A stretch of 64,000 nt of DNA, from assembly GCF_000023705.1 (NCBI RefSeq), contig NC_012968.1, positions 310,001 to 374,000 on the forward strand, read 5' to 3'. The DNA comes from Methylotenera mobilis JLW8. GTDB lineage: Bacteria; Pseudomonadota; Gammaproteobacteria; Burkholderiales; Methylophilaceae. The translations under genes were made by a program, and so were the position numbers. The first letter of the stretch is position 1. Each line of letters begins with the position of its first letter. The notes below the pieces were generated by a model. The model was given only the letters and a program-made list of their open reading frames with translations, made no database searches and was not told the DNA's origin. This document shows positions 1 through 64,000 of the stretch, piece after piece.

Positions 1-73
1 AGGTGCAGCCTCCGATGGTTTTGCTTTAATGATAATAGTTAAATAAAACATGATTTTATCGTAAATGCGTTTT

Positions 74-101
74 GCTAGGGCGAGTTTTCGCTCGTCCTAG
101 C
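74..101 (-). terminator. Hairpin downstream of btuB, possible terminator
   Basis: Two 11-base arms (GCTAGGGCGAG and CTCGTCCTAGC) pair with one G-U mismatch around a short T-rich loop. It lies 13 bases beyond the btuB stop codon on the minus strand. There is no clear U-tract on either side, so it could instead be an mRNA-stabilising 3' hairpin. Nothing else is recognised in bases 1-113. Confidence 0.4.
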
Positions 102-113
102 AGTTAGCCAGCG

Positions 114-2009
114 TTAAGGTTTCATGTTGTAGCGTAAGCCTACAAACAAGTTACTGCCAGCGGTGTTGTAAGCGGGTGATGTTGCAGTGTTTCCTGTGTA
201 AGCTAAAACGTAATTCTTATCCAGCACGTTATTGGCACGCGCCTCTAACTTCCACTCTGGGTTGATGCGGTAGTTAGCGGTGAAATTCAATAATGCATAG
301 CCTGGCATGACTTTAGTGTTGGCAAGGTTGTTGTAGCGTGTAGAAGCGCCTTGCATCTCCGCGCCCCACTGCAAATCGCCCAATGTATGCATTAAATTAA
401 CTGAGCCGTAACGATTAGCTTGGCGTGGAGTTAAGTTATCTGTCGCCTCATCTCTTGGTGACTGTACAGTGAAGTTTCCACTTAAGAGTAAGTTGTCGCT
501 TACATTCCAACTGGCATCTGTTGTCACACCTTGTATTTCAACTTTGCCAACGTTGATAGGGCAGAAGCCGCCAAGCGTGCAACTTGGAGTGGCAGGGCCT
601 GCATTCGCGAGTAAGCTGCGAATTTTGTTCTGGAATACAACCACGCCAGCATTAAACTTGCCACCCGTGTATTTAACTCCAGCCTCTACGTTGTCTGACT
701 TTTCTGGAGATAGCGTAGGATCACCAAAGTTTGGATAATACAATTGGTTAAAAGTAGGTGCTCTAAATGCTTTGCCATAATTAGCGGTAACGCGCCATTG
801 AGGCGTGATGCGATAACCATAACCGGCACCGCCAGTGGTGAAATTGCCATACTGAGTGTTATGGTCTTCGCGTACAGAGGCTTGTACGGAGTGGTTGCCA
901 TGATCCAATAGGTAGCTAGCTAAGAAGCTATCATTGTTACGCTCTTTTTTGAATTTGGTTTTAACGTTGGCTACGCTGCTGACGTCTTGCTCAAGTCGAT
1001 CATAAGCCAAGGTAAGTTTGCCCAGTGGCAAAGTAAAGTCATTTTGCCAAGAGAGCTGTTGTTGCTCAGTACGATACTTACTTATGCCTTTAGGGTTGTA
1101 GGTAGAGCTTGCTTTGGATGTGTTCGGTTTTGCATAGCTATCTGAGTCATCTACCCCCATGCCAAGCTTGAATGTACTATGCCAGAAATCAGTAAATTGG
1201 TTTTTGCTGGTAAAAGCATAGCTTTGTAGCGTTTGCTCAGTAAAGTTCTCGTAATTAGAACCATCAAACTCGTTGTGCCCTTTGCTCTCAAAGAACTGCA
1301 GTCCCCATGTGTGGCCTTTTGCCAGCTCAAGTTCTGCATAAGCGGAAGTGCTTAAGTTGCGGTAGCTGTCATCGTCTGAGTCTTTGCCTGTGCGGATGCG
1401 ACGGGCGGAAAAGCTGTCAGTATCCAAACTGCTGACGTTTACGCCATACTTAAGTGCGTTGATACCGCCGTTGATGCCAAACTCTGCAGTTTTTGTATTG
1501 TAAGAACCTAGGCCTACCGCGGCATTCACTAATGGTTTATCCGATAAGCTTTTGCGTGTAAAAATCTGAATCACGCCGCCAATTGCATCAGCACCATATA
1601 GGCTAGATGCAGGACCACGTAAGATTTCTATTTTTTCGATTTGGCCTAGTGGAATGTTTTCAAAAGAGGTCCTCCCTAGCGTAGCGGAGTTCATGCGTAG
1701 GCCATCAACTAGCACTACTGTTTGTTCTGAGCTGGTGCCTCTTAAAAAGACGCTGGCCTCAGTGCCCGCACCTCCGGTAGTAACAATCTGTACGCCAGGT
1801 TGCTGGCGCAGAACGTCAGTAATAGAACCTGCGCCCATGCGCTCTATTTCTTCTCGGTCAATTATAGTTACGTCGCCGATCACATTTTGGCGTGCTTGTG
1901 GCGTACGTGTGGCTGTCACTACAACCTCGTCTAAGTTGATGGTGTCTGTAGCGTAGACTGTTGGATGAAACGCTAGGCCAATCAGGCCAGCGATGATTTT
2001 TTTGTTCAT
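114..2009 (-). CDS. btuB: TonB-dependent vitamin B12 receptor BtuB
   Basis: Outer-membrane TonB-dependent receptor, most likely for cobalamin import. With the ATG at 2009 the protein has 631 residues: a signal peptide (MNKKIIAGLIGL.., cleavage near A20), a Ton box (DEVVVTATR) just after it, a plug domain containing LRGTSSEQTVVLVDG and IEILRGPASSLYG, and a long beta-barrel ending in VGLRYNMKP. The 2009 start is preferred because an AGGGAA ribosome-binding site lies just upstream and the signal peptide starts there; the frame is open further upstream without a plausible N-terminus. The upstream cobalamin riboswitch supports B12 rather than siderophore as substrate. No other btu or cob genes are adjacent, so the inner-membrane importer must be elsewhere. 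Confidence 0.9.
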   Translation of the reverse strand: MNKKIIAGLIGLAFHPTVYATDTINLDEVVVTATRTPQARQNVIGDVTIIDREEIERMGAGSITDVLRQQPGVQIVTTGGAGTEASVFLRGTSSEQTVVLVDGLRMNSATLGRTSFENIPLGQIEKIEILRGPASSLYGADAIGGVIQIFTRKSLSDKPLVNAAVGLGSYNTKTAEFGINGGINALKYGVNVSSLDTDSFSARRIRTGKDSDDDSYRNLSTSAYAELELAKGHTWGLQFFESKGHNEFDGSNYENFTEQTLQSYAFTSKNQFTDFWHSTFKLGMGVDDSDSYAKPNTSKASSTYNPKGISKYRTEQQQLSWQNDFTLPLGKLTLAYDRLEQDVSSVANVKTKFKKERNNDSFLASYLLDHGNHSVQASVREDHNTQYGNFTTGGAGYGYRITPQWRVTANYGKAFRAPTFNQLYYPNFGDPTLSPEKSDNVEAGVKYTGGKFNAGVVVFQNKIRSLLANAGPATPSCTLGGFCPINVGKVEIQGVTTDASWNVSDNLLLSGNFTVQSPRDEATDNLTPRQANRYGSVNLMHTLGDLQWGAEMQGASTRYNNLANTKVMPGYALLNFTANYRINPEWKLEARANNVLDKNYVLAYTGNTATSPAYNTAGSNLFVGLRYNMKP

Positions 2010-2163
2010 TTGAATTTCCCTATGCGACATGCGACCCCGCATGTAACTGATAACTAAGGAAATACAGAAAGGATAAGTGTCGAAACGAAAAGAATTCACG
2101 GCACAAGTTTGTACTTGTGCGCTACGTTTTGAACAACCGTCACCCCGCGGTATTTCCAACTAA

Positions 2164-2399
2164 TTGTTGCGAGGCCGGTCTCCGGGCTCGTGAATGACAT
2201 GTTTTGCACCTTCCCAAGCAGGGGCTATCAAAATAGCGTGGCTCAGTGGTTTATTGCAAAACAATATGATTGAAAATCATATTCACTTACCGTTGCGGGG
2301 GCAGCACAGGGATTGTTATCCGCTCAGAATGACGTATTAACGCACCTATTTCCCAGTTTCACCTTGTTTGTTAACAACAAACATGGCACCTATCAACAA
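2164..2399 (-). promoter_or_regulatory. Cobalamin (B12) riboswitch upstream of btuB
   Basis: Read on the minus strand this leader has the cobalamin-aptamer landmarks in order: GGTGAAACTGGGAA near 2350-2363, the B12-box-like GCTGCCCCCGCAACGGTAAG near 2292-2311, a CCACTG segment, TTGGGAAGGTG, and AGCCCGGAGACCGGCC near 2173-2188. The ends TTGTTG and CAACAA can pair as P1. The RNA would repress btuB when adenosylcobalamin or a related cobalamin is abundant. Between aptamer and gene are two further hairpins (2101-2120 and 2027-2044) that may form the expression platform. Confidence 0.93.
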
Positions 2400-2404
2400 C
2401 GACA

Positions 2405-2410
2405 ATTATA
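2405..2410 (-). promoter_or_regulatory. -10 box of the btuB/riboswitch promoter
   Basis: TATAAT on the minus strand. Initiation 6-7 bases downstream would fall at about 2398-2399, exactly the 5' end of the riboswitch P1 helix. No convincing -35 hexamer is visible. Confidence 0.55.
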
Positions 2411-2495
2411 ACGTTTAAAGATTCAATCAGGCGAACTATCTGGGATAAATTTATTTGTAATGTGTTGTAATACTTTTAAAAATCGCTGTTAGCTA

Positions 2496-2525
2496 TTGAC
2501 TACAATCATTTTTTTCAATTATAGT
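2496..2525 (+). promoter_or_regulatory. Promoter of the ZapB-like gene
   Basis: TTGACT, an 18-base spacer, and TATAGT. The predicted start site is about base 2532, which is the A of the gene's ATG, so the transcript may be leaderless. Confidence 0.6.
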
Positions 2526-2531
2526 GATTGT

Positions 2532-2720
2532 ATGGACGCAGACTTAACAGCACTAGAGCAAAAACTGTTGCAATTAATTGCACGGTATAACGAGCTACGC
2601 GACGAGAACGCGCGCCTACGTGTTGATCTAGGCGCTATGGAATCTGATACCGCTTTGCTAAAAGCGAACATGGCTCAAGCCAGCGAACGTATCGAAGCGT
2701 TAATGCAAAGCCTGCCTTAG
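2532..2720 (+). CDS. Small coiled-coil protein, TIGR02449/ZapB-like
   Basis: A 62-residue protein (MDADLTALEQKLLQL..) with continuous leucine heptads and no membrane segment. It resembles the short TIGR02449 family often found directly before zapA in beta- and gammaproteobacteria, and is ZapB-like in size and coiled-coil form. Gene position (34 bases before zapA, same strand) suggests a role in cell division with ZapA, but that is inference. The ATG at 2532 is preferred over the TTG at 2496, because that TTG is part of the -35 box. No Shine-Dalgarno sequence precedes the ATG. Confidence 0.75.
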   Translation: MDADLTALEQKLLQLIARYNELRDENARLRVDLGAMESDTALLKANMAQASERIEALMQSLP

Positions 2721-2754
2721 TTTTCAATAAACGATTATTTTCGAGTAAAAGCTA

Positions 2755-3048
2755 ATGAGTGAAATTAAAGGCGTTGATGTCAATATCATGGGGCGTGACT
2801 TTACCGTGTCATGCACGGATGAAGAGCGTCCAGGTTTGCTTAATGCCGTCAATTTTTTAGACAAGAAAATGCGCGATATTCGCGATAGCGGCAAAGTTAT
2901 CGGGGTGGAGCGTATTGCGATTATGACTGCGCTCAATTTGTCTTATGAGCTGCTCAATAGTAAAAGCGGCGATGTGAATATCGGCGATATCAAGCGTAGA
3001 ATCTCTATGATGCAAGATCAGATAGATCAAGCTTGTGAGCTAAAATAA
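2755..3048 (+). CDS. zapA: Cell division protein ZapA
   Basis: ZapA binds FtsZ in the cytoplasm and bundles protofilaments at the division ring. The 97-residue product has the usual architecture: an N-terminal FtsZ-binding part (VDVNIMGRDFTVSC, DEERPGLLNAVNFLDKKM) and a C-terminal helix for coiled-coil dimerisation (ISMMQDQIDQACELK). It follows the ZapB-like gene and precedes a 6S RNA; zapA-ssrS linkage is widespread in proteobacteria. Length matches the family. Confidence 0.92.
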   Translation: MSEIKGVDVNIMGRDFTVSCTDEERPGLLNAVNFLDKKMRDIRDSGKVIGVERIAIMTALNLSYELLNSKSGDVNIGDIKRRISMMQDQIDQACELK

Positions 3049-3171
3049 GTATTTTTACAAGTAATTTATTTAGATCGCTATTACGTTTTCTTGATAGCGT
3101 TTTCTTGTAACTGGAGTAGAATCAATTCAATCGTTTTATGATTAAAAATAAAACGTCAGGTTATACAGTTT

Positions 3172-3371
3172 GTTCTCTGCGGCGTGGTTTAGGCTAATAA
3201 TTCCTTGAACTAGTTTATAGCATCGGTTTTAGTCATTCGAGTTGTTGTGTGAGCGCTCTCATGGTGAGTTCTTTTAGAACCCCTTGGCGAGTGACCCTAA
3301 TGCGCTCTAGGCTGTTACCACTTGAGCCTTTTTGGTTCAGGATGCTGGCTTAGGCTACGTCCGTGGAGAAC
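3172..3371 (+). ncRNA. ssrS: 6S RNA
   Basis: The ends form a terminal stem: GTTCTCTGCGGCGT at 3172-3185 pairs with ACGTCCGTGGAGAAC at 3357-3371, with two G-U wobbles and one bulge. A hairpin near the 3' side (CTTGAGCC..GGTTCAGG, about 3321-3342) matches the conserved 6S hairpin, and the interior holds an open asymmetrical region. Position directly after zapA is the usual place for ssrS. 6S RNA imitates an open promoter and sequesters sigma70 RNA polymerase in stationary phase. A possible -10 (TTATAC, 3161-3166) lies at the right distance. The length of about 200 nt is slightly above the E. coli RNA. Confidence 0.88.
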
Positions 3372-3403
3372 TCCTTACTTGATCGCAGGCCTGCTACCTG
3401 GAT

Positions 3404-3775
3404 CTATCTTAAGGCGTGATATTTCAAGTCCGCCAAGCTCACAATTTCCAAGCACTTTTCATGACAGCTTTCTAGTATCACTGGCGGTGCAAATCCAGCC
3501 TCTGATGCCTCTAGCCAGCGGCTTGCGCACAAGCACCAGCGGTCGCCAGCGCGTAATCCCTCAAAGCCGTATTCGGGACGTGGTGTGCTTAAATCGTTGC
3601 CTCTGGAGATTGAAAACGCGAGAAACTCTTCAGTCATTTGCGCACAGACCGTATGGCTACCATGGTCTTCAGCGCCAGTTTCGCAGCAGCCTGAACGGGT
3701 GAATCCGGTGACGGGATCTAGGCTGCAAGTTTGTAATGCGGTACCAAGTACGTTTTTTTGTTGTAGTTTTGTCAT
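3404..3775 (-). CDS. DUF2237 family protein
   Basis: A 123-residue cytosolic protein recognised by the DUF2237 signature: NVLGTALQTCSLDPVTGF near the N-terminus, RSGCCETGAEDHGSHTVCA, MTEEFLAFS, RGNDLSTPRPEYGF, and GDRWCLCASRW. The conserved cysteines (GCC, CLC, TVCA) and the DHGSH histidines suggest metal binding or redox activity, but no function is established and none is assigned. It is transcribed towards the 6S RNA, with 32 bases between the 6S 3' end and its stop codon. Confidence 0.85.
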   Translation of the reverse strand: MTKLQQKNVLGTALQTCSLDPVTGFTRSGCCETGAEDHGSHTVCAQMTEEFLAFSISRGNDLSTPRPEYGFEGLRAGDRWCLCASRWLEASEAGFAPPVILESCHEKCLEIVSLADLKYHALR

Positions 3776-3858
3776 CTTAGCGTTGATTCAGTTTGGAGTT
3801 GGTTCTATTTGATTAGATATAGATTATCATAGACGCTCATTTTTTACAGGAAAACGTA

Positions 3859-4317
3859 ATGCGATATTGGTTAATGAAGTCGGAGCCATCCGATGTTTCA
3901 ATTGACGACTTAGCCGGCTTTGAGAATCAAACCGTGGACTGGTATGGCGTGCGTAACTATCAGGCACGTAACTTTATGCGCGACCAGATGCAGGTGGGGG
4001 ACGGCGTGTTGTTCTACCATTCCAATTGCGACGAGCCAGGTATCGCAGGCATCGCCGAAGTTGCGACACTAGCCTACCCAGATCGCTTGCAGTTTATTGA
4101 AGGCCATAAGTACTTTGACCCCAAAGCCACGCCAGAGACTCCACGCTGGTTTAATGTGGATGTGAAGTTGGTGCGTAAAACGCGTTTGTTGAGTTTGAAA
4201 GAGATGCGCGAGACGCCTGAATTGGAAAACTTGCGCATACTGCAACGCGGTAACCGCTTGTCGATTACGCCAGTTGATCCTAGGGATTGGGCATTTATAC
4301 TGGAGCAGTTGAAATAA
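3859..4317 (+). CDS. EVE domain-containing protein
   Basis: A 152-residue protein made of a single EVE domain (PUA-like fold; thymocyte nuclear protein 1 family). Family signatures are MRYWLMKSEPSD at the start, WYGVRNYQARNFMRDQMQVGDGVLFYHSN, and the GIAGIAEV strand. EVE domains are thought to bind modified bases in nucleic acids; the ligand of this standalone form is not known. An AGGAAAA ribosome-binding site precedes the ATG. It appears monocistronic, bounded by a terminator. Confidence 0.88.
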   Translation: MRYWLMKSEPSDVSIDDLAGFENQTVDWYGVRNYQARNFMRDQMQVGDGVLFYHSNCDEPGIAGIAEVATLAYPDRLQFIEGHKYFDPKATPETPRWFNVDVKLVRKTRLLSLKEMRETPELENLRILQRGNRLSITPVDPRDWAFILEQLK

Positions 4318-4319
4318 AA

Positions 4320-4346
4320 AAAGCTCCTATCATAGATAGGAGCTTT
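4320..4346. terminator. Bidirectional rho-independent terminator
   Basis: The stem AAAGCTCCTATC / GATAGGAGCTTT lies between the convergent EVE and beta-propeller genes. On the minus strand the stem is followed by a T-rich tail (TTTTTTATTT), so it should serve the beta-propeller gene well; the plus-strand tail is shorter. Confidence 0.8.
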
Positions 4347-4394
4347 AGCAAGAAACGGCCTACTTCATAGGGTAGTCATTGGCTAGCTATCTAC

Positions 4395-5519
4395 TTATTT
4401 AGTACCCAATTTAGTGTCTAGGCTACCCATGGATTTTGGATAAGTCACGATACCCCAAGGCATGTCTTTCACCTCGATTTGTTTCGTTACTTCCAGTTTC
4501 TGCGCGTCAATCACGTAAACCGCATCTGATTTACCGCAAGCTAACAGCAGTTGTTTGTCATCTGGGGTAAATGTGAAGTGCCAGCAACGGTTGCCGGTAG
4601 GGATGTCTTTTATTTTCTCATAAGTTTTAGCGTTAAATACTTGTAGCGCTTTTTGTTTGTTAGTTGCTACAAAAATGTGCTCACCGGTTTTGTCGTAAGA
4701 AATGCCGTAAGGCGTTTCGCCAGTATCTACGGTGCGTACAAAGTTAAAGTCTTTATCCAGCACCATGATTTTGTTGCCATACTCGAGTGTGGCTAAGTAG
4801 GTATTGCCATCTGGTGATACTTTAATGCCACGTGGGCGATCGCCATACTCATGGGTCTGAATGGTTTTCACCAAGCTGCCGTCAGCAATATTGTGTACGG
4901 TCACGGTGTTGTCCGCTTCATTGGTGATCACTAAGTTTTTACCGTCGGCTGAAAACTCAATGCCTTCTGTTTCAGGGCCGCCAGTGATTTCACGTACTTT
5001 TTCACCTTTAGTCAAATCGACAACAGCGATTTTGGCGGGGATTTTCTCTTCATCATCGTCATCCTCTTCAACTTTGGCCTTTTCACCTGGTTTCGGTGGT
5101 GGGCCACCTACGGCGCTTGGTTCGGATGATATAAATGCGTAGTTACCGCTGATGCGCACAAACTCTGGATTTTTGCCTACAGGGATTTGTTGTAACACTG
5201 TGCCTGTGGCGGTGTCGATGACTGAAACGCTCGCGTTTTCGCGCGTTGCTACCACCAGTTTTTTACCATCATCAGTAATACCCAAGCCGCGAGGAGATTC
5301 AGCCTTGATGTCAAACTCTTTCACTACTTGCATGGTGGCGAGGTCAATCACGCTTACGCCTGCATCTTGGCGCGTTACATATGCAACGCCACCAGTCGTG
5401 GCGTTATCTGCCGCTGGTGTTTGGTTGGCTGGGTCTTTGCTGCAGCCGTTAATGCCTGCCATAAGCGCTAGTAAAATTAAACTAATACGTGTTTTACTAA
5501 ATGCTGGGGTAAATTTCAT
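4395..5519 (-). CDS. YncE-like (YVTN) beta-propeller lipoprotein
   Basis: A 374-residue protein with a signal peptide ending in a lipobox-like AGINGC (Cys26), suggesting a lipid-anchored periplasmic protein. After a linker come repeats of the YVTN/YncE type (VAYVTRQDAGVSVIDLAT, KKLVVATRENASVSVIDT, KNLVITNEADNTVTVHN, HIFVATNKQKALQVFN), forming a seven-bladed-type propeller. Similar proteins occur beside PQQ-dependent alcohol oxidation genes in methylotrophs, but none is adjacent here, so the role is unassigned. Residues about 134-162 form an unusual Pro-rich then acidic loop (EEDDDDEEK) between blades. It is a single gene with a terminator downstream and paired palindromes upstream. Confidence 0.8.
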   Translation of the reverse strand: MKFTPAFSKTRISLILLALMAGINGCSKDPANQTPAADNATTGGVAYVTRQDAGVSVIDLATMQVVKEFDIKAESPRGLGITDDGKKLVVATRENASVSVIDTATGTVLQQIPVGKNPEFVRISGNYAFISSEPSAVGGPPPKPGEKAKVEEDDDDEEKIPAKIAVVDLTKGEKVREITGGPETEGIEFSADGKNLVITNEADNTVTVHNIADGSLVKTIQTHEYGDRPRGIKVSPDGNTYLATLEYGNKIMVLDKDFNFVRTVDTGETPYGISYDKTGEHIFVATNKQKALQVFNAKTYEKIKDIPTGNRCWHFTFTPDDKQLLLACGKSDAVYVIDAQKLEVTKQIEVKDMPWGIVTYPKSMGSLDTKLGTK

Positions 5520-5657
5520 ACACTCTCTCCAAATTAATTTCTGATGATGTCATGCTGATATTGTGATTTAAATATTAACCCTGCCAAGCATGCAAGAACT
5601 GTACTAAAAGTCTAGCTGATTAAAAACAGAAGCTTACATGCCAAGCGGTACAGGGAT

Positions 5658-5694
5658 GGTTAATATTAGCCAATGGTTGTGGTTGATATTAACC
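5658..5694. repeat. Two direct copies of a 14-bp palindrome (candidate operator)
   Basis: GGTTAATATTAGCC (5658-5671) and GGTTGATATTAACC (5681-5694) both derive from the perfect palindrome GGTTAATATTAACC, and each is followed by AATG. Their start-to-start distance is 23 bp. A partial copy (AATATTAACC) lies at 5571-5580, closer to the beta-propeller gene. The pattern suggests binding by a dimeric regulator upstream of the gene at 5519; no regulator is identified. Confidence 0.4.
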
Positions 5695-5740
5695 AATGTC
5701 GATGGATTTAACCTCAGTCACCGTAGTTTTTACTGCGTCA

Positions 5741-7252
5741 TTAACCTAAAAATAATTTATACGCTGGATTGTTAGTTTCTTCCCAGTGTGGGTATCCTAA
5801 GTTATTTAGGAAATCAGAAAACTCAGTTAGTTCATTTGGCGGCACTTGCATCCCGGCTAATACGCGACCAAAGTCCGCACCGTGATTGCGGTAATGAAAT
5901 AGACTAATGTTCCAATCGTGGCCCATGGTGTCTAAGAACTTCATGAGTGCGCCCGGTTTTTCTGGAAACTCAAACCTGAACACTACTTCGTTCTCGGCCT
6001 GTGGCGCGTGGCCACCAACTAAATGCCGCAAATGTAATTTCGCCACTTCATTCTCTGATAAATCTAGCGCAGGCAAGCCTTGAGCAGCTAAATCTTTCAC
6101 TAGTTGTGCGGATTCCGTTGGGTCGTTAACGGCTACCCCCACAAAAATGTGTGCCTCTGTAGGGTCTGAATAGCGGTAATTAAACTCAGTAATATTGCGG
6201 TTGCCAAGTAAGTGACAGAAGGCTTTAAATGCACCAGGTTTTTCCGGAATCGTGACCGCTAATACAGCTTCACGTTTTTCTCCCAGCTCGGCGCGCTCGG
6301 CAATAAAGCGCAGGCGATCAAAATTCATATTGGCACCAGAGGCGATGCTTATGAGCGTTTTACCCTCCAGCTTTTCGCGTGCGGCGTATGCCTTTAGCCC
6401 AGCCGTAGCTAGTGCGCCTGCTGGCTCTAGAATGCTTCGCGTGTCTTCGAACACGTCTTTGATTGCCGCGCAAATTGCGTCGTTGTCCACTATGATCATT
6501 TCATCAACGTATTGCTGGCAGAGGGCAAACGTATGCTCGCCTACTTGCTTCACTGCAGCGCCATCGGCAAATAAGCCCACTTGCTCCAGCATCACACGCT
6601 GGCCTTGCTGTAATGATTCTGTCATGGCCTCAGCATCGCGTGCTTCTACGCCGATGATTTTAATTTCCGGTCTAACCGCTTTTACATAAGCAGCAATGCC
6701 TGCCAATAACCCACCGCCGCCAACGCAGCAGAAAATCGCTTCAATTGGTTCCGGGTGTGCCTCTAAAATTTCCATCGCAATCGTGCCTTGACCGGCAATC
6801 ACATCGGGATCATCGTAAGGGTGTACGAAGGTCAGGTTCTGGGATTTTTCCAGTTCCAGCGCGTGTACGTAGGCATCAGAGTAACTGTCACCAAACAATA
6901 CCACTTCTGCGCCACGGCTTTTGACCGCATTAATCTTAATCAACGGGGTGGTGGTCGGCATTACGATAACAGCACGACAGCCCAGCTTTTGGGCAGATAG
7001 GGCAACGCCCTGTGCGTGGTTGCCAGCGCTGGCTGCAATCACGCCAGAATCTAGCGCGGCTTTAGGCAGGTAAGCCATTTTGTTGTAAGCGCCGCGTAAC
7101 TTAAATGAAAATACCGGCTGCATGTCCTCGCGTTTCAAGAAAACACGGTTGTGGATGCGTGCCGATAAGTTGGGCTGGAAATCCAATGGTGTGTTTCTGG
7201 CCACGTCGTATACGCGGGAGTTTTTGATTTTTTCTAGATAGTTGGTAGGCAT
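5741..7252 (-). CDS. ilvA: Threonine ammonia-lyase, biosynthetic
   Basis: Converts L-threonine to 2-oxobutanoate and ammonia, the first step of isoleucine synthesis. The 503-residue protein has the PLP domain (Lys51 within SFKLRGAYNK, glycine loop CCVGGGGLLAG near 175-185) and two C-terminal ACT-like domains (IPEKPGAFKAFCHLLG and FPEKPGALMKFLDTMG), the architecture of the allosteric, isoleucine-inhibited enzyme rather than the short catabolic TdcB. The ATG at 7252 has no strong ribosome-binding site. It is divergent from rpiA and stands alone, without ilv neighbours. Confidence 0.95.
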   Translation of the reverse strand: MPTNYLEKIKNSRVYDVARNTPLDFQPNLSARIHNRVFLKREDMQPVFSFKLRGAYNKMAYLPKAALDSGVIAASAGNHAQGVALSAQKLGCRAVIVMPTTTPLIKINAVKSRGAEVVLFGDSYSDAYVHALELEKSQNLTFVHPYDDPDVIAGQGTIAMEILEAHPEPIEAIFCCVGGGGLLAGIAAYVKAVRPEIKIIGVEARDAEAMTESLQQGQRVMLEQVGLFADGAAVKQVGEHTFALCQQYVDEMIIVDNDAICAAIKDVFEDTRSILEPAGALATAGLKAYAAREKLEGKTLISIASGANMNFDRLRFIAERAELGEKREAVLAVTIPEKPGAFKAFCHLLGNRNITEFNYRYSDPTEAHIFVGVAVNDPTESAQLVKDLAAQGLPALDLSENEVAKLHLRHLVGGHAPQAENEVVFRFEFPEKPGALMKFLDTMGHDWNISLFHYRNHGADFGRVLAGMQVPPNELTEFSDFLNNLGYPHWEETNNPAYKLFLG

Positions 7253-7331
7253 GCGTTTTTGTATTAGTTAGGTAGCGGTGTATAGTTATGGTTTGATTGA
7301 TATTATAAAGAATTTATAAGGATTTAAGTAA

Positions 7332-7991
7332 ATGGCGTTTACACAAGACGAATTAAAGCAACAAGTTGCAAAAGCAGCTGTGGAATATGTAAAAAGCGGC
7401 ATCATTGGTGTAGGTACAGGTTCTACCGCTAACTTTTTTATTGAAGAGTTGGCGAAAGTAAAACACAAGATTGATGGCGCAGTCGCCAGCTCTGAAGCAA
7501 CGGCGCAACGTTTGCGTGGTCATGGTATTGAAGTGTTTGATTTGAACTCAGTCGACAACCTTGAGATTTATGTGGATGGCGCTGATGAAATTACAGAGCA
7601 TATGCATATGCTAAAAGGCGGCGGCGGTGCACTCACACGTGAGAAGATTGTTGCAGCTGTAGCCAAAAAATTCATCTGTATCTGTGATGCAACTAAATAC
7701 GTGCCAGTGTTAGGTAAGTTCCCGTTACCAGTAGAAGTCCTGCCAATGGCAAAAAGCCATGTAGCGCGTGAACTGGTTAAATTAGGTGGTCAGCCACAAT
7801 TGCGTGATTTCACTACCGACAACGGTAACCTGATTCTTGATGTACATGGTTTAACGATTACTGATCCGGTAGCGATGGAAGCAAAAATCAACCAAATCGT
7901 AGGCGTGGTAACTAATGGTCTATTTGCCGCTCGTCCAGCAAACGTACTGTTGTTAGCAACGGCTGAGGGTGTGAAAACCTACCAGAAATAA
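7332..7991 (+). CDS. rpiA: Ribose-5-phosphate isomerase A
   Basis: Interconverts ribose 5-phosphate and ribulose 5-phosphate in the cytosol. In a RuMP methylotroph this helps regenerate ribulose 5-phosphate, the formaldehyde acceptor precursor, and feeds PRPP synthesis. The 219-residue protein shows the family motifs in order: [13 protein letters not shown] (28-40), ASSEAT (52-57), VDGADEI (81-87) and [11 protein letters not shown] (95-105, with the catalytic residues). An AAGGA ribosome-binding site sits before the ATG. Length is normal. Confidence 0.96.
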
Positions 7992-8070
7992 CCGTTATTG
8001 GTTAAATTGTAATAATTTTGTCATATTGACTCGCTAGACTGTGCTGATTAGCAGATATTGGAAATTAAAA

Positions 8071-8778
8071 ATGCATTCTGAACATACCTTTAAGCAATAT
8101 GACGCAGAGTTGGAAGCTTTACGAGGCAAAGTGCTGGAGATGGGCGGCTTGGTTGAGCAGCAAATCGTGCAAGCGCTTGAAGCCTTAGTAAAGCTAGATT
8201 CAAATTTAGCTAAAGAAGTCATGGTGAGCGATCAGCTTGTTAATGCACTGGAAGTGCAAATTGACGAGGGATGTAGTCAGATTATTGCACGCCGCCAGCC
8301 TGCTGCCGGTGACTTACGTATGGTCATGATGATGGTGAAAACCATTACGGATCTTGAGCGTATTGGTGATGAGGCAACTAAAATTGCCCGTACTGCACAA
8401 AAGATTTTTGACGAAGACCGTATGTACAAACCACGTTTTAATGAGATTAAATCGATGGTGGCATTGGTGCGCGAGATGTTGCGCACAGCACTCGACGGCT
8501 TTGCGCGCTTGGATGTGAGCAAAACAGTAGAGGTTGCTAGGCAGGATGAGTTGGTGGATGAGCATTTCCGTTCAGCTATGCGTCAATTAATTACCTTTAT
8601 GCTGGAAGATCCACGTACGATTTCTATGTCGTTAGAGGTGTTGTTCGTAGCAAAGGCGATTGAGCGTATCGGTGACCATGCCAAAAACATCGCCGAGTAT
8701 GTGGTGTATATGGTTAAAGGTAAGGATGTGCGCCATATCTCTGTGCAGGAAATGGAACGAGAAACATTGGAGCCTTAG
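8071..8778 (+). CDS. phoU: Phosphate signalling protein PhoU
   Basis: PhoU links the Pst phosphate transporter with the PhoR/PhoB two-component system and damps phosphate uptake. The 235-residue protein has two helical PhoU repeats (N-terminal half with EVQIDEGCSQIIARRQPAAG.. and TDLERIGDEATKIA; C-terminal half with ..KAIERIGDHAKNIAEYVVYM). The ATG at 8071 (MHSEHTFKQYD) is chosen over the GTG at 8041 because it matches the family N-terminus and has a GGAAA upstream. No pst or phoBR genes lie nearby. Confidence 0.93.
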   Translation: MHSEHTFKQYDAELEALRGKVLEMGGLVEQQIVQALEALVKLDSNLAKEVMVSDQLVNALEVQIDEGCSQIIARRQPAAGDLRMVMMMVKTITDLERIGDEATKIARTAQKIFDEDRMYKPRFNEIKSMVALVREMLRTALDGFARLDVSKTVEVARQDELVDEHFRSAMRQLITFMLEDPRTISMSLEVLFVAKAIERIGDHAKNIAEYVVYMVKGKDVRHISVQEMERETLEP

Positions 8779-8826
8779 TTGGCACTGGGTTTGGTTTCAG
8801 TCATGTGATGGCGAAATTATTGCAAT

Positions 8827-8854
8827 AAAAAAGCGGCTTAAGAGCCGCTTTTTT
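8827..8854. terminator. Strong bidirectional terminator between phoU and topA
   Basis: The perfect 12-bp stem AAAAAAGCGGCT / AGCCGCTTTTTT has a TAAG loop and T-tracts on both strands. It serves phoU on the plus strand and could end topA transcripts on the minus strand. Confidence 0.92.
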
Positions 8855-8906
8855 ATTTGTCAAACTTGCATCGGTTAAACTAGCTAAGTCTTGGCTTGCA
8901 AAGCTG

Positions 8907-8967
8907 TTTCCAAAGCTTAGATTTCTAAAGCCTATTTTTCCAAAACGCAATTTTCTAAAACTTACCC
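8907..8967. repeat. Degenerate 15-16 bp tandem repeat
   Basis: About four imperfect units head to tail: TTTCCAAAGCTTAGA, TTTCTAAAGCCTATT, TTTCCAAAACGCAATT and TTCTAAAACTTACCC. It lies in the 243-base gap between phoU and topA, which otherwise holds only the terminator. Confidence 0.55.
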
Positions 8968-9021
8968 TTAATCCCGGCTTGCTGCTGAGTATCGTTTTAT
9001 CTGCAAATTAGTTGCTATCCT

Positions 9022-11616
9022 CTACTCACTCTTTTTAGCCGTTGCTTTCTTAGGTGCGGCTTTCTTGGTAGTGGCTTTTTTTGGAGCTGCCTTTTTGGCT
9101 GCCGGCTTGTCTTCGCTAGCTGCGACTGTTTTCTTGGCTGCCGCTTTTTTTGCCGGTGCTTTTTTGGCTGGCGCGTCTTTAGCTGCTTTTGCGCTCAGTA
9201 ATTCTAAGGCCTCCTCCATGGTGAGCGATTCTGGCTCGATGCTTTTTGGTAGGGTGGCGCGTAACTTGCCATGCTGCACATAAGGGCCGTAACGCCCTGC
9301 AAACACTTCAATCTGACCATCCTCTGTTGGGTGGCTACCTAGTGAGCAAAGTGGTGCAGGCCCTGTGTGGGCTTGTGCTAAAAGAGCTACTGCGCCATCT
9401 AAATCTATACTAAACACGCTCAGATTTTTCGGGATAGATTTAAATTTTGCATCATGATTAATATAAGGGCCAAAGCGGCCAATATTGGCAATAATTTTTT
9501 TGTTGGTCTCTGGGTGCAGACCTAAATCTCGCGGCAAGGACAGCAACATATTGGCTGTTTCTAAATTAACATCTGCTAATGCAATCTCTTTGGGGATGCT
9601 GACGCGTTTGGGTTTCTTTTTCTCACCCTCTACTGCCATGCCTACCTGTAGATATGGACCATAAGGACCATTCATCAGGTAGATTTCTTTGCTGGTTGCA
9701 GCGTCTACCCCAATACTGACTGGATCTGTGCCGGCATTTGCCGTGCCGTCTATGCTGCGCTTGTAATCGCATTTTGGTGTGTCGTTGTAGCCGGTACAGC
9801 CAATAAAGCTACCAAAGCGGCTTAATTGTTTTTGCAGTGGTTTGCCACATTTAGGGCAGGCTTCATCAATCAGTTCGTTGCCTGGACGCTCTACATCTGC
9901 TTTGTTGTGAATCTGCTGGTTAAAATCTTGCCAGAACTCGTCCATGAGTGGCACCCAGTCACGCTCACCCTCTGCTACGCTGTCTAGTGCGTTTTCTAGG
10001 TTGGCGGTAAAGTCATAATCCACATACTTGGTGAAGTGTTCGGTTAAGAATTTGTTCACTACACGGCCGACATCTGTAGGCGTGAAGCGTTTTTTGTCCA
10101 GCAGTACATATTCACGGTCTTGCAGTGTGCTAATGATGCTGGCGTAGGTAGAGGGGCGGCCAATACCATATTCTTCCAGTACTTTTACAAGGCTGGCTTC
10201 AGAATAGCGTGGTGGTGGTTCAGTAAAGTGCTGTTCGCCGTAGATTTTTTCAACGGTAAGTATTTCACCTGTTTCTAGGTTAGGTAGTTTGCTTTCAGCT
10301 TCTTCTTCCTCGTCGTCTGAGCCTTCCATGTACACCGCAATAAAGCCCGGGAATACTAGGGTTTGCCCTGTCGCGCGGAACAGGTTGGCATCGCTGCCTA
10401 CGCTTAAGTCTACACTCACTGCATCAAACTTGGCTGGCGCCATCTGGCAGGCCAGCGCACGCTTCCAAATCATTTCGTACAGTTTGAATTGTTCGTCATT
10501 TAAATACTGACGCACACTGGTTGGCGTGCGTGAAATGTCGGTTGGGCGAATCGCCTCATGTGCCTCTTGCGCGCTTTTTGACTTGGTTTTGTACATGACC
10601 GGTGATTTTGGCAGGTACTCTGTATCGAAATTCTTTTTTACGTAGTCACGAATTTGCATCACAGCTTCGGTCGCCAAGCTAAACGAGTCGGTACGCATAT
10701 AGGTAATTAAACCCACGGTGCCTCCGCCTACATCCACCCCTTCGTACAGTTGCTGCGCTACACGCATGGCGCGTGAGGTGGTGAAGCCCAGCTTGCGTAC
10801 AGCCTCTTGTTGCAGTGTAGAGGTGGTGAACGGTGCGGCAGGACTGCGGCTACGTTGTTTCTTTTCTACACGCGATACGGTGGTTTTGCCGGCGCTGGCT
10901 AATAGTAGTTTGCCAACGATGTCAGACTGTTGGTCATGATTGATTACTGTGAACTGCTCAACTTTTTGATTGTTGAGTTGCACCAGTTTAGCTTTAAAGC
11001 CATGCTGATGTTTTAACGCATCTAAATGGATAGACCAATACTCTTGTGATTTAAACGCCTCAATTTCTAGCTCGCGTTCTACTATCAGTCGTAATGCCGG
11101 GCTTTGTACGCGGCCTGCAGATAGTCCGCGACGGATTTTCTTCCATAGCAACGGCGATAAGTTGAAACCAACCAGATAATCCAGTGCGCGGCGCGCTTGT
11201 TGCGCATTCACCATAGGCATCGAGATGTCGCGTGGCTCAGCAATCGCGTGCTCTACGGCACCCTTGGTAATCTCATGAAACACTACGCGTTTCATCAGTT
11301 TGTTTTTGAGTAGTTTTTTAGATTTTAAAATCTCGGCAATATGCCAGGAAATAGCCTCACCTTCGCGGTCCGGGTCGGTTGCCAGATAAATGCTATCAGC
11401 ATTTTTAACGGCTTTGGCAATTGCGTCCACATGCTTACTATTACGCTCAATAATGTCGTACTTCATGGCGAACTGGTTTTCGGTATCCACTGCGCCATTT
11501 TTGGGAATTAGGTCACGCACATGTCCATAAGAGGCAAGTACCTCAAAATCGCTACCAAGATATTTCTTGAGCGTTTTTGCTTTAGATGGAGATTCAACAA
11601 TAAGTAGTTTGGACAT
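9022..11616 (-). CDS. topA: DNA topoisomerase I
   Basis: Type IA topoisomerase that relaxes negative supercoils. The 864-residue protein has an N-terminal Toprim domain (LLIVESPSKAKTLKKYLG; DPDREGE at 81-87), the catalytic Tyr306 within GLITYMRTDSF, one zinc-ribbon (CPKCGKPL..GCTGYNDTPKC), then zinc-free C-terminal repeats (GPYGPYLQVG, GRFGPYINHD, GRYGPYVQHG). The last ~55 residues are a Lys/Ala/Pro tail (AKKAPAKKAAAKK) like histone H1, seen in many betaproteobacterial TopA proteins. An acidic insert (GSDDEEEEAES) lies about midway. Monocistronic on the minus strand. Confidence 0.97.
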   Translation of the reverse strand: MSKLLIVESPSKAKTLKKYLGSDFEVLASYGHVRDLIPKNGAVDTENQFAMKYDIIERNSKHVDAIAKAVKNADSIYLATDPDREGEAISWHIAEILKSKKLLKNKLMKRVVFHEITKGAVEHAIAEPRDISMPMVNAQQARRALDYLVGFNLSPLLWKKIRRGLSAGRVQSPALRLIVERELEIEAFKSQEYWSIHLDALKHQHGFKAKLVQLNNQKVEQFTVINHDQQSDIVGKLLLASAGKTTVSRVEKKQRSRSPAAPFTTSTLQQEAVRKLGFTTSRAMRVAQQLYEGVDVGGGTVGLITYMRTDSFSLATEAVMQIRDYVKKNFDTEYLPKSPVMYKTKSKSAQEAHEAIRPTDISRTPTSVRQYLNDEQFKLYEMIWKRALACQMAPAKFDAVSVDLSVGSDANLFRATGQTLVFPGFIAVYMEGSDDEEEEAESKLPNLETGEILTVEKIYGEQHFTEPPPRYSEASLVKVLEEYGIGRPSTYASIISTLQDREYVLLDKKRFTPTDVGRVVNKFLTEHFTKYVDYDFTANLENALDSVAEGERDWVPLMDEFWQDFNQQIHNKADVERPGNELIDEACPKCGKPLQKQLSRFGSFIGCTGYNDTPKCDYKRSIDGTANAGTDPVSIGVDAATSKEIYLMNGPYGPYLQVGMAVEGEKKKPKRVSIPKEIALADVNLETANMLLSLPRDLGLHPETNKKIIANIGRFGPYINHDAKFKSIPKNLSVFSIDLDGAVALLAQAHTGPAPLCSLGSHPTEDGQIEVFAGRYGPYVQHGKLRATLPKSIEPESLTMEEALELLSAKAAKDAPAKKAPAKKAAAKKTVAASEDKPAAKKAAPKKATTKKAAPKKATAKKSE

Positions 11617-11728
11617 GAATGCCTAATAGTAAGGAGTTTGCTTTTCTAACATTTTGGATGATAACAAGGACATTGCCTAAAATACAACAACTTAAGCGAT
11701 ATAGTGTGCAAAAAAATTGCCGTTTTGG

Positions 11729-12634
11729 CTATTTGTTGCGAATAAATTCGATTTTGTTGCCCTCAGTATTTGCCAAACTTAACGCCGCTCCTTCGTTGGC
11801 AATGTCTCCGAATAACGGATCCTCATCATTGGCCTTGGCTTGAGTTAAATTCTTAAAGTCGTATAAGTCGGTGTCAGCCAAATGGGATGGCTCTACATTA
11901 GTAATTGCACGGAAAATATTATTAATGCGTCCTGGCTGCTCACGTTCCCATGCTTGCAGCATATCTTTCACTTTTTGACGCTGCAGATTCTCCTGCGAAC
12001 CGCATAGGTCGCAAGGGATGATAGGGAACTCCATTTGTCGTGCGTAGCTGGCGATGTCTTTTTCACTGCAGTAAGCTAGTGGGCGGATCACGATATTTTG
12101 CTTGTCATTAGTAGCTAGTTTAGGCGGCATCGCTTTCATTTTTGCGCCAAAGAATAAGTTCAGGAACAAGGTTTCCACGATGTCATCACGGTGGTGGCCA
12201 AGCGCGATTTTATTGGCACCAAGCTCTTTGGCTGTGGTGTAGATAACGCCACGGCGCAGGCGTGAGCACAATGAGCAGGTGGTTCTACCTTCCGGGATTT
12301 TTTCTTTAACGATGGAATAGGTGTCAGCATCTACGATGCGATAGTCTATGCCTAGTTTTTCGAAATAGGCTGGCAGAATATCCGCAGGGAAGCCAGGTTG
12401 CTTCTGGTCCAAGTTCATTGCAATCAGCTTGAAGTTGATTGGTGCGCGCTCTTGCAATGCGAGTAATATCATCAGCATGGCGTGCGAGTCTTTGCCGCCA
12501 CTCATACACACCAGCACAGTGTCGCCATCTTCAATCATGTTGTAGTCACCAATGGCTTTGCCGGTGGCGCTAATCAAACTATTGCGCAGTTTGATAAAGT
12601 TGTTTGAGTGGTTGTCAGGTAAATGTTTAATCAT
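11729..12634 (-). CDS. ttcA: tRNA 2-thiocytidine(32) synthetase TtcA
   Basis: Thiolates cytidine 32 of certain tRNAs using ATP and an iron-sulfur cluster. The 301-residue protein has the PP-loop motif SGGKDS (45-50) and the cysteines expected to hold the [4Fe-4S] cluster: CSLC (Cys120, Cys123) and CDLCGS (Cys211 likely third). The segment [17 protein letters not shown] is typical of TtcA. It lies between topA and the pteridine reductase on the same strand. Confidence 0.95.
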
Positions 12635-12709
12635 AATAGGTACAGCTTAAAAGTATGTTGCAAGGTGGCATCTGCTGATGCCGTCATCGTGCGCGATTGT
12701 TGTTTGCGC

Positions 12710-13459
12710 TTATAAGTTTATCGAGCGACCACCATCCACTGCGAGTATATGGCCGGTAATAAATGGTGCATCGTAAATCAGGAATTTAACGGCTTTGGCA
12801 ACATCTTCTGCCTCGCCCACGCGTTTAAGTAGTGTTTGGTTAATTACGCGCTGGCGATAAACCTCGTCAAACTGCGGGTTGCTTTCCGGCCACTGTACTG
12901 GGCCTGGCGCCACTGCGTTGACCCTCACTTCAGGGCTAAGCTCATGTGCGAGTGATTTGGTCAACGTCACCAAGCCAGCTTTTGCCACGCTATAAACTAT
13001 GTAGCCTTTTTTCGGACGTTCAATATGCATATCGGTAATATTGATAATACAACCGGAATTTTTACGCAGCTCAGTTGCCGCGGCTTGCGCTAAAAATACG
13101 GGCGCTTTCAGATTGCTGCCGATTAAATCTTGCCAGTTCTCTTCGTTAATTTGACCGAGGTCTGTTGGGTAGTAGGTTGAAGCGTTGTTAATCAATACAT
13201 CTAATTTACCAAATTGATGCACGGTCTCGCTCACTAGCGTGGGTAAAACGTTTAGATTGAGCAAGTCACCCTGAATAATAGCCACTGAGTTTGCACGCAG
13301 CAAATTAAGCTCTGCCTGCAATGCGCGAGCTTCGGGCATGCTGTTATTGTAATGAATCATCAGCTTGGCGCCTTGCCTGTGCAGCTCGCGGCACATCGTG
13401 GCCCCAACGCGTTTGGCGCCGCCCGTGATTAATATGACTTTATCTTTGTTTGTATCCAC
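12710..13459 (-). CDS. Pteridine reductase, FolM-like SDR
   Basis: NADPH-dependent short-chain dehydrogenase, probably reducing dihydropterins or dihydrofolate. The 249-residue protein has the nucleotide motif TGGAKRVGA (12-20), the TGxxxRxG form typical of pteridine reductases; NNAST (91-95); Asp143 in ITDMH where ordinary SDRs have the catalytic Ser; and Y156-S-V-A-K160. These features separate it from FabG-type reductases. In methylotrophs it could serve dihydromethanopterin or folate metabolism, but the substrate cannot be told from sequence. It diverges from the methyltransferase gene at 13500. Confidence 0.82.
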   Translation of the reverse strand: MDTNKDKVILITGGAKRVGATMCRELHRQGAKLMIHYNNSMPEARALQAELNLLRANSVAIIQGDLLNLNVLPTLVSETVHQFGKLDVLINNASTYYPTDLGQINEENWQDLIGSNLKAPVFLAQAAATELRKNSGCIINITDMHIERPKKGYIVYSVAKAGLVTLTKSLAHELSPEVRVNAVAPGPVQWPESNPQFDEVYRQRVINQTLLKRVGEAEDVAKAVKFLIYDAPFITGHILAVDGGRSINL

Positions 13460-13488
13460 AGTTTACTCATTTCTTTCTTCTTAAATAT

Positions 13489-13494
13489 TATAAT
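13489..13494 (+). promoter_or_regulatory. -10 box just before the MidA-like gene
   Basis: TATAAT lies only five bases before the ATG at 13500, so the expected start site falls on the start codon. The -35 region is weak (a TTTACT at 13462-13467 is 21 bases away). Confidence 0.45.
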
Positions 13495-13499
13495 GGCTT

Positions 13500-14663
13500 A
13501 TGAGTTCATTACCTATTCCTAACGCTGATGCACAAGCACTTAGTCAACAGCTCGCATTATTAATCCAAGATAAGATTAGTCAGAATGGCGGTTGGTTGTC
13601 ATTTGCAGACTATATGCACATGGCACTTTATACCCCGGGCTTAGGTTATTACAGTGGCGGTGCTAAAAAGTTCGGTATGGGAGGCGATTTTGTTACAGCC
13701 CCTGAAATCTCCCCCTTGTTTGCACAGGCAATGGCGAATCAGGTGGCAGAGGTGCTGGTACAAACGCAGGGTGATGTGTTGGAGTTGGGCGCAGGCTCAG
13801 GACGTTTGGCGGTAGATTTACTGTTGGCGTTACAGGCGCTAAATCAAGTTCCCAGTCATTATTTTATTCTTGAAGTTAGCACTTACTTGCGTCAGGTGCA
13901 GCGAGAAACAATTCAGCAGCATCTGCCTGTAGCGTTGGCTGAGTGCGTGGTATGGCTGGGTAGCTTGCCTGACAATTTTGTAGGCGTTATGCTGGGTAAT
14001 GAGGTGCTGGATGCGCTGCCCGTACATTTGCTATATAAGCCCGCCGCCACTGAGGCGCCAGCGCTGTGCGAGCGCGGTGTGGCATTTAATGGCGAGTTTT
14101 ATTGGCAAGATCAGCCACTGCCGGCTGGCAATCTGCTAGATTTAGCCGCCACGTATGATTTGCCCGATGATTACTTGACAGAGGTAAGTCCGGCAGCGAC
14201 TGGGCTGATTGCTAGCTTGGCCGATGCGTTAAAGCATGGTGCCATTATAATGGTCGATTATGGTTTTTCAGCGCGTGAGTATTATCATCCGCAGCGCAAT
14301 TTAGGCACGCTAATGTGTCATTACCAGCATTACGCCCATGTGGATCCGCTGGTTTATGTTGGATTGCAGGATATCACCGCACACGTAGATTTTTCTAGTG
14401 TTGCCAGCGCAGGTGAGCACAGTGGTTTGGCCGTGATGGGTTTTTGCTCGCAAGCCCAGTTTTTAATGAATTGCGGCATCTTGGATATTATGAGCCAGAT
14501 TTCCCCGCACGATATGGCGCGCTATGCGCCGCTCGCCGCCGCGGCACAAAAATTATTGTCACCGGCCGAGATGGGAGATCTATTTAAGGTAATCGCTCTG
14601 GGACGCGGGTTGGGCTTAGCCTTGCTTGGTTTTGCCTCTGGTGATAAGTCACATACCTTATAA
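13500..14663 (+). CDS. SAM-dependent methyltransferase, MidA/NDUFAF7 family
   Basis: A 387-residue class I methyltransferase of the PF02636 type. Family marks are FADYMHMALYTPGLGYYSGG near the N-terminus, GDFVTAPEISPLFAQAMA, the SAM-binding ELGAGSGRLAVDLL near residue 100, and NEVLDALPV. The mitochondrial homologue NDUFAF7 methylates an arginine of complex I; the bacterial substrate is uncertain. No Shine-Dalgarno sequence precedes the ATG. It may be co-transcribed with nothing: trmB downstream has its own promoter. Confidence 0.85.
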   Translation: MSSLPIPNADAQALSQQLALLIQDKISQNGGWLSFADYMHMALYTPGLGYYSGGAKKFGMGGDFVTAPEISPLFAQAMANQVAEVLVQTQGDVLELGAGSGRLAVDLLLALQALNQVPSHYFILEVSTYLRQVQRETIQQHLPVALAECVVWLGSLPDNFVGVMLGNEVLDALPVHLLYKPAATEAPALCERGVAFNGEFYWQDQPLPAGNLLDLAATYDLPDDYLTEVSPAATGLIASLADALKHGAIIMVDYGFSAREYYHPQRNLGTLMCHYQHYAHVDPLVYVGLQDITAHVDFSSVASAGEHSGLAVMGFCSQAQFLMNCGILDIMSQISPHDMARYAPLAAAAQKLLSPAEMGDLFKVIALGRGLGLALLGFASGDKSHTL

Positions 14664-14702
14664 ACACAGATTGTCAGCGATAGGGGTGGGGAATTGTTGA
14701 AC

Positions 14703-14731
14703 CTGACGAGTTGGGTTAGCTGCAGTATAAT
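14703..14731 (+). promoter_or_regulatory. Promoter of trmB
   Basis: CTGACG, a 17-base spacer and TATAAT. The predicted start site (about 14738) is two bases before the trmB ATG at 14740, so the mRNA could be leaderless. Confidence 0.5.
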
Positions 14732-14739
14732 TCGCCCTT

Positions 14740-15459
14740 ATGAATACATTAAATCAAACAGAGCAGGTTCAAGACGACGCTGAAGACTTAAGTCAGCGCC
14801 GTATCCGTAGTTTCGTATTGCGTCAGGGTCGCTTAACTAAAGGCCAGGCGCGTGCGCTAGAAACAGGTTTTCCGCAATTTGGGGTGAATTACGCCCCGGA
14901 GTTGCTAAATCTCAATGCATTATTTAATCGCGCCGATAGCAAGAAGATTCTGGAAATTGGTTTTGGCATGGGGGAAACCACCGCCAAAATCGCGCAAGTG
15001 CTACCGGATTGCGATTTCCTGGCGGCCGAAGTGCATACGCCGGGGGTAGGTGCGTTGCTTAAACTGATTCAGGAAAATGAGTTAAACAATATTCGCGTGA
15101 TTCAGCATGATGTGGTGGAAGTGTTGCACAACATGGTGGCAGATGGCAGCCTGGATGGCGTGCATATCTTTTTTCCTGATCCGTGGCATAAAAAGCGCCA
15201 TCACAAACGCCGTTTGATTCAGGCCGAGTTTGTGCAATTGCTCTGCACCAAGCTTAAGGCTGGTGGCTATTTGCATGTGGCAACAGATTGGCAGGAGTAT
15301 GCGGAATGGGTGCTGGAGGTGCTGAATGCAGAAGCGCAGCTGGAAAATACCGCGCAAGATTATGCAGTTAAACCAAGCTACCGCCCATTAACCAAGTTTG
15401 AGAATCGCGGTTTGAAACTTGGGCATGGTGTGTGGGATATGGTGTTTACCCGCAAGTAG
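14740..15459 (+). CDS. trmB: tRNA (guanine(46)-N7)-methyltransferase
   Basis: Methylates N7 of G46 in the variable loop of tRNA. The 239-residue protein has [17 protein letters not shown] near the N-terminus, the SAM motif [14 protein letters not shown], and the family signature [18 protein letters not shown] followed by ATDW. The ATG at 14740 has no ribosome-binding site in front of it; the start is supported by the family N-terminus. Confidence 0.95.
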
Positions 15460-15528
15460 CATTTAACTAATCATCCGTTATTTAGTGTTTATTGCCTTGG
15501 CTAAGCTGTACGCTTGGCCAAGCTGGCT

Positions 15529-16164
15529 TTAGGCCTGTTCTGATGCTGTTTCATCTTCTACAAACAGCCATTTGCCGATGACTTTCTCTGCTTCTTCTAC
15601 GCCTTGTTTCTTTAGGCTGGAGAATAACTGTATGGTGCACTCACTATTGTAGTGGTTGCCCCAAGTCTCTATCAGCTCTTTGCGTACCCGGTTCAGGGTG
15701 AGTGAGGCTTCGCCGCGCGACAATTTATCTGATTTGGTTAGCAGTACGTGCACAGGTTTGCCGCTAGGGCAAAACCAATCCAGCATTTGGCGGTCGAGTG
15801 GGGTGAGTGGGTGGCGGCTGTCCATGACCAACACCAGGCCGCCTAAGCTACTGCGTTCACTTAGGTAGCGCGCTAATACGTTTTGCCAATGCGCCCGCAT
15901 GGCTTCTGGCACTTTGGCGTAGCCGTAGCCAGGTAAGTCCACCAAGTGTCGGTCGTTACCTAGTGTGAAAAAGTTAATTAACTGCGTGCGTCCCGGTTGC
16001 TTACTCACAAATGCCAAGCGATTGTGATTGGCTAATGTGTTCAGCGCGCTGGACTTGCCAGCGTTGGATCGCCCAGCAAAGGCAACTTCAACCCCGCTGG
16101 CTGGTGGTAAATCACGCAGGTGGTGAGCTGATATATAAAAAGCGGCATTTTGAAATAACGGCAT
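15529..16164 (-). CDS. yihA: Ribosome biogenesis GTP-binding protein YihA/YsxC
   Basis: TRAFAC-class GTPase needed for assembly of the 50S subunit. The 211-residue protein carries G1 ([12 protein letters not shown]), G2 (GRTQLINFF), G3 ([10 protein letters not shown]) and G4 (TKSDK). Length is usual for the family. The ATG at 16164 has an AGGATC site upstream. It is divergent from the cytochrome c4 gene and convergent with trmB. Confidence 0.95.
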
Positions 16165-16404
16165 ATTGATCCTGATTCTGGTAAAGCAAATTCCTTATAA
16201 TTTAATAGTGTAATTCAATGTGGTAAGTCAATCTGACATGTTGATTCGCATGATGATTTGACGCCCACAGACAGTTGTAGTTTTTTGAATTAACTTTGAA
16301 TTATCAAAGGAATTGATGTAATGGTGAAAAATGCTATCACGAATAGTTGTTTTTCGCTAAAATAGCGCGTTAATTGGTTGAATAATTTAGATTTAGGAGC
16401 GGTA

Positions 16405-17016
16405 ATGCAATTTCGTCATCTAGCTTGGTTGTTATCTGGTTTAATGTTGGGGATTTCTATTAATGCGCAAGCGGAAGAGTCTGCGACAAAGTCTGCACAA
16501 CAAACCGTTAATACTGTCTGTGCTGCATGTCATGCGCCGGACGGCAATAGTGTGATTAGTCTTAACCCTAAATTAGCAGGTCAACATCCTGACTACATTG
16601 AAAAGCAATTAACGGAATTTAAATCTGGTAAACGTGCTAATGCCGTGATGTCTGGTATGGCTGGCGCATTGTCAGAAGCTGAAATGAAAGAGCTAGCGCG
16701 TTATTTCTCAAGCAAAAAACCTGCGCTAGGTCAGGCTAAATCAAACGGTGCCGGTTCGGTGGGTGAAAAAATTTACCGTGCAGGTAATGCGGTAACCAAT
16801 GTTCCAGCTTGTGCAGCTTGCCATAGTCCTAATGGCGCTGGTTTGCCAAAACAGTTCCCACGTTTAAGTGGTCAACATGCTGACTATACATTGGCACAAT
16901 TAAAAGCCTTCCGCTCAGGCGAGCGCGCTAACGCACCAATGATGATGGCGATTGCAGCGAAGATGTCCGATGCGGAAATGGCTGCTGTAGCTGACTATAT
17001 TCAAGGTTTACGCTAG
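16405..17016 (+). CDS. Cytochrome c4 (diheme)
   Basis: Periplasmic two-heme c-type cytochrome that shuttles electrons, probably from the bc1 complex or methanol-oxidising system to terminal oxidases. The 203-residue protein has a signal peptide (MQFRHLAWLLSGLML..AQA) and two homologous halves with CAACH at 39-43 and 136-140. The halves share the GQHPDYIEKQL / GQHADYTLAQL and SGKRANA / SGERANA pattern that marks cytochrome c4. The ATG at 16405 is chosen over the upstream TTG at 16378 because TTAGGAG lies six bases in front of it. resB and ccsA follow on the same strand. Confidence 0.92.
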   Translation: MQFRHLAWLLSGLMLGISINAQAEESATKSAQQTVNTVCAACHAPDGNSVISLNPKLAGQHPDYIEKQLTEFKSGKRANAVMSGMAGALSEAEMKELARYFSSKKPALGQAKSNGAGSVGEKIYRAGNAVTNVPACAACHSPNGAGLPKQFPRLSGQHADYTLAQLKAFRSGERANAPMMMAIAAKMSDAEMAAVADYIQGLR

Positions 17017-17031
17017 ATTTAGCGATAGTTT

Positions 17032-17059
17032 AAAAAGGGTGGCAATGCTGCCCTTTTTT
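17032..17059 (+). terminator. Terminator after cytochrome c4
   Basis: The stem AAAAAGGGTGGC / GCTGCCCTTTTTT ends in a six-T run, 15 bases after the stop codon. Confidence 0.88.
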
Positions 17060-17185
17060 AACGCTGAAATGTTTTGGTGTTCCTTTATTTGTTCAGGTTA
17101 GCAACTATCGTTGCCCCGCTTAAGTCATAAGTAGCAGCAGTATTCACGAGCATTAACCTAAAATTTACCCTCAGAGTGCCGTATT

Positions 17186-19150
17186 TTGAATCCTAAATTA
17201 TCATTTACTAAAAACTTTCTAGATTTGCTGAGCTCCATGCGCTTTGCCGTGAGTTTGTTGAGCGTGTTGGGTGTGGCCTCAGTCATCGGTACGGTGCTTA
17301 AGCAAAATGAGCCTTATGAGAACTATATTGTAAAGTTTGGTCAGTTTTGGTTTGCGATGTTTGAACGTATGGGTTTGTATGATGTTTACCATAGCGTTTG
17401 GTTTTTAGTCATTCTGTTGTTCTTGGTGGTATCTACTAGTCTGTGTATTTACCGCAACACCCCTTTAATGCTCAAAGAGTGGCGTACCTTTAAAGAACAT
17501 GCCACAGAAAAATCGTTGCGTGCGTTTAGTCATCAGGCCACATTTAACCTGACCGCAGACTATGCAGCAGTTAAGCAAAATCTTTTACAGTTTTTAGATG
17601 CCAAAGGTTTTAAATATAAAATCAGAGCACAGGAAGACGGTAGCGAATTAATTGCAGCCAAAGCCGGCACGCATCAGCGCTGGGGGTATATTTTTACGCA
17701 CGTGGCGATGGTGGTGATTTTATTTGGCGGCTTGCTGGACGGTAACCTGCCGTTTAAAGTACAGGAGATGCTAGGTTATAAGCGCATTGAAACTAAAGAT
17801 TTACCGGTTTCAAAAGTGCCTGAGGCAAGCAAAATGTCGGTGAGTAATCCTTCATTCCGCGGCAACATGACGCTGGCAGAGGGCTCAACGCAGAATGTGG
17901 CTTTTTTACGTGTGCGTGATGGCTATCTGGTACAAGAGCTGCCGTTTGCGGTTGGTTTAAAAGATTTTCGTATTGAACATTACGCGACAGGTCAGCCTAA
18001 GTCATTTGAAAGTGATTTGGTGATTTTTGACCCGGAATTAAAAGAGCCAATTGCCAAAACCATTAGCGTGAATCATCCTTTAACCTATAAAGGTATCGCG
18101 ATTTATCAGTCTGACTTTCAAGATGGTGGCACGGGCTTGAAATTTAATGTGTGGAATCTATTTTCCTCTAATAATCAACCGCAGGCTTTGTCCGGCAACA
18201 TCTTTGGTGAAGGTGCGTTAGGTGAGGGTGACGCTAAGTTGCGTGTGGAATACAACGACTTCCGTAAGTTTAATATTATTAACATGTCACCCGATGGCAA
18301 AGGTAAGCCACATAACGTAGGTCCTAACGTGACCTATAAATTACGTGATGGCCGTGGTCAGGCTACTGAATACGTGACCTATATGCAGCCTGTGCAGATA
18401 GATGGTCAATTTTATTTCTTGTCCGGCATGCGTGAAACCGTCCAAGAGGATTTCCGTTATTTGCGCATCCCGGTAGATGAGGGTTTAAGCATCGATGGCT
18501 TTATGGGGTTTAGGGCCATTATGTTGGATGCCTCTAAATATCCGGAAATAGCAAAACGCATCGCACAAAAGTCTTTGGGCGTACGTGGTGACCCTGAGAT
18601 ACGCAAGCAGTTTGAACTTAGTTTAGTGCGGCTACTCACTGTATTTGCACAAGGCGGCTATAGTGAAGTGGCGAAGGTGATCGAGAAAAATGTGCCAGAA
18701 AAAGAGCGTGAAGCGTCAGCGACTACCTATATCAAGATGGTAAATGTTGCTGCATACGAGGCTTATAACATGGCGCTGGAACTTAATAACAAGCCATTGC
18801 TGAAAAATAGCGCGGAAACCGAGCGCTTGATGCGCGATAGTTTGAACGCGTTCAGTGATATGTTCTTCTATGGCACTCCGTATTATTTGCAGCTGAATCA
18901 GTTTGAGCATAAAGAGGCGAGTGGTCTACAATTAACCAAGTCGCCTGGGCAAAAATGGGTGTACTTGGGCTCAGTGATTTTGGTGCTGGGTATTTTTGCC
19001 ATGATGTATATCCGCGAAAGAAGAGTCTGGTTATACCTGAAGCCAGGTGCAAAAGAAGTGCATTTCGCTATGGCGTCTAATCGTAAGAATTTAGAGTTTG
19101 AGCAAGAGTTTAATTTATACCGCGAACAACTTGCTGGCATTGTTAGCTAA
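17186..19150 (+). CDS. resB: Cytochrome c biogenesis protein ResB (Ccs1)
   Basis: Membrane subunit of System II cytochrome c maturation; with CcsA it exports heme and ligates it to apocytochromes. The 654-residue protein has the expected N-terminal membrane segments (LLSSMRFAVSLLSVLGVASVIGTVL, VWFLVILLFLVVSTSLCIY), a third near residue 165 (GYIFTHVAMVVILFGG), a large periplasmic domain, and a last segment near 605 (WVYLGSVILVLGIFAMMYI). The start is TTG at 17186: the family N-terminus includes the LLSSMRF segment, so the ATG inside it would be too short. The ribosome-binding site is weak. Confidence 0.92.
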   Translation: MNPKLSFTKNFLDLLSSMRFAVSLLSVLGVASVIGTVLKQNEPYENYIVKFGQFWFAMFERMGLYDVYHSVWFLVILLFLVVSTSLCIYRNTPLMLKEWRTFKEHATEKSLRAFSHQATFNLTADYAAVKQNLLQFLDAKGFKYKIRAQEDGSELIAAKAGTHQRWGYIFTHVAMVVILFGGLLDGNLPFKVQEMLGYKRIETKDLPVSKVPEASKMSVSNPSFRGNMTLAEGSTQNVAFLRVRDGYLVQELPFAVGLKDFRIEHYATGQPKSFESDLVIFDPELKEPIAKTISVNHPLTYKGIAIYQSDFQDGGTGLKFNVWNLFSSNNQPQALSGNIFGEGALGEGDAKLRVEYNDFRKFNIINMSPDGKGKPHNVGPNVTYKLRDGRGQATEYVTYMQPVQIDGQFYFLSGMRETVQEDFRYLRIPVDEGLSIDGFMGFRAIMLDASKYPEIAKRIAQKSLGVRGDPEIRKQFELSLVRLLTVFAQGGYSEVAKVIEKNVPEKEREASATTYIKMVNVAAYEAYNMALELNNKPLLKNSAETERLMRDSLNAFSDMFFYGTPYYLQLNQFEHKEASGLQLTKSPGQKWVYLGSVILVLGIFAMMYIRERRVWLYLKPGAKEVHFAMASNRKNLEFEQEFNLYREQLAGIVS

Positions 19151-19160
19151 GGAATTGAAA

Positions 19161-20303
19161 ATGAATGACACCATGAGTTATCAACAACAAACGTTGTTGC
19201 AAAAATTGAACTGGCAAGATTGGCTATATGCTTTAGTCATCGTTGCGGGTTCTATATTCGCATTTATTAAATATGCACATTACATGGATGCATACGAAGT
19301 CACCTTTTTATTCGGGGCGGCGGCTTTAGTAAGCTATTTGGGCTGGCAGTGGAAGGCGCTTAGCAGATTAGTGCTGGGTGTTGGCGTACTGAGCTTGTCT
19401 GCAATCGCTTTGTACCACGGAGATCAGGCGCGTGCCACACAAGTATTTTTCCTGAAGTTCTTAATCGCAAGTCAGTCCGCCATTATGTGGATGAATGTTT
19501 TATTTGTACTGGCGATGCTGACTTACTGGTTTGCCTTATTTAAACGTAGCGTGTTCAGCGGTAAAGTAGCTTCAGCACTCACATGGTCTGCTGTACTGTT
19601 TGGTTTTGTAGGCCTAATGGTGCGCTGGTATGAGTCTTACCTAATTGGTACGGACGTAGGGCATATTCCAGTCAGCAATTTATATGAAGTGTTTGTGTTG
19701 TTCTGCTTAATTACGGCTTTGCTGTATTTGCACTATGAGCAAAAGTTAAATACTAAGCAATTAGGCGGTTTTGTGTTGCTGGTCATCAATGCCGCAGTTG
19801 GTTTTATATTGTGGTACACCTTTGATCGTGCCGCACATAATATTCAGCCGTTAGTGCCGGCGTTGCAAAGCTATTGGATGAAAATACACGTGCCGGCTAA
19901 CTTTATCGGTTATGGCTCATTTTCTTTAGCAGCAATGGTGGCGTTCTCTTACCTGCTGGCGAGCAAAGGCGTGCTTACTTCACGCTTGCCTAGTTTGGAC
20001 GTGTTGGATGACCTAATGTATAAAGCCATCGCCGTGGGGTTTGCCTTTTTTACCATTGCAACTATTTTGGGTGCAATGTGGGCGGCTGAGGCTTGGGGCG
20101 GTTACTGGAGTTGGGACCCAAAAGAAACTTGGGCGCTGATTGTGTGGTTGAACTACGCGGCTTGGCTGCATTTGCGTATGGTTAAAGGTTTGCGCGGGCC
20201 ATTGCTGGCTTGGTGGGCATTAATTGGTTTGATTATTACTACCTTTGCGTTCCTGGGCGTTAATATGTTCCTAAGTGGTTTGCACTCATACGGCACACTA
20301 TAG
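19161..20303 (+). CDS. ccsA: Cytochrome c biogenesis protein CcsA (ResC)
   Basis: Heme-handling partner of ResB in System II; some annotations call it CcsB. The 380-residue protein has about eight membrane segments and the tryptophan-rich WWD signature (WAAEAWGGYWSWDPKETWAL) near residue 310, flanked by conserved histidines. The ATG at 19161 follows AAGGAA and lies 11 bases after the resB stop; a TTG at 19098 in the same frame lies inside resB and is rejected. The pair would mature cytochromes c4 and c1 encoded in this window. Confidence 0.93.
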   Translation: MNDTMSYQQQTLLQKLNWQDWLYALVIVAGSIFAFIKYAHYMDAYEVTFLFGAAALVSYLGWQWKALSRLVLGVGVLSLSAIALYHGDQARATQVFFLKFLIASQSAIMWMNVLFVLAMLTYWFALFKRSVFSGKVASALTWSAVLFGFVGLMVRWYESYLIGTDVGHIPVSNLYEVFVLFCLITALLYLHYEQKLNTKQLGGFVLLVINAAVGFILWYTFDRAAHNIQPLVPALQSYWMKIHVPANFIGYGSFSLAAMVAFSYLLASKGVLTSRLPSLDVLDDLMYKAIAVGFAFFTIATILGAMWAAEAWGGYWSWDPKETWALIVWLNYAAWLHLRMVKGLRGPLLAWWALIGLIITTFAFLGVNMFLSGLHSYGTL

Positions 20304-20345
20304 CTGCCTAAGCTGATTACGTTGTCTGGATTGGTTGCCCCGTGA

Positions 20346-20390
20346 CTTAGCTAAGTTATCTGGCTAAGTGGTTACCTAGCTAAGTCGCTC
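20346..20390. repeat. Degenerate ~15 bp tandem repeat
   Basis: Three imperfect units: CTTAGCTAAGTTAT, CTGGCTAAGTGGTTAC and CTAGCTAAGTCGCTC, in the gap after ccsA. The word CTAGCTAAGTC also occurs at 8880-8890. Confidence 0.45.
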
Positions 20391-20427
20391 AGTCGGTACT
20401 GCGTTAATACAATACTATTTATATATC

Positions 20428-20466
20428 AAAAAAGCCTTGCGATCACAATGACCGCAAGGCTTTTTT
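20428..20466. terminator. Strong bidirectional terminator
   Basis: A GC-rich stem AAAAAAGCCTTGCG / CGCAAGGCTTTTTT with T-runs on both strands lies between convergent ccsA and the histidine kinase gene. Confidence 0.92.
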
Positions 20467-20507
20467 CATGGCGGTTGATGATTGCTAGCGACAATCATCA
20501 ACGTGTA

Positions 20508-22205
20508 TCAATGCACTTTTTCTAGTCTAAATCTTACTTCACCATCAATGTTGTCGATCAGGCTGAGTGCATAGCCTGCATGTTCCGCTTGCTGTGCGGC
20601 ATGATATAAGCCAACACCCAAGCCGCTTTTGGAGCTGACGTGGGTTTTGAAGAGTTTGTCCGCGACTTCATCTGGTACTGCTGAACCGGTGTCGGTAACC
20701 TCTATGCAAAAGTGATTAGACGGCATAATAGCCACATTGATGCTAATGTTGGTTTCCAGCTTGGCTTTCTCCAGTGCATTCTGTATCAGATTATCCACCA
20801 CGCTATCTAAAACGTCGGGATCGATGTCGGTTTTTGGCAAATTTGTAGGCGCTTCAAATTGCACTTGCTGATGCGCGTTGATTTGCTTGAAGCTCTTCCA
20901 CCAATGACTTACCTTAGCTTGGTTCTTTTTCTCTACGCCCGGTTCTTCCAGTTTGTTCAGAGTGCTTGCAAGGCGCTGACTTAATCTTGGTAGCTGTTTC
21001 TTAATCAGGTCAACTAGTCTTGCGTCATCTGCTGCGTGATTGCTCTGCTCCGCGGCAGCAGACAGCGTGCCTAATGACTGTAAAATATTCTTGATGTCAT
21101 GCGTTAACCGAGAGCCGGTTTCATACAAGCTTTGCATATAAGCATTCTGGCTGATTGTTTCCTCGCGGCGCTTTGCTTCGTAGAATTCGCCTAAAATTTG
21201 TGTAAGCAGTTGTACGTGCAGATACATGGCTGGGGTAAATTGCCAGCGCGAATACAGTGTTAAGTGCAGTTGATGAAAGCTAAAAGTAGAGATAAAGCGT
21301 GTGGGCTCACCAATCTCCTGATGGATATTTTCAGAGCGCCACGATACCCCGCTTACCCAATTTAATGCCACTAACTCGCGCATTGATGCTTGTAAAAAAC
21401 CTTCGGCGGAGGTTTCGTGTTCAGCAAATGCGGCAATTTTTCTAATCCACTGTTCAAACGGTAGGCCAATGCTTAATAGGTAGCGCGACATCAGCAGCTC
21501 TAGGCCAGAAAAAGTCGCGCTAGGGTTCCATAGCCAGCTAATTGCCACTAAGGTAGTCGCTAGGCCAAAAACTGTGAAAATAAGTAGCTTTACATAATGA
21601 ATTTGCCAGACAACGCCAATAGCAAAGCTGCTTAATATGACAATAATGGTCAGTAAGAAGATGAGTAGTGTGTAAAAAAAGTCAATATTTTGCGTATAGG
21701 TAAGGCTGATGTTCTTTGCTGATAAAAATAAAATGGTCAGCGGCAGTATCGGTAATACGTAGACCAAGAGTAGTTCTGCGGCCAGTAAATCATTGTCTGC
21801 GTTAAGTAGTTTAGGCACCACCCAGAGTAAGAGGATGGCTAGCAGATATGAGGCGGCGAGTATGTTCGGCACTTTTGAGTGTGTAGCCTCGCTGGATAGT
21901 ATGCGCCCGCCAATCAGGGAGAATAACCCTGCAATCCAGAATGCGGTGACCCACCAGTTGGTCAGAAAAGTGGTGAGGTAAGCACCGATAAGCACAATGC
22001 CGACCATCTTCCAGGAGAGCTTGTCGCTTTGGCGCATCACGGGCTGCCACAGCAAAAAGACGCCGTAGTGGCAGAGCAGTAATGCCGTATGTAAATGACT
22101 ATTCTCACCCCAGATCAGCAGTGCATGTAGTGACAGCATCAGTAGCGCCATCAGGCGATCGTGATTGTTAAGAGTTAGTCGGTAAAGCTGAAAAAGTGAG
22201 CGCAT
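20508..22205 (-). CDS. Orphan membrane sensor histidine kinase
   Basis: A 565-residue histidine kinase. Residues 1-225 form about seven or eight membrane helices, followed by a GAF-like middle (about 230-345), then the kinase core: H-box ETGSRLTHDIKN with His369, N-box DNLIQNALEKA (471-481), G1 DTGSAVPDEVADKLF (505-519) and G2 KSGLGVGLY. The arrangement of a membrane domain, GAF-like region and late H-box resembles PrsK-type kinases of exopolysaccharide control, but that assignment is inference. No response regulator gene is adjacent; the nearest gene, a prepilin, is divergent. Confidence 0.82.
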   Translation of the reverse strand: MRSLFQLYRLTLNNHDRLMALLMLSLHALLIWGENSHLHTALLLCHYGVFLLWQPVMRQSDKLSWKMVGIVLIGAYLTTFLTNWWVTAFWIAGLFSLIGGRILSSEATHSKVPNILAASYLLAILLLWVVPKLLNADNDLLAAELLLVYVLPILPLTILFLSAKNISLTYTQNIDFFYTLLIFLLTIIVILSSFAIGVVWQIHYVKLLIFTVFGLATTLVAISWLWNPSATFSGLELLMSRYLLSIGLPFEQWIRKIAAFAEHETSAEGFLQASMRELVALNWVSGVSWRSENIHQEIGEPTRFISTFSFHQLHLTLYSRWQFTPAMYLHVQLLTQILGEFYEAKRREETISQNAYMQSLYETGSRLTHDIKNILQSLGTLSAAAEQSNHAADDARLVDLIKKQLPRLSQRLASTLNKLEEPGVEKKNQAKVSHWWKSFKQINAHQQVQFEAPTNLPKTDIDPDVLDSVVDNLIQNALEKAKLETNISINVAIMPSNHFCIEVTDTGSAVPDEVADKLFKTHVSSKSGLGVGLYHAAQQAEHAGYALSLIDNIDGEVRFRLEKVH

Positions 22206-22449
22206 ATTTTATGTTGTGTACATATTGTCAAAATTAACATACCGTCGGGATTTGAACACAAGTGTCCAATCTTTGACAATAATTTGTACGTAATGGATGT
22301 TATATCTTGTAGAATACAAGCAAATTGCTGTTGGATATAATCAATCATAGCTGGTATGTTATTTGCTAGTTAAAAATTGACACTTAACTTGGTGTTGTAA
22401 CTTACATGTTTAAATTGGCGCATTGATTGCGCACAGTTCGGGGAATTAA

Positions 22450-23124
22450 ATGAAAAGAACACAGGCAGGCTTTACGCTAATTGAGTTGGCAATTGTGCTG
22501 GTAATTATTGGCCTATTGCTTGGAGGCGTACTTAAAGGGCAAGAGCTTATTAATAGTGCTAAAGTTAAGAATATGGCTAGTGATTTTAAGAACACCCAGG
22601 TTTATATTTACGGATATCAAGATAAATACAGGGCTTTGCCTGGGGATGATGCAAATCCAACAGCCCATGTGGGCTCAACTGCCCTTAAGGCTGCCACTGG
22701 TACAGGGGATGGAGTTATTAGTGGAGCATGGGATGGAGGTGCGGGCGGAACTGCGCCTGCAACTGAGTCTGGTATATTTTGGCAGCATGTTCGATTGGCG
22801 GGCTTGGCTCCAGGGCCGACCACTGGCACTGATGCGAGCTATTATCCAACTAATGCAGATGGTGGGAGAATAGGTGTGCAAAGTGTGTCTAATTTTAATT
22901 CGCTATCTACAGGCCCGGCGGGACTAACAGGATCTTACGTTATTTGTTCCGCGGCTGTTTTAGGTAAGTATGCTAAGCAACTAGACACTGCGCTTGATGA
23001 TGGGGAAACTTCCACTGGCTCGATGCGGACATACGCCACGGCAGCTGGTGGATGGGTAACTAGTAATGTTGCTACTCCGACTATTGCTGATGCTACAACC
23101 TATAATGTTTGCTTATCTTTTTAA
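22450..23124 (+). CDS. Type IV prepilin-like protein (orphan pilin)
   Basis: A 224-residue secreted pilin. The leader MKRTQAG is followed by the class III cleavage motif FTLIELAIVLVIIGLLLGG; cleavage after Gly7 puts Glu at mature position 5. The rest is a Gly/Thr/Ala-rich globular head with ESGIFWQHVRLAGL, and two cysteines (VICSAA, NVCLSF) that could form the C-terminal disulfide loop. No pilus assembly genes are near, so it must use machinery encoded elsewhere. A GGGGAA ribosome-binding site precedes the ATG. It may be a minor pilin or pseudopilin rather than the major subunit. Confidence 0.82.
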   Translation: MKRTQAGFTLIELAIVLVIIGLLLGGVLKGQELINSAKVKNMASDFKNTQVYIYGYQDKYRALPGDDANPTAHVGSTALKAATGTGDGVISGAWDGGAGGTAPATESGIFWQHVRLAGLAPGPTTGTDASYYPTNADGGRIGVQSVSNFNSLSTGPAGLTGSYVICSAAVLGKYAKQLDTALDDGETSTGSMRTYATAAGGWVTSNVATPTIADATTYNVCLSF

Positions 23125-23146
23125 GTAGTTATACCATGACCTATTT

Positions 23147-23170
23147 AAACCCACTTCGGTGGGTTTTTTT
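23147..23170 (+). terminator. Terminator after the prepilin gene
   Basis: The stem AAACCCA / TGGGTTT with a CTTCGG loop is followed by a T-run. Confidence 0.9.
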
Positions 23171-23216
23171 ATTGGCTAACGGTTTGGTTAAGTTGCTACG
23201 AGGTTAATTTTACAGC

Positions 23217-23244
23217 TTGCGTAGAATCTTAATTGTTCTAAAAT
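23217..23244 (+). promoter_or_regulatory. Probable promoter of the mla operon
   Basis: TTGCGT, a 16-base spacer and TAAAAT, ending about 49 bases before mlaF. Confidence 0.45.
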
Positions 23245-23292
23245 GGCACCTTGGGTAAAAGCAAGAAAATTAACTGAAAAATTGTGCTTTAA

Positions 23293-24087
23293 ATGACATC
23301 AAATATTGTAGAAATTGACAACCTTTCCTTTGGGTACAGCGGTCGTATATTGCACAAAGGGATTAACATGACTTTCCCCAAAGGGAAGGTCGTTGCCATT
23401 ATGGGCGGTAGCGGTAGTGGTAAGACCACATTGCTGCGCTTGATTGGTGGTCAGGTTAAGCCAACGAAAGGTGAAGTGCGTGTTAACGGGCAAGTGGTGC
23501 ATGAGCAAACGCGTGATGGTATTTATCAGTTGCGCCGCAGCATGGGCATGTTGTTTCAGCATGGCGCTTTATTTACCGATTTAAGCGTGTTTGATAATGT
23601 CGCGTTCCCGATGCGTGAGTTAACGGATTTACCTGAGTCCATGATTCGTGACTTGGTACTGCTAAAGCTGAATGCAGTGGGTTTGCGCGGTGCGTATAAG
23701 TTGATGCCTACAGAATTGTCTGGCGGTATGGCGCGTCGTGTTGCATTGGCGCGTGCGGTTGCGTTAGACCCCAATATCATTATGTATGATGAGCCGTTTG
23801 CCGGTTTAGACCCAATCTCTATGGGGGTGATCTGTGAGTTGATTCGTAGCCTGAATGATGCACTGGGTGCGACTTCTATTATTGTTTCACATGATGTTAA
23901 AGAAACATTTTTGATTGCTGATTATGTGTACTTTGTCGCTAATGGTGAGGTGGCGGCAGAGGGTACCCCTGAAGATTTAATGCAATCTACCCTTCCATTT
24001 GTTCATCAGTTTGTGCATGGCGAGAAAGATGGTCCGGTACCTTTCCATTATGCAGCGCCCGATTACCGGGCTCAGCTGTTGGGTTGA
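23293..24087 (+). CDS. mlaF: Phospholipid ABC transporter ATPase MlaF
   Basis: Cytoplasmic ATPase of the MlaFEDB complex, which moves phospholipids between the outer and inner membranes to keep outer-membrane asymmetry. The 264-residue protein has Walker A GGSGSGKTT (38-46), Q-loop LFQHGALFTD, signature LSGGMARRVALARA and Walker B IIMYDEPFAGLDP. First gene of mlaFEDCB. Downstream spacing to mlaE is 40 bases. Confidence 0.94.
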   Translation: MTSNIVEIDNLSFGYSGRILHKGINMTFPKGKVVAIMGGSGSGKTTLLRLIGGQVKPTKGEVRVNGQVVHEQTRDGIYQLRRSMGMLFQHGALFTDLSVFDNVAFPMRELTDLPESMIRDLVLLKLNAVGLRGAYKLMPTELSGGMARRVALARAVALDPNIIMYDEPFAGLDPISMGVICELIRSLNDALGATSIIVSHDVKETFLIADYVYFVANGEVAAEGTPEDLMQSTLPFVHQFVHGEKDGPVPFHYAAPDYRAQLLG

Positions 24088-24127
24088 GTGTTCAGCTACA
24101 GACTAGCGGTTTAATGGATTTAGTTTA

Positions 24128-24931
24128 ATGATTAATAAAATAATTAATATGTTTTCTCGGTTTCTAAGCGGCGTCGGCAATCGCATGATTGCACGTATCT
24201 GGCGTTTGGGTGCTGGCGCTAGGCTTTTTATGCTGGCGATTGCTTATTCGGGTGAGAGTTTTAGGCGCTTTCATTTAACACTGCGTGAAGTGTATTTTAC
24301 GGGTGTGATGTCTTTGCTGATTATTATCGTATCTGCATTCTTTGTTGGTATGGTGCTGGCGTTGCAGGGCTATAACACGCTGCAGAAGTATGGTTCATCA
24401 GAGGCAATCGGGGTGCTGGTGGCCTTGGCTTTGGTGCGCGAATTGGGCCCGGTAGTAACAGCTTTGTTGTTTGCGGGTCGTGCTGGTACTGCAATTACGG
24501 CTGAAATCGGCTTGATGAAAACAACTGAACAATTGTCGGCAATGGAAATGATGGCGGTTAACCCAATCGCGCGCGTGGTTGCACCAAGATTTTGGGCTGG
24601 TGTAATCTCTATGCCTATCCTTGCTGCCCTGTTCTCTATGGTGGGCGTGTTAGGGGGCTATTTAGTAGCAGTGCCGCTGATTGGTGTGGATGATGGCGCA
24701 TTCTGGTCACAAATGCAGGCGAATGTGGATGTGCGTGCAGATATTATTAATGGTGTGATCAAAAGTGTGGTGTTCGGGGTTGCTTGTACCATGATTGCCT
24801 TGTTCGAGGGTTTTGATGCGCCTCCTACGGCAGAGGGTGTTAGTCATGCGACCACCAGAACCGTGGTGATTTCATCGCTCACCGTATTATTTTTGGATTT
24901 TGTATTAACGTCTTTTATGCTGGTTGTTTAG
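24128..24931 (+). CDS. mlaE: Phospholipid ABC transporter permease MlaE
   Basis: Inner-membrane permease of the Mla system. The 267-residue protein has five or six membrane helices and the MlaE family motifs GMVLALQGYNTLQKYGS, LVRELGPVVTALLFAGRAG and AEIGLMKTTEQLSAMEMMAV. It lies between mlaF and mlaD, in the usual order. Confidence 0.94.
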   Translation: MINKIINMFSRFLSGVGNRMIARIWRLGAGARLFMLAIAYSGESFRRFHLTLREVYFTGVMSLLIIIVSAFFVGMVLALQGYNTLQKYGSSEAIGVLVALALVRELGPVVTALLFAGRAGTAITAEIGLMKTTEQLSAMEMMAVNPIARVVAPRFWAGVISMPILAALFSMVGVLGGYLVAVPLIGVDDGAFWSQMQANVDVRADIINGVIKSVVFGVACTMIALFEGFDAPPTAEGVSHATTRTVVISSLTVLFLDFVLTSFMLVV

Positions 24932-24962
24932 CCCATAAAAACAAAGTTGAGAGGGTAGTGAA

Positions 24963-25499
24963 GTGGATAGAACAAAAATAGATTTATGGGTAGGTATTTT
25001 TGTGGCTTTAGGCGCAGCTGCATTGCTGGGTCTTGCTATGAAGGTGGGTAATTTAACCTCAAGTAAAATTGGCGAGACTTACTCAGTAAGTGCTTCATTT
25101 GAGAATATTGGCGGCTTGAAGCCAAGCGCCCCAGTAAAAAGTGCTGGTGTAGTGGTTGGCCGTGTCGCCGATATCAGCTTCGATGCTAAGTCTTACGTCG
25201 CTGTGGTGACGATTAAAATCGATAAACGCTATCAGTTTCCTAAAGATACTTTTGCTAATATCTATACGGCAGGTTTGTTGGGCGAGCAATATATTGGTTT
25301 AGAAGCTGGTGGCGAAGATGATGTGCTGAAGGCTGGCGATAAAATCAGCCAGACCCAAGACGCGATAGTGTTAGAAAAGATGATCAGTCAGTTTTTGTAT
25401 AATAAAGCTTCTGAGTCAGATAATGACAAGGCTGCAGCCCCTGCAACTGGCGAGCCAGCGAAGGCTAAGTCAACCGAATTGGGTGATGCGCCGTTCTAG
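24963..25499 (+). CDS. mlaD: MCE-domain lipid-binding protein MlaD
   Basis: Periplasmic substrate-binding subunit, anchored by one N-terminal helix (LWVGIFVALGAAALLGLAM) and forming a hexameric ring through its MCE domain (YSVSASFENIGGLKPSAPVKSAGVVVGRV). The 178-residue protein ends in a low-complexity Ala/Lys tail. The start is GTG at 24963 with GAGAGGG upstream. Part of the mla operon. Confidence 0.93.
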   Translation: MDRTKIDLWVGIFVALGAAALLGLAMKVGNLTSSKIGETYSVSASFENIGGLKPSAPVKSAGVVVGRVADISFDAKSYVAVVTIKIDKRYQFPKDTFANIYTAGLLGEQYIGLEAGGEDDVLKAGDKISQTQDAIVLEKMISQFLYNKASESDNDKAAAPATGEPAKAKSTELGDAPF

Positions 25500-25570
25500 T
25501 CAGGATTGGTTGCTGTTTTGATGTTGGTTTGTTTAATTTGTCAGTTTGACGAAAATATAAAAGGTCTCAA

Positions 25571-26191
25571 ATGAAAATGTTTTTAAAGTTGGTGATGAGT
25601 GTCACTTTTGCTACTGCAATGTTTGTAAATGCCAGCTTGGTTCAGGCAGAGGTTTCTGCGGATGAGTTGGTGAAGCGCACAGCTGAAGATGTACTTAACA
25701 CGCTTAAGAGTGATAAAGACATTCAAGCGGGTAATCAGCAAAAGATTTATGCGCTGGCTGAAGAGAAAATTCTACCTAACTTTGATTTTGAGCGCGTTTG
25801 CCGCATGGTGCTGGGTAAAAACTGGAGAACTGCTACGCCAGAGCAGCAAGCTGCTTTCCAAAAAGAGTTCCGTACATTGTTGTTACGCACTTACGCAACA
25901 GCGCTGGGTAAATACAAAAACCAAGTGATTGAATACAAACCGTTACGTGCTGAAGCTGGCGCGAAAAATGTTAGTGTTAAAACTCAGATTCTGCAGCCTG
26001 GTGGTCAGCCAATTTCAGTGGATTATAGCTTGGTGAAGCTGGATAACGGCTGGAAGGTTTATGATATTGTGATTGAAAGTGTAAGCTTGGTAACTAACTA
26101 CCGTAGCCAGTTCAGCAGTGAGATTCGCGATAACGGCCTTGATAGCTTGAATAAAAAACTTGCGGATAAAAATAAAGCATCTGGCGTATGA
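25571..26191 (+). CDS. mlaC: Periplasmic phospholipid carrier MlaC
   Basis: Soluble lipid carrier shuttling between the outer-membrane MlaA complex and MlaFEDB. The 206-residue protein has a signal peptide (MKMFLKLVMSVTFATAMFV.., cleavage near QA/EVSA) and the MlaC/Tol-Ttg2 core (FDFERVCRMVLGKNWRTATPEQQAAFQKEFRTLLLRTYATAL is the conserved stretch at about 73-114 by position; key words FDFERV, W and FRTLLLRTYA). Its stop overlaps the mlaB start. No mlaA gene follows, unlike in some Burkholderiales. Confidence 0.92.
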   Translation: MKMFLKLVMSVTFATAMFVNASLVQAEVSADELVKRTAEDVLNTLKSDKDIQAGNQQKIYALAEEKILPNFDFERVCRMVLGKNWRTATPEQQAAFQKEFRTLLLRTYATALGKYKNQVIEYKPLRAEAGAKNVSVKTQILQPGGQPISVDYSLVKLDNGWKVYDIVIESVSLVTNYRSQFSSEIRDNGLDSLNKKLADKNKASGV

Positions 26192-26478
26192 GTAACGTAG
26201 CATTACAAGGCAATACGTGGCAACTCTCCGGTGAGATACTGGTTGATAATGCCAATGCAGTGTTGGTTGAGAGTGCTGCATTGGTAATGAATGATGCGCT
26301 ACAGATAGATTTTTCTGCGGTCACTAATACAGACACTTCTGCCATTAGTTTGATGATGGAGTGGCAGCGTCGGGCGATTGCCTTTAATCATAAAATCACC
26401 TTTGTGAATTTACCTGAGGGGTTGGAGAGTTTGGCTACACTGTATGGTGTTGCTGATTTTATCCCGCTCAGTGCTTAA
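26188..26478 (+). CDS. mlaB: STAS-domain protein MlaB
   Basis: Small cytoplasmic STAS protein that binds MlaF and stabilises the transporter. The 96-residue protein has the STAS pattern (LVDNANAVLVESAAL, IDFSAVTNTDTSAISLMMEWQRRA with the conserved Ser/Thr region). Its ATG overlaps the mlaC stop (ATGA), implying translational coupling. Divergent in sequence, as is normal for MlaB. Confidence 0.85.
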   Translation: MSNVALQGNTWQLSGEILVDNANAVLVESAALVMNDALQIDFSAVTNTDTSAISLMMEWQRRAIAFNHKITFVNLPEGLESLATLYGVADFIPLSA

Positions 26479-26497
26479 TCGCTAATCTGAACCCAAA

Positions 26498-26530
26498 CCA
26501 AAACCCTTTCGGTGTACGAAAGGGTTTTGG
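26498..26530. terminator. Terminator after mlaB
   Basis: A perfect 14-bp stem CCAAAACCCTTTCG / CGAAAGGGTTTTGG with a GTGTA loop, 20 bases after the mlaB stop. It separates the mla operon from the next ABC exporter. The remaining gap to 26679 shows nothing clear. Confidence 0.82.
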
Positions 26531-26678
26531 CGCTTTGATTGAATGTATTTGAACATGGTGTTTTGAGTTGCTTAACTGCATCTACTCTCTTGCTATGGGC
26601 TGAGTGTTGTTTTAGCTATGGGTTGCGCACTTACCTGTTGCTTGCCGATAAATTTAAATTGTTAATCGAAAGTCATTT

Positions 26679-27614
26679 TTGAACCATCCTGCTATACAAA
26701 TTCGTGGTGTGCATAAGCACTTTGGTGCGCTGCACGCCTTAAAAGGCGTTGACCTCACTATCGAGCAGGGTGAGTTTTTCGCCTTGCTTGGGCCTAATGG
26801 CGCCGGAAAATCCACCTTGATTAATATTCTGGCTGGCCTAATCGCGCCAAGTGCTGGCAATATTTCAGTCATGGGTTTTGATGTGCAGCAGCAATATCAG
26901 CAGGCACGCCAGTTGTTGGGGATTGTGCCTCAAGAGTTGGTGTTTGACCCATTCTTTAACGTGCGTGAAATGTTGCGGTTTCAGGCGGGCTATTTTGGGC
27001 TGGGCCGTGAGAATGATCATTGGGTGGATGAGGTGCTGGAAGGTTTGGGCTTGGCTGATAAGGCGCATACCAATATGCGTAAATTATCAGGTGGCATGAA
27101 GCGTCGTGCACTGATTGCACAGGCGTTGGCACATAAGCCGCCAGTGATTGTGTTGGATGAGCCTACCGCCGGGGTGGATGTTGAGTTGCGCCAAATGCTG
27201 TGGGAGTTTATTAAAAAATTAAACCGTGATGGCCATACCATTATTCTGACCACGCATTATCTGGAAGAAGCAGAAACACTATGTAGCCGCGTCGCTATGA
27301 TGAAGCAAGGCCAAATTGTGGCGTTAGATAGCACCGCTAGTTTGCTCAATAAATTTGCAGGTAAGCACTTGCGTTTGACTTTGGGTGAAGTGCAGTTGCC
27401 GCAAGAGGTGCAGAGCCTGGTGCGGCATGTGGAGCGTGGGGTTTATACCTTTGCTTTAACCGATATGATACAGATTGAATCTGTGCTTGCCTCTTTGCGT
27501 GCCAGCGGTATTAAGGTGGCAGATATGCAGTTGAACGAGGCTGACTTAGAGGATGTCTTTTTGTCGTTGGTGGGGAATGCCGCTGCCGAGTCTAAATTAG
27601 TGAGTCAAGCATGA
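26679..27614 (+). CDS. ABC-2 type exporter ATPase (YadG-like)
   Basis: A 311-residue ABC ATPase with Walker A LLGPNGAGKST, signature KLSGGMKRRALIAQA, Walker B VIVLDEPTAGVDVELR and a C-terminal regulatory extension (about 225-311). It pairs with the permease gene whose start overlaps its stop codon. The pair matches the YadG/YadH class; the cargo is not known. The start is TTG at 26679 (MNHPAIQIRGVHKHFG), without an evident ribosome-binding site, so a nearby alternative is possible. Confidence 0.88.
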   Translation: MNHPAIQIRGVHKHFGALHALKGVDLTIEQGEFFALLGPNGAGKSTLINILAGLIAPSAGNISVMGFDVQQQYQQARQLLGIVPQELVFDPFFNVREMLRFQAGYFGLGRENDHWVDEVLEGLGLADKAHTNMRKLSGGMKRRALIAQALAHKPPVIVLDEPTAGVDVELRQMLWEFIKKLNRDGHTIILTTHYLEEAETLCSRVAMMKQGQIVALDSTASLLNKFAGKHLRLTLGEVQLPQEVQSLVRHVERGVYTFALTDMIQIESVLASLRASGIKVADMQLNEADLEDVFLSLVGNAAAESKLVSQA

Positions 27615-28414
27615 TGAGTGATTTAAAACAAAATACAACATACAACGCGGTCTCTGGTTTTAGAGGTCCGTGGACCTTGCTTAAAAAAGAACTATTACGT
27701 TTTTGGCGCGTGTCATTCCAAACCGTGGCGGCGCCGGTAATCACGGCCTTACTTTATTTGCTGATTTTCTCTCATGTGTTGGATAAGCATGTGCAGGTTT
27801 ATGATGGGGTTGCCTATACTGAGTTTCTAATTCCGGGGCTGATTATGATGTCGGTGCTGCAAAATGCATTTGCCAATAGTTCATCTAGCCTGATTCAATC
27901 CAAGGTGATGGGTAATATCGTATTTGTGTTACTCACGCCGCTGACGCATTTGCAATTTTTTCTGGCATTTCTGATTGCTGCCATCATTCGTGGCTTGGTA
28001 GTGGGTTTGTGTATTTATCTGGTGGCAATGTGGTTTGTTGATTTAACGGTGGCTAATCCGTGGATGATCGTCGCTTTTGGCCTGTTAGGTAGTGCGCTGC
28101 TTGGTACTTTTGGCATCATCGCCGGCATTTGGGCCGATAGGTTTGATCAGATGGCAGCGTTCCAGAATTTCATTATCATGCCATTGTCGTTTTTGTCTGG
28201 TGTGTTTTATTCGATACATTCATTGCCGCCATTTTGGCAAAAAGTGTCGCATCTTAATCCATTCTTTTACATGATAGACGGGTTTAGATATGGTTTCTTT
28301 GGCAAAGGTGACGTATCTCCGGCACTCAGTTTGCTCATAGTCGCCGCGTCCTTCCTTGTGTTAGCACTGATCACATTAAAAATGTTAAAATCAGGCTATA
28401 AACTTAGGTCATAA
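27611..28414 (+). CDS. ABC-2 type exporter permease (YadH-like)
   Basis: A 267-residue membrane protein with about six helices and the ABC-2 permease motif (LTHLQFFLAFLIAAIIRG; LGTFGIIAGIWADRFDQMA; LSFLSGVFYSIHSLPPFWQ). ATG at 27611 overlaps the ATPase stop (ATGA); a second ATG follows three bases later. Substrate unknown. The same pair precedes bolA/ibaG and murA in other betaproteobacteria. Confidence 0.88.
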   Translation: MMSDLKQNTTYNAVSGFRGPWTLLKKELLRFWRVSFQTVAAPVITALLYLLIFSHVLDKHVQVYDGVAYTEFLIPGLIMMSVLQNAFANSSSSLIQSKVMGNIVFVLLTPLTHLQFFLAFLIAAIIRGLVVGLCIYLVAMWFVDLTVANPWMIVAFGLLGSALLGTFGIIAGIWADRFDQMAAFQNFIIMPLSFLSGVFYSIHSLPPFWQKVSHLNPFFYMIDGFRYGFFGKGDVSPALSLLIVAASFLVLALITLKMLKSGYKLRS

Positions 28415-28479
28415 TGCTATTGGTTTGAGTGCCAGGTTAAGCAATTTGGCTAGTTGAATAATTTTAAGGTGAGTAACAC

Positions 28480-28731
28480 GTGTTAAGTGCCCAGCAGTTA
28501 GAAACATACATCACGCAAAATTTGGCGTGTGACTATATAAAAGTATTAGGTGATGACGGTACGCATTTTGAAGCGGTAATCGTCAGTCCTGAGTTTGTTG
28601 GTAAGACCATGATTAAGCAGCATCAGTTGGTATATGCAGCCCTGGGCGACAGAATGCGTGCAGAGATTCACGCTTTATCAATGCGGACTTTAACCCCGGA
28701 GGCGTGGTTAAAGTTACAGGGTGGCAACTAA
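28480..28731 (+). CDS. ibaG: BolA-family protein IbaG
   Basis: An 83-residue BolA-fold protein, likely acting in iron-sulfur handling with a monothiol glutaredoxin. It has the BolA core (CDYIKVLGDDGTHFEAVIVS, and KTMIKQHQLVYAALGDRM with the conserved His) and the invariant helix-turn segment IHALSMRTLTPEAW. Sequence is nearer IbaG/YrbA than BolA1. GTG start at 28480, with AAGGTGAG just upstream. The next gene encodes the expected partner GrxD. Confidence 0.9.
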   Translation: MLSAQQLETYITQNLACDYIKVLGDDGTHFEAVIVSPEFVGKTMIKQHQLVYAALGDRMRAEIHALSMRTLTPEAWLKLQGGN

Positions 28732-28791
28732 GGTAACAACTAAAGCTAGCGTGTGTCTAATTGGATGCAAGTGAAGCTAGATGTAAGTGAA

Positions 28792-28817
28792 AAGTTTTGT
28801 AATTAAGTTTTGTAATT
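28792..28817. repeat. Exact 13-bp tandem duplication
   Basis: AAGTTTTGTAATT occurs twice in a row immediately before the grxD ribosome-binding site. The same gap (28732-28827) also holds imperfect repeats of CAACTAA and AAGTGAA words. Confidence 0.7.
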
Positions 28818-28827
28818 AGGATAAATA

Positions 28828-29139
28828 ATGGATACGCAGGAATTAATCAGAAGTCAGGTAACAGGTAACCCAGTAGTGCTGTACATGAAAGGTAGTCCGA
28901 AATTTCCACAATGTGGTTTTTCAAATTTGGCAACGCAAATCCTCAGCGCATGTAATGTAGAGTATGTGGCGATTGACGTGTTGGCAGATCAAAATATACG
29001 TGAGGGTATTAAAGTTTATGCAAACTGGCCAACAATTCCACAGTTGTATGTAAACGGTGAGTTTATTGGCGGTTCAGACATTATGCGTGCCATGTATGAA
29101 AGTGGTGAGTTGCAAACATTATTGAATGCGACCAAATAA
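28828..29139 (+). CDS. grxD: Monothiol glutaredoxin GrxD (Grx4)
   Basis: CGFS-type glutaredoxin that carries or inserts [2Fe-2S] clusters. The 103-residue protein has the active site PQCGFS (Cys29), the glutathione-binding WPTIPQLYVNG and GGSDIMRAMYESGEL. An AGGATAA site precedes the ATG. It stands directly between ibaG, whose product is the classical binding partner, and murA. Confidence 0.95.
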   Translation: MDTQELIRSQVTGNPVVLYMKGSPKFPQCGFSNLATQILSACNVEYVAIDVLADQNIREGIKVYANWPTIPQLYVNGEFIGGSDIMRAMYESGELQTLLNATK

Positions 29140-30405
<1,266 letters not shown>

Positions 30406-30418
30406 AGAAAACTGAATA

Positions 30419-31063
30419 ATGATTACCATAGCACTGTCAAAAGGCAGAATTTTTGAAGAAACTGCACCACTGCTGGCGGCAGCAGGGATTCACGCGGCGG
30501 AAGATCCAGAAGCATCCCGTAAGCTGATTATAGAAACCAATCGCCCTGACGTACGTTTGATTATCGTGCGTGCGACCGATGTACCGACATACGTACAGTA
30601 TGGCGCTGCTGATTTGGGTATTGCCGGTAAGGATGTGTTGGATGAGCATGGCGGTGACGGTTTATATCAGCCCATAGACCTGCAGATTGCGAAATGCAAA
30701 ATGATGGTAGCGGTGCGAGAAGACTTTGATTACTTTGGCTCGATTCGCAGCGGAGCGCGTCTAAAAGTGGTAACCAAATACGTAAAGACAGCGCGTGAGC
30801 ACTTTGCGGCAAAAGGCATGCACGTAGATTTGATCAAGCTGTATGGCTCTATGGAGTTGGGGCCATTGGTAGGGCTGGCAGATGTGATTGTGGACTTAGT
30901 GAGCACTGGCGGCACTTTGCGCGCTAACAAGCTGAAAGCGGTGGAGGAAGTTGGTGATATCAGCTCTAGGCTGGTGGTGAATCAGGCTTCGCTCAAGCTG
31001 AATAGAGACAAGTTGCAGCCAATCATGGATGCATTTCAAACGGCAATCGCAAAAAATAAATAA
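30419..31063 (+). CDS. hisG: ATP phosphoribosyltransferase, short form
   Basis: First step of histidine synthesis: ATP plus PRPP to phosphoribosyl-ATP. The 214-residue protein is the short (HisG-S) form: it has the catalytic domains ([41 protein letters not shown]) but no C-terminal regulatory domain. Short forms work with the regulatory subunit HisZ, which is not in this window. First his gene, 13 bases after murA. Confidence 0.96.
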
Positions 31064-31105
31064 TTTAGGCACCTAAAGTTTAAGTACACAGGGATTTAAA
31101 TAAAC

Positions 31106-31165
31106 AAGGGTTTAGGAAAATACCTAGGCTTTAGGCAAATAAGGTTTCAAATAAGGTTTAGTAAT
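31106..31165. repeat. Degenerate tandem repeat before hisD
   Basis: Imperfect units AAGGGTTTAGGAAAAT, CTAGGCTTTAGGCAAAT, AAGGTTTCAAAT and AAGGTTTAGTAAT run up to the hisD start codon. The hisG-hisD gap (102 bases) holds nothing else apparent. The AAGG of the last units may double as ribosome-binding site. Confidence 0.5.
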
Positions 31166-32461
31166 ATGAAAATTAGACGTTTTTCTACTGTAGATAGCGA
31201 TTTTCAGGCGAACTTAAAAGAGCTACTTGCGTTTGAAACTGCACAGGATGATAGCATCGATGCGGTGGTTGCTAACATTCTAAAAGATGTGAAGCAGCGT
31301 GGCGACGCGGCAGTGCTTGAATACACCAATCGTTTTGATAAGACCAATGCCAGCCAACTCGCTGAGTTGGAGATTGGTCAGGCTGAGTTGCAAGCGGCCT
31401 TAGATGGCTTGCCAGCTGCGCAGCGTGCTGCATTGCAAGCTGCGGCTGACCGTGTAAAAAGCTATCATGAAAAACAGTTGATGAGTTCATGGAGCTACAC
31501 CGAGGCTGATGGCACTCTGCTCGGCCAGCAGGTCACCTCGCTTGACCGTGTAGGCTTATATGTGCCGGGCGGTAAAGCGGCATATCCTTCATCTGTGTTG
31601 ATGAATGCGATTCCAGCTAAAGTGGCTGGCGTACAAGAACTGATTATGGTGGTGCCAACGCCGAATGGTGAGAAAAACCAGCTGGTATTGGCTGCGGCTG
31701 CCGTTTGTGGCGTAGATCGCGTATTTTGTATCGGCGGTGCGCAGGCAATAGGTGCGTTAGCGTACGGTACAGCAACCGTGCCGCAAGTGGACAAGATAGT
31801 CGGTCCAGGTAATGCTTATGTAGCTGCGGCTAAGCGCCGTGTATTTGGCGTGGTGGGGATTGATATGGTGGCCGGTCCTTCTGAAATTCTAGTGATTTGT
31901 GATGGTAAAACCGATCCTGACTGGATTGCGATGGATTTGTTCTCACAAGCCGAGCATGACGAGTTGGCGCAATCTATCTTGTTAAGCCCGGATGCAGCGT
32001 TTTTGGATCAAGTTGCTGCCAGCATTGAAAAGTTGGTAGAGGAAATGCCACGTAAGGACATTATTACCACTTCCTTGACTGACCGTGGTGCCCTAATCCA
32101 TGTGCGCGATTTGGATGAAGCTGCTGAAATCAGCAACTACATTGCACCTGAGCATTTGGAGCTTTCTGTCGAAGAGCCGTTGCCATTCAGCAAAAAAATC
32201 AAACACGCTGGTGCTATTTTTATGGGACGTGACACCTGTGAGGCTTTGGGTGATTACTGTGCAGGGCCTAACCATGTATTACCTACTTCACGTACTGCTA
32301 GGTTCTCCTCACCACTGGGGGTGTATGATTTCCAAAAACGATCAAGTTTAATCATGGTATCTTCTGAAGGCGCACAGGTGTTAGGTAAAGTTGCGGCAAC
32401 CTTGGCCTATGGTGAAGGCTTGCAGGCGCACGCGCGCTCTGCAGAATATCGCCTTAAGTAA
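31166..32461 (+). CDS. hisD: Histidinol dehydrogenase
   Basis: Catalyses the last two oxidations, histidinol to histidine, with zinc and NAD. The 431-residue protein has [17 protein letters not shown], the [15 protein letters not shown] segment, VAGPSEIL, the zinc/catalytic [12 protein letters not shown], and the late EHLEL and GPNHVLPT segments. Length is normal. It follows hisG in the same direction and precedes hisC. Confidence 0.97.
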
Positions 32462-32469
32462 TTCTGGCG

Positions 32470-32504
32470 GCACATGTGGCAGGCAGTTTTGCCGTCACAT
32501 GTGC
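32470..32504 (+). other. Intergenic hairpin between hisD and hisC
   Basis: GCACATGTG (32470-32478) and CACATGTGC (32496-32504) are perfectly complementary, with a further GGCA/TGCC inside. No T-run follows, so it may stabilise or process the mRNA rather than end it. Confidence 0.5.
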
Positions 32505-32597
32505 TACGCCTGGCGCAATCCGTTTGCAGATTGGCTGCATATTCATTAATTTAGCGTTGGGTCATCTGATGACAGAGCGTATGTCTGAAGGTTTATT

Positions 32598-33659
32598 ATG
32601 AGTAAGTATTGGAGCGATGTTGTTCATAAGCTCACCCCTTATGTGCCTGGCGAGCAGCCAAAAATTAATAATTTGGTGAAACTGAATACCAATGAAAACC
32701 CTTATGGCCCAAGCCCTAAGGTGCTCGATGCTTTAAAGCTGGAGGCTGCAGGAACCTTACGTTTGTATCCAGATCCTAATTCCGATGCTTTAAAAGCAGC
32801 TATTGCTGAAGTGCATCATCTGGATAGTAGCCAAGTGTTTGTGGGTAACGGCTCGGATGAGGTGTTGGCGCATGTGTTTCAAGCCCTGTTGAAGCATGAT
32901 CAACCATTGTTGTTTCCTGATATTACTTATAGCTTCTACCCAGTTTATTGCGGGTTGTATGGCATCGACTATCAAACTATTCCGTTGGCCGATGATTTTA
33001 GCATTCGCGTAGAAGATTACAAAAAGCCTAATGGCGGCATTATTTTCCCTAATCCTAATGCGCCAACTGGTATGCCGCTGCCATTGGCGAAAATTGAATG
33101 GCTGCTGCAGCACAATACTGAATCCGTAGTGGTGATAGATGAAGCTTACGTAGATTTTGGTACTGAGTCTGCGGTGAGTCTGATTAATCAATATCCTAAC
33201 TTGTTGGTTACCCATACCTTATCTAAAGCGCGTTCATTGGCGGGCTTGCGTGTTGGTTACGCATTGGGTTCTGCCACGCTGATTGAGGCGCTGATACGTG
33301 TCAAAGATAGCTTCAACTCTTACCCTATTGATAGATTTGCTTCTGCTGGGGCAGTGGCGGCAATGCAGGATGTAGACTGCTTTGAAGCAACCTGCCAAAA
33401 GGTGATCGCAACACGCGAGGCTTTGGTCGCGGATATGCAGGCACTGGATTTTGAAGTGTTGCCATCGGGAGCTAACTTTATTTTTGCCAAGCATAAAGTA
33501 CGCGACGGCGCTGAGTTAAGTGCAAAGCTACGTGAACATAGCATTATCGTGCGTCATTTCAAGTCACCCAGCCGTATTGCACCTTATTTGCGCATTACGA
33601 TCGGAACCGATGAGCAGTCTGTGCTGCTGCTTAAAGCGTTGAGAGCCATATTGAATTAA
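32598..33659 (+). CDS. hisC: Histidinol-phosphate aminotransferase
   Basis: PLP enzyme converting imidazole-acetol phosphate to histidinol phosphate. The 353-residue fold-type I aminotransferase has NPNAPTG (152-158), DEAYVDF (181-187) and the Schiff-base Lys210 in [21 protein letters not shown] lies before the ATG. It is the last gene before the hps insertion that divides the his genes. Confidence 0.95.
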
Positions 33660-33807
33660 AAAAATGTTGCCTGAAGTCTGGTAAAAGAGACTAGCTAAAA
33701 TACTCAAAGTGCCGCTATGGGCTAGTGTGGTTGTGGATGTTGACTGGGTAAATACGCGAGATCAAACTTTTTATATAGATAAAACATGCAAATTAAGCAT
33801 TAAAAGT

Positions 33808-33837
33808 TTGAATTTTCCCACGAAGTGCGGTTATGAT
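33808..33837 (+). promoter_or_regulatory. Promoter of hps
   Basis: TTGAAT, an 18-base spacer and TATGAT, giving a leader of about 97 bases. An imperfect inverted repeat (AAACTTTTTA .. TAAAAGTTT, 33764-33809) overlaps the -35 box and could be an operator. Confidence 0.5.
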
Positions 33838-33940
33838 AGCGAAATGTGCGTTTTGTGCACAATATAATAATTATTTTTAATCTGTATTTTTAACCTAGGT
33901 AAGTCATTAATCTGATTTATTATTAGTTGGAGGATGTATC

Positions 33941-34618
33941 GTGGCACAAACCCAAATGGCATTAGACTCATTAGATTTCGACGCAACAGTTGCTTTAGCA
34001 ACTAAGGTTGCTCCACACGTGGATATTTTAGAAATTGGTACACCATGCATTAAGCATAACGGTATCAAATTGCTACAAACATTGCGTGCTAAGTTTCCAA
34101 ACAACAAAATCTTAGTTGACTTAAAAACAATGGATGCTGGTTTCTATGAAGCTGAGCCATTCTACAAAGCAGGTGCTGACATTTGTACAGTATTGGGTAC
34201 TTCAGACATCGGTACTATCAAAGGCGTGATCGACGTTGCTAACAAATACGGTAAAAAAGCACAAATTGACTTGATCAACGTTGCTGACAAAAAAGCACGT
34301 ACACAAGAAGTTGCTAAATTAGGCGCGCACATCATTGGCGTGCACACTGGTTTAGATCAACAAGCTGCTGGTCAAACACCATTCGGTGACTTGGCTCTAG
34401 TTGCTGGTTTGAACTTAGGTCTTGAAATTTCAGTTGCTGGTGGCGTTAAAGCTGCTACAACTGCACAAGTACGTGACGCTGGCGCAACTATCATTGTTGC
34501 TGGTGCTGCAATCTACGGCGCTGCTGACCCAGCTGCTGCTGCTGCAGAAATCACTGCAATCGCTCATGGCGGTTCAACTGGTGGTTTGTTCGGCTGGATC
34601 AAAAAATTATTTAGCTAA
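33941..34618 (+). CDS. hps: 3-hexulose-6-phosphate synthase
   Basis: Fixes formaldehyde onto ribulose 5-phosphate to give hexulose 6-phosphate, the entry reaction of the RuMP cycle. The 225-residue (beta/alpha)8-barrel protein belongs to the orotidine-phosphate decarboxylase superfamily: DFDATVALATKVAPHVDILEIGTP at the N-terminus (by position 12-35), active-site DLKTMD (60-65), HTGLDQQAAGQTP, and phosphate-binding VAGGVK and IVAGAAIYGA. A short amphipathic tail (GGLFGWIKKLFS) follows the barrel. GTG start at 33941 with a strong GGAGG. Codon use is strongly biased, as in its highly expressed neighbours tuf and rpl genes. The nearest alternative, keto-gulonate-phosphate decarboxylase, is less likely. 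No phi (hexulose isomerase) gene is adjacent. Confidence 0.94.
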   Translation: MAQTQMALDSLDFDATVALATKVAPHVDILEIGTPCIKHNGIKLLQTLRAKFPNNKILVDLKTMDAGFYEAEPFYKAGADICTVLGTSDIGTIKGVIDVANKYGKKAQIDLINVADKKARTQEVAKLGAHIIGVHTGLDQQAAGQTPFGDLALVAGLNLGLEISVAGGVKAATTAQVRDAGATIIVAGAAIYGAADPAAAAAEITAIAHGGSTGGLFGWIKKLFS

Positions 34619-34638
34619 TCGCTAACTAGTTTGGTAAG

Positions 34639-34668
34639 AAACCCCAGCCTTAAAACTGGGGTTTTTTT
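34639..34668 (+). terminator. Strong terminator after hps
   Basis: The stem AAACCCCAG / CTGGGGTTT is followed by a T-run, 20 bases after the hps stop. It should isolate hps from hisB. Confidence 0.93.
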
Positions 34669-34756
34669 ATTTTATACTTTAAAATCATCATGTAGCTATG
34701 TGTTACAACCTGGTAATGGGTTAAAATGGATGCTGATAACATAAAACATTAGACTT

Positions 34757-35344
34757 ATGCGTAACGCCAAAATTACTAGAAACACCCTAGAAACTCAAAT
34801 TACCGTGAGCATCAATTTGGATGGTACCGGTATCTCTCAATTTAACACGGGTTTAGGCTTCCTGGATCACATGTTAGACCAGATTGCGCGTCATGGCATG
34901 ATGGACATTGAAGTGAATGCCAAGGGTGATTTGCATATTGATGCCCATCACACGGTTGAGGATATCGGCATTACGTTAGGCCAGGCTTTTGCGCAGGCTG
35001 TGGGTGATAAAAAAGGGATACGCCGTTACGGCCACGCCTATGTGCCGTTAGATGAAGCACTGTCAAGAGTGGTGCTGGATATTTCCGGACGCCCGGGGTT
35101 GGAGTTCGGCTGTACTTTCACACGCGCAGCGATTGGTAACTTTGATGTGGATTTAATCCATGAATTTTTCCAAGGCTTCGTGAATCATGCCAATGTCACT
35201 TTGCATATTGATAACTTAAAAGGTCATAATGCGCACCATCAGGCAGAAACCATATTTAAAGCCTTTGGGCGTGCGCTGCGTGTAGCCGTAGAGTTAGACG
35301 CGCGCATGGCGGGAATTATGCCATCCACCAAAGGTAGCTTATAA
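34757..35344 (+). CDS. hisB: Imidazoleglycerol-phosphate dehydratase
   Basis: Dehydrates imidazoleglycerol phosphate in histidine synthesis. The 195-residue protein is monofunctional: it has the two manganese-binding motifs HHTVED (64-69) and NAHHQAET, and FLDHM, but lacks the N-terminal histidinol-phosphatase domain of the E. coli fusion. A separate histidinol phosphatase must exist elsewhere. The ATG has no obvious ribosome-binding site; since the hps terminator lies upstream, a promoter is expected in 34670-34756 but is not clear. Confidence 0.96.
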
Positions 35345-35393
35345 GTCTGCCCAGACCTATCCTTGAAGAGTGACATTCGGCAACATTTAAAAT

Positions 35394-36056
35394 ATGAGCA
35401 CAATTGATATTGCAGTGGTTGATTATGGCATGGGCAACTTACGCTCTGTGTCTAAAGCATTGGAGCACGTTGCTACTACCAAAAATGTAGTAGTGACCAG
35501 TAAGCCTGAAGACGTAGCAAAAGCATCACGTGTTGTCTTTCCTGGGCAAGGTGCTATGCCGGATTGCATCCGTGAGTTGGATGCACGCGGTTTGCGCGGA
35601 GCGGTACTGGAAGCTGCACAAAATAAACCGTTCTTGGGTATTTGTATTGGTTTACAAATGCTGTTTGAGCAATCAGAAGAAGGTAATGCTGCCGGCTTGG
35701 GATTGTTTAAAGGTGGTGTGAAGCGATTCGCGCATGCTGATATGGTCGATAGCCAAGGCGAAAAACTGAAAGTGCCGCATATGGGCTGGAATCAGGTATA
35801 CCAGTGTCAGCATGCAGAAGCTAAGGCCCACGCGCTCTGGCAAGGCATAGAAGATGGTGCCAGATTTTATTATGTGCACAGCTATTATGTGCAGCCTGCT
35901 GATGAGTCGATCATCGAAGGCTATAGCGATTACCCTAAGCGTTTTACCTGTGCAATCGCTAAAGATAATTTGTTCGCAGTACAGTTTCACCCAGAAAAAA
36001 GTGCAAATGCCGGCTTGCAGTTGTTGAGCAATTTCGTCAATTGGTCACCTAGCTAA
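35394..36056 (+). CDS. hisH: Imidazole glycerol phosphate synthase, glutaminase subunit
   Basis: Class I glutamine amidotransferase that supplies ammonia to HisF. The 220-residue protein has the nucleophile Cys84 in LGICIGLQML, with the His/Glu pair in QFHPEKS near the C-terminus, and the start IAVVDYGMGNLRSV typical of HisH. No ribosome-binding site is evident before the ATG; the gene lies 49 bases after hisB. Confidence 0.95.
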   Translation: MSTIDIAVVDYGMGNLRSVSKALEHVATTKNVVVTSKPEDVAKASRVVFPGQGAMPDCIRELDARGLRGAVLEAAQNKPFLGICIGLQMLFEQSEEGNAAGLGLFKGGVKRFAHADMVDSQGEKLKVPHMGWNQVYQCQHAEAKAHALWQGIEDGARFYYVHSYYVQPADESIIEGYSDYPKRFTCAIAKDNLFAVQFHPEKSANAGLQLLSNFVNWSPS

Positions 36057-36124
36057 GTTGGCCTAAACTATATAACCAGCTATTCTCTTTTTAACTTTTT
36101 CGTATATAGAATTTAATTCTCACT

Positions 36125-36865
36125 ATGTTAATTATCCCAGCAATTGATTTAAAAGATGGTCACTGCGTCAGACTTAAACAAGGTTTGATGGAAGAGTCGA
36201 CCGTGTTCTCAGAAGACCCAGGTGCAATGGCTAGACATTGGGTTGATCGTGGCGGCAAGCGTCTGCATTTAGTAGACCTGAACGGCGCTTTTGCAGGTAA
36301 GCCTGTGAACGAGGGCGCAATTAAGTCTATCGTAAGTGCTGTTGGCGGGGAGATCCCAATCCAGTTGGGTGGCGGCATTCGTGACTTAGAGACCATTGAG
36401 CGTTATTTGGATAGCGGTATTGATTATGTGATTATCGGTACGGCTGCGGTTAAAACTCCAGGCTTCTTGCATGAGGCTTGCTATGCTTTCCCTGGGCAGA
36501 TTATGGTTGGCCTAGACGCTAAAGACGGCAAAGTAGCGATTGATGGCTGGTCCAAGCTAACTGGCCATGATGTGATTGATTTGGCGAAGAAATTTGAGGA
36601 CTACGGCGTAGAGTCTATTGTTTATACGGACATTGGCCGTGACGGTATGCTCACCGGTGTGAATATCGAAGCCACAGTAGCGTTGGCGCAAGCATTGACC
36701 ATTCCGGTAATTGCTTCTGGCGGCGTGACGAATTTAGACGATGTTAAGAAGCTGTGTGCAGTGGCCAATGAAGGCATTATCGGCACAATTACCGGCCGCG
36801 CAATTTATGAAGGTACTTTAGACTTTGCGGCAGCACAAAAGCTTGCCGATGAGTTAAGTGCATAA
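36125..36865 (+). CDS. hisA: Phosphoribosylformimino-AICAR phosphate isomerase
   Basis: Amadori isomerase of histidine synthesis, a (beta/alpha)8 barrel. The 246-residue protein has the catalytic [14 protein letters not shown] (Asp near 8), [11 protein letters not shown], and the second Asp in [12 protein letters not shown], and ends with the phosphate-binding ASGGV and GRAIYEG. It precedes hisF by ten bases. Confidence 0.97.
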
Positions 36866-36875
36866 GGTTAAGTGA

Positions 36876-37643
36876 ATGGGATTAGCCAAACGTATTATTC
36901 CTTGCTTGGATGTCACCAATGGCCGTGTGGTCAAGGGGGTTAATTTCCTAGAGCTCCGAGATGCTGGTGACCCGGTAGAGATCGCTAGGCGCTACGATGA
37001 GCAGGGTGCTGATGAGCTGACTTTTTTAGATATCACTGCAAGCTCGGATAACCGCGGCCTGATTCTGCATATCATTGAAGAAGTGGCAAGCCAGGTGTTT
37101 ATCCCACTCACAGTTGGTGGTGGTGTGCGCGAGGTAGAAGATGTACGTCGTCTGCTCAATGCAGGCGCAGATAAGGTGAGTATTAACACCACAGCGGTGC
37201 TTAATCCTAAAGTGGTACAGGACGCTGCTGCCAAGTTTGGCTCACAATGTATTGTAGTTGCGATCGATGCGAAGAAAGTAGATAACCAACCATTCGAGTG
37301 GGAAGTGTTTACCCACGGTGGCCGCAAGGCAACCGGTTTGGATGCCGTAAAGTGGGCGGAGTATATGGTAAGCCTTGGCGCCGGTGAGTTATTGGTTACT
37401 AGTATGGACCGTGATGGCACCAAAATTGGTTTTAATAATCCGCTGAATAAAGCCATTAGCAATGCGGTGGAAGTGCCAATCATCGCCTCTGGCGGTGTGG
37501 GTAATTTACAGCATTTGGTGGATGGCGTAAAAGAAGGTGGCGCGGATGCGGTGCTAGCGGCAAGTATTTTCCACTATGGTGAATACACGGTTAAGCAGGC
37601 TAAAGACTATATGGCGCAGCACGGTATTGAGATTAGACGCTAG
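36876..37643 (+). CDS. hisF: Imidazole glycerol phosphate synthase, cyclase subunit
   Basis: Uses ammonia from HisH to form imidazoleglycerol phosphate and AICAR. The 255-residue barrel has the catalytic Asp near 11 in [28 protein letters not shown], and the second Asp in [13 protein letters not shown], with IIASGGVG near the C-terminus. Paralogue of the adjacent hisA. Confidence 0.97.
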
Positions 37644-37717
37644 CAAGAGCTAGAGCGGTTACCTGATGGGGCTGCGCAATACTTGATTCAACAGATATTT
37701 CAATAGGTGGTAATGAG

Positions 37718-38104
37718 ATGAATTGGTTAGATGAAGTGACTTGGGATGCCAATGGTCTTGTTCCCGTTATCGCCCAAGAGCATGACACTGGACGTGTGCT
37801 GATGTTTGCCTGGATGAATCGCGAAGCCTTGCAGTTGAGTAGCGAAACCAATCAGGCGGTTTATTGGTCGAGGTCACGCAATAAGTTGTGGCGTAAAGGC
37901 GAAGAGTCTGGCCATGTGCAGAAAATACATGAGATTCGTCTGGATTGCGATGAAGACGTGATTTTGCTTAAGGTAGAACAAGTTGGCGGCATTGCATGTC
38001 ATACCGGTAGGCATAATTGCTTCTTTAAGACCTTAAAGGATGGTAACTGGTTGATTGATCAGCCTGTGATTAAAAATCCGGATGAAATTTATAAGCATGA
38101 GTAA
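37718..38104 (+). CDS. hisI: Phosphoribosyl-AMP cyclohydrolase
   Basis: Zinc enzyme opening the adenine ring of phosphoribosyl-AMP. The 128-residue protein has the family core: [33 protein letters not shown], the [12 protein letters not shown] metal site and the cysteine segment [14 protein letters not shown]. It is a separate gene, not fused with hisE. A GGTGGT(AATGAG) site precedes the ATG. Confidence 0.96.
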
Positions 38105-38426
38105 TGATATGAGTGATGTGTTAACCCGACTTTCAGAGTTACTGGAGCAGCGTAAATCTGCCGATCCTGCCTCGTCTTATGTAGCGAAGCTATATGCTAA
38201 AGGTATGGACAGCATTCTAAAAAAAGTGGGTGAAGAAGCGACTGAAACGGTGATTGCTGCCAAAGGCGGCAACAAAGAAGAAATCATCTACGAAACTGCA
38301 GACTTGTGGTTCCACACCATGATTATGCTAGCAAAGGCTGACTTAAAGCCTGATGATGTATTGGCTGAGCTAGCCAGGCGCGAGGGCCTGTCCGGCATTG
38401 TAGAAAAAGCTAATCGCAGCAAGTAA
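38097..38426 (+). CDS. hisE: Phosphoribosyl-ATP pyrophosphatase
   Basis: Hydrolyses phosphoribosyl-ATP to the monophosphate. The 109-residue all-alpha protein has [29 protein letters not shown] with the acidic metal ligands (EEATE) and [13 protein letters not shown]. The ATG at 38097 overlaps the hisI stop by eight bases, pointing to translational coupling; the ATG at 38109 is an equally possible start. Last gene of the his group. Confidence 0.93.
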
Positions 38427-38501
38427 GCCTGAACTGGTTCCGTTTTGCTGTAGCACCGCCGTGTTTGGCGTAATCTTTGGCAGAAAATAGAAAGAATATA
38501 A

Positions 38502-38840
38502 ATGAGTGCAGATTGTATTTTTTGTAAGATTGTTCAGGGTGATATCCCTTCCAAGAAAATCTATGAGGATGATGATGTCATTGCCTTTCATGACATACAC
38601 CCCATTACTAAAGTACATTTCCTGTTAGTACCTAAGTTGCATGTAGAGAGCTTGGCTAGTTGCGGCTCGCAACATCAGGCATTATTGGGTAAGATGTTGT
38701 TACTGGCGCCTGAGTTGGCCAAACAGCAAGGGCTGTCTGGTTTCCGCACCATGATTAATACTGGGCGTGAAGGTGGGCAAGAAGTATTTCATATGCACGT
38801 GCATGTGTTTGGAGGCGGTAGTACACTGCCTAAAACATAG
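38502..38840 (+). CDS. hinT: HIT-family purine nucleoside phosphoramidase HinT
   Basis: Small hydrolase of adenosine phosphoramidates. The 112-residue protein has CIFCKIVQGDIPSKKIYEDD at the N-terminus and the histidine-triad motif HMHVHVFGG near the C-terminus. It links the his genes to tatABC, an arrangement common in betaproteobacteria. Spacing to tatA is 29 bases. Confidence 0.94.
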   Translation: MSADCIFCKIVQGDIPSKKIYEDDDVIAFHDIHPITKVHFLLVPKLHVESLASCGSQHQALLGKMLLLAPELAKQQGLSGFRTMINTGREGGQEVFHMHVHVFGGGSTLPKT

Positions 38841-38869
38841 TTTAATCATATTTAATTAGGAGAGTAGCA

Positions 38870-39220
38870 ATGGGAATCGGAGCTTGGTGGCATTGGTTGG
38901 TAGTTTTACTCATTGTGGTGCTCGTGTTTGGCACAAAAAAACTGCGTAATATTGGTGGCGACGTAGGTGGCGCCGTAAAAAACTTTAAAGATGCAGTGAA
39001 TGAAGGAAAAAATGCTGCTGATACACCGCAACAAGAACAGTCTGCTAATAGTCCCTTGTTGATTGAAGGTGAGGCGGTGGCGGTAGCGCCAGCTAAACCA
39101 GCGGCTAAAAAAAGAGCGCCGGCAAAATCCACAGCAAGCAAAACTACCGCAACTAAAGCTAAGTCAACGACAGCAAAAAAAGCGCCAGCAAAAGCTAAAT
39201 CAACGACTGCTGCCAAATAG
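38870..39220 (+). CDS. tatA: Twin-arginine translocase subunit TatA
   Basis: Pore-forming subunit of the Tat export system for folded proteins. The 116-residue protein has the N-terminal membrane helix ([20 protein letters not shown], residues 6-25), the [10 protein letters not shown] hinge and an amphipathic helix. The C-terminal part (75-116) is a Lys/Ala/Thr/Pro tail with 13 Lys/Arg and no acidic residue, longer and more basic than usual for TatA. GGAGAG precedes the ATG. Likely first gene of tatABC. Confidence 0.94.
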
Positions 39221-39262
39221 CAGTAATGTTGAACACGTCTTTGGTAATAAGGTCTAGGCAGC

Positions 39263-39640
39263 ATGTTTGATATTGCATTTTCTGAGTTGGTTGTCATTGC
39301 GATTGTTGCGCTGATTGTGATTGGCCCTGAAAAACTGCCTAAAGTAGCGCGCACCATTGGTACCATGGTAGGGCGTATGCAACGCTATATGGCGCAGATT
39401 AAAGAGGAGGTGAATCGTGAATCACGCTTTGCCGAATTGCAAAAGCTGCAGCAAGAAATCCAGCAGGCGACAGAAAGTGCGCAGGCTAGTTTAAAAAGCG
39501 GTGTTGACTATATCTCCGAAGCGGTTGATATCCCAGAAACGGTTGATCAGCCCCATCAAAACTCTCATCAGCAGAGCGGTGATAGCGCAAAACTTGCGAC
39601 TAAACCGCAAGAACATTCCTCTACCTCCGTTAAAGACTAG
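39263..39640 (+). CDS. tatB: Twin-arginine translocase subunit TatB
   Basis: With TatC it forms the receptor for twin-arginine signal peptides. The 125-residue protein has the N-terminal helix FDIAFSELVVIAIVALIVIGPEKLP with the Glu8 and GPEKLP hinge typical of TatB, then a long amphipathic helix and a polar tail. Between tatA and tatC. Confidence 0.94.
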   Translation: MFDIAFSELVVIAIVALIVIGPEKLPKVARTIGTMVGRMQRYMAQIKEEVNRESRFAELQKLQQEIQQATESAQASLKSGVDYISEAVDIPETVDQPHQNSHQQSGDSAKLATKPQEHSSTSVKD

Positions 39641-39648
39641 CGATTGCT

Positions 39649-40398
39649 GTGACTCCTACAGAAAACTTTATCTCTCACTTAATTGAATTAAGAAACCGTT
39701 TACTACGCATTGTAGCTGGCTTTATTTTGGTTTTTATTGCGCTGTTTCCATTCGCCAATGAAATCTACGCTTTGCTCGCGGCGCCTCTGCTAAGCAAGTT
39801 GCCGGCAGGTGGGCAGATGATTGCCACAGCAGTGACCACACCGTTCTTCGTGCCGATGAAAGTTGCCATGATGGCCGCCTTCTTGCTCTCATTGCCACAT
39901 ACTTTGTACCAGATATGGTCTTTTGTGGCACCAGGCCTGTATGCGCATGAGAAGAAGTTTATGATTCCTATTATTCTTGCCAGCAGCTTTTTGTTTCTGT
40001 CCGGTATGGCGTTTGCTTACTTTTTGGTTTTCCCTGTGATTTTTGGTTTTATCGTAGGTACTGCGCCGGCAGGGGTTGCCGTGATGACCGATATAGGTAA
40101 CTACCTGGATTTCATCATCACGCTGTTCTGTGCGTTTGGCTTGGCATTTGAAGTGCCGATTGCCGTAGTGATGGCAGCGCGTTTTGGCTGGGTTTCCATC
40201 AGCGCGTTAAAGGAGGCCAGAGGTTACGTGGTGGTGGGCGCGTTTGTGATTGCTGCTGTGGTCACGCCACCGGATGTGATTTCGCAATTTATGCTGGCCA
40301 TGCCGATGTGGCTGCTATACGAGCTTGGTATTGTGGTGGCAAGGTTCACTGCAGCCAAGGAGGACGAAAGCGAACCTACGATTCTGCCGCCGGCATAG
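39649..40398 (+). CDS. tatC: Twin-arginine translocase subunit TatC
   Basis: Six-helix membrane protein that recognises twin-arginine signals. The 249-residue protein has the N-terminal signal-binding segment (FISHLIELRNRLLRI), FVAPGLYAHEKKF and the conserved FGLAFEVPI. The start is GTG at 39649, eight bases after the tatB stop. It ends three bases before the convergent protease gene, with no terminator between them. Likely client in this window: the Rieske protein PetA. Confidence 0.95.
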   Translation: MTPTENFISHLIELRNRLLRIVAGFILVFIALFPFANEIYALLAAPLLSKLPAGGQMIATAVTTPFFVPMKVAMMAAFLLSLPHTLYQIWSFVAPGLYAHEKKFMIPIILASSFLFLSGMAFAYFLVFPVIFGFIVGTAPAGVAVMTDIGNYLDFIITLFCAFGLAFEVPIAVVMAARFGWVSISALKEARGYVVVGAFVIAAVVTPPDVISQFMLAMPMWLLYELGIVVARFTAAKEDESEPTILPPA

Positions 40399-40401
40399 TT
40401 C

Positions 40402-41574
40402 CTACTCTGGCGCCGCCACTGGTTTAGGGCGCTTGCCAATAATGATTGCCACATTGGTGATATTGCCATCACGTACAATCTGCATTGTAGCTTTTTGATT
40501 GGGTTTTAATGCTGCAATTAAATTAAGCATGCTGCCGCTGTCAGTCACTGGTTTACCTTCGATTGCCACCAAAATATCTCCAGAACGTAAACCCGCACGG
40601 TCTGCTGGACTGTGTTTTAGTACGCCAGCAATTAACGCGCCTTGTGCTTTATTTAGTCTAAATGACTCTGCCAGCTCTGGTGTAATGTCTTGCGCTTCTA
40701 TACCGATCCAGCCACGCGTCACATTGCCCTGTGCCGCAATTTGCTCCATTACTTGGCGCGCTAGCGTGGTAGGGATGGCAAAGCCTATGCCCATAGAGCC
40801 GCCGCTACGTGAGTAGATGGCGCTGTTGATGCCCACTAGGTTGCCTTCTGTATTGATTAATGCGCCGCCAGAGTTGCCTGGGTTGATAGAGGCATCAGTC
40901 TGGATAAAGTTTTCATAGATATTAATGCCCAAGTGGCTGCGGCCCAGTGCGCTGACGATGCCTTGTGTCACGGTTTGACCAACGCCGAATGGGTTGCCGA
41001 TGGCGAGGACTACGTCACCTACGCTCAGTGCGTCTGAGCTAGCGAAAGTAATCGCGGGTAAGTCATTGGCTTCAACTTTAATTAGTGCCAAGTCAGTGTC
41101 CGGGTCGGTGCCTACTACAGTTGCAGACATTTTTCTGCCGTCAGATAATGCGACTTCAATAGAGTCAGCGGTAGCAATCACATGGTTGTTGGTGAGAATT
41201 AAGCCTTGGTTGCTCACGATTACGCCAGAGCCTAGGCTGTTTTCCGGCTGAGCCTGTGGTTCTGGTTCCTCTAGCTGATCGCCAAAGAAGTGGCGAAACG
41301 CAGGGTCATCCAATAGGTCTTGATGTGGGTTACTACGCGGCTTTTTGCTGGTGAATATGTTCACCACGGCCGGCATCGCTTTTTTCACGGCGCTGCTATA
41401 TGAATAAATTGGGCTGCTAATGCTGCCTGGTTCGGCCTGTTTAACTACTAGGGCCTGCTCTCTGAAGCTAAAGAAGTTTGGGTAAAAAATGCGTAAGGCA
41501 AATATTAATGCCATGCAGATGGTGGCTGCCTGCGCAAAAATTAGCCATAATCTTTTATGTAGAGAATCATTCAT
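40402..41574 (-). CDS. DegS/AlgW-like periplasmic serine protease
   Basis: HtrA-family protease anchored by an N-terminal membrane helix (about 9-30). The 390-residue protein has the catalytic triad His131 (LTNNHVI), Asp161 (DTDLALIKV) and Ser235 (GNSGGALIN) and a single C-terminal PDZ domain (about 285-375), as in DegS rather than the two-PDZ DegP. A single PDZ plus anchor suggests regulated proteolysis of an anti-sigma factor (RseA-like), but MucD/DegQ-type quality control is also possible. It is convergent to tatC. Confidence 0.9.
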   Translation of the reverse strand: MNDSLHKRLWLIFAQAATICMALIFALRIFYPNFFSFREQALVVKQAEPGSISSPIYSYSSAVKKAMPAVVNIFTSKKPRSNPHQDLLDDPAFRHFFGDQLEEPEPQAQPENSLGSGVIVSNQGLILTNNHVIATADSIEVALSDGRKMSATVVGTDPDTDLALIKVEANDLPAITFASSDALSVGDVVLAIGNPFGVGQTVTQGIVSALGRSHLGINIYENFIQTDASINPGNSGGALINTEGNLVGINSAIYSRSGGSMGIGFAIPTTLARQVMEQIAAQGNVTRGWIGIEAQDITPELAESFRLNKAQGALIAGVLKHSPADRAGLRSGDILVAIEGKPVTDSGSMLNLIAALKPNQKATMQIVRDGNITNVAIIIGKRPKPVAAPE

Positions 41575-41733
41575 TTTTAGTTACGTCTTAAGTTGGTAAT
41601 TATTAAGTATGGTAATTAATCAAATTTAATCTAAGGTTGCTGCAGTATTTAATACTGGGTCATGCATCTCACCCTGATATCGGGCCGGTAACTTAAAAAT
41701 CAATAGCCTATCATTATTAAAGGTTTGAAGCTT

Positions 41734-42483
41734 ATGGTAAAAATCAATGAGTTAAATCATTATACCCAACAACTGATGCAAGTAGCGCGTTTCAAAGATT
41801 ACTGCCCGAATGGCCTGCAGGTAGAGGGGCGTGCTGAAATTAACAAGATAGTCACTGGGGTGACGGCAAGTATGGCGTTGCTGGAGGCTGCACAGCAGGC
41901 AGGGGCTGATTTAATCCTAGTGCATCATGGCTATTTTTGGCGCAATGAGGCACCGGAGTTAGTGGGTGTTAAGCAAAAGCGTATTAAATTCTTGCTGCAG
42001 TATGAGATTAATTTGATGGCATACCATTTGCCGTTAGATGTGCATGCTGAGTTTGGTAACAATGTGCAGCTCGGTCGGCTGTTGGGCTTTGAAGCACAAA
42101 ACTATGTTGGGGCTGACGATTTAATTGCCTATGCCGAGCTGGATGAGGGCCTACCTTTGTCTGCGATTGCGGCTTTGCTCGAGCAGCGTTTGGGGCGTTC
42201 AGTGTTGACGATTGGCGACGCGGCGCAAGTAATCAAGAGGGTGGCCTGGTGCACAGGGGCGGCACAAGGTTATATAGATCAAGCCGTTGCACAGGGGGTT
42301 GATCTCTATATTAGCGGCGAGATATCTGAGCAAACGGTACATCAGGCGCTTGAAACCGGCGTGGCCTATATATCAGCAGGCCATCATGCAACGGAGCGTT
42401 ATGGGGTGCAGGCGCTGGGTAAGCATCTGGCAGAAAAGTTTAATTTGGAGCATGAGTTTATTGATATACATAATCCAGTTTAA
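41734..42483 (+). CDS. Nif3-like dinuclear metal center protein
   Basis: A 249-residue member of the Nif3/YbgI (DUF34) family, cytosolic, with a two-metal site. Signatures: FKDYCPNGLQVEGR, the metal-binding VHHGYFW, AYHLPLDVH and the C-terminal AGHHATERYG with its Glu. The molecular function is not settled; roles near GTP cyclohydrolase or hydrolysis of nucleotides have been proposed. ATG at 41734 with AAAGG upstream is preferred to the TTG at 41725. Confidence 0.9.
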   Translation: MVKINELNHYTQQLMQVARFKDYCPNGLQVEGRAEINKIVTGVTASMALLEAAQQAGADLILVHHGYFWRNEAPELVGVKQKRIKFLLQYEINLMAYHLPLDVHAEFGNNVQLGRLLGFEAQNYVGADDLIAYAELDEGLPLSAIAALLEQRLGRSVLTIGDAAQVIKRVAWCTGAAQGYIDQAVAQGVDLYISGEISEQTVHQALETGVAYISAGHHATERYGVQALGKHLAEKFNLEHEFIDIHNPV

Positions 42484-42538
42484 TCGTTTTATTTCAGTCA
42501 CTTAATAAATAAAGCTTTAATTTGGGGCTGGAAAATTG

Positions 42539-42544
42539 TATAAT
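42539..42544 (+). promoter_or_regulatory. -10 box, probable promoter of petABC
   Basis: TATAAT about 190 bases before petA, with only a poor -35 (TTTAAT, 17 bases upstream). The 190-base leader shows no recognised structure. Confidence 0.4.
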
Positions 42545-42741
42545 CTGCCGCCTAAACATGAAGCCATGTCTATATTTTAAATTGCTTTGGCTGTTAATAA
42601 GTAATGCAGGTGATGTCTTAAATTGAAGATAGCCATTTACCCAATAATGTGAGTGTTTAGATATTAGTAGTAAGGTGACGCTGCATGCTTAGCAACGGTG
42701 CTGCGTCTAATCCAGTCAATCCTTTCGAGCAAGAGGAAAAC

Positions 42742-43380
42742 ATGTCAGACATTCAAAATGACAATCAGCAGGCTGAATCGCAATCGTGCGGTTGTTCCCA
42801 AGTAGATCAAGAAAAACGTAACTTTTTAATCGCCACTTCCGCAGTTGGTGCATTGGGCTGTGCTGCAGTAGCTGTGCCCTTTGTAAAAAGCATGACGCCA
42901 AGTGAGCGTGCTAAAGCGGCAGGTGCGCCAGTAGAAGTTGATATCAGCAAAATTGAGCCAGGCACTATGATGACGGCTGAGTGGCGTGGTAAACCAGTAT
43001 GGATTATTAATCGTACTGAAGAAATGACAGCTGAGTTGGCTCAGCATGACGGTCAGTTATCAGACCCTGCTTCTGATGTAACTTCACAACAGCCTGCTTA
43101 TTGTAAAAATGAAGGCCGTTCTATTAAGCCAAATCTTGCTGTGATTGTTGGTATCTGTACCCATTTGGGCTGCTCACCTAGCGGTAAGTTGCAAAAAGGC
43201 GGTGATATGGGTGACGGCTGGACTGGCGGTTTCTTCTGCCCATGTCATGGCTCTAAGTTTGATTTGGCTGGTCGCGTGTTCAAGGGTTCTCCTGCACCTA
43301 TCAACTTGGTAGTGCCGCCACATAAATACTTGAGTGAGAATCTACTTCTGATTGGTGTTGATACTGAAGAGAAAGCATAA
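42742..43380 (+). CDS. petA: Ubiquinol-cytochrome c reductase, Rieske iron-sulfur subunit
   Basis: Carries electrons from ubiquinol to cytochrome c1 in the bc1 complex. The 212-residue protein has one N-terminal helix (ATSAVGALGCAAVAVPFV) and the [2Fe-2S] motifs CTHLGCSP and CPCHGSKFD. Its Tat-type signal has Lys-Arg (EKRNFL, 24-29) in place of twin arginine, preceded by a CGC cluster (16-18). ATG at 42742 with AGAGGAAAAC upstream is chosen over the ATG at 42685. petB and petC follow closely. Confidence 0.95.
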   Translation: MSDIQNDNQQAESQSCGCSQVDQEKRNFLIATSAVGALGCAAVAVPFVKSMTPSERAKAAGAPVEVDISKIEPGTMMTAEWRGKPVWIINRTEEMTAELAQHDGQLSDPASDVTSQQPAYCKNEGRSIKPNLAVIVGICTHLGCSPSGKLQKGGDMGDGWTGGFFCPCHGSKFDLAGRVFKGSPAPINLVVPPHKYLSENLLLIGVDTEEKA

Positions 43381-43382
43381 TC

Positions 43383-44681
43383 ATGACTGATAAAAATAAA
43401 TCAGCGCTCGCAAGCGCATTAAATGACGGTATCAATTGGGTAGATGCTCGTTTTCCATTAACGAGTAACGTTAAGGCGCATTTGACCGAATATTACGCAC
43501 CAAAAAACTTTAACTTTTGGTACTTTTTTGGCTCTTTAGCACTGTTGGTGTTGGTGCTACAAATCTTAACCGGTATTTTCCTGACCATGCATTACAAACC
43601 AGACGCAGACTTAGCGTTCGGTTCTGTGGAATATATTATGCGTGATGTGCCATGGGGCTGGTTGATTCGCTACATGCACTCTACAGGTGCTTCTATGTTC
43701 TTCGTTGTGGTTTATCTGCACATGTTCCGTGGCATTATTTACGGGTCATACAGAAATCCACGTGAGTTGATTTGGTTGTTTGGCGTGGCAATCTTCTTGG
43801 TATTGATGGGTGAAGCATTCTTTGGTTACCTATTGCCTTGGGGTCAAATGTCTTACTGGGGGGCGCAAGTGATTGTTAACTTGTTCTCTGCTATTCCATT
43901 TGTTGGTCCAGACGTGTCTGAGTGGTTGCGTGGTGACTACTTGGTATCTGATGCAACACTGAATCGCTTCTTTGCGTTTCACGTGATTGCCTTACCATTC
44001 GTATTGGTTGGTTTAGTGGTTGCGCACTTGATTGCTTTGCATGAAGTTGGTTCAAACAATCCTGACGGCGTAGAAATCAAAAAACTGAAAGACAAGAAAA
44101 CAGGTATTCCTTTAGATGGCATTCCATTCCATCCTTACTACACAGTAAAGGATTTGGTGGGTGTGGCTATGTTCCTGATTGTGTTCTCAGCAATTATTTT
44201 CTTTGCGCCTGAAATGGGTGGTTACTTCTTGGAAGCAAATAACTTTGTGCCAGCTGATCCGTTAAAAACGCCAGCACATATTGCGCCAGTTTGGTACTTC
44301 ACGCCGTATTACTCAATTCTGCGTGCAGTTCCGCCAATCTTTAACTCACAGTTCCCGGGTGTGGCTGCAATGGGCTTGTCTGTAGTTGCATTTGCTTTAC
44401 TGCCTTGGTTGGATAAGAGCCCGGTGAAGTCTATTCGCTATCGCGGCACTTTGTATAAAAAATGGTTGGTGGCTTTTGTGATTAGCTTCTTGATCCTTGG
44501 CTACCTTGGTACTGTGCCATCTAACGTTTGGGGTCAGTTCGGTGCATGGATGGGCGGTGCTGATCGCGCTACTGTGGTTGCACGCGTGTTTACAGTGGTT
44601 TACTTCTTGTTCTTTGCGTTAATGCCTTGGTATACGAAAAAAGATAAAACTAAACCAGTGCCAGAAAGGGTAACAGGATAA
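43383..44681 (+). CDS. petB: Ubiquinol-cytochrome c reductase, cytochrome b
   Basis: Membrane core of the bc1 complex, holding two b hemes and the quinone sites. The 432-residue protein has about eight or nine helices, the paired heme histidines (YMHSTGASMFFVVVYLHMFRG, FHVIALPFVLVGLVVAHLIALH by position in helices 2 and 4) and the Qo motif PEMGG-type (APEMGGYFLE) within the linker. Full-length cytochrome b rather than the split b6/IV form. Start two bases after petA stop. Confidence 0.96.
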   Translation: MTDKNKSALASALNDGINWVDARFPLTSNVKAHLTEYYAPKNFNFWYFFGSLALLVLVLQILTGIFLTMHYKPDADLAFGSVEYIMRDVPWGWLIRYMHSTGASMFFVVVYLHMFRGIIYGSYRNPRELIWLFGVAIFLVLMGEAFFGYLLPWGQMSYWGAQVIVNLFSAIPFVGPDVSEWLRGDYLVSDATLNRFFAFHVIALPFVLVGLVVAHLIALHEVGSNNPDGVEIKKLKDKKTGIPLDGIPFHPYYTVKDLVGVAMFLIVFSAIIFFAPEMGGYFLEANNFVPADPLKTPAHIAPVWYFTPYYSILRAVPPIFNSQFPGVAAMGLSVVAFALLPWLDKSPVKSIRYRGTLYKKWLVAFVISFLILGYLGTVPSNVWGQFGAWMGGADRATVVARVFTVVYFLFFALMPWYTKKDKTKPVPERVTG

Positions 44682-44686
44682 TAACC

Positions 44687-45394
44687 ATGAAAAAATTATT
44701 GTTAGCAATGTTGTTGATGCCTTTCCTTGCTGCGCCAATGCTGGCTAATGCAAATGAAAGCGTAAGTTTGGATAAAGCGCCGGTTGATGCTGCTGATCAT
44801 GAGTCTTTGCAGCGTGGTGCACGTACTTTCGTTAATTACTGTTTAAATTGCCATAGCGCTAATTACATGCGCTACAACAGATTGTTGGAAATTGGTTTGA
44901 CTGAAAAGCAAATCAAAGACAACTTGCTGTTGGCTGGCGAGAAAATTGGCGATCAAATGAAAGTAGCCATCAATAAAAAAGATGCAGCGAAATGGTTTGG
45001 CACTGCGCCACCTGACTTGTCTGTAGAAGTGCGTGCACGTGGCGCAGATTGGGTTTACACCTATATGCGCAGCTTCTATCGCGACAGTACAAGAACAACA
45101 GGTTGGAATAACACCGTGTTTGATAAAGTGGGTATGCCACATGTGCTATATGAGTTGCAAGGTGAGCAAGAGTTAAACCATGAATCACATGCCTTGAAAC
45201 TGGTTAAACCAGGCAAACTTTCTGTTGAAGAGTACGATGCTTTGGTGGGTGATTTGACCAATTTTATGGCTTATATGTCTGAGCCAGCTAAGCAACAAAG
45301 AAATCAGCTAGGTTGGTTAGTTTTGCTGTTTTTAAGTGTGTTGTTAGTGCTGACATACAAACTTAAAAAAGCTTACTGGAAGGAAATACACTAA
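44687..45394 (+). CDS. petC: Ubiquinol-cytochrome c reductase, cytochrome c1
   Basis: Heme c subunit that passes electrons to soluble cytochromes such as c4. The 235-residue protein has a signal peptide (MKKLLLAMLLMPFLAAPMLA), the heme site CLNCHS (52-57), YMRYNRL, a distal-Met region (GMPHVLYE) and a C-terminal anchor helix (LGWLVLLFLSVLLVLTY). Last of petABC; sspA follows three bases later. Confidence 0.95.
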   Translation: MKKLLLAMLLMPFLAAPMLANANESVSLDKAPVDAADHESLQRGARTFVNYCLNCHSANYMRYNRLLEIGLTEKQIKDNLLLAGEKIGDQMKVAINKKDAAKWFGTAPPDLSVEVRARGADWVYTYMRSFYRDSTRTTGWNNTVFDKVGMPHVLYELQGEQELNHESHALKLVKPGKLSVEEYDALVGDLTNFMAYMSEPAKQQRNQLGWLVLLFLSVLLVLTYKLKKAYWKEIH

Positions 45395-45397
45395 ATT

Positions 45398-45997
45398 ATG
45401 ATGACTTTATATTCAGGGACGACTGATCCCTATAGCCACCGTTGCCGTATCGTGCTGTATGAAAAAGGCATGGATTTTCAGGTGATTGATGTTGACCTGG
45501 CCAACAAGCCAGAAGACTTGGCCGTAATTAATCCATATAATCATGTGCCAGTGTTGGTTGAGCGTGATTTGGTGCTGTCAGAAGCGAACATTATCAATGA
45601 GTATATTGATGAGCGCTTTCCACATCCGCAGTTGATGCCACCAGATCCAGTGATGCGTGCCCGTGCTAGATTGTTTTTGTATAGCTTTGAAAAAGACTTG
45701 TTCAGCCATATTGCTGATATTGAGTCTGGTGACCAAGAAAAAGCGGATAAAGCACGTGCAACAATACGTGACAACTTGACCCAATTAGTGCCTATCTTCG
45801 CTAAACAAAACTATTTGTTAGGTGATGATTACTCAATGTTAGACGTGGCGGTGACGCCATTGCTCTGGCGTTTAGGTTACTACGGTATTGAGTTGCCAAA
45901 TCAAGCTGCACCAATCTTGAAATATGCAGAGCGTTTGTTTTCAAGACCACTGTATGCGGATGCAATGACACCGTCAGAAAAAGCAATGCGCAAGTAG
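45398..45997 (+). CDS. sspA: Stringent starvation protein A
   Basis: Glutathione S-transferase-fold protein that binds sigma70 RNA polymerase and modulates transcription under stress. The 199-residue protein has the thioredoxin-like N-domain (MTLYSGTTDPYSHRCRIVLYEKGMDF by position 2-27, with NPYNHVPVLVERDLVLSEA) and the helical C-domain (LGDDYSMLDVAVTPLLWRL). It starts with a double ATG. The petABC-sspAB order is typical of betaproteobacteria. Confidence 0.94.
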   Translation: MMTLYSGTTDPYSHRCRIVLYEKGMDFQVIDVDLANKPEDLAVINPYNHVPVLVERDLVLSEANIINEYIDERFPHPQLMPPDPVMRARARLFLYSFEKDLFSHIADIESGDQEKADKARATIRDNLTQLVPIFAKQNYLLGDDYSMLDVAVTPLLWRLGYYGIELPNQAAPILKYAERLFSRPLYADAMTPSEKAMRK

Positions 45998-46006
45998 TCA
46001 TACCGT

Positions 46007-46050
46007 TTAGATGGCGTTTAATTGAAACTGTTTGATTGGGCGCCATCTAA
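46007..46050 (+). other. Hairpin between sspA and sspB
   Basis: TTAGATGGCG (46007-46016) and CGCCATCTAA (46041-46050) are perfectly complementary, followed by TTTATAT. It may be a weak terminator or attenuator after sspA. Confidence 0.45.
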
Positions 46051-46139
46051 TTTATATCGCTGTAAATGTGCTAGTCATGTCGCTAGCCTCCCAATCTGTA
46101 ACTGAAGCTATCTTTAACTCTTAAGTAGGTTCGTTCAAT

Positions 46140-46568
46140 ATGTCTGAATTAATCCCAACCAAACCCTATATGTTACGTGCGCTGCATGAGTGGTGCGTGG
46201 ACAATAATCTAACCCCGCATTTGATTGTTGCAGTAAATGCACAGACGCGTGTGCCAATGGCATATGTTAAAGACGGTGAGATCGTATTAAATATTAACTA
46301 CAGTGCAACAAAAGATTTGCACATAGATAATGATTCTGTGGTATTCTCTGCGCGCTTCGGTGGTGTGTCACAAAATATATATGTGCCCATGAGTGCAGTA
46401 AGAGGTGTTTTTGCACGGGAAAATGGTCAAGGAATGTTTTTTGAGGCCGACTTGGAGCAAGAAGAAGTACAGTTTTCAGCGGATCATGCAGAAGAAGATG
46501 CAAAACCTGCTGAAAATAAAGAAGAATTAAATAAAAGTAAAAAACCTGTATTAAAAATCGTAAAATAA
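46140..46568 (+). CDS. sspB: ClpXP protease specificity-enhancing factor SspB
   Basis: Adaptor that delivers ssrA-tagged proteins to ClpXP. The 142-residue protein has the SspB fold (KPYMLRALHEWCVDNNLTPHLIV, DGEIVLNIN, VFSARFGGVSQNIYVPMSAVRGVFARENGQGMFF by position 73-106) and a flexible acidic tail ending in a short conserved ClpX-binding peptide (KKPVLKIVK). An AGTAGG-type ribosome-binding site lies upstream. Confidence 0.94.
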   Translation: MSELIPTKPYMLRALHEWCVDNNLTPHLIVAVNAQTRVPMAYVKDGEIVLNINYSATKDLHIDNDSVVFSARFGGVSQNIYVPMSAVRGVFARENGQGMFFEADLEQEEVQFSADHAEEDAKPAENKEELNKSKKPVLKIVK

Positions 46569-46596
46569 TTTACTTTTATTAAAAGATGCGTATAAT
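46569..46596 (+). promoter_or_regulatory. Promoter of the tRNA-tuf operon
   Basis: TTTACT, a 16-base spacer and TATAAT, followed by a GC-containing discriminator (ACGCAGC). Start expected near 46603, 12 bases before the first tRNA. Confidence 0.6.
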
Positions 46597-46614
46597 ACGC
46601 AGCTTCACGAAAAC

Positions 46615-46690
46615 GCCGGGTTAGCTCAGTTGGTAGAGCAGCGCACTTGTAATGCGAAGGTCATCAGTTCGATTCCGATACCCGGCACCA
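46615..46690 (+). tRNA. tRNA-Thr (anticodon TGT)
   Basis: 76 bases with acceptor arms GCCGGGT / ACCCGGC, D-arm TAGCTCAGTTGGTAGAGC, anticodon loop CTTGTAA, T-arm TTCGATT and encoded CCA. Confidence 0.96.
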
Positions 46691-46761
46691 GTTTCTTAGC
46701 AAATTCCCTGTTGTGCATTTAACAGCAAGTTAAATATTCAGCATGATCGCGGGATCGGTGA

Positions 46762-46846
46762 GGAGGGGTGGCCGAGTGGTTAAAGGCGACGGACTGTAAA
46801 TCCGTTCTCTCAGAGTACGAAGGTTCGAATCCTTCCCCCTCCACCA
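46762..46846 (+). tRNA. tRNA-Tyr (anticodon GTA)
   Basis: 85 bases, class II with a long variable arm. Anticodon loop CTGTAAA, T-loop TTCGAAT, encoded CCA. Acceptor GGAGGGG pairs with CCCCCTCC region. Confidence 0.96.
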
Positions 46847-46905
46847 GTTTGTAAAACATATAGTAAGTTGCAGTAATTTGAGCTTGTTGGCGTAGTGGTA
46901 CATGC

Positions 46906-46981
46906 GCGGGTGTAGCTCAGTTGGTAGAGCACTTGCCTTCCAAGCAAGATGTCGCGAGTTCGAACCTCGTCGCCCGCTCCA
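46906..46981 (+). tRNA. tRNA-Gly (anticodon TCC)
   Basis: 76 bases with acceptor GCGGGTG / CGCCCGC (one wobble), anticodon loop CTTCCAA, T-loop TTCGAAC and encoded CCA. Confidence 0.96.
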
Positions 46982-47005
46982 TCAGTTGGGTAATGCGAAT
47001 TAAGC

Positions 47006-47080
<75 letters not shown>

Positions 47081-47195
47081 TAACCTTGCGTGTAAAGTTA
47101 ATAGCAAGTTGCTGTGGCGGTTTGAAGGTTGTTAATAGTGGATGTTTGATGACGAGTAGCTGTTTGGCGAAAGATTAAATATTCTGAATTTGAAC

Positions 47196-47221
47196 AAGTT
47201 TTATTAATTCTAATAAAACTT
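47196..47221 (+). other. Perfect 11-bp hairpin in the tuf leader
   Basis: AAGTTTTATTA and TAATAAAACTT flank an ATTC loop, ending 33 bases before the tuf ATG. No T-run follows. It may be a processing site separating tRNA and tuf mRNA, or a stabilising 5' hairpin. Confidence 0.6.
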
Positions 47222-47254
47222 ATGGTTAATAAAATATTGTAAAGGACTATAAAG

Positions 47255-48445
47255 ATGGCAAAAGGTAAATTCGAACGGACCAAGCCGCACGTTAACGTAG
47301 GTACAATTGGCCACGTTGACCATGGTAAAACAACACTAACAGCAGCGATCACCACTGTGTTAACGAAGAAATTTGGCGGCGAAGCAAAAGCTTACGACCA
47401 AATTGACGCGGCACCAGAAGAAAAAGCACGTGGTATTACCATTAACACAGCACACGTTGAGTACGAGACAGCAAACCGTCACTACGCACACGTTGACTGC
47501 CCAGGCCATGCTGACTATGTTAAAAACATGATTACTGGCGCTGCTCAAATGGACGGTGCTATTCTAGTATGTTCAGCAGCTGACGGTCCTATGCCACAAA
47601 CACGTGAGCACATCCTGTTGGCACGTCAAGTTGGCGTACCATACATCGTTGTATTCTTAAACAAAGCTGACATGGTTGATGACGCTGAGTTGTTAGAGCT
47701 AGTTGAAATGGAAGTGCGTGACCTGTTGTCTAAATATGACTTCCCAGGCGACGACACACCAATCGTTAAAGGCTCAGCTAAACTAGCGCTAGAAGGTGAC
47801 CAATCACCAATCGGCGAACCAGCAATCTTTGCATTAGCTGACGCACTAGACAGCTACATCCCAATGCCAGAGCGCGCTGTTGACGGCACATTCTTGATGC
47901 CAGTTGAAGACGTATTCTCAATCTCAGGTCGTGGTACAGTTGTGACTGGCCGTATTGAGCGTGGTATTGTTAAAGTGGGTGACGAGATCGAAATCGTTGG
48001 TCTAAAAGACACACTAAAAACAACCTGTACAGGCGTGGAAATGTTCCGTAAATTACTAGACCAAGGTATGGCTGGTGATAACGTGGGTGTATTGCTACGT
48101 GGTACAAAACGTGAAGAAATTGAACGTGGTCAAGTATTGGCTAAAGCTGGTTCTATCAAACCACACACAAAATTCACAGCAGAAATCTACGTGTTGGGTA
48201 AAGATGAAGGTGGTCGTCACACACCATTCTTCCAAGGTTACCGTCCACAATTCTACTTCCGTACGACAGACGTAACTGGCGCAGTTGAATTGCCAGCAGG
48301 TACAGAAATGGTAATGCCAGGTGACAACGTATCAATCACAGTAACATTGATTGCACCAATCGCGATGGAAGAAGGCTTACGCTTCGCTATCCGTGAAGGT
48401 GGTCGTACTGTTGGTGCTGGTGTTGTAGCTAAGATTATCGAGTAA
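47255..48445 (+). CDS. tuf: Elongation factor Tu (first copy)
   Basis: GTPase that brings aminoacyl-tRNA to the ribosome. The 396-residue protein has G1 GHVDHGKTT (19-27), switch [15 protein letters not shown]3 [13 protein letters not shown]4 NKAD, followed by domains II and III ending in [14 protein letters not shown]. Codon use is strongly biased, as expected for high expression. It follows the tRNA cluster, and a tRNA-Trp follows it. A second copy appears to start at the window edge. Confidence 0.98.
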
Positions 48446-48505
48446 GATAATTTGTAAGAGTTGCGCAAACAACCCTGCGTAACTCTTATCTAAAGGTTTA
48501 AGTAC

Positions 48506-48581
48506 AGGCCAATAGCTCAATTGGTAGAGTATCGGTCTCCAAAACCGAGGGTTGGGGGTTCGAGACCCTCTTGGCCTGCCA
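48506..48581 (+). tRNA. tRNA-Trp (anticodon CCA)
   Basis: 76 bases with acceptor AGGCCAA / TTGGCCT, anticodon loop CTCCAAA, T-loop TTCGAGA and encoded CCA. The position between tuf and secE is standard. Confidence 0.96.
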
Positions 48582-48609
48582 AATATATAGTATGGATTAC
48601 TAATCCAAT

Positions 48610-48643
48610 GAATAACTAGAAATATTCGTATTTCTAGTTATTC
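48610..48643 (+). other. Perfect 15-bp hairpin with TTCG loop before secE
   Basis: GAATAACTAGAAATA and TATTTCTAGTTATTC are fully complementary and capped by TTCG (48625-48628). It lies between tRNA-Trp and secE. There is no T-run after it. Confidence 0.7.
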
Positions 48644-48705
48644 GCGTTAGTAAGACCTGAAGTTATTTTAGTCACCATTAAGTAAGTTCTTAGATTAAGA
48701 CAATT

Positions 48706-49053
48706 ATGCTCAATAAAATTAAGTTGCTATCAGCTGCGCTTTTGCTGGTGGCAGGCATTGCCGGTTTTTACCTTCTAGCAGACAAGCCTACTGTGGTGCG
48801 TATTTTGGTTGTGTTGGCAGGTTTGGCAGCTTCGGTTGCTGTACTTTGGACCACGCCGCTTGGTCAGCAATCATTTGGTTTTATTGGTGAAGCTGTTGCT
48901 GAGTCACGTAAAGTGGTTTGGCCTACCCGTAAAGAAACAATACAAACTACATTGGTAGTGTTCGTGTTGGTGGTTGTAATGGCTGCATTTCTGGCGCTAG
49001 TCGATATCGGATTTGCTTTTATGGTTAAGTGGTTACTAGGACGGGGCGCGTAA
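48706..49053 (+). CDS. secE: Protein translocase subunit SecE
   Basis: Essential clamp of the SecYEG translocon. The 115-residue protein has three membrane helices (about 5-25, 32-50, 83-110) and the conserved cytoplasmic segment [18 protein letters not shown], the three-helix form also found in E. coli. Its stop codon overlaps the nusG start (TAATG). Confidence 0.95.
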
Positions 49054-49589
49054 TGAGTATGAAATGGTACGCGGTGCAGGCTTTTTCAGGTTTTGAAAAA
49101 TCCGTGCAAAAAGGATTGGAAGAGCGTGTAGTGCGCTCTGGATTGCAAGATCAATTTGGCCAAATTTTAGTGCCAATCGAAGAAGTGATCGAAATGAAAG
49201 CTGGTCAGAAAACGATTTCTGAGCGTAAGCTTTACCCAGGTTATGTGTTGGTTCAGATGAACATGACAGATGATACTTGGCATTTGGTGAAAAGCACGCC
49301 ACGTGTAACAGCATTTATTGGTGGTAGTGCGCAAAAGCCAACACCAATTAAAGATAAAGAAGTTGATATCATCTTGCAGCGCATTGATGATAGTAAGAGC
49401 AATCCTACACAAAAACTTACCTTTGAAAAAGGTGAGTCAGTTCGTATTACTGATGGTCCATTTAAAGACTTTTCCGGCAATGTTGAAGAAATTAACTACG
49501 AAAAGAGCAAATTGCGCGTTTCTGTGGTTATTTTCGGTCGCTCTACACCGGTTGAATTGGAATTTAGTCAGGTAGAAAAAGAAGTTTAG
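49053..49589 (+). CDS. nusG: Transcription termination/antitermination protein NusG
   Basis: Binds RNA polymerase, reduces pausing, and links it to Rho and to ribosomal S10. The 178-residue protein has the NGN domain ([23 protein letters not shown] by position 4-26, [15 protein letters not shown]) and the C-terminal KOW domain ([22 protein letters not shown]). The ATG at 49053 overlaps the secE stop, so the two are translationally coupled; an earlier in-frame GTG at 49029 lies inside secE. Confidence 0.96.
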
Positions 49590-49665
49590 TAGTAAGTAGT
49601 AGTTTTTATCAACGGGGAGCTTTGATTTAGGTTGAAGCGTTAACACCCATATTAGGAGTAATAGC

Positions 49666-50097
49666 ATGGCAAAGAAAGTTATTGGCTATATCAAACTGCA
49701 GATTCCTGCAGGTAAAGCTAATCCAAGCCCACCAGTAGGTCCAGCATTGGGTCAACGTGGTTTGAACATCATGGAGTTCTGTAAAGCGTTTAACGCGGCA
49801 ACACAAGGTGTTGAGCCAGGTTTGCCAATCCCAGTAGTGATTACTGCATTTGCGGACAAGAGCTTCACATTCGTGATGAAATCTCCTCCAGCAACTATTT
49901 TGATCAAAAAAGCGGCTGGTATCACTAAAGGTTCACCTCGTCCACATACTGATAAAGTTGGCAAAATCACTCGTGCACAAGCTGAGGATATTGTTAAAAC
50001 TAAACAAGCTGACTTGTCTGCTGCTGATATGGATGCTGCTGTTCGCACTATCGCAGGTAGCGCTCGCAGTATGGGTATTGAAGTGGAGGGTGTATAA
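49666..50097 (+). CDS. rplK: 50S ribosomal protein L11
   Basis: Forms the GTPase-associated stalk base with L10 and 23S rRNA helices 43/44. The 143-residue protein shows [34 protein letters not shown] (by position 9-42), [12 protein letters not shown] and the C-terminal RNA-binding domain ([14 protein letters not shown]-like). An AGGAG site precedes the ATG. Start of rplK-rplA. Confidence 0.97.
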
Positions 50098-50098
50098 C

Positions 50099-50785
50099 AT
50101 GGCTAAAAGAATTAACGCACTACGTGCAAAAGTTGATCGTAATAAATTGTACCCAGTGGCTGAAGGTTTAACTTTAGTAAAAGAAAATGCAACTGCGAAA
50201 TTCAATGAGTCTATCGATGCGGTAGTTAACTTGGGTATTGATGCGCGTAAATCAGACCAATTGGTTCGTGGCGCTATCGTGTTACCTAACGGTACAGGTA
50301 AAACTACACGTGTTGCTGTGTTCGCACAGGGCGCGCAAGCAGAAGCTGCTAAAGCAGCTGGTGCTGACATTGTTGGTTTTGAAGATTTGGCTGAGCAAGT
50401 TAAAGCAGGTCAAATGGACTTTGACGTTGTGATCGCTACACCAGATGCAATGCGTATCGTTGGTGCTTTGGGTCAAGTGTTGGGTCCACGTGGTTTGATG
50501 CCTAACCCAAAAGTAGGTACTGTAACACCTGATGCAGCAACAGCAGTTAAAAATGCTAAAGCTGGTCAAGTGCAATACCGTACAGACAAAGGCGGTATCA
50601 TTCACTGCACAATCGGCCGTGCTTCTTTCACAGTTGAACAATTGCAAGGTAACTTGGCTGCATTAGTAGATGCTTTGAACAAAGCTAAACCAGCTGCAAG
50701 CAAAGGTGTTTACCTGAAAAAACTATCTGTATCTAGTACTATGGGTGCAGGTGTGCGTGTTGATCAAGCAAGTTTGGTTGCTTAA
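50099..50785 (+). CDS. rplA: 50S ribosomal protein L1
   Basis: L1 stalk protein and, in E. coli, translational repressor of its own L11-L1 operon. The 228-residue protein starts [14 protein letters not shown] at 50099, two bases after the rplK stop; the frame stays open upstream through rplK but that part is not coding. Family motif: [14 protein letters not shown] and [19 protein letters not shown] near the C-terminus. Confidence 0.97.
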
Positions 50786-50797
50786 TTTAGAATAATG

Positions 50798-50818
50798 GGT
50801 GAGGCGCTTTGCCTCACC
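50798..50818 (+). other. Hairpin after rplA, possible attenuator
   Basis: The stem GGTGAGGC / GCCTCACC has a 5-base loop and lies 12 bases after the rplA stop. No T-run follows, so it may let some transcripts pass into rplJL. Confidence 0.55.
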
Positions 50819-50879
50819 TATATAGTGCTTTGGGCTCGTTTCATTTGCTTACTTACAGTGATGCAATTGAGATGAGGTT

Positions 50880-51060
50880 ATCAAAGACCGTAGGTGTCGT
50901 TTCGATTTAATCTGGTTTTGTATGCGGTTGGTTAGAGCTTAGGCTTTAATTGCTAACAGCAAAACCTGGCCTACGCAGATGGCGTATCCCTATAACAGGT
51001 TAATCCTGATAAAAGGTCGCCGTAAAAGTGGTTTTTATAATTTTTATTATAAGAGCTGAT
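50880..51060 (+). promoter_or_regulatory. Ribosomal protein L10 leader
   Basis: The 321-base gap before rplJ contains CCGTAGGTG (50888-50896) that can pair with CCTACG (50970-50975), followed by GCAGATGGCG, the pattern expected of an L10 leader bound by L10-(L7/L12)4 for autogenous repression. The assignment rests on position and these conserved words; boundaries are approximate. Confidence 0.6.
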
Positions 51061-51106
51061 TCTGTTTTAGAAATAAAGCAGAGATTTTAACGGAAGGAGA
51101 AAGACC

Positions 51107-51598
51107 TTGAGTCTAAATCTTACAGAGAAAAAAGCGGTAGTTGCTGAAGTAAGTGCACAAATTGCACAAGCACAAGCGATTGTTCTTGCTGAGTATCGTG
51201 GTATGGGCGTAGCCAATATGACGGTATTACGTGCAGATGCCAGAAAATCAGGCGTGTATCTACGTGTGTTGAAAAACACGCTAGTACGTCGCGCGGTTGA
51301 AGGTACACCATTTGCAGCATTAGCAGACCAAATGGTTGGCCCATTGGTATTCGGCATTTCAGCTGATCCAGTATCGGCAGCTAAAGTACTGAACAATTTT
51401 GCTAAAACTAACGATAAATTCGTTATTAAAGCAGGTGCGGTGCCAAATCAATTGATGGATGTTGCTGGTGTTCAAGCATTAGCATCTACATTAAGTCGTG
51501 AAGAGTTGCTTGCTAAATTTGCTCGCACACTTAACGAAGTGCCTACTAAGTTCGCTCGTGCTATTGCAGCAGTTCGCGACGCTAAAGAAGCAGCTTAA
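51107..51598 (+). CDS. rplJ: 50S ribosomal protein L10
   Basis: Anchors L7/L12 dimers on the ribosomal stalk. The 163-residue protein has [17 protein letters not shown] at the start, [39 protein letters not shown] in the middle (by position 25-64), and a C-terminal helix for L7/L12. The start is TTG at 51107, backed by a strong GGAAGGAG eight bases upstream. A rare start codon on a highly expressed gene under leader control is noteworthy. Confidence 0.95.
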
Positions 51599-51651
51599 TT
51601 CATCAGTTCACTTATTTATAGCAATATTATTTTATTTTAGGAAACATTCAA

Positions 51652-52026
51652 ATGGCAATTTCAAATGCAGATATCTTAGAAGCAGTTGGTTCAATGTCAG
51701 TTTTAGACTTGACAGCTTTCATTAAAGAAATCGAAGAAAAATTTGGCGTATCAGCTGCAGCAGTTGCAGTAGCGTCAGCAGCAGGTGGTGCAGCTCCAGC
51801 TGCAGCAGCTGAGCAAACTGAGTTCAACGTTGTGCTAGTAAGCGCAGGCGAGCAAAAAGTTGGCGTGATTAAAGCTGTTCGTGAATTAACTGGTTTAGGC
51901 TTGAAAGAAGCTAAAGACCTAGTTGATGGCGCACCAAAAACAATTAAAGAAGGCGTTTCAAAAGCTGACGCTGATGCAGCATTGAAAAAATTGATCGAAG
52001 CTGGCGCAACTGGCGAAATCAAATAA
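51652..52026 (+). CDS. rplL: 50S ribosomal protein L7/L12
   Basis: Acidic stalk protein that recruits and activates translational GTPases. The 124-residue protein has the N-terminal dimerisation part, an Ala-rich hinge ([15 protein letters not shown]) and the conserved C-domain ([28 protein letters not shown] by position 68-95). Follows rplJ by 53 bases; an AGGAAA site precedes the ATG. Confidence 0.97.
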
Positions 52027-52049
52027 TACATCTTTAAGTGTATAAATTA

Positions 52050-52071
52050 GGCTGACGGGTGACCGTCAGCC
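52050..52071 (+). other. Hairpin between rplL and rpoB
   Basis: The stem GGCTGACGG / CCGTCAGCC with a GTGA loop is followed by TTCGCCATTTG. A partial terminator or RNA processing site at this junction is well known in E. coli. The rest of the 234-base gap shows no other clear signal. Confidence 0.65.
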
Positions 52072-52260
52072 TTCGCCATTTGTAATGGCCTGCAATGTAA
52101 CAAATTGTAATTGCGTCAATATCACGTAATTACATAGCAGTACTGCCGTATTAAGCCTTCAGTTAATCAGTAACTGAGGTTAGAGGTGAAAATACTTACG
52201 TAATGGATGTAGTGCAAAAAAGTATTTTAATTTCTGCCCTCAAAATATCTAGGAGATGCA

Positions 52261-55200
52261 ATGAGCTATTCCTTCACCGAAAAGAAACGCCTTCGTAAAA
52301 GTTTTGCCAAGCGAGAAAGCGTTCAAGAAATTCCCTATTTGCTGGCAATGCAATTAGAGTCATATGCTGCATTTTTGCAGACTAATGTTCCAGCTGATCA
52401 GCGTACGGAAACAGGTTTGCAATCTACATTCAGCTCTGTTTTTCCTATCGTTAGCCATTCAGGTAACGCACGTTTAGATTACGTGAGCTATCAGTTAGGC
52501 GCTGAGCCGTTCGATGTTAAAGAATGTCAGCAACGTGGTTTGACTTATGCTGCACCATTGCGTGTACGTGTACGTTTGACCATTATGGACAAAGAGGCTT
52601 CTAAGCCAACCGTAAAAGAAGTTAAAGAACAAGAAGTTTACATGGGCGAGTTGCCTTTGATGACTGAAAATGGTTCATTTGTGATCAACGGTACCGAGCG
52701 TGTGATCGTATCTCAATTGCACCGTAGCCCAGGCGTGTTCTTTGAGCATGACCGTGGTAAAACTCATAGCTCAGGTAAATTGCTATTCTCAGCGCGTATC
52801 ATTCCTTACCGTGGTTCATGGTTAGACTTCGAGTTTGACCCTAAAGACTACTTGTATTTCCGTATTGACCGTCGCCGCAAAATGCCGGTGACTATTCTGT
52901 TGAAAGCACTTGGTTACACACCAGAGCAAATCATTTCAACTTTCTACGATTTCGATACATTCCACATCAGCAAATCTGGTGTTGAGTTCACCGTAGTGCC
53001 TGAGCGCTTACGTGGTGAAGTAGCTAAATTTGATATTCTGGCTAAAGACGGTTCAGTGATTGTTGCTAAAGACAAACGCATTACCGTTAAACATATCCGT
53101 GATATGGAAAAAGCAGGCGTGAGCGAGATCGCTGTGCCGCAAGATTTCATTCTAGGCCGTGCTTTAGCTAATACTATCGTTGACCAAGAAACTGGCGAGG
53201 TCGTAGCAAATGCTAACGATGAAGTCACTGAGTCTTTATTGGGCAAGTTGGTAGATGCAAACATCCGTACCGTAAGCACCTTGTATTCAAACGATTTGGA
53301 TCATGGCGACTACATTTCACAAACACTACGTATTGATGAAATTCCTGACCAATACAGCGCACGTGTAGCGATCTACCGTATGATGCGTCCTGGCGAGCCA
53401 CCTACTGAAGAGTCAGTAGAAGCTTTGTTCCAAGGCTTGTTCTTCAGTGAAGAGCGTTACGATCTGTCACGCGTAGGCCGTATGAAGTTTAACCGTCGCG
53501 CATTCCCAGAGAAAGCTGAAGAGCGTCAATCTAACTGGATTCGCAGATTCTATGAAGCTGTTGGCGTACAAGGCGACGAAGGTGCTAACACCTTGTCTAA
53601 CGAAGACATCTTAGCTGTTATCGGCGTATTGCTAGAATTACGTAACGGCCGTGGCGAGATCGATGACATCGACCACTTAGGTAACCGTCGTATCCGTTCA
53701 GTAGGTGAGTTGGCTGAGAACCAATTCCGTACTGGTCTAGTGCGTGTAGAGCGTGCAGTTAAAGAACGTTTGTCACAAGCTGAATCAGACAACCTGATGC
53801 CGCATGACTTGATTAATGCTAAACCAGTATCAAGTGCAATCCGTGAGTTCTTCGGTTCATCACAATTGTCACAATTTATGGACCAAACCAACCCATTGTC
53901 TGAAATTACGCACAAACGTCGTATTTCAGCACTTGGCCCAGGTGGTTTAACTCGTGAACGTGCTGGCTTTGAGGTACGTGACGTACACTCAACCCACTAT
54001 GGTCGCGTATGTCCGATTGAAACGCCAGAGGGTCCGAACATTGGTTTGATCAACTCATTGGCATTGTATGCACGTACTAATGAATATGGTTTCTTAGAAA
54101 CACCATATCGCCGTGTAGATGCAAATAAAGTATCCGATACGATTGACTACTTGTCAGCGATTGAAGAGAGTCAGTACATGATCGCGCAAGCGAATACTGA
54201 TTTAGATACTAAGAACTTATTTGTTGATGATTTGATTTCTTCACGTCATCACAACGAGTTTACGATGACGCAGCCTGACCGTGTTCAATACATGGACGTG
54301 GCGCCAGGTCAAATTGTGTCTGTGGCTGCATCTTTGATTCCATTCTTGGAACACGATGACGCGAACCGTGCATTGATGGGTGCAAACATGCAACGTCAAG
54401 CGGTACCATGTCTACGCGCTGAAAAAGCCGTGGTAGGTACAGGTATTGAGCGTACAGTGGCAGTTGACTCTGGTACTGTAGTAACCGCACGTCGTGGTGG
54501 CTTGGTGGACTACGTGGACTCAGCTCGTATCGTGATTCGTGTGAACGATGAAGAAGCGAAAGCTGGTGAAGTTGGTGTAGATATTTACAACTTAACTAAA
54601 TATACGCGCTCTAACCAAAATACCAATATTAACCAACGTCCATTGGTTAAAGTGGGTGACAAGCTAGCACGCGGTGACGTGATTGCGGATGGTGCTTCTA
54701 CCGATATGGGTGAGTTGGCGCTAGGTCAAAATATGTTGGTAGGCTTTATGCCTTGGAACGGTTATAACTACGAAGACTCGATCTTGATTTCAGAGCGCGT
54801 AGTAGCAGATGACCGTTACACTTCTATCCATATTGAAGAACTGTCAGTGGTTGCACGTGATACAAAACTTGGTGCAGAAGAAATCACACAAGATATTTCA
54901 AACTTGAGTGAGCGCATGTTAGCGCGTCTGGACGAAGTGGGTATTATCCACATCGGTGCTGAAGTTGAAGCTGGTGACGTATTAGTGGGTAAAGTGACAC
55001 CAAAAGGTGAGACACAGCTGACACCAGAAGAGAAATTGCTACGTGCGATTTTTGGTGAGAAAGCATCTGACGTTAAAGATACATCACTACGCGTGCCTTC
55101 AGGCATGAGCGGTACTGTAATCGACGTACAAGTGTTTACACGCGAAGGCATTGACCGTGATGCACGTGCACAACAAATTATTGATGACCAATTGGCACAC

Positions 55201-56433
55201 TACAAGCAAGACTTGGCTGACCAAATGCGTATCGTGGAAGACGATGCATTCGGCCGTATCCGTCGCTTGATCGAAGGCAAAGTGGCTACTGGCGGTCCTA
55301 ACAAATTGAAAAAAGGCGAAGCATTAACTGCTGAGTACTTAGAGTCTGTTGGCCGTTATGACTGGTTTGATATTCGTTTATCAGATGAAGAAGCAGCGCG
55401 TCAGTTAGAGCAGTTGAAAGACAGCTTGTCACAAGCGCGCATTGAGTTTGATAACCGTTTTGAAGAGAAAAAACGTAAATTGACGCAAGGTGACGAATTG
55501 CCACCAGGCGTACAAAAAATGGTTAAGGTTTACCTAGCTGTTAAACGTCGTATCCAACCTGGTGACAAGATGGCGGGTCGTCACGGTAACAAGGGTGTGA
55601 TTTCAAAAATCTGCCCAGTGGAAGATATGCCGCACATGGCGGACGGTACACCATTGGATATCGTGTTGAACCCACTAGGCGTTCCTTCACGTATGAACAT
55701 CGGTCAGATTTTGGAAGTGCACTTAGGTTGGGCTGCTAAAGGTTTAGGTTTACGTATCGAAGAAATGCTACGTGAAGAATCTAAAGTAGCTGAGATCCGT
55801 AAGTTCTTAGAAAAAATCTATAACGACAGCACAGGTAAGCATGAAGATATTAAATCTTTCACTGATGCGGAAATTTTAGACTTGGCGCAAAACCTCAAAC
55901 GCGGCGTGCCATTTGCAACACCAGTATTTGATGGTGCAGCAGAGTCTGATATTAAAGCGATGCTTGATTTGGCGTTCCCAGATGATGATGCGCGTACTAA
56001 ACAATTGCAGTTCCATGCAGGTAAAACACAGGTGACCTTGTTTGACGGCCGTACCGGCGACAAATTTGAGCGTCCTGTGACTGTAGGTTACATGCACGTG
56101 TTGAAGCTGCATCACTTGGTTGATGACAAGATGCATGCACGTTCTACAGGTCCTTATTCATTGGTTACACAACAACCATTGGGCGGTAAAGCACAATTCG
56201 GTGGCCAACGTTTTGGTGAGATGGAGGTTTGGGCGTTAGAAGCTTATGGTGCTTCATATACCTTGCAAGAGATGCTGACAGTGAAGTCTGATGACGTTAC
56301 TGGCCGTACCAAAGTGTATGAAAACATCGTTAAAGGCGAGCACAAAATTGATGCAGGTATGCCTGAGTCATTTAACGTGTTAGTGAAAGAAATTCGTTCA
56401 CTCGCTATCGACATCGACCTAGACCGTAATTAA
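52261..56433 (+). CDS. rpoB: DNA-directed RNA polymerase subunit beta
   Basis: Catalytic large subunit of RNA polymerase; rifampicin target. The 1390-residue protein starts [19 protein letters not shown] and contains the rifampicin region ([34 protein letters not shown], about 520-553 by position), with the usual sensitive-type residues (Ser-Gln, Asp-Gln, His, Arg, Ser). Later motifs are [12 protein letters not shown] and [12 protein letters not shown]. Length is normal for betaproteobacteria. AGGAG precedes the ATG. Confidence 0.98.
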
Positions 56434-56450
56434 TTCAGGAGAGAATTCAC

Positions 56451-59400
56451 ATGAAAGCTCTATTAGACTTATTCAAACAGGTAACGCAAGAAGAAGAATT
56501 TGATGCAATTAAGATTGCGTTAGCTTCACCTGAAAAAATCCGTTCATGGTCCTATGGCGAAGTGAAAAAGCCAGAAACCATTAACTACCGTACTTTCAAG
56601 CCTGAGCGTGATGGCTTGTTCTGCGCAAAAATCTTTGGCCCTATCAAAGATTACGAGTGCTTATGCGGTAAATACAAACGCTTAAAACACCGTGGTGTGA
56701 TTTGTGAAAAATGTGGCGTAGAAGTAACGCTATCAAAAGTACGTCGTGAGCGTATGGGTCATATTGACCTAGCTTCACCAGTAGCGCATATCTGGTTCTT
56801 GAAATCACTACCAAGCCGTTTAGGTATGGTATTAGATATCGCTTTGCGTGATATCGAGCGCGTGTTGTACTTTGAAGCATTCATCGTAGTTGACCCAGGC
56901 ATGACACCGCTTACACGCGGTCAGTTATTGACTGAAGACGACTACTTGGCAAAAGTAGAAGAGTACGGTGATGAGTTCAATGCCGTTATGGGTGCTGAAG
57001 CGGTTCGTGAATTATTACGCACGATGGACATCGAGCGTGAAATCACTACGCTACGTCAAGACCTAGGCGCAACTGGTTCAGAAGCTAAAATCAAGAAAAT
57101 CGCTAAACGCTTGAAAGTGTTAGAAGCGTTTCAAAAATCTGGCATTAAACCAGAGTGGATGATTCTTGAAATCTTACCAGTGTTGCCACCAGAGCTACGT
57201 CCATTGGTACCATTGGATGGCGGCCGTTTCGCGACTTCTGACTTGAACGATTTATATCGTCGCGTAATTAACCGTAACAACCGCTTGAAGCGCTTGTTAG
57301 AGTTGAAAGCACCAGAAATTATCGTACGTAACGAAAAACGTATGTTGCAAGAAGCAGTGGACTCATTATTAGACAACGGCCGTCGCGGTAAAGTGATGAC
57401 TGGCGCTAACAAACGTCCATTGAAATCATTGGCTGACATGATCAAGGGTAAAGGCGGTCGTTTCCGTCAAAACTTGCTTGGTAAGCGTGTGGACTACTCA
57501 GGTCGTTCAGTCATTGTGGTTGGTCCACAATTGAAACTGCATCAATGCGGTCTGCCTAAGAAAATGGCGTTGGAATTGTTCAAACCATTCATCTTCCACA
57601 AACTGGAAGTATTGGGCTTAGCAACCACCATTAAAGCAGCGAAGAAAAAGGTAGAGGAAGAAGGACCAGAAGTATGGGATATCCTCGAGGACGTGATCCG
57701 CGAGCATCCAGTACTGTTGAACCGTGCGCCTACACTTCACCGTCTAGGTATTCAAGCGTTTGAGCCTATCTTGATTGAAGGTAAAGCGATCCAATTGCAC
57801 CCGTTAGTTTGTGCGGCATTCAACGCCGACTTTGACGGTGACCAAATGGCGGTTCACGTTCCATTGAGCTTAGAAGCACAAATGGAAGCACGTACCTTGA
57901 TGTTGGCTTCAAACAACGTACTATCACCAGCTAACGGTGAGCCTATCATCGTGCCTTCACAGGATATCGTGTTGGGTCTGTACTACATGACACGTGAAAA
58001 AGTTAATGCACGCGGTACTGGCATGCGCTTCTCAGACGTGAAAGAAGTACAACGTGTGTTTGATCAAGGCTTAATTGATTTACATGCAAAAGTAACTGTA
58101 CGTATCAAAGAATACGATTTGGATTTAGACGGCGTTAAAACCGAGAAAACCACACGTTACGAAACTACTGTAGGTCGTGCATTGCTGTCAGATATCTTGC
58201 CAGCAGGCTTGCCGTTCAGCCACATTGATAAAGCGCTGAAAAAGAAAGAGCTGTCAAAACTGATCAATGCTTCATTCCGTAAAGTGGGTATCCGCGAAAC
58301 AGTTATTTTCGCTGACCAATTGAAAAATACTGGTTACTCATACGCGACTAAAGCTGGTATTTCTATCAGCATTAACGATATGTTAGTGCCGTTGGAAAAA
58401 GAGCAATTAATTGCTGCTGCTGATGCAGAAGTGAAAGAAATCGAAGACCAATACGTTTCTGGTTTAGTGACACAAGGTGAGCGCTACAACAAGGTAGTGG
58501 ATATCTGGGGTCGTGCCGGTGATAAAGTTGCTGACGCGATGATGAAGCAATTGAAAGAAGAAGATGTATTGGATGCCGATGGCAACCAATTAAAAGACGC
58601 TAACGGTAAAGTAGTGCGTCAAGAGTCTTTCAATGCTATTTACATGATGGCCGACTCAGGCGCGCGTGGTTCTGCAGCGCAGGTACGTCAGCTAGCTGGT
58701 ATGCGTGGTCTGATGGCGAAACCGGACGGTTCTATTATTGAAACGCCGATTAAAGCTAACTTCCGTGACGGTCTTAACGTGTTGCAATACTTTATTTCAA
58801 CCCACGGTGCACGTAAGGGTCTAGCTGATACCGCGTTGAAAACCGCTAACTCAGGTTACCTGACACGTCGTCTGGTTGACGTAACGCAAGACTTGGTAGT
58901 GACCGAGCATGATTGCGGTACTAGCGAAGGTTTAGTCACTAAGGCGCTGGTAAAAGGCGGTGAAGTTGTAGAGCCATTGCATGACCGTATCTTGGGTCGT
59001 ACCACAGCGTTGGATATCATCAATCCAGAAACACAAACAGTGGTGTACCCAGCAGGTACCTTGTTGACAGAAGATGAAGTTGAGCATATCGATGCCTTGG
59101 GTATTGATGAAGTGAAAGTGCGTACTGCGCTGACTTGCGATACACGCTACGGTATTTGTGCGAAATGTTACGGCCGTGACTTAGGTCGTGGCAAACTGAT
59201 TAGTATGGGCGAGTCAGTTGGTGTGATTGCTGCGCAATCTATCGGTGAGCCAGGTACACAGTTGACCATGCGTACGTTCCACATCGGTGGTGCGGTATCA
59301 CGTGCGGCTTCAGTAAGCCAAGTTGAAAGTAAATCAAACGGTGTAATCAGCTTCACATCGACAATGCGTTATGTAACCAACGCACGTAACGAGCAAGTAG

Positions 59401-60704
59401 TGATTTCACGTAATGGTGAAGTAATTATTGCCGATGAAAACGGTCGTGAACGTGAGCGTCATAAAGTGCCATACGGCGCTACTTTGCAAACAGCTGACGG
59501 TAAGACAGTTAAAGCTGGTCAAGCGCTTGCAACATGGGATCCACATACTCGTCCGATTATTACCGAGTACGCGGGTCGCGTGAAGTTCGAAAACGTTGAA
59601 GAAGGTGTAACGGTAGCTAAACAAATTGATGACGTGACTGGTTTGTCATCATTGGTGGTTATCGATCCTAAACAACGTGCCGGTCAAACTAAAGGCCTGC
59701 GTCCACAAGTTAAATTGTTAGATGCAAATGGCGTTGAAGTGAAACTAGCTGGCAGTGATCAGTCAGTAAACGTAACGTTCCAAATCGGTTGTATTATTAC
59801 CGTGAAAGATGGTCAAGAAGTGGGTGTGGGTGAAGTGTTAGCTCGCGTACCACAAGAGTCATCTAAAACACGTGATATTACCGGGGGTCTGCCGCGCGTT
59901 GCTGAGTTGTTCGAAGCACGTTCACCAAAAGATGCAGGTATGTTGGCTGAAGTAACTGGTACCGTTTCATTCGGTAAAGATACTAAAGGTAAACAACGTT
60001 TGGTGATTACAGATTTGGACGGTATTTCAAACGAATACTTGATTCCAAAAGACAAGCACGTGACTGCGCATGATGGTCAAGTGGTAACTAAAGGTGAGAC
60101 TATTGTTGACGGCCCAGCTGATCCACAAGACATCTTACGTTTACAAGGTCGCGAATCATTGGCTCGTTACATCATTGACGAAGTGCAAGACGTTTACCGT
60201 CTGCAAGGCGTTAAGATCAATGACAAGCACATTGAAGTGATCGTACGTCAAATGTTGCGTCGTGTACGTGTGACGGATGCAGGTGATACCAGCTTTATCT
60301 TAGGTGAGCAGGTTGAGCGTGCTGATTTGTTGGCTGAAAATGAAGTGGTGATTGCGCAAGACAAACGTCCTGCACTGTTTGAATATGTGTTGCTTGGTAT
60401 TACTAAAGCTTCATTATCAACAGACTCATTCATCTCAGCTGCGTCATTCCAAGAAACAACACGCGTATTGACCGAAGCTGCAATCTTGGGCAAACGTGAT
60501 GACTTACGTGGTCTGAAAGAAAACGTTATTGTTGGTCGCTTGATTCCAGCTGGTACTGGTTTGGCATATCACGAAGCGCGTAAGCGTGCAGCGGTTGCCG
60601 GCGGTGTGCCACAAAATGAAGCGCCAGCAGTAGAAGTAGTTGAAGCAGAAGAAGTAGCAGTAAATGTAACAACCGAAGTAAGTAGTGAAATAGATGCACA
60701 ATAG
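56451..60704 (+). CDS. rpoC: DNA-directed RNA polymerase subunit beta'
   Basis: Catalytic subunit with the active-site magnesium loop [12 protein letters not shown] near residue 460. The 1417-residue protein has the N-terminal zinc finger (Cys70, Cys72, Cys85, Cys88), the lid/rudder segment and the second zinc site ([16 protein letters not shown] near 890). The C-terminus is a Glu/Val-rich tail (about 1385-1417) beyond the usual end. It follows rpoB by 17 bases with AGGAGAG upstream. Confidence 0.98.
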
Positions 60705-60721
60705 AATCAGATAATTAAGTC

Positions 60722-60750
60722 TTGACAATAAAAGTCAGGCTAAATAGAAT
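60722..60750 (+). promoter_or_regulatory. Promoter of the str (rpsL) operon
   Basis: TTGACA, a 17-base spacer and TAGAAT, 18 bases after the rpoC stop. It gives rpsL-rpsG-fusA its own start near 60757, with a leader of about 97 bases. Confidence 0.7.
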
Positions 60751-60763
60751 GCTGAGTTCTTCA

Positions 60764-60791
60764 GGATGGTGTTATTGTATTAACACCATCC
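60764..60791 (+). terminator. Hairpin between rpoC and rpsL (terminator or attenuator)
   Basis: A perfect 11-bp stem GGATGGTGTTA / TAACACCATCC followed by TTGTCTATTTT. It can end rpoBC transcripts but also lies inside the leader of the str promoter. Confidence 0.7.
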
Positions 60792-60853
60792 TTGTCTATT
60801 TTATAGATTTTGAAATAAACAATTTTAGAGAACAACATTAGAGGTTATAGGCA

Positions 60854-61240
60854 ATGCCAACCATCAATCAGTTAGTACGTAAGCCACGCGTTAAAGTGGT
60901 TACAAAGAGCAAAGTGCCAGCACTTGAAGCTTGTCCACAAAAACGTGGTGTTTGCACTCGCGTTTATACTACAACACCTAAGAAGCCAAACTCAGCGCTA
61001 CGTAAAGTTGCTAAAGTGCGTCTAACCAATGGTTACGAAGTAATTAGCTACATCGGCGGTGAAGGCCATAACTTGCAAGAGCATAGCGTAGTGTTACTAC
61101 GTGGTGGTCGTGTAAAAGACTTGCCAGGTGTGCGTTACCATATGGTGCGCGGTAGCTTGGATACTGCAGGCGTTAAAGATCGTAAACAATCACGTTCTAA
61201 ATACGGTGCTAAGCGTCCTAAAGAAGCTAAAGCTAAGTAA
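60854..61240 (+). CDS. rpsL: 30S ribosomal protein S12
   Basis: Decoding-centre protein. The 128-residue product has the two conserved loops [19 protein letters not shown] (with the lysine that governs streptomycin response present as Lys) and [17 protein letters not shown]. An AGAGG(TTATAGGC) region lies upstream. First gene of the str operon. Confidence 0.98.
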
Positions 61241-61337
61241 TTGCAGTCAACCAACAACGGTTTTATTAATGTAGCGGCTAACCAAAAGCCTTGCTTGAGC
61301 AGTTGCTAGCAAAACATAAAAGAGAATAGAGAAGATT

Positions 61338-61808
61338 ATGCCAAGACGTAGAGAAGTCCCCAAACGTAATATCCTGCCGGATCCAAAATTCGGCAGCACA
61401 GAAGTTTCAAAATTTGTAAACGTGCTAATGACAGGTGGTAAAAAATCTGTTGCTGAGCGTATTTTGTACGGTGCATTTGACCAAGTGACTAGTAAAACTA
61501 GCAAAGACGCTTTAGAAGTGTTCACTTTAGCGTTAAACAACCTACGCCCGCTAGTTGAGGTTAAGAGCCGTCGCGTTGGTGGTGCTAACTACCAAGTGCC
61601 TGTTGAGGTTCGTCCTAGCCGTCGTAGTGCGTTGGCAATGCGTTGGTTGCGTGATGCAGCGCGTAAGCGTGGTGAGAAATCAATGGGCTTGCGTTTAGCG
61701 GCTGAGTTGGTTGAGGCTTCTGAAGGCCGTGGTTCAGCTATGAAGAAACGTGAAGAAGTTCACCGTATGGCTGAAGCTAACAAAGCGTTCTCACATTTCC
61801 GCTTCTAA
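61338..61808 (+). CDS. rpsG: 30S ribosomal protein S7
   Basis: Nucleates assembly of the 30S head. The 156-residue protein has [37 protein letters not shown] and the C-terminal [21 protein letters not shown] (by position 136-156). Length matches the bacterial family. A 97-base gap separates it from rpsL and 53 bases from fusA. Confidence 0.98.
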
Positions 61809-61861
61809 TTGGTTAATTAACTGATAAGAATCGCTCTTAAAATTAAGTAAAGGTAATAAAC

Positions 61862-63952
61862 GTGGCTCGTCAAACCCCTATTAATCGCTATCGTAACATT
61901 GGTATCTCTGCTCACATCGATGCAGGTAAAACAACTACGACTGAGCGTATTTTATTTTATACAGGCGTTAATCATAAGATTGGTGAAGTGCATGATGGCG
62001 CGGCAACCATGGACTGGATGGAGCAAGAGCAAGAGCGTGGTATTACCATTACTTCTGCTGCTACTACCTGCTTCTGGAAAGGTATGGCTGGTCAGTTTGA
62101 TCAACATCGCATCAACATTATTGATACCCCAGGCCACGTTGACTTTACAATTGAAGTAGAGCGTTCAATGCGTGTGCTTGACGGTGCATGTATGGTTTAC
62201 TGTGCGGTAGGTGGTGTGCAGCCACAATCAGAAACTGTATGGCGTCAAGCTAACAAGTACAAAGTGCCACGTCTAGCGTTCGTTAATAAAATGGACCGTG
62301 CTGGTGCTAACTTCTTCAAAGTGTACGATCAAATGCGTGCGCGTTTGAAAGCTAACCCTGTGCCTTTGCAAGTGCCTATCGGTGCTGAAGAGAAATTCGA
62401 AGGTGTGGTTGACTTGATCAAGATGAAAGCTATCTTCTGGGATGAAGCATCTCAAGGTATGAAGTTTGATTACCGTGATATTCCTGCTGATCTTCAAGCT
62501 GATTGCGACAAATGGCGTGAGAACATGGTTGAAGCTGCTGCTGAAGCCAGTGAAGAGTTGATGAATAAATACCTAGAAGAAGGTGATTTGTCAGAAGCGG
62601 ACATCCTTTTAGGTCTGCGTACACGTACTATTGGTTCAGAGATTGTGCCAATGATGTGCGGTTCAGCATTCAAAAACAAAGGTGTGCAAGCGATGTTGGA
62701 TAAGGTTATCGAATTGATGCCTGCGCCAACAGATATTCCAGATACTAAAGCTGAAGATGGCGATGGTAATGAAATTCACTTGAAAGCTTCTGATGATGAG
62801 AAATTCTCTGCATTAGCGTTCAAGATCATGACAGACCCGTTTGTTGGTCAATTGATTTTCTTCCGCGTGTACTCAGGTGTGGTTAACGCTGGTGATACCG
62901 TGTACAACCCAATCAAAGGTAAAAAAGAGCGTATTGGCCGTATCGTGCAGATGCATGCTAATACACGTGAGCCGATTGAAGAGGTTCGTGCTGGCGACAT
63001 CGCGGCTGCAGTAGGTCTGAAAGAGGCAACAACAGGTGATACATTGTGTGCGTTAGGTACAGAAATTATCCTTGAACGTATGGTGTTCCCAGAGCCAGTA
63101 ATTCACGTTGCGGTTGAGCCAAAAACTAAAGCTGACCAAGAGAAAATGGGTGTTGCTTTAAATCGGTTAGCACAAGAAGATCCTTCATTCCGTGTTAAAA
63201 CTGATGAGGAAACTAACCAAACCATTATTTCAGGTATGGGTGAGTTGCACTTGGAGATCTTGGTTGACCGTATGAAACGTGAGTTCAACGTTGAAGCTAA
63301 CGTTGGTGCGCCACAAGTTGCTTACCGTGAAGCGATTAAGAAATCTGTTGAAGTTGAAGGTAAGTTCGTTAAACAATCAGGTGGTAAAGGTCAGTATGGC
63401 CACGTATGGTTGAAAATGGAACCGAATGAAGCTGGTAAAGGCTTTGAGTTCGTTGACCAAATTAAAGGTGGTACTGTGCCGCGTGAATTCATTCCTGCGG
63501 TTGAAAAAGGTCTGCGTGAAACCATTCCTTCAGGTATCTTGGCTGGCTTCCCAGTGGTTGACGTTAAAGTGACTCTGTTTGATGGTTCATACCATGATGT
63601 TGACTCGAACGAGAACGCATTTAAGATGGCAGCATCTATCGGCTTTAAAGATGGTATGCGTAAAGCTGACCCAATCTTGCTTGAGCCTATGATGGCAGTT
63701 GAGGTTGAAACCCCAGAAGATTACATGGGTGACGTAATGGGTGACTTGTCTTCACGCCGCGGTATGATTCAAGGTATGGAAGATAGCCCATCTGGTAAAG
63801 TAATCCGTGCAGAAGTGCCATTGGCAGAGATGTTTGGTTACTCAACTGTTGTGCGTTCATTGTCACAAGGTCGCGCTAGCTACAGCATGGAATTCAAGCA
63901 CTACTCAGAAGCTCCAAGAAACGTGGCTGACGCAATTATTAACAAAAAATAA
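61862..63952 (+). CDS. fusA: Elongation factor G
   Basis: Translocase GTPase. The 696-residue protein has G1 AHIDAGKTT (17-25), switch segment [13 protein letters not shown]3 DTPGHVDFT and G4 NKMDR, then domains II to V ending in [19 protein letters not shown]. Start is GTG at 61862 ([15 protein letters not shown]), preceded by an AAGGTAA. Complete within the window. Confidence 0.98.
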
Positions 63953-63998
63953 TTCATTATTACGTATTTAAATAAGTTTAGATAAAAGGACTATAAAG

Positions 63999-64000
63999 AT
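63999..64000 (+). CDS. tuf: Start of a second tuf gene (cut by window end)
   Basis: The last 16 bases AAAGGACTATAAAGAT are identical to the 16 bases that lead into the first tuf gene (47241-47256), including its ribosome-binding site and the first two bases of its ATG. Position directly after fusA is the standard site of tufA. Only AT of the start codon is visible. Confidence 0.8.

Follow-up and report, generated by a model that had tools for sequence, protein, structure and literature searches.

In Methylotenera mobilis JLW8, whose genome of 2,547,570 bases forms a single contig, a gene of formaldehyde fixation lies inside the histidine operon, which raises the question of what this gene does and why it is found there. 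We analysed a window of 64,000 nucleotides around it (positions 310,001 to 374,000 of NC_012968.1). As the initial annotation had stated, the gene (hps) splits the series hisG, hisD, hisC from hisB, hisH, hisA, hisF, hisI and hisE. Its GTG-start reading frame is intact, and the ribosome-binding site, the -35/-10 pair and the 3' terminator described there were all found (Table 1). Upstream of murA and the his operon (window 28480-30405), we also noted BolA/IbaG-like and monothiol glutaredoxin genes, assigned by eye, whose products are known partners of each other.

Table 1 Features of the hps region, in window coordinates
Feature	Position	Strand	Remark
hisC	32598..33659	+	upstream neighbour of hps
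Promoter-like -35/-10	33808..33837	+	TTGAAT-18-TATGAT; kept in close relatives
Ribosome-binding site of hps	33929..33933	+	GGAGG
hps2, 3-hexulose-6-phosphate synthase with predicted C-terminal membrane tail	33941..34618	+	225 aa, GTG start
C-terminal extension of the hps2 product, residues 211-225	34571..34615	+	linker GSTGG and amphipathic helix LFGWIKKLFS; missing from the canonical copy
Intrinsic terminator of hps	34636..34667	+	hairpin and T-run; family-wide, stem sequences vary
hps-hisB leader, candidate hisB promoter	34668..34756	+	TAAAAT -10, poor -35; block kept in near relatives
hisB	34757..35344	+	downstream neighbour of hps

The product matched the TIGR03128 profile (HxlA) over its full length with 243.2 bits, the cut-off being 200 bits. 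The catalytic core, including the VDLKTMDAGFYEAE region, is intact, and D60, K62 and D65 are invariant together with their surroundings in 18 sequences; we take the roles of these residues to be those established for the OMP decarboxylase/HPS superfamily. By profile and core residues, the gene product is thus a predicted 3-hexulose-6-phosphate synthase (HPS). Its placement is not new, since it is in print: PMC4109929 (2014) locates what is the same gene in the histidine cluster, and describes two conserved locations of hps with copies about 90% identical. The gene is probably mmol_0313 in the RuMP list of PMC3728764.

The second hps (1467626-1468255, minus strand), which the initial annotation had missed, represents the canonical form of the enzyme (HxlA/RmpA), clustered with phi and transaldolase in the order tal-hps-phi. 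The two copies share a catalytic domain at about 89% identity, and their fold family is that of PDB 3ajx and 3f4w. Besides its locus, the canonical copy differs at its end: it has 210 residues and lacks the last 15 of the 225-residue his-locus enzyme, whose extra residues end in GGLFGWIKKLFS. This difference holds throughout the family. Among his-locus copies with a readable end, drawn from 40 stretches of the family and then from 40 further ones, the extension was present on all 73 distinct copies, against none of 39 at the tal/phi locus. It was also present on all four copies assigned to neither locus, three of which lie in unrelated contexts and one at a contig end.

The tails occur in two forms. 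The form found in M. mobilis and in 49 of the 73 distinct his-locus copies consists of a Gly-rich linker and an amphipathic helix of 10-11 residues (form A). The remaining 24 are transmembrane (form T): GG and, in the usual case, one or two Lys precede a hydrophobic segment of 19 residues, whose mean Kyte-Doolittle value is 1.7-2.7, and an acidic tail of 25-110 residues follows, in which Pro, Ala, Glu and Val are mostly abundant. Charges in form T are often basic before the segment and strongly acidic after it, as expected for an N-in/C-out orientation. Within the amphipathic tail, GG, F, GW, K and LF were invariant in 18 sequences with identities down to 62%. The pN/pS ratio was 0.16 in the tail versus 0.14 in the core, with synonymous sites near saturation; by this measure, purifying selection acts to a similar degree on tail and core.

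In other families of the class, the HPS that we sampled carried no such tail, and plasmid-borne HPS were distant (below 60% identity), with no match among those listed reaching the tail. A literature search that left most subscription journals outside its reach returned no report of membrane-bound or tail-bearing HPS and no localisation data for the enzyme. Old reports are said to describe a particulate HPS in Methylococcus. The tail, membrane anchoring, the terminator and an exchange of cores are not mentioned in the part of PMC4109929 available to us, and within these limits we found no earlier report of the tail of the his-locus HPS.

What the tail resembles is a membrane-targeting helix of the RNase E/MinD type: it is short and amphipathic, bears basic residues, follows a flexible linker and displays the same motif. 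Its helical moment (0.59-0.75) and net charge (+1 or +2) are like those of RNase E and MinD-type segments, although a shuffle test of amphipathicity was weak for each sequence taken singly (p 0.02-0.09). About 85,000 genomes were scanned for the amphipathic tail, recast as a degenerate DNA pattern, and at least 120 matches were obtained. Among the 120 matches listed, 21 were HPS, 63 RNase E-like and 36 others; in the RNase E-like proteins the motif stands just after the catalytic domain, and one MinD-like ATPase among the matches listed carries it at the extreme C-terminus. Pfam confirmed the RNase E and the MinD/ParA-type example. When the tail by itself was compared with solved structures, no meaningful match was obtained.

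Two further groups of proteins emerged from the scan. In the Balneola group (L141, L155, L165, L189 and L228), proteins of ~600 residues, helicase-like by eye, end in GGVFGWVKKLFN or a near variant, which is likely a C-terminal membrane anchor. In Opitutae loci (L133, L134, L142, L145 and similar), a disordered protein rich in Ala/Pro and in Arg bears the membrane-targeting-like motif GGFFGWLKGLFGG and often ends in RPEGQQGGGAI; it is perhaps a membrane-bound RNA-binding protein.

The RNase E targeting sequence is a membrane-binding amphipathic helix, as shown by experiment (PMC4435900, PMC12594526). Like the HPS tail, it displays GG-[F/L]FGW-x-K-x-LF after a flexible region and has a basic-faced helix; it is internal, whereas the HPS tail is C-terminal. 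We rejected the idea that the tail descends from the RNase E of the host, because the latter carries a different membrane-targeting-like sequence, LSLFAKIKKFLGIG; the likeness is therefore one of type. The C-terminal helix of MinD shares the extreme C-terminal position, and the motif itself occurs in a Chloroflexi MinD-like protein (L196). Membrane binding by MinD is switched by ATP, and we know of no switch of this type for HPS. Alternation between a transmembrane and an amphipathic helix also has a precedent in the counterparts RNase Y and RNase E (PMC12594526), which are unrelated enzymes, whereas the HPS anchors are exchanged at one orthologous locus. Based on these features, we predict that the tail very probably anchors HPS to the membrane.

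Short linear amphipathic helices can have proteins as their targets as well, and the tail might instead contact Phi, a scaffold or the division machinery. The AlphaFold model is compatible with this, as it places a helix (residues 215-224) beyond a low-confidence linker, the helix itself being of low confidence (pLDDT about 53). However, a true transmembrane helix takes the place of the amphipathic one in other lineages, which points to lipid, and the same motif stands at known membrane-targeting positions in RNase E and MinD-like proteins. We therefore regard a purely protein-binding tail as unlikely.

Targeting peptides of bacterial microcompartments are likewise Gly-linked amphipathic helices, so that the tail could be imagined to load HPS into a protein shell, either a microcompartment or an encapsulin. 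A family-2 encapsulin (SrpI-like) is indeed encoded in the genome, but neither a microcompartment (BMC) shell protein nor a family-1 encapsulin (Linocin_M18) was found in it. Moreover, the encapsulin adjoins a cysteine desulfurase with a long N-terminal extension, presumably the usual cargo of this encapsulin family. The SrpI-like shell is absent from 14 of 45 tail-bearing genomes, and the transmembrane helix that replaces the amphipathic one in form T would make no sense in a shell cargo. Targeting to a shell that is not encoded in every tail-bearing genome was thus mostly rejected, and we give it a very small probability. The encapsulin gene (G000:C1:860357-861085, L281) lies between a serine O-acetyltransferase-like gene and the cysteine desulfurase, and SrpI-like encapsulins were detected in 31 of 49 family genomes tested.

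Membrane anchoring leaves the position of hps to be explained, and here the transcription signals are informative. Bare pattern matches were at chance level, with 20 promoter-like sites versus 19.5 expected and 13 terminator-like sites versus 12.8 expected; we nonetheless take the signals of hps as real because they are conserved in comparison. Between hps and hisB, a hairpin of dG at or below -10 with a T-run after it was detected in 60 of 67 distinct gaps, a number that fell to 1 of 67 when the sequences were shuffled; by the same search, 4 of 66 gaps between hisC and hps and 2 of 55 between hisB and hisH contained one. The stem sequence of the hps hairpin changes between lineages and its structure is kept. 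In the nearest species, both the -35/-10 block and the GGAGG are retained. Codon bias is extreme in the his-locus hps (Nc 30.6), equal to that of the tal-hps-phi copy (Nc 29.9), and flanking his genes and murA range from 44.8 to 54.3. The conserved terminator and promoter-like signals speak against co-transcription with the his genes and, taken with the his-unlike codon usage, suggest that hps is a separate and probably highly expressed unit, in agreement with the initial annotation. The annotation also expected a promoter for hisB; a conserved block after the terminator could hold one, but the -35, read by eye, is poor. An Rfam scan of 29-40 kb returned a single sub-threshold match, which overlaps the hps terminator and was taken as chance. 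Just 3' of the hps -10 box, TGTGCGTTTTGTGCACA (window 33845-33861) is kept in close relatives and is possibly an operator for a regulator of hps.

These signals bear on the suggestion that hps resides in the his operon through metabolic coupling, RuMP sugar phosphates and PRPP feeding histidine synthesis. The order hisC-hps-hisB is indeed retained in most genera of the family, which is what speaks for such a link, but hisC and hisB are adjacent in groups g13, g21, g2 and g16. In the basal genera g13 and g21 the paralogue has kept its tail and not its place, being found in three unrelated contexts beside an intact his operon, and in the streamlined lineages g2 and g16 the tailed copy is absent. 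The strong conserved terminator, the promoter-like block of its own and a codon usage different from that of the his genes also argue against coupling, which we found unsupported and consider quite improbable. The (beta/alpha)8 fold shared by Hps, HisA and HisF is real, but has no bearing on placement. A similar arrangement in non-methylotrophs, potential counter-evidence to the initial annotation, has no counterpart in our data because 399 genomes of the order yielded no true HPS beyond the family itself; matches there were weak, at best 27.5 bits, as for distant fold relatives. The his-operon position would accordingly be read as an insertion site without a functional link.

The history of the catalytic domain is less orderly than that of the tail. 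In the domain tree, tailed and untailed copies are intermixed, and several starred branches force this mixing: tailed and untailed copies of g12 and g18 fall in one clade (100/100), and the tailed L040 pairs with the untailed L116 (99/85). At one locus (L052, G046:C4:1756106-1761465), two tandem hps genes with identical 206-residue cores lie between hisC and hisB, one bearing form T (299 aa) and the other form A (224 aa). The simplest reading of these patterns would be gene conversion between the paralogues with retention of the tail; several independent gains of the tail are a possible alternative. In g4, g13 and g21 the tailed copy derives from a different HPS lineage (about 61-66% identical), and in g13 and g21 it sits outside the his locus. 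Selection keeps the tail, not the address. That the tail is a neutral relic of insertion beside hisB is hardly credible: g2 and g16 manage without a tailed copy, but the tail is under purifying selection, divides perfectly between the loci and is retained in unrelated contexts and where the catalytic domains share no more than about 62% identity. As a separate observation, basal genera (loci L093, L095 and L099; G177, G051 and G034) have two tandem hps of different lineages beside phi, with identities to the query of about 62% and 84%, and a third, tailed hps elsewhere.

We propose that the his-locus gene would encode a membrane-tethered HPS paralogue, strongly expressed from its own promoter and terminator. 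The catalytic domain would be that of an ordinary cytosolic HPS, with an RNase E/MinD-type amphipathic helix attached through the short Gly/Ser linker and lying flat against the inner face of the inner membrane; elsewhere in the family, a transmembrane helix with an acidic Pro/Ala/Glu tail would serve the same anchoring. Since HPS probably forms dimers or larger assemblies, each particle would have several anchors. The methanol and methylamine dehydrogenases of these bacteria act in the periplasm and release formaldehyde there. The tethered enzyme would condense formaldehyde with ribulose 5-phosphate as it crosses the membrane, before it spreads in the cytosol, and the soluble tal-hps-phi copy would handle the bulk. 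Taken as a whole, the reading we consider likely is that of an HPS tethered to the membrane and fixing formaldehyde on the inner side of it; for the role in capture at the point of entry by itself, we see the chances as evenly balanced. The lack of a tailed copy in g2 and g16 counts against a membrane HPS, and a tailed HPS is therefore dispensable in some methylotrophs of this family. More tentatively, and with less confidence than doubt, we envisage two pools of HPS, of which one is soluble and the other is fastened to the inner membrane through an exchangeable anchor. The latter pool would form a formaldehyde-catching layer that faces the periplasmic dehydrogenases; in the transmembrane lineages, the acidic tail, reaching into the periplasm, might contact the dehydrogenase or its cytochrome and so couple C1 oxidation physically to fixation on the other side of the membrane.

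These findings bear on a long-standing question, namely how RuMP methylotrophs that oxidise methanol in the periplasm and fix its carbon in the cytosol keep toxic formaldehyde low. A conserved membrane-tethered HPS makes spatial capture of formaldehyde directly testable through 15 residues. It would also represent a natural design for synthetic methylotrophy, a field in which enzyme proximity around Hps has been engineered artificially (PMC8879981). Finally, a tethered HPS would account for the presence of two near-identical hps genes in this family.
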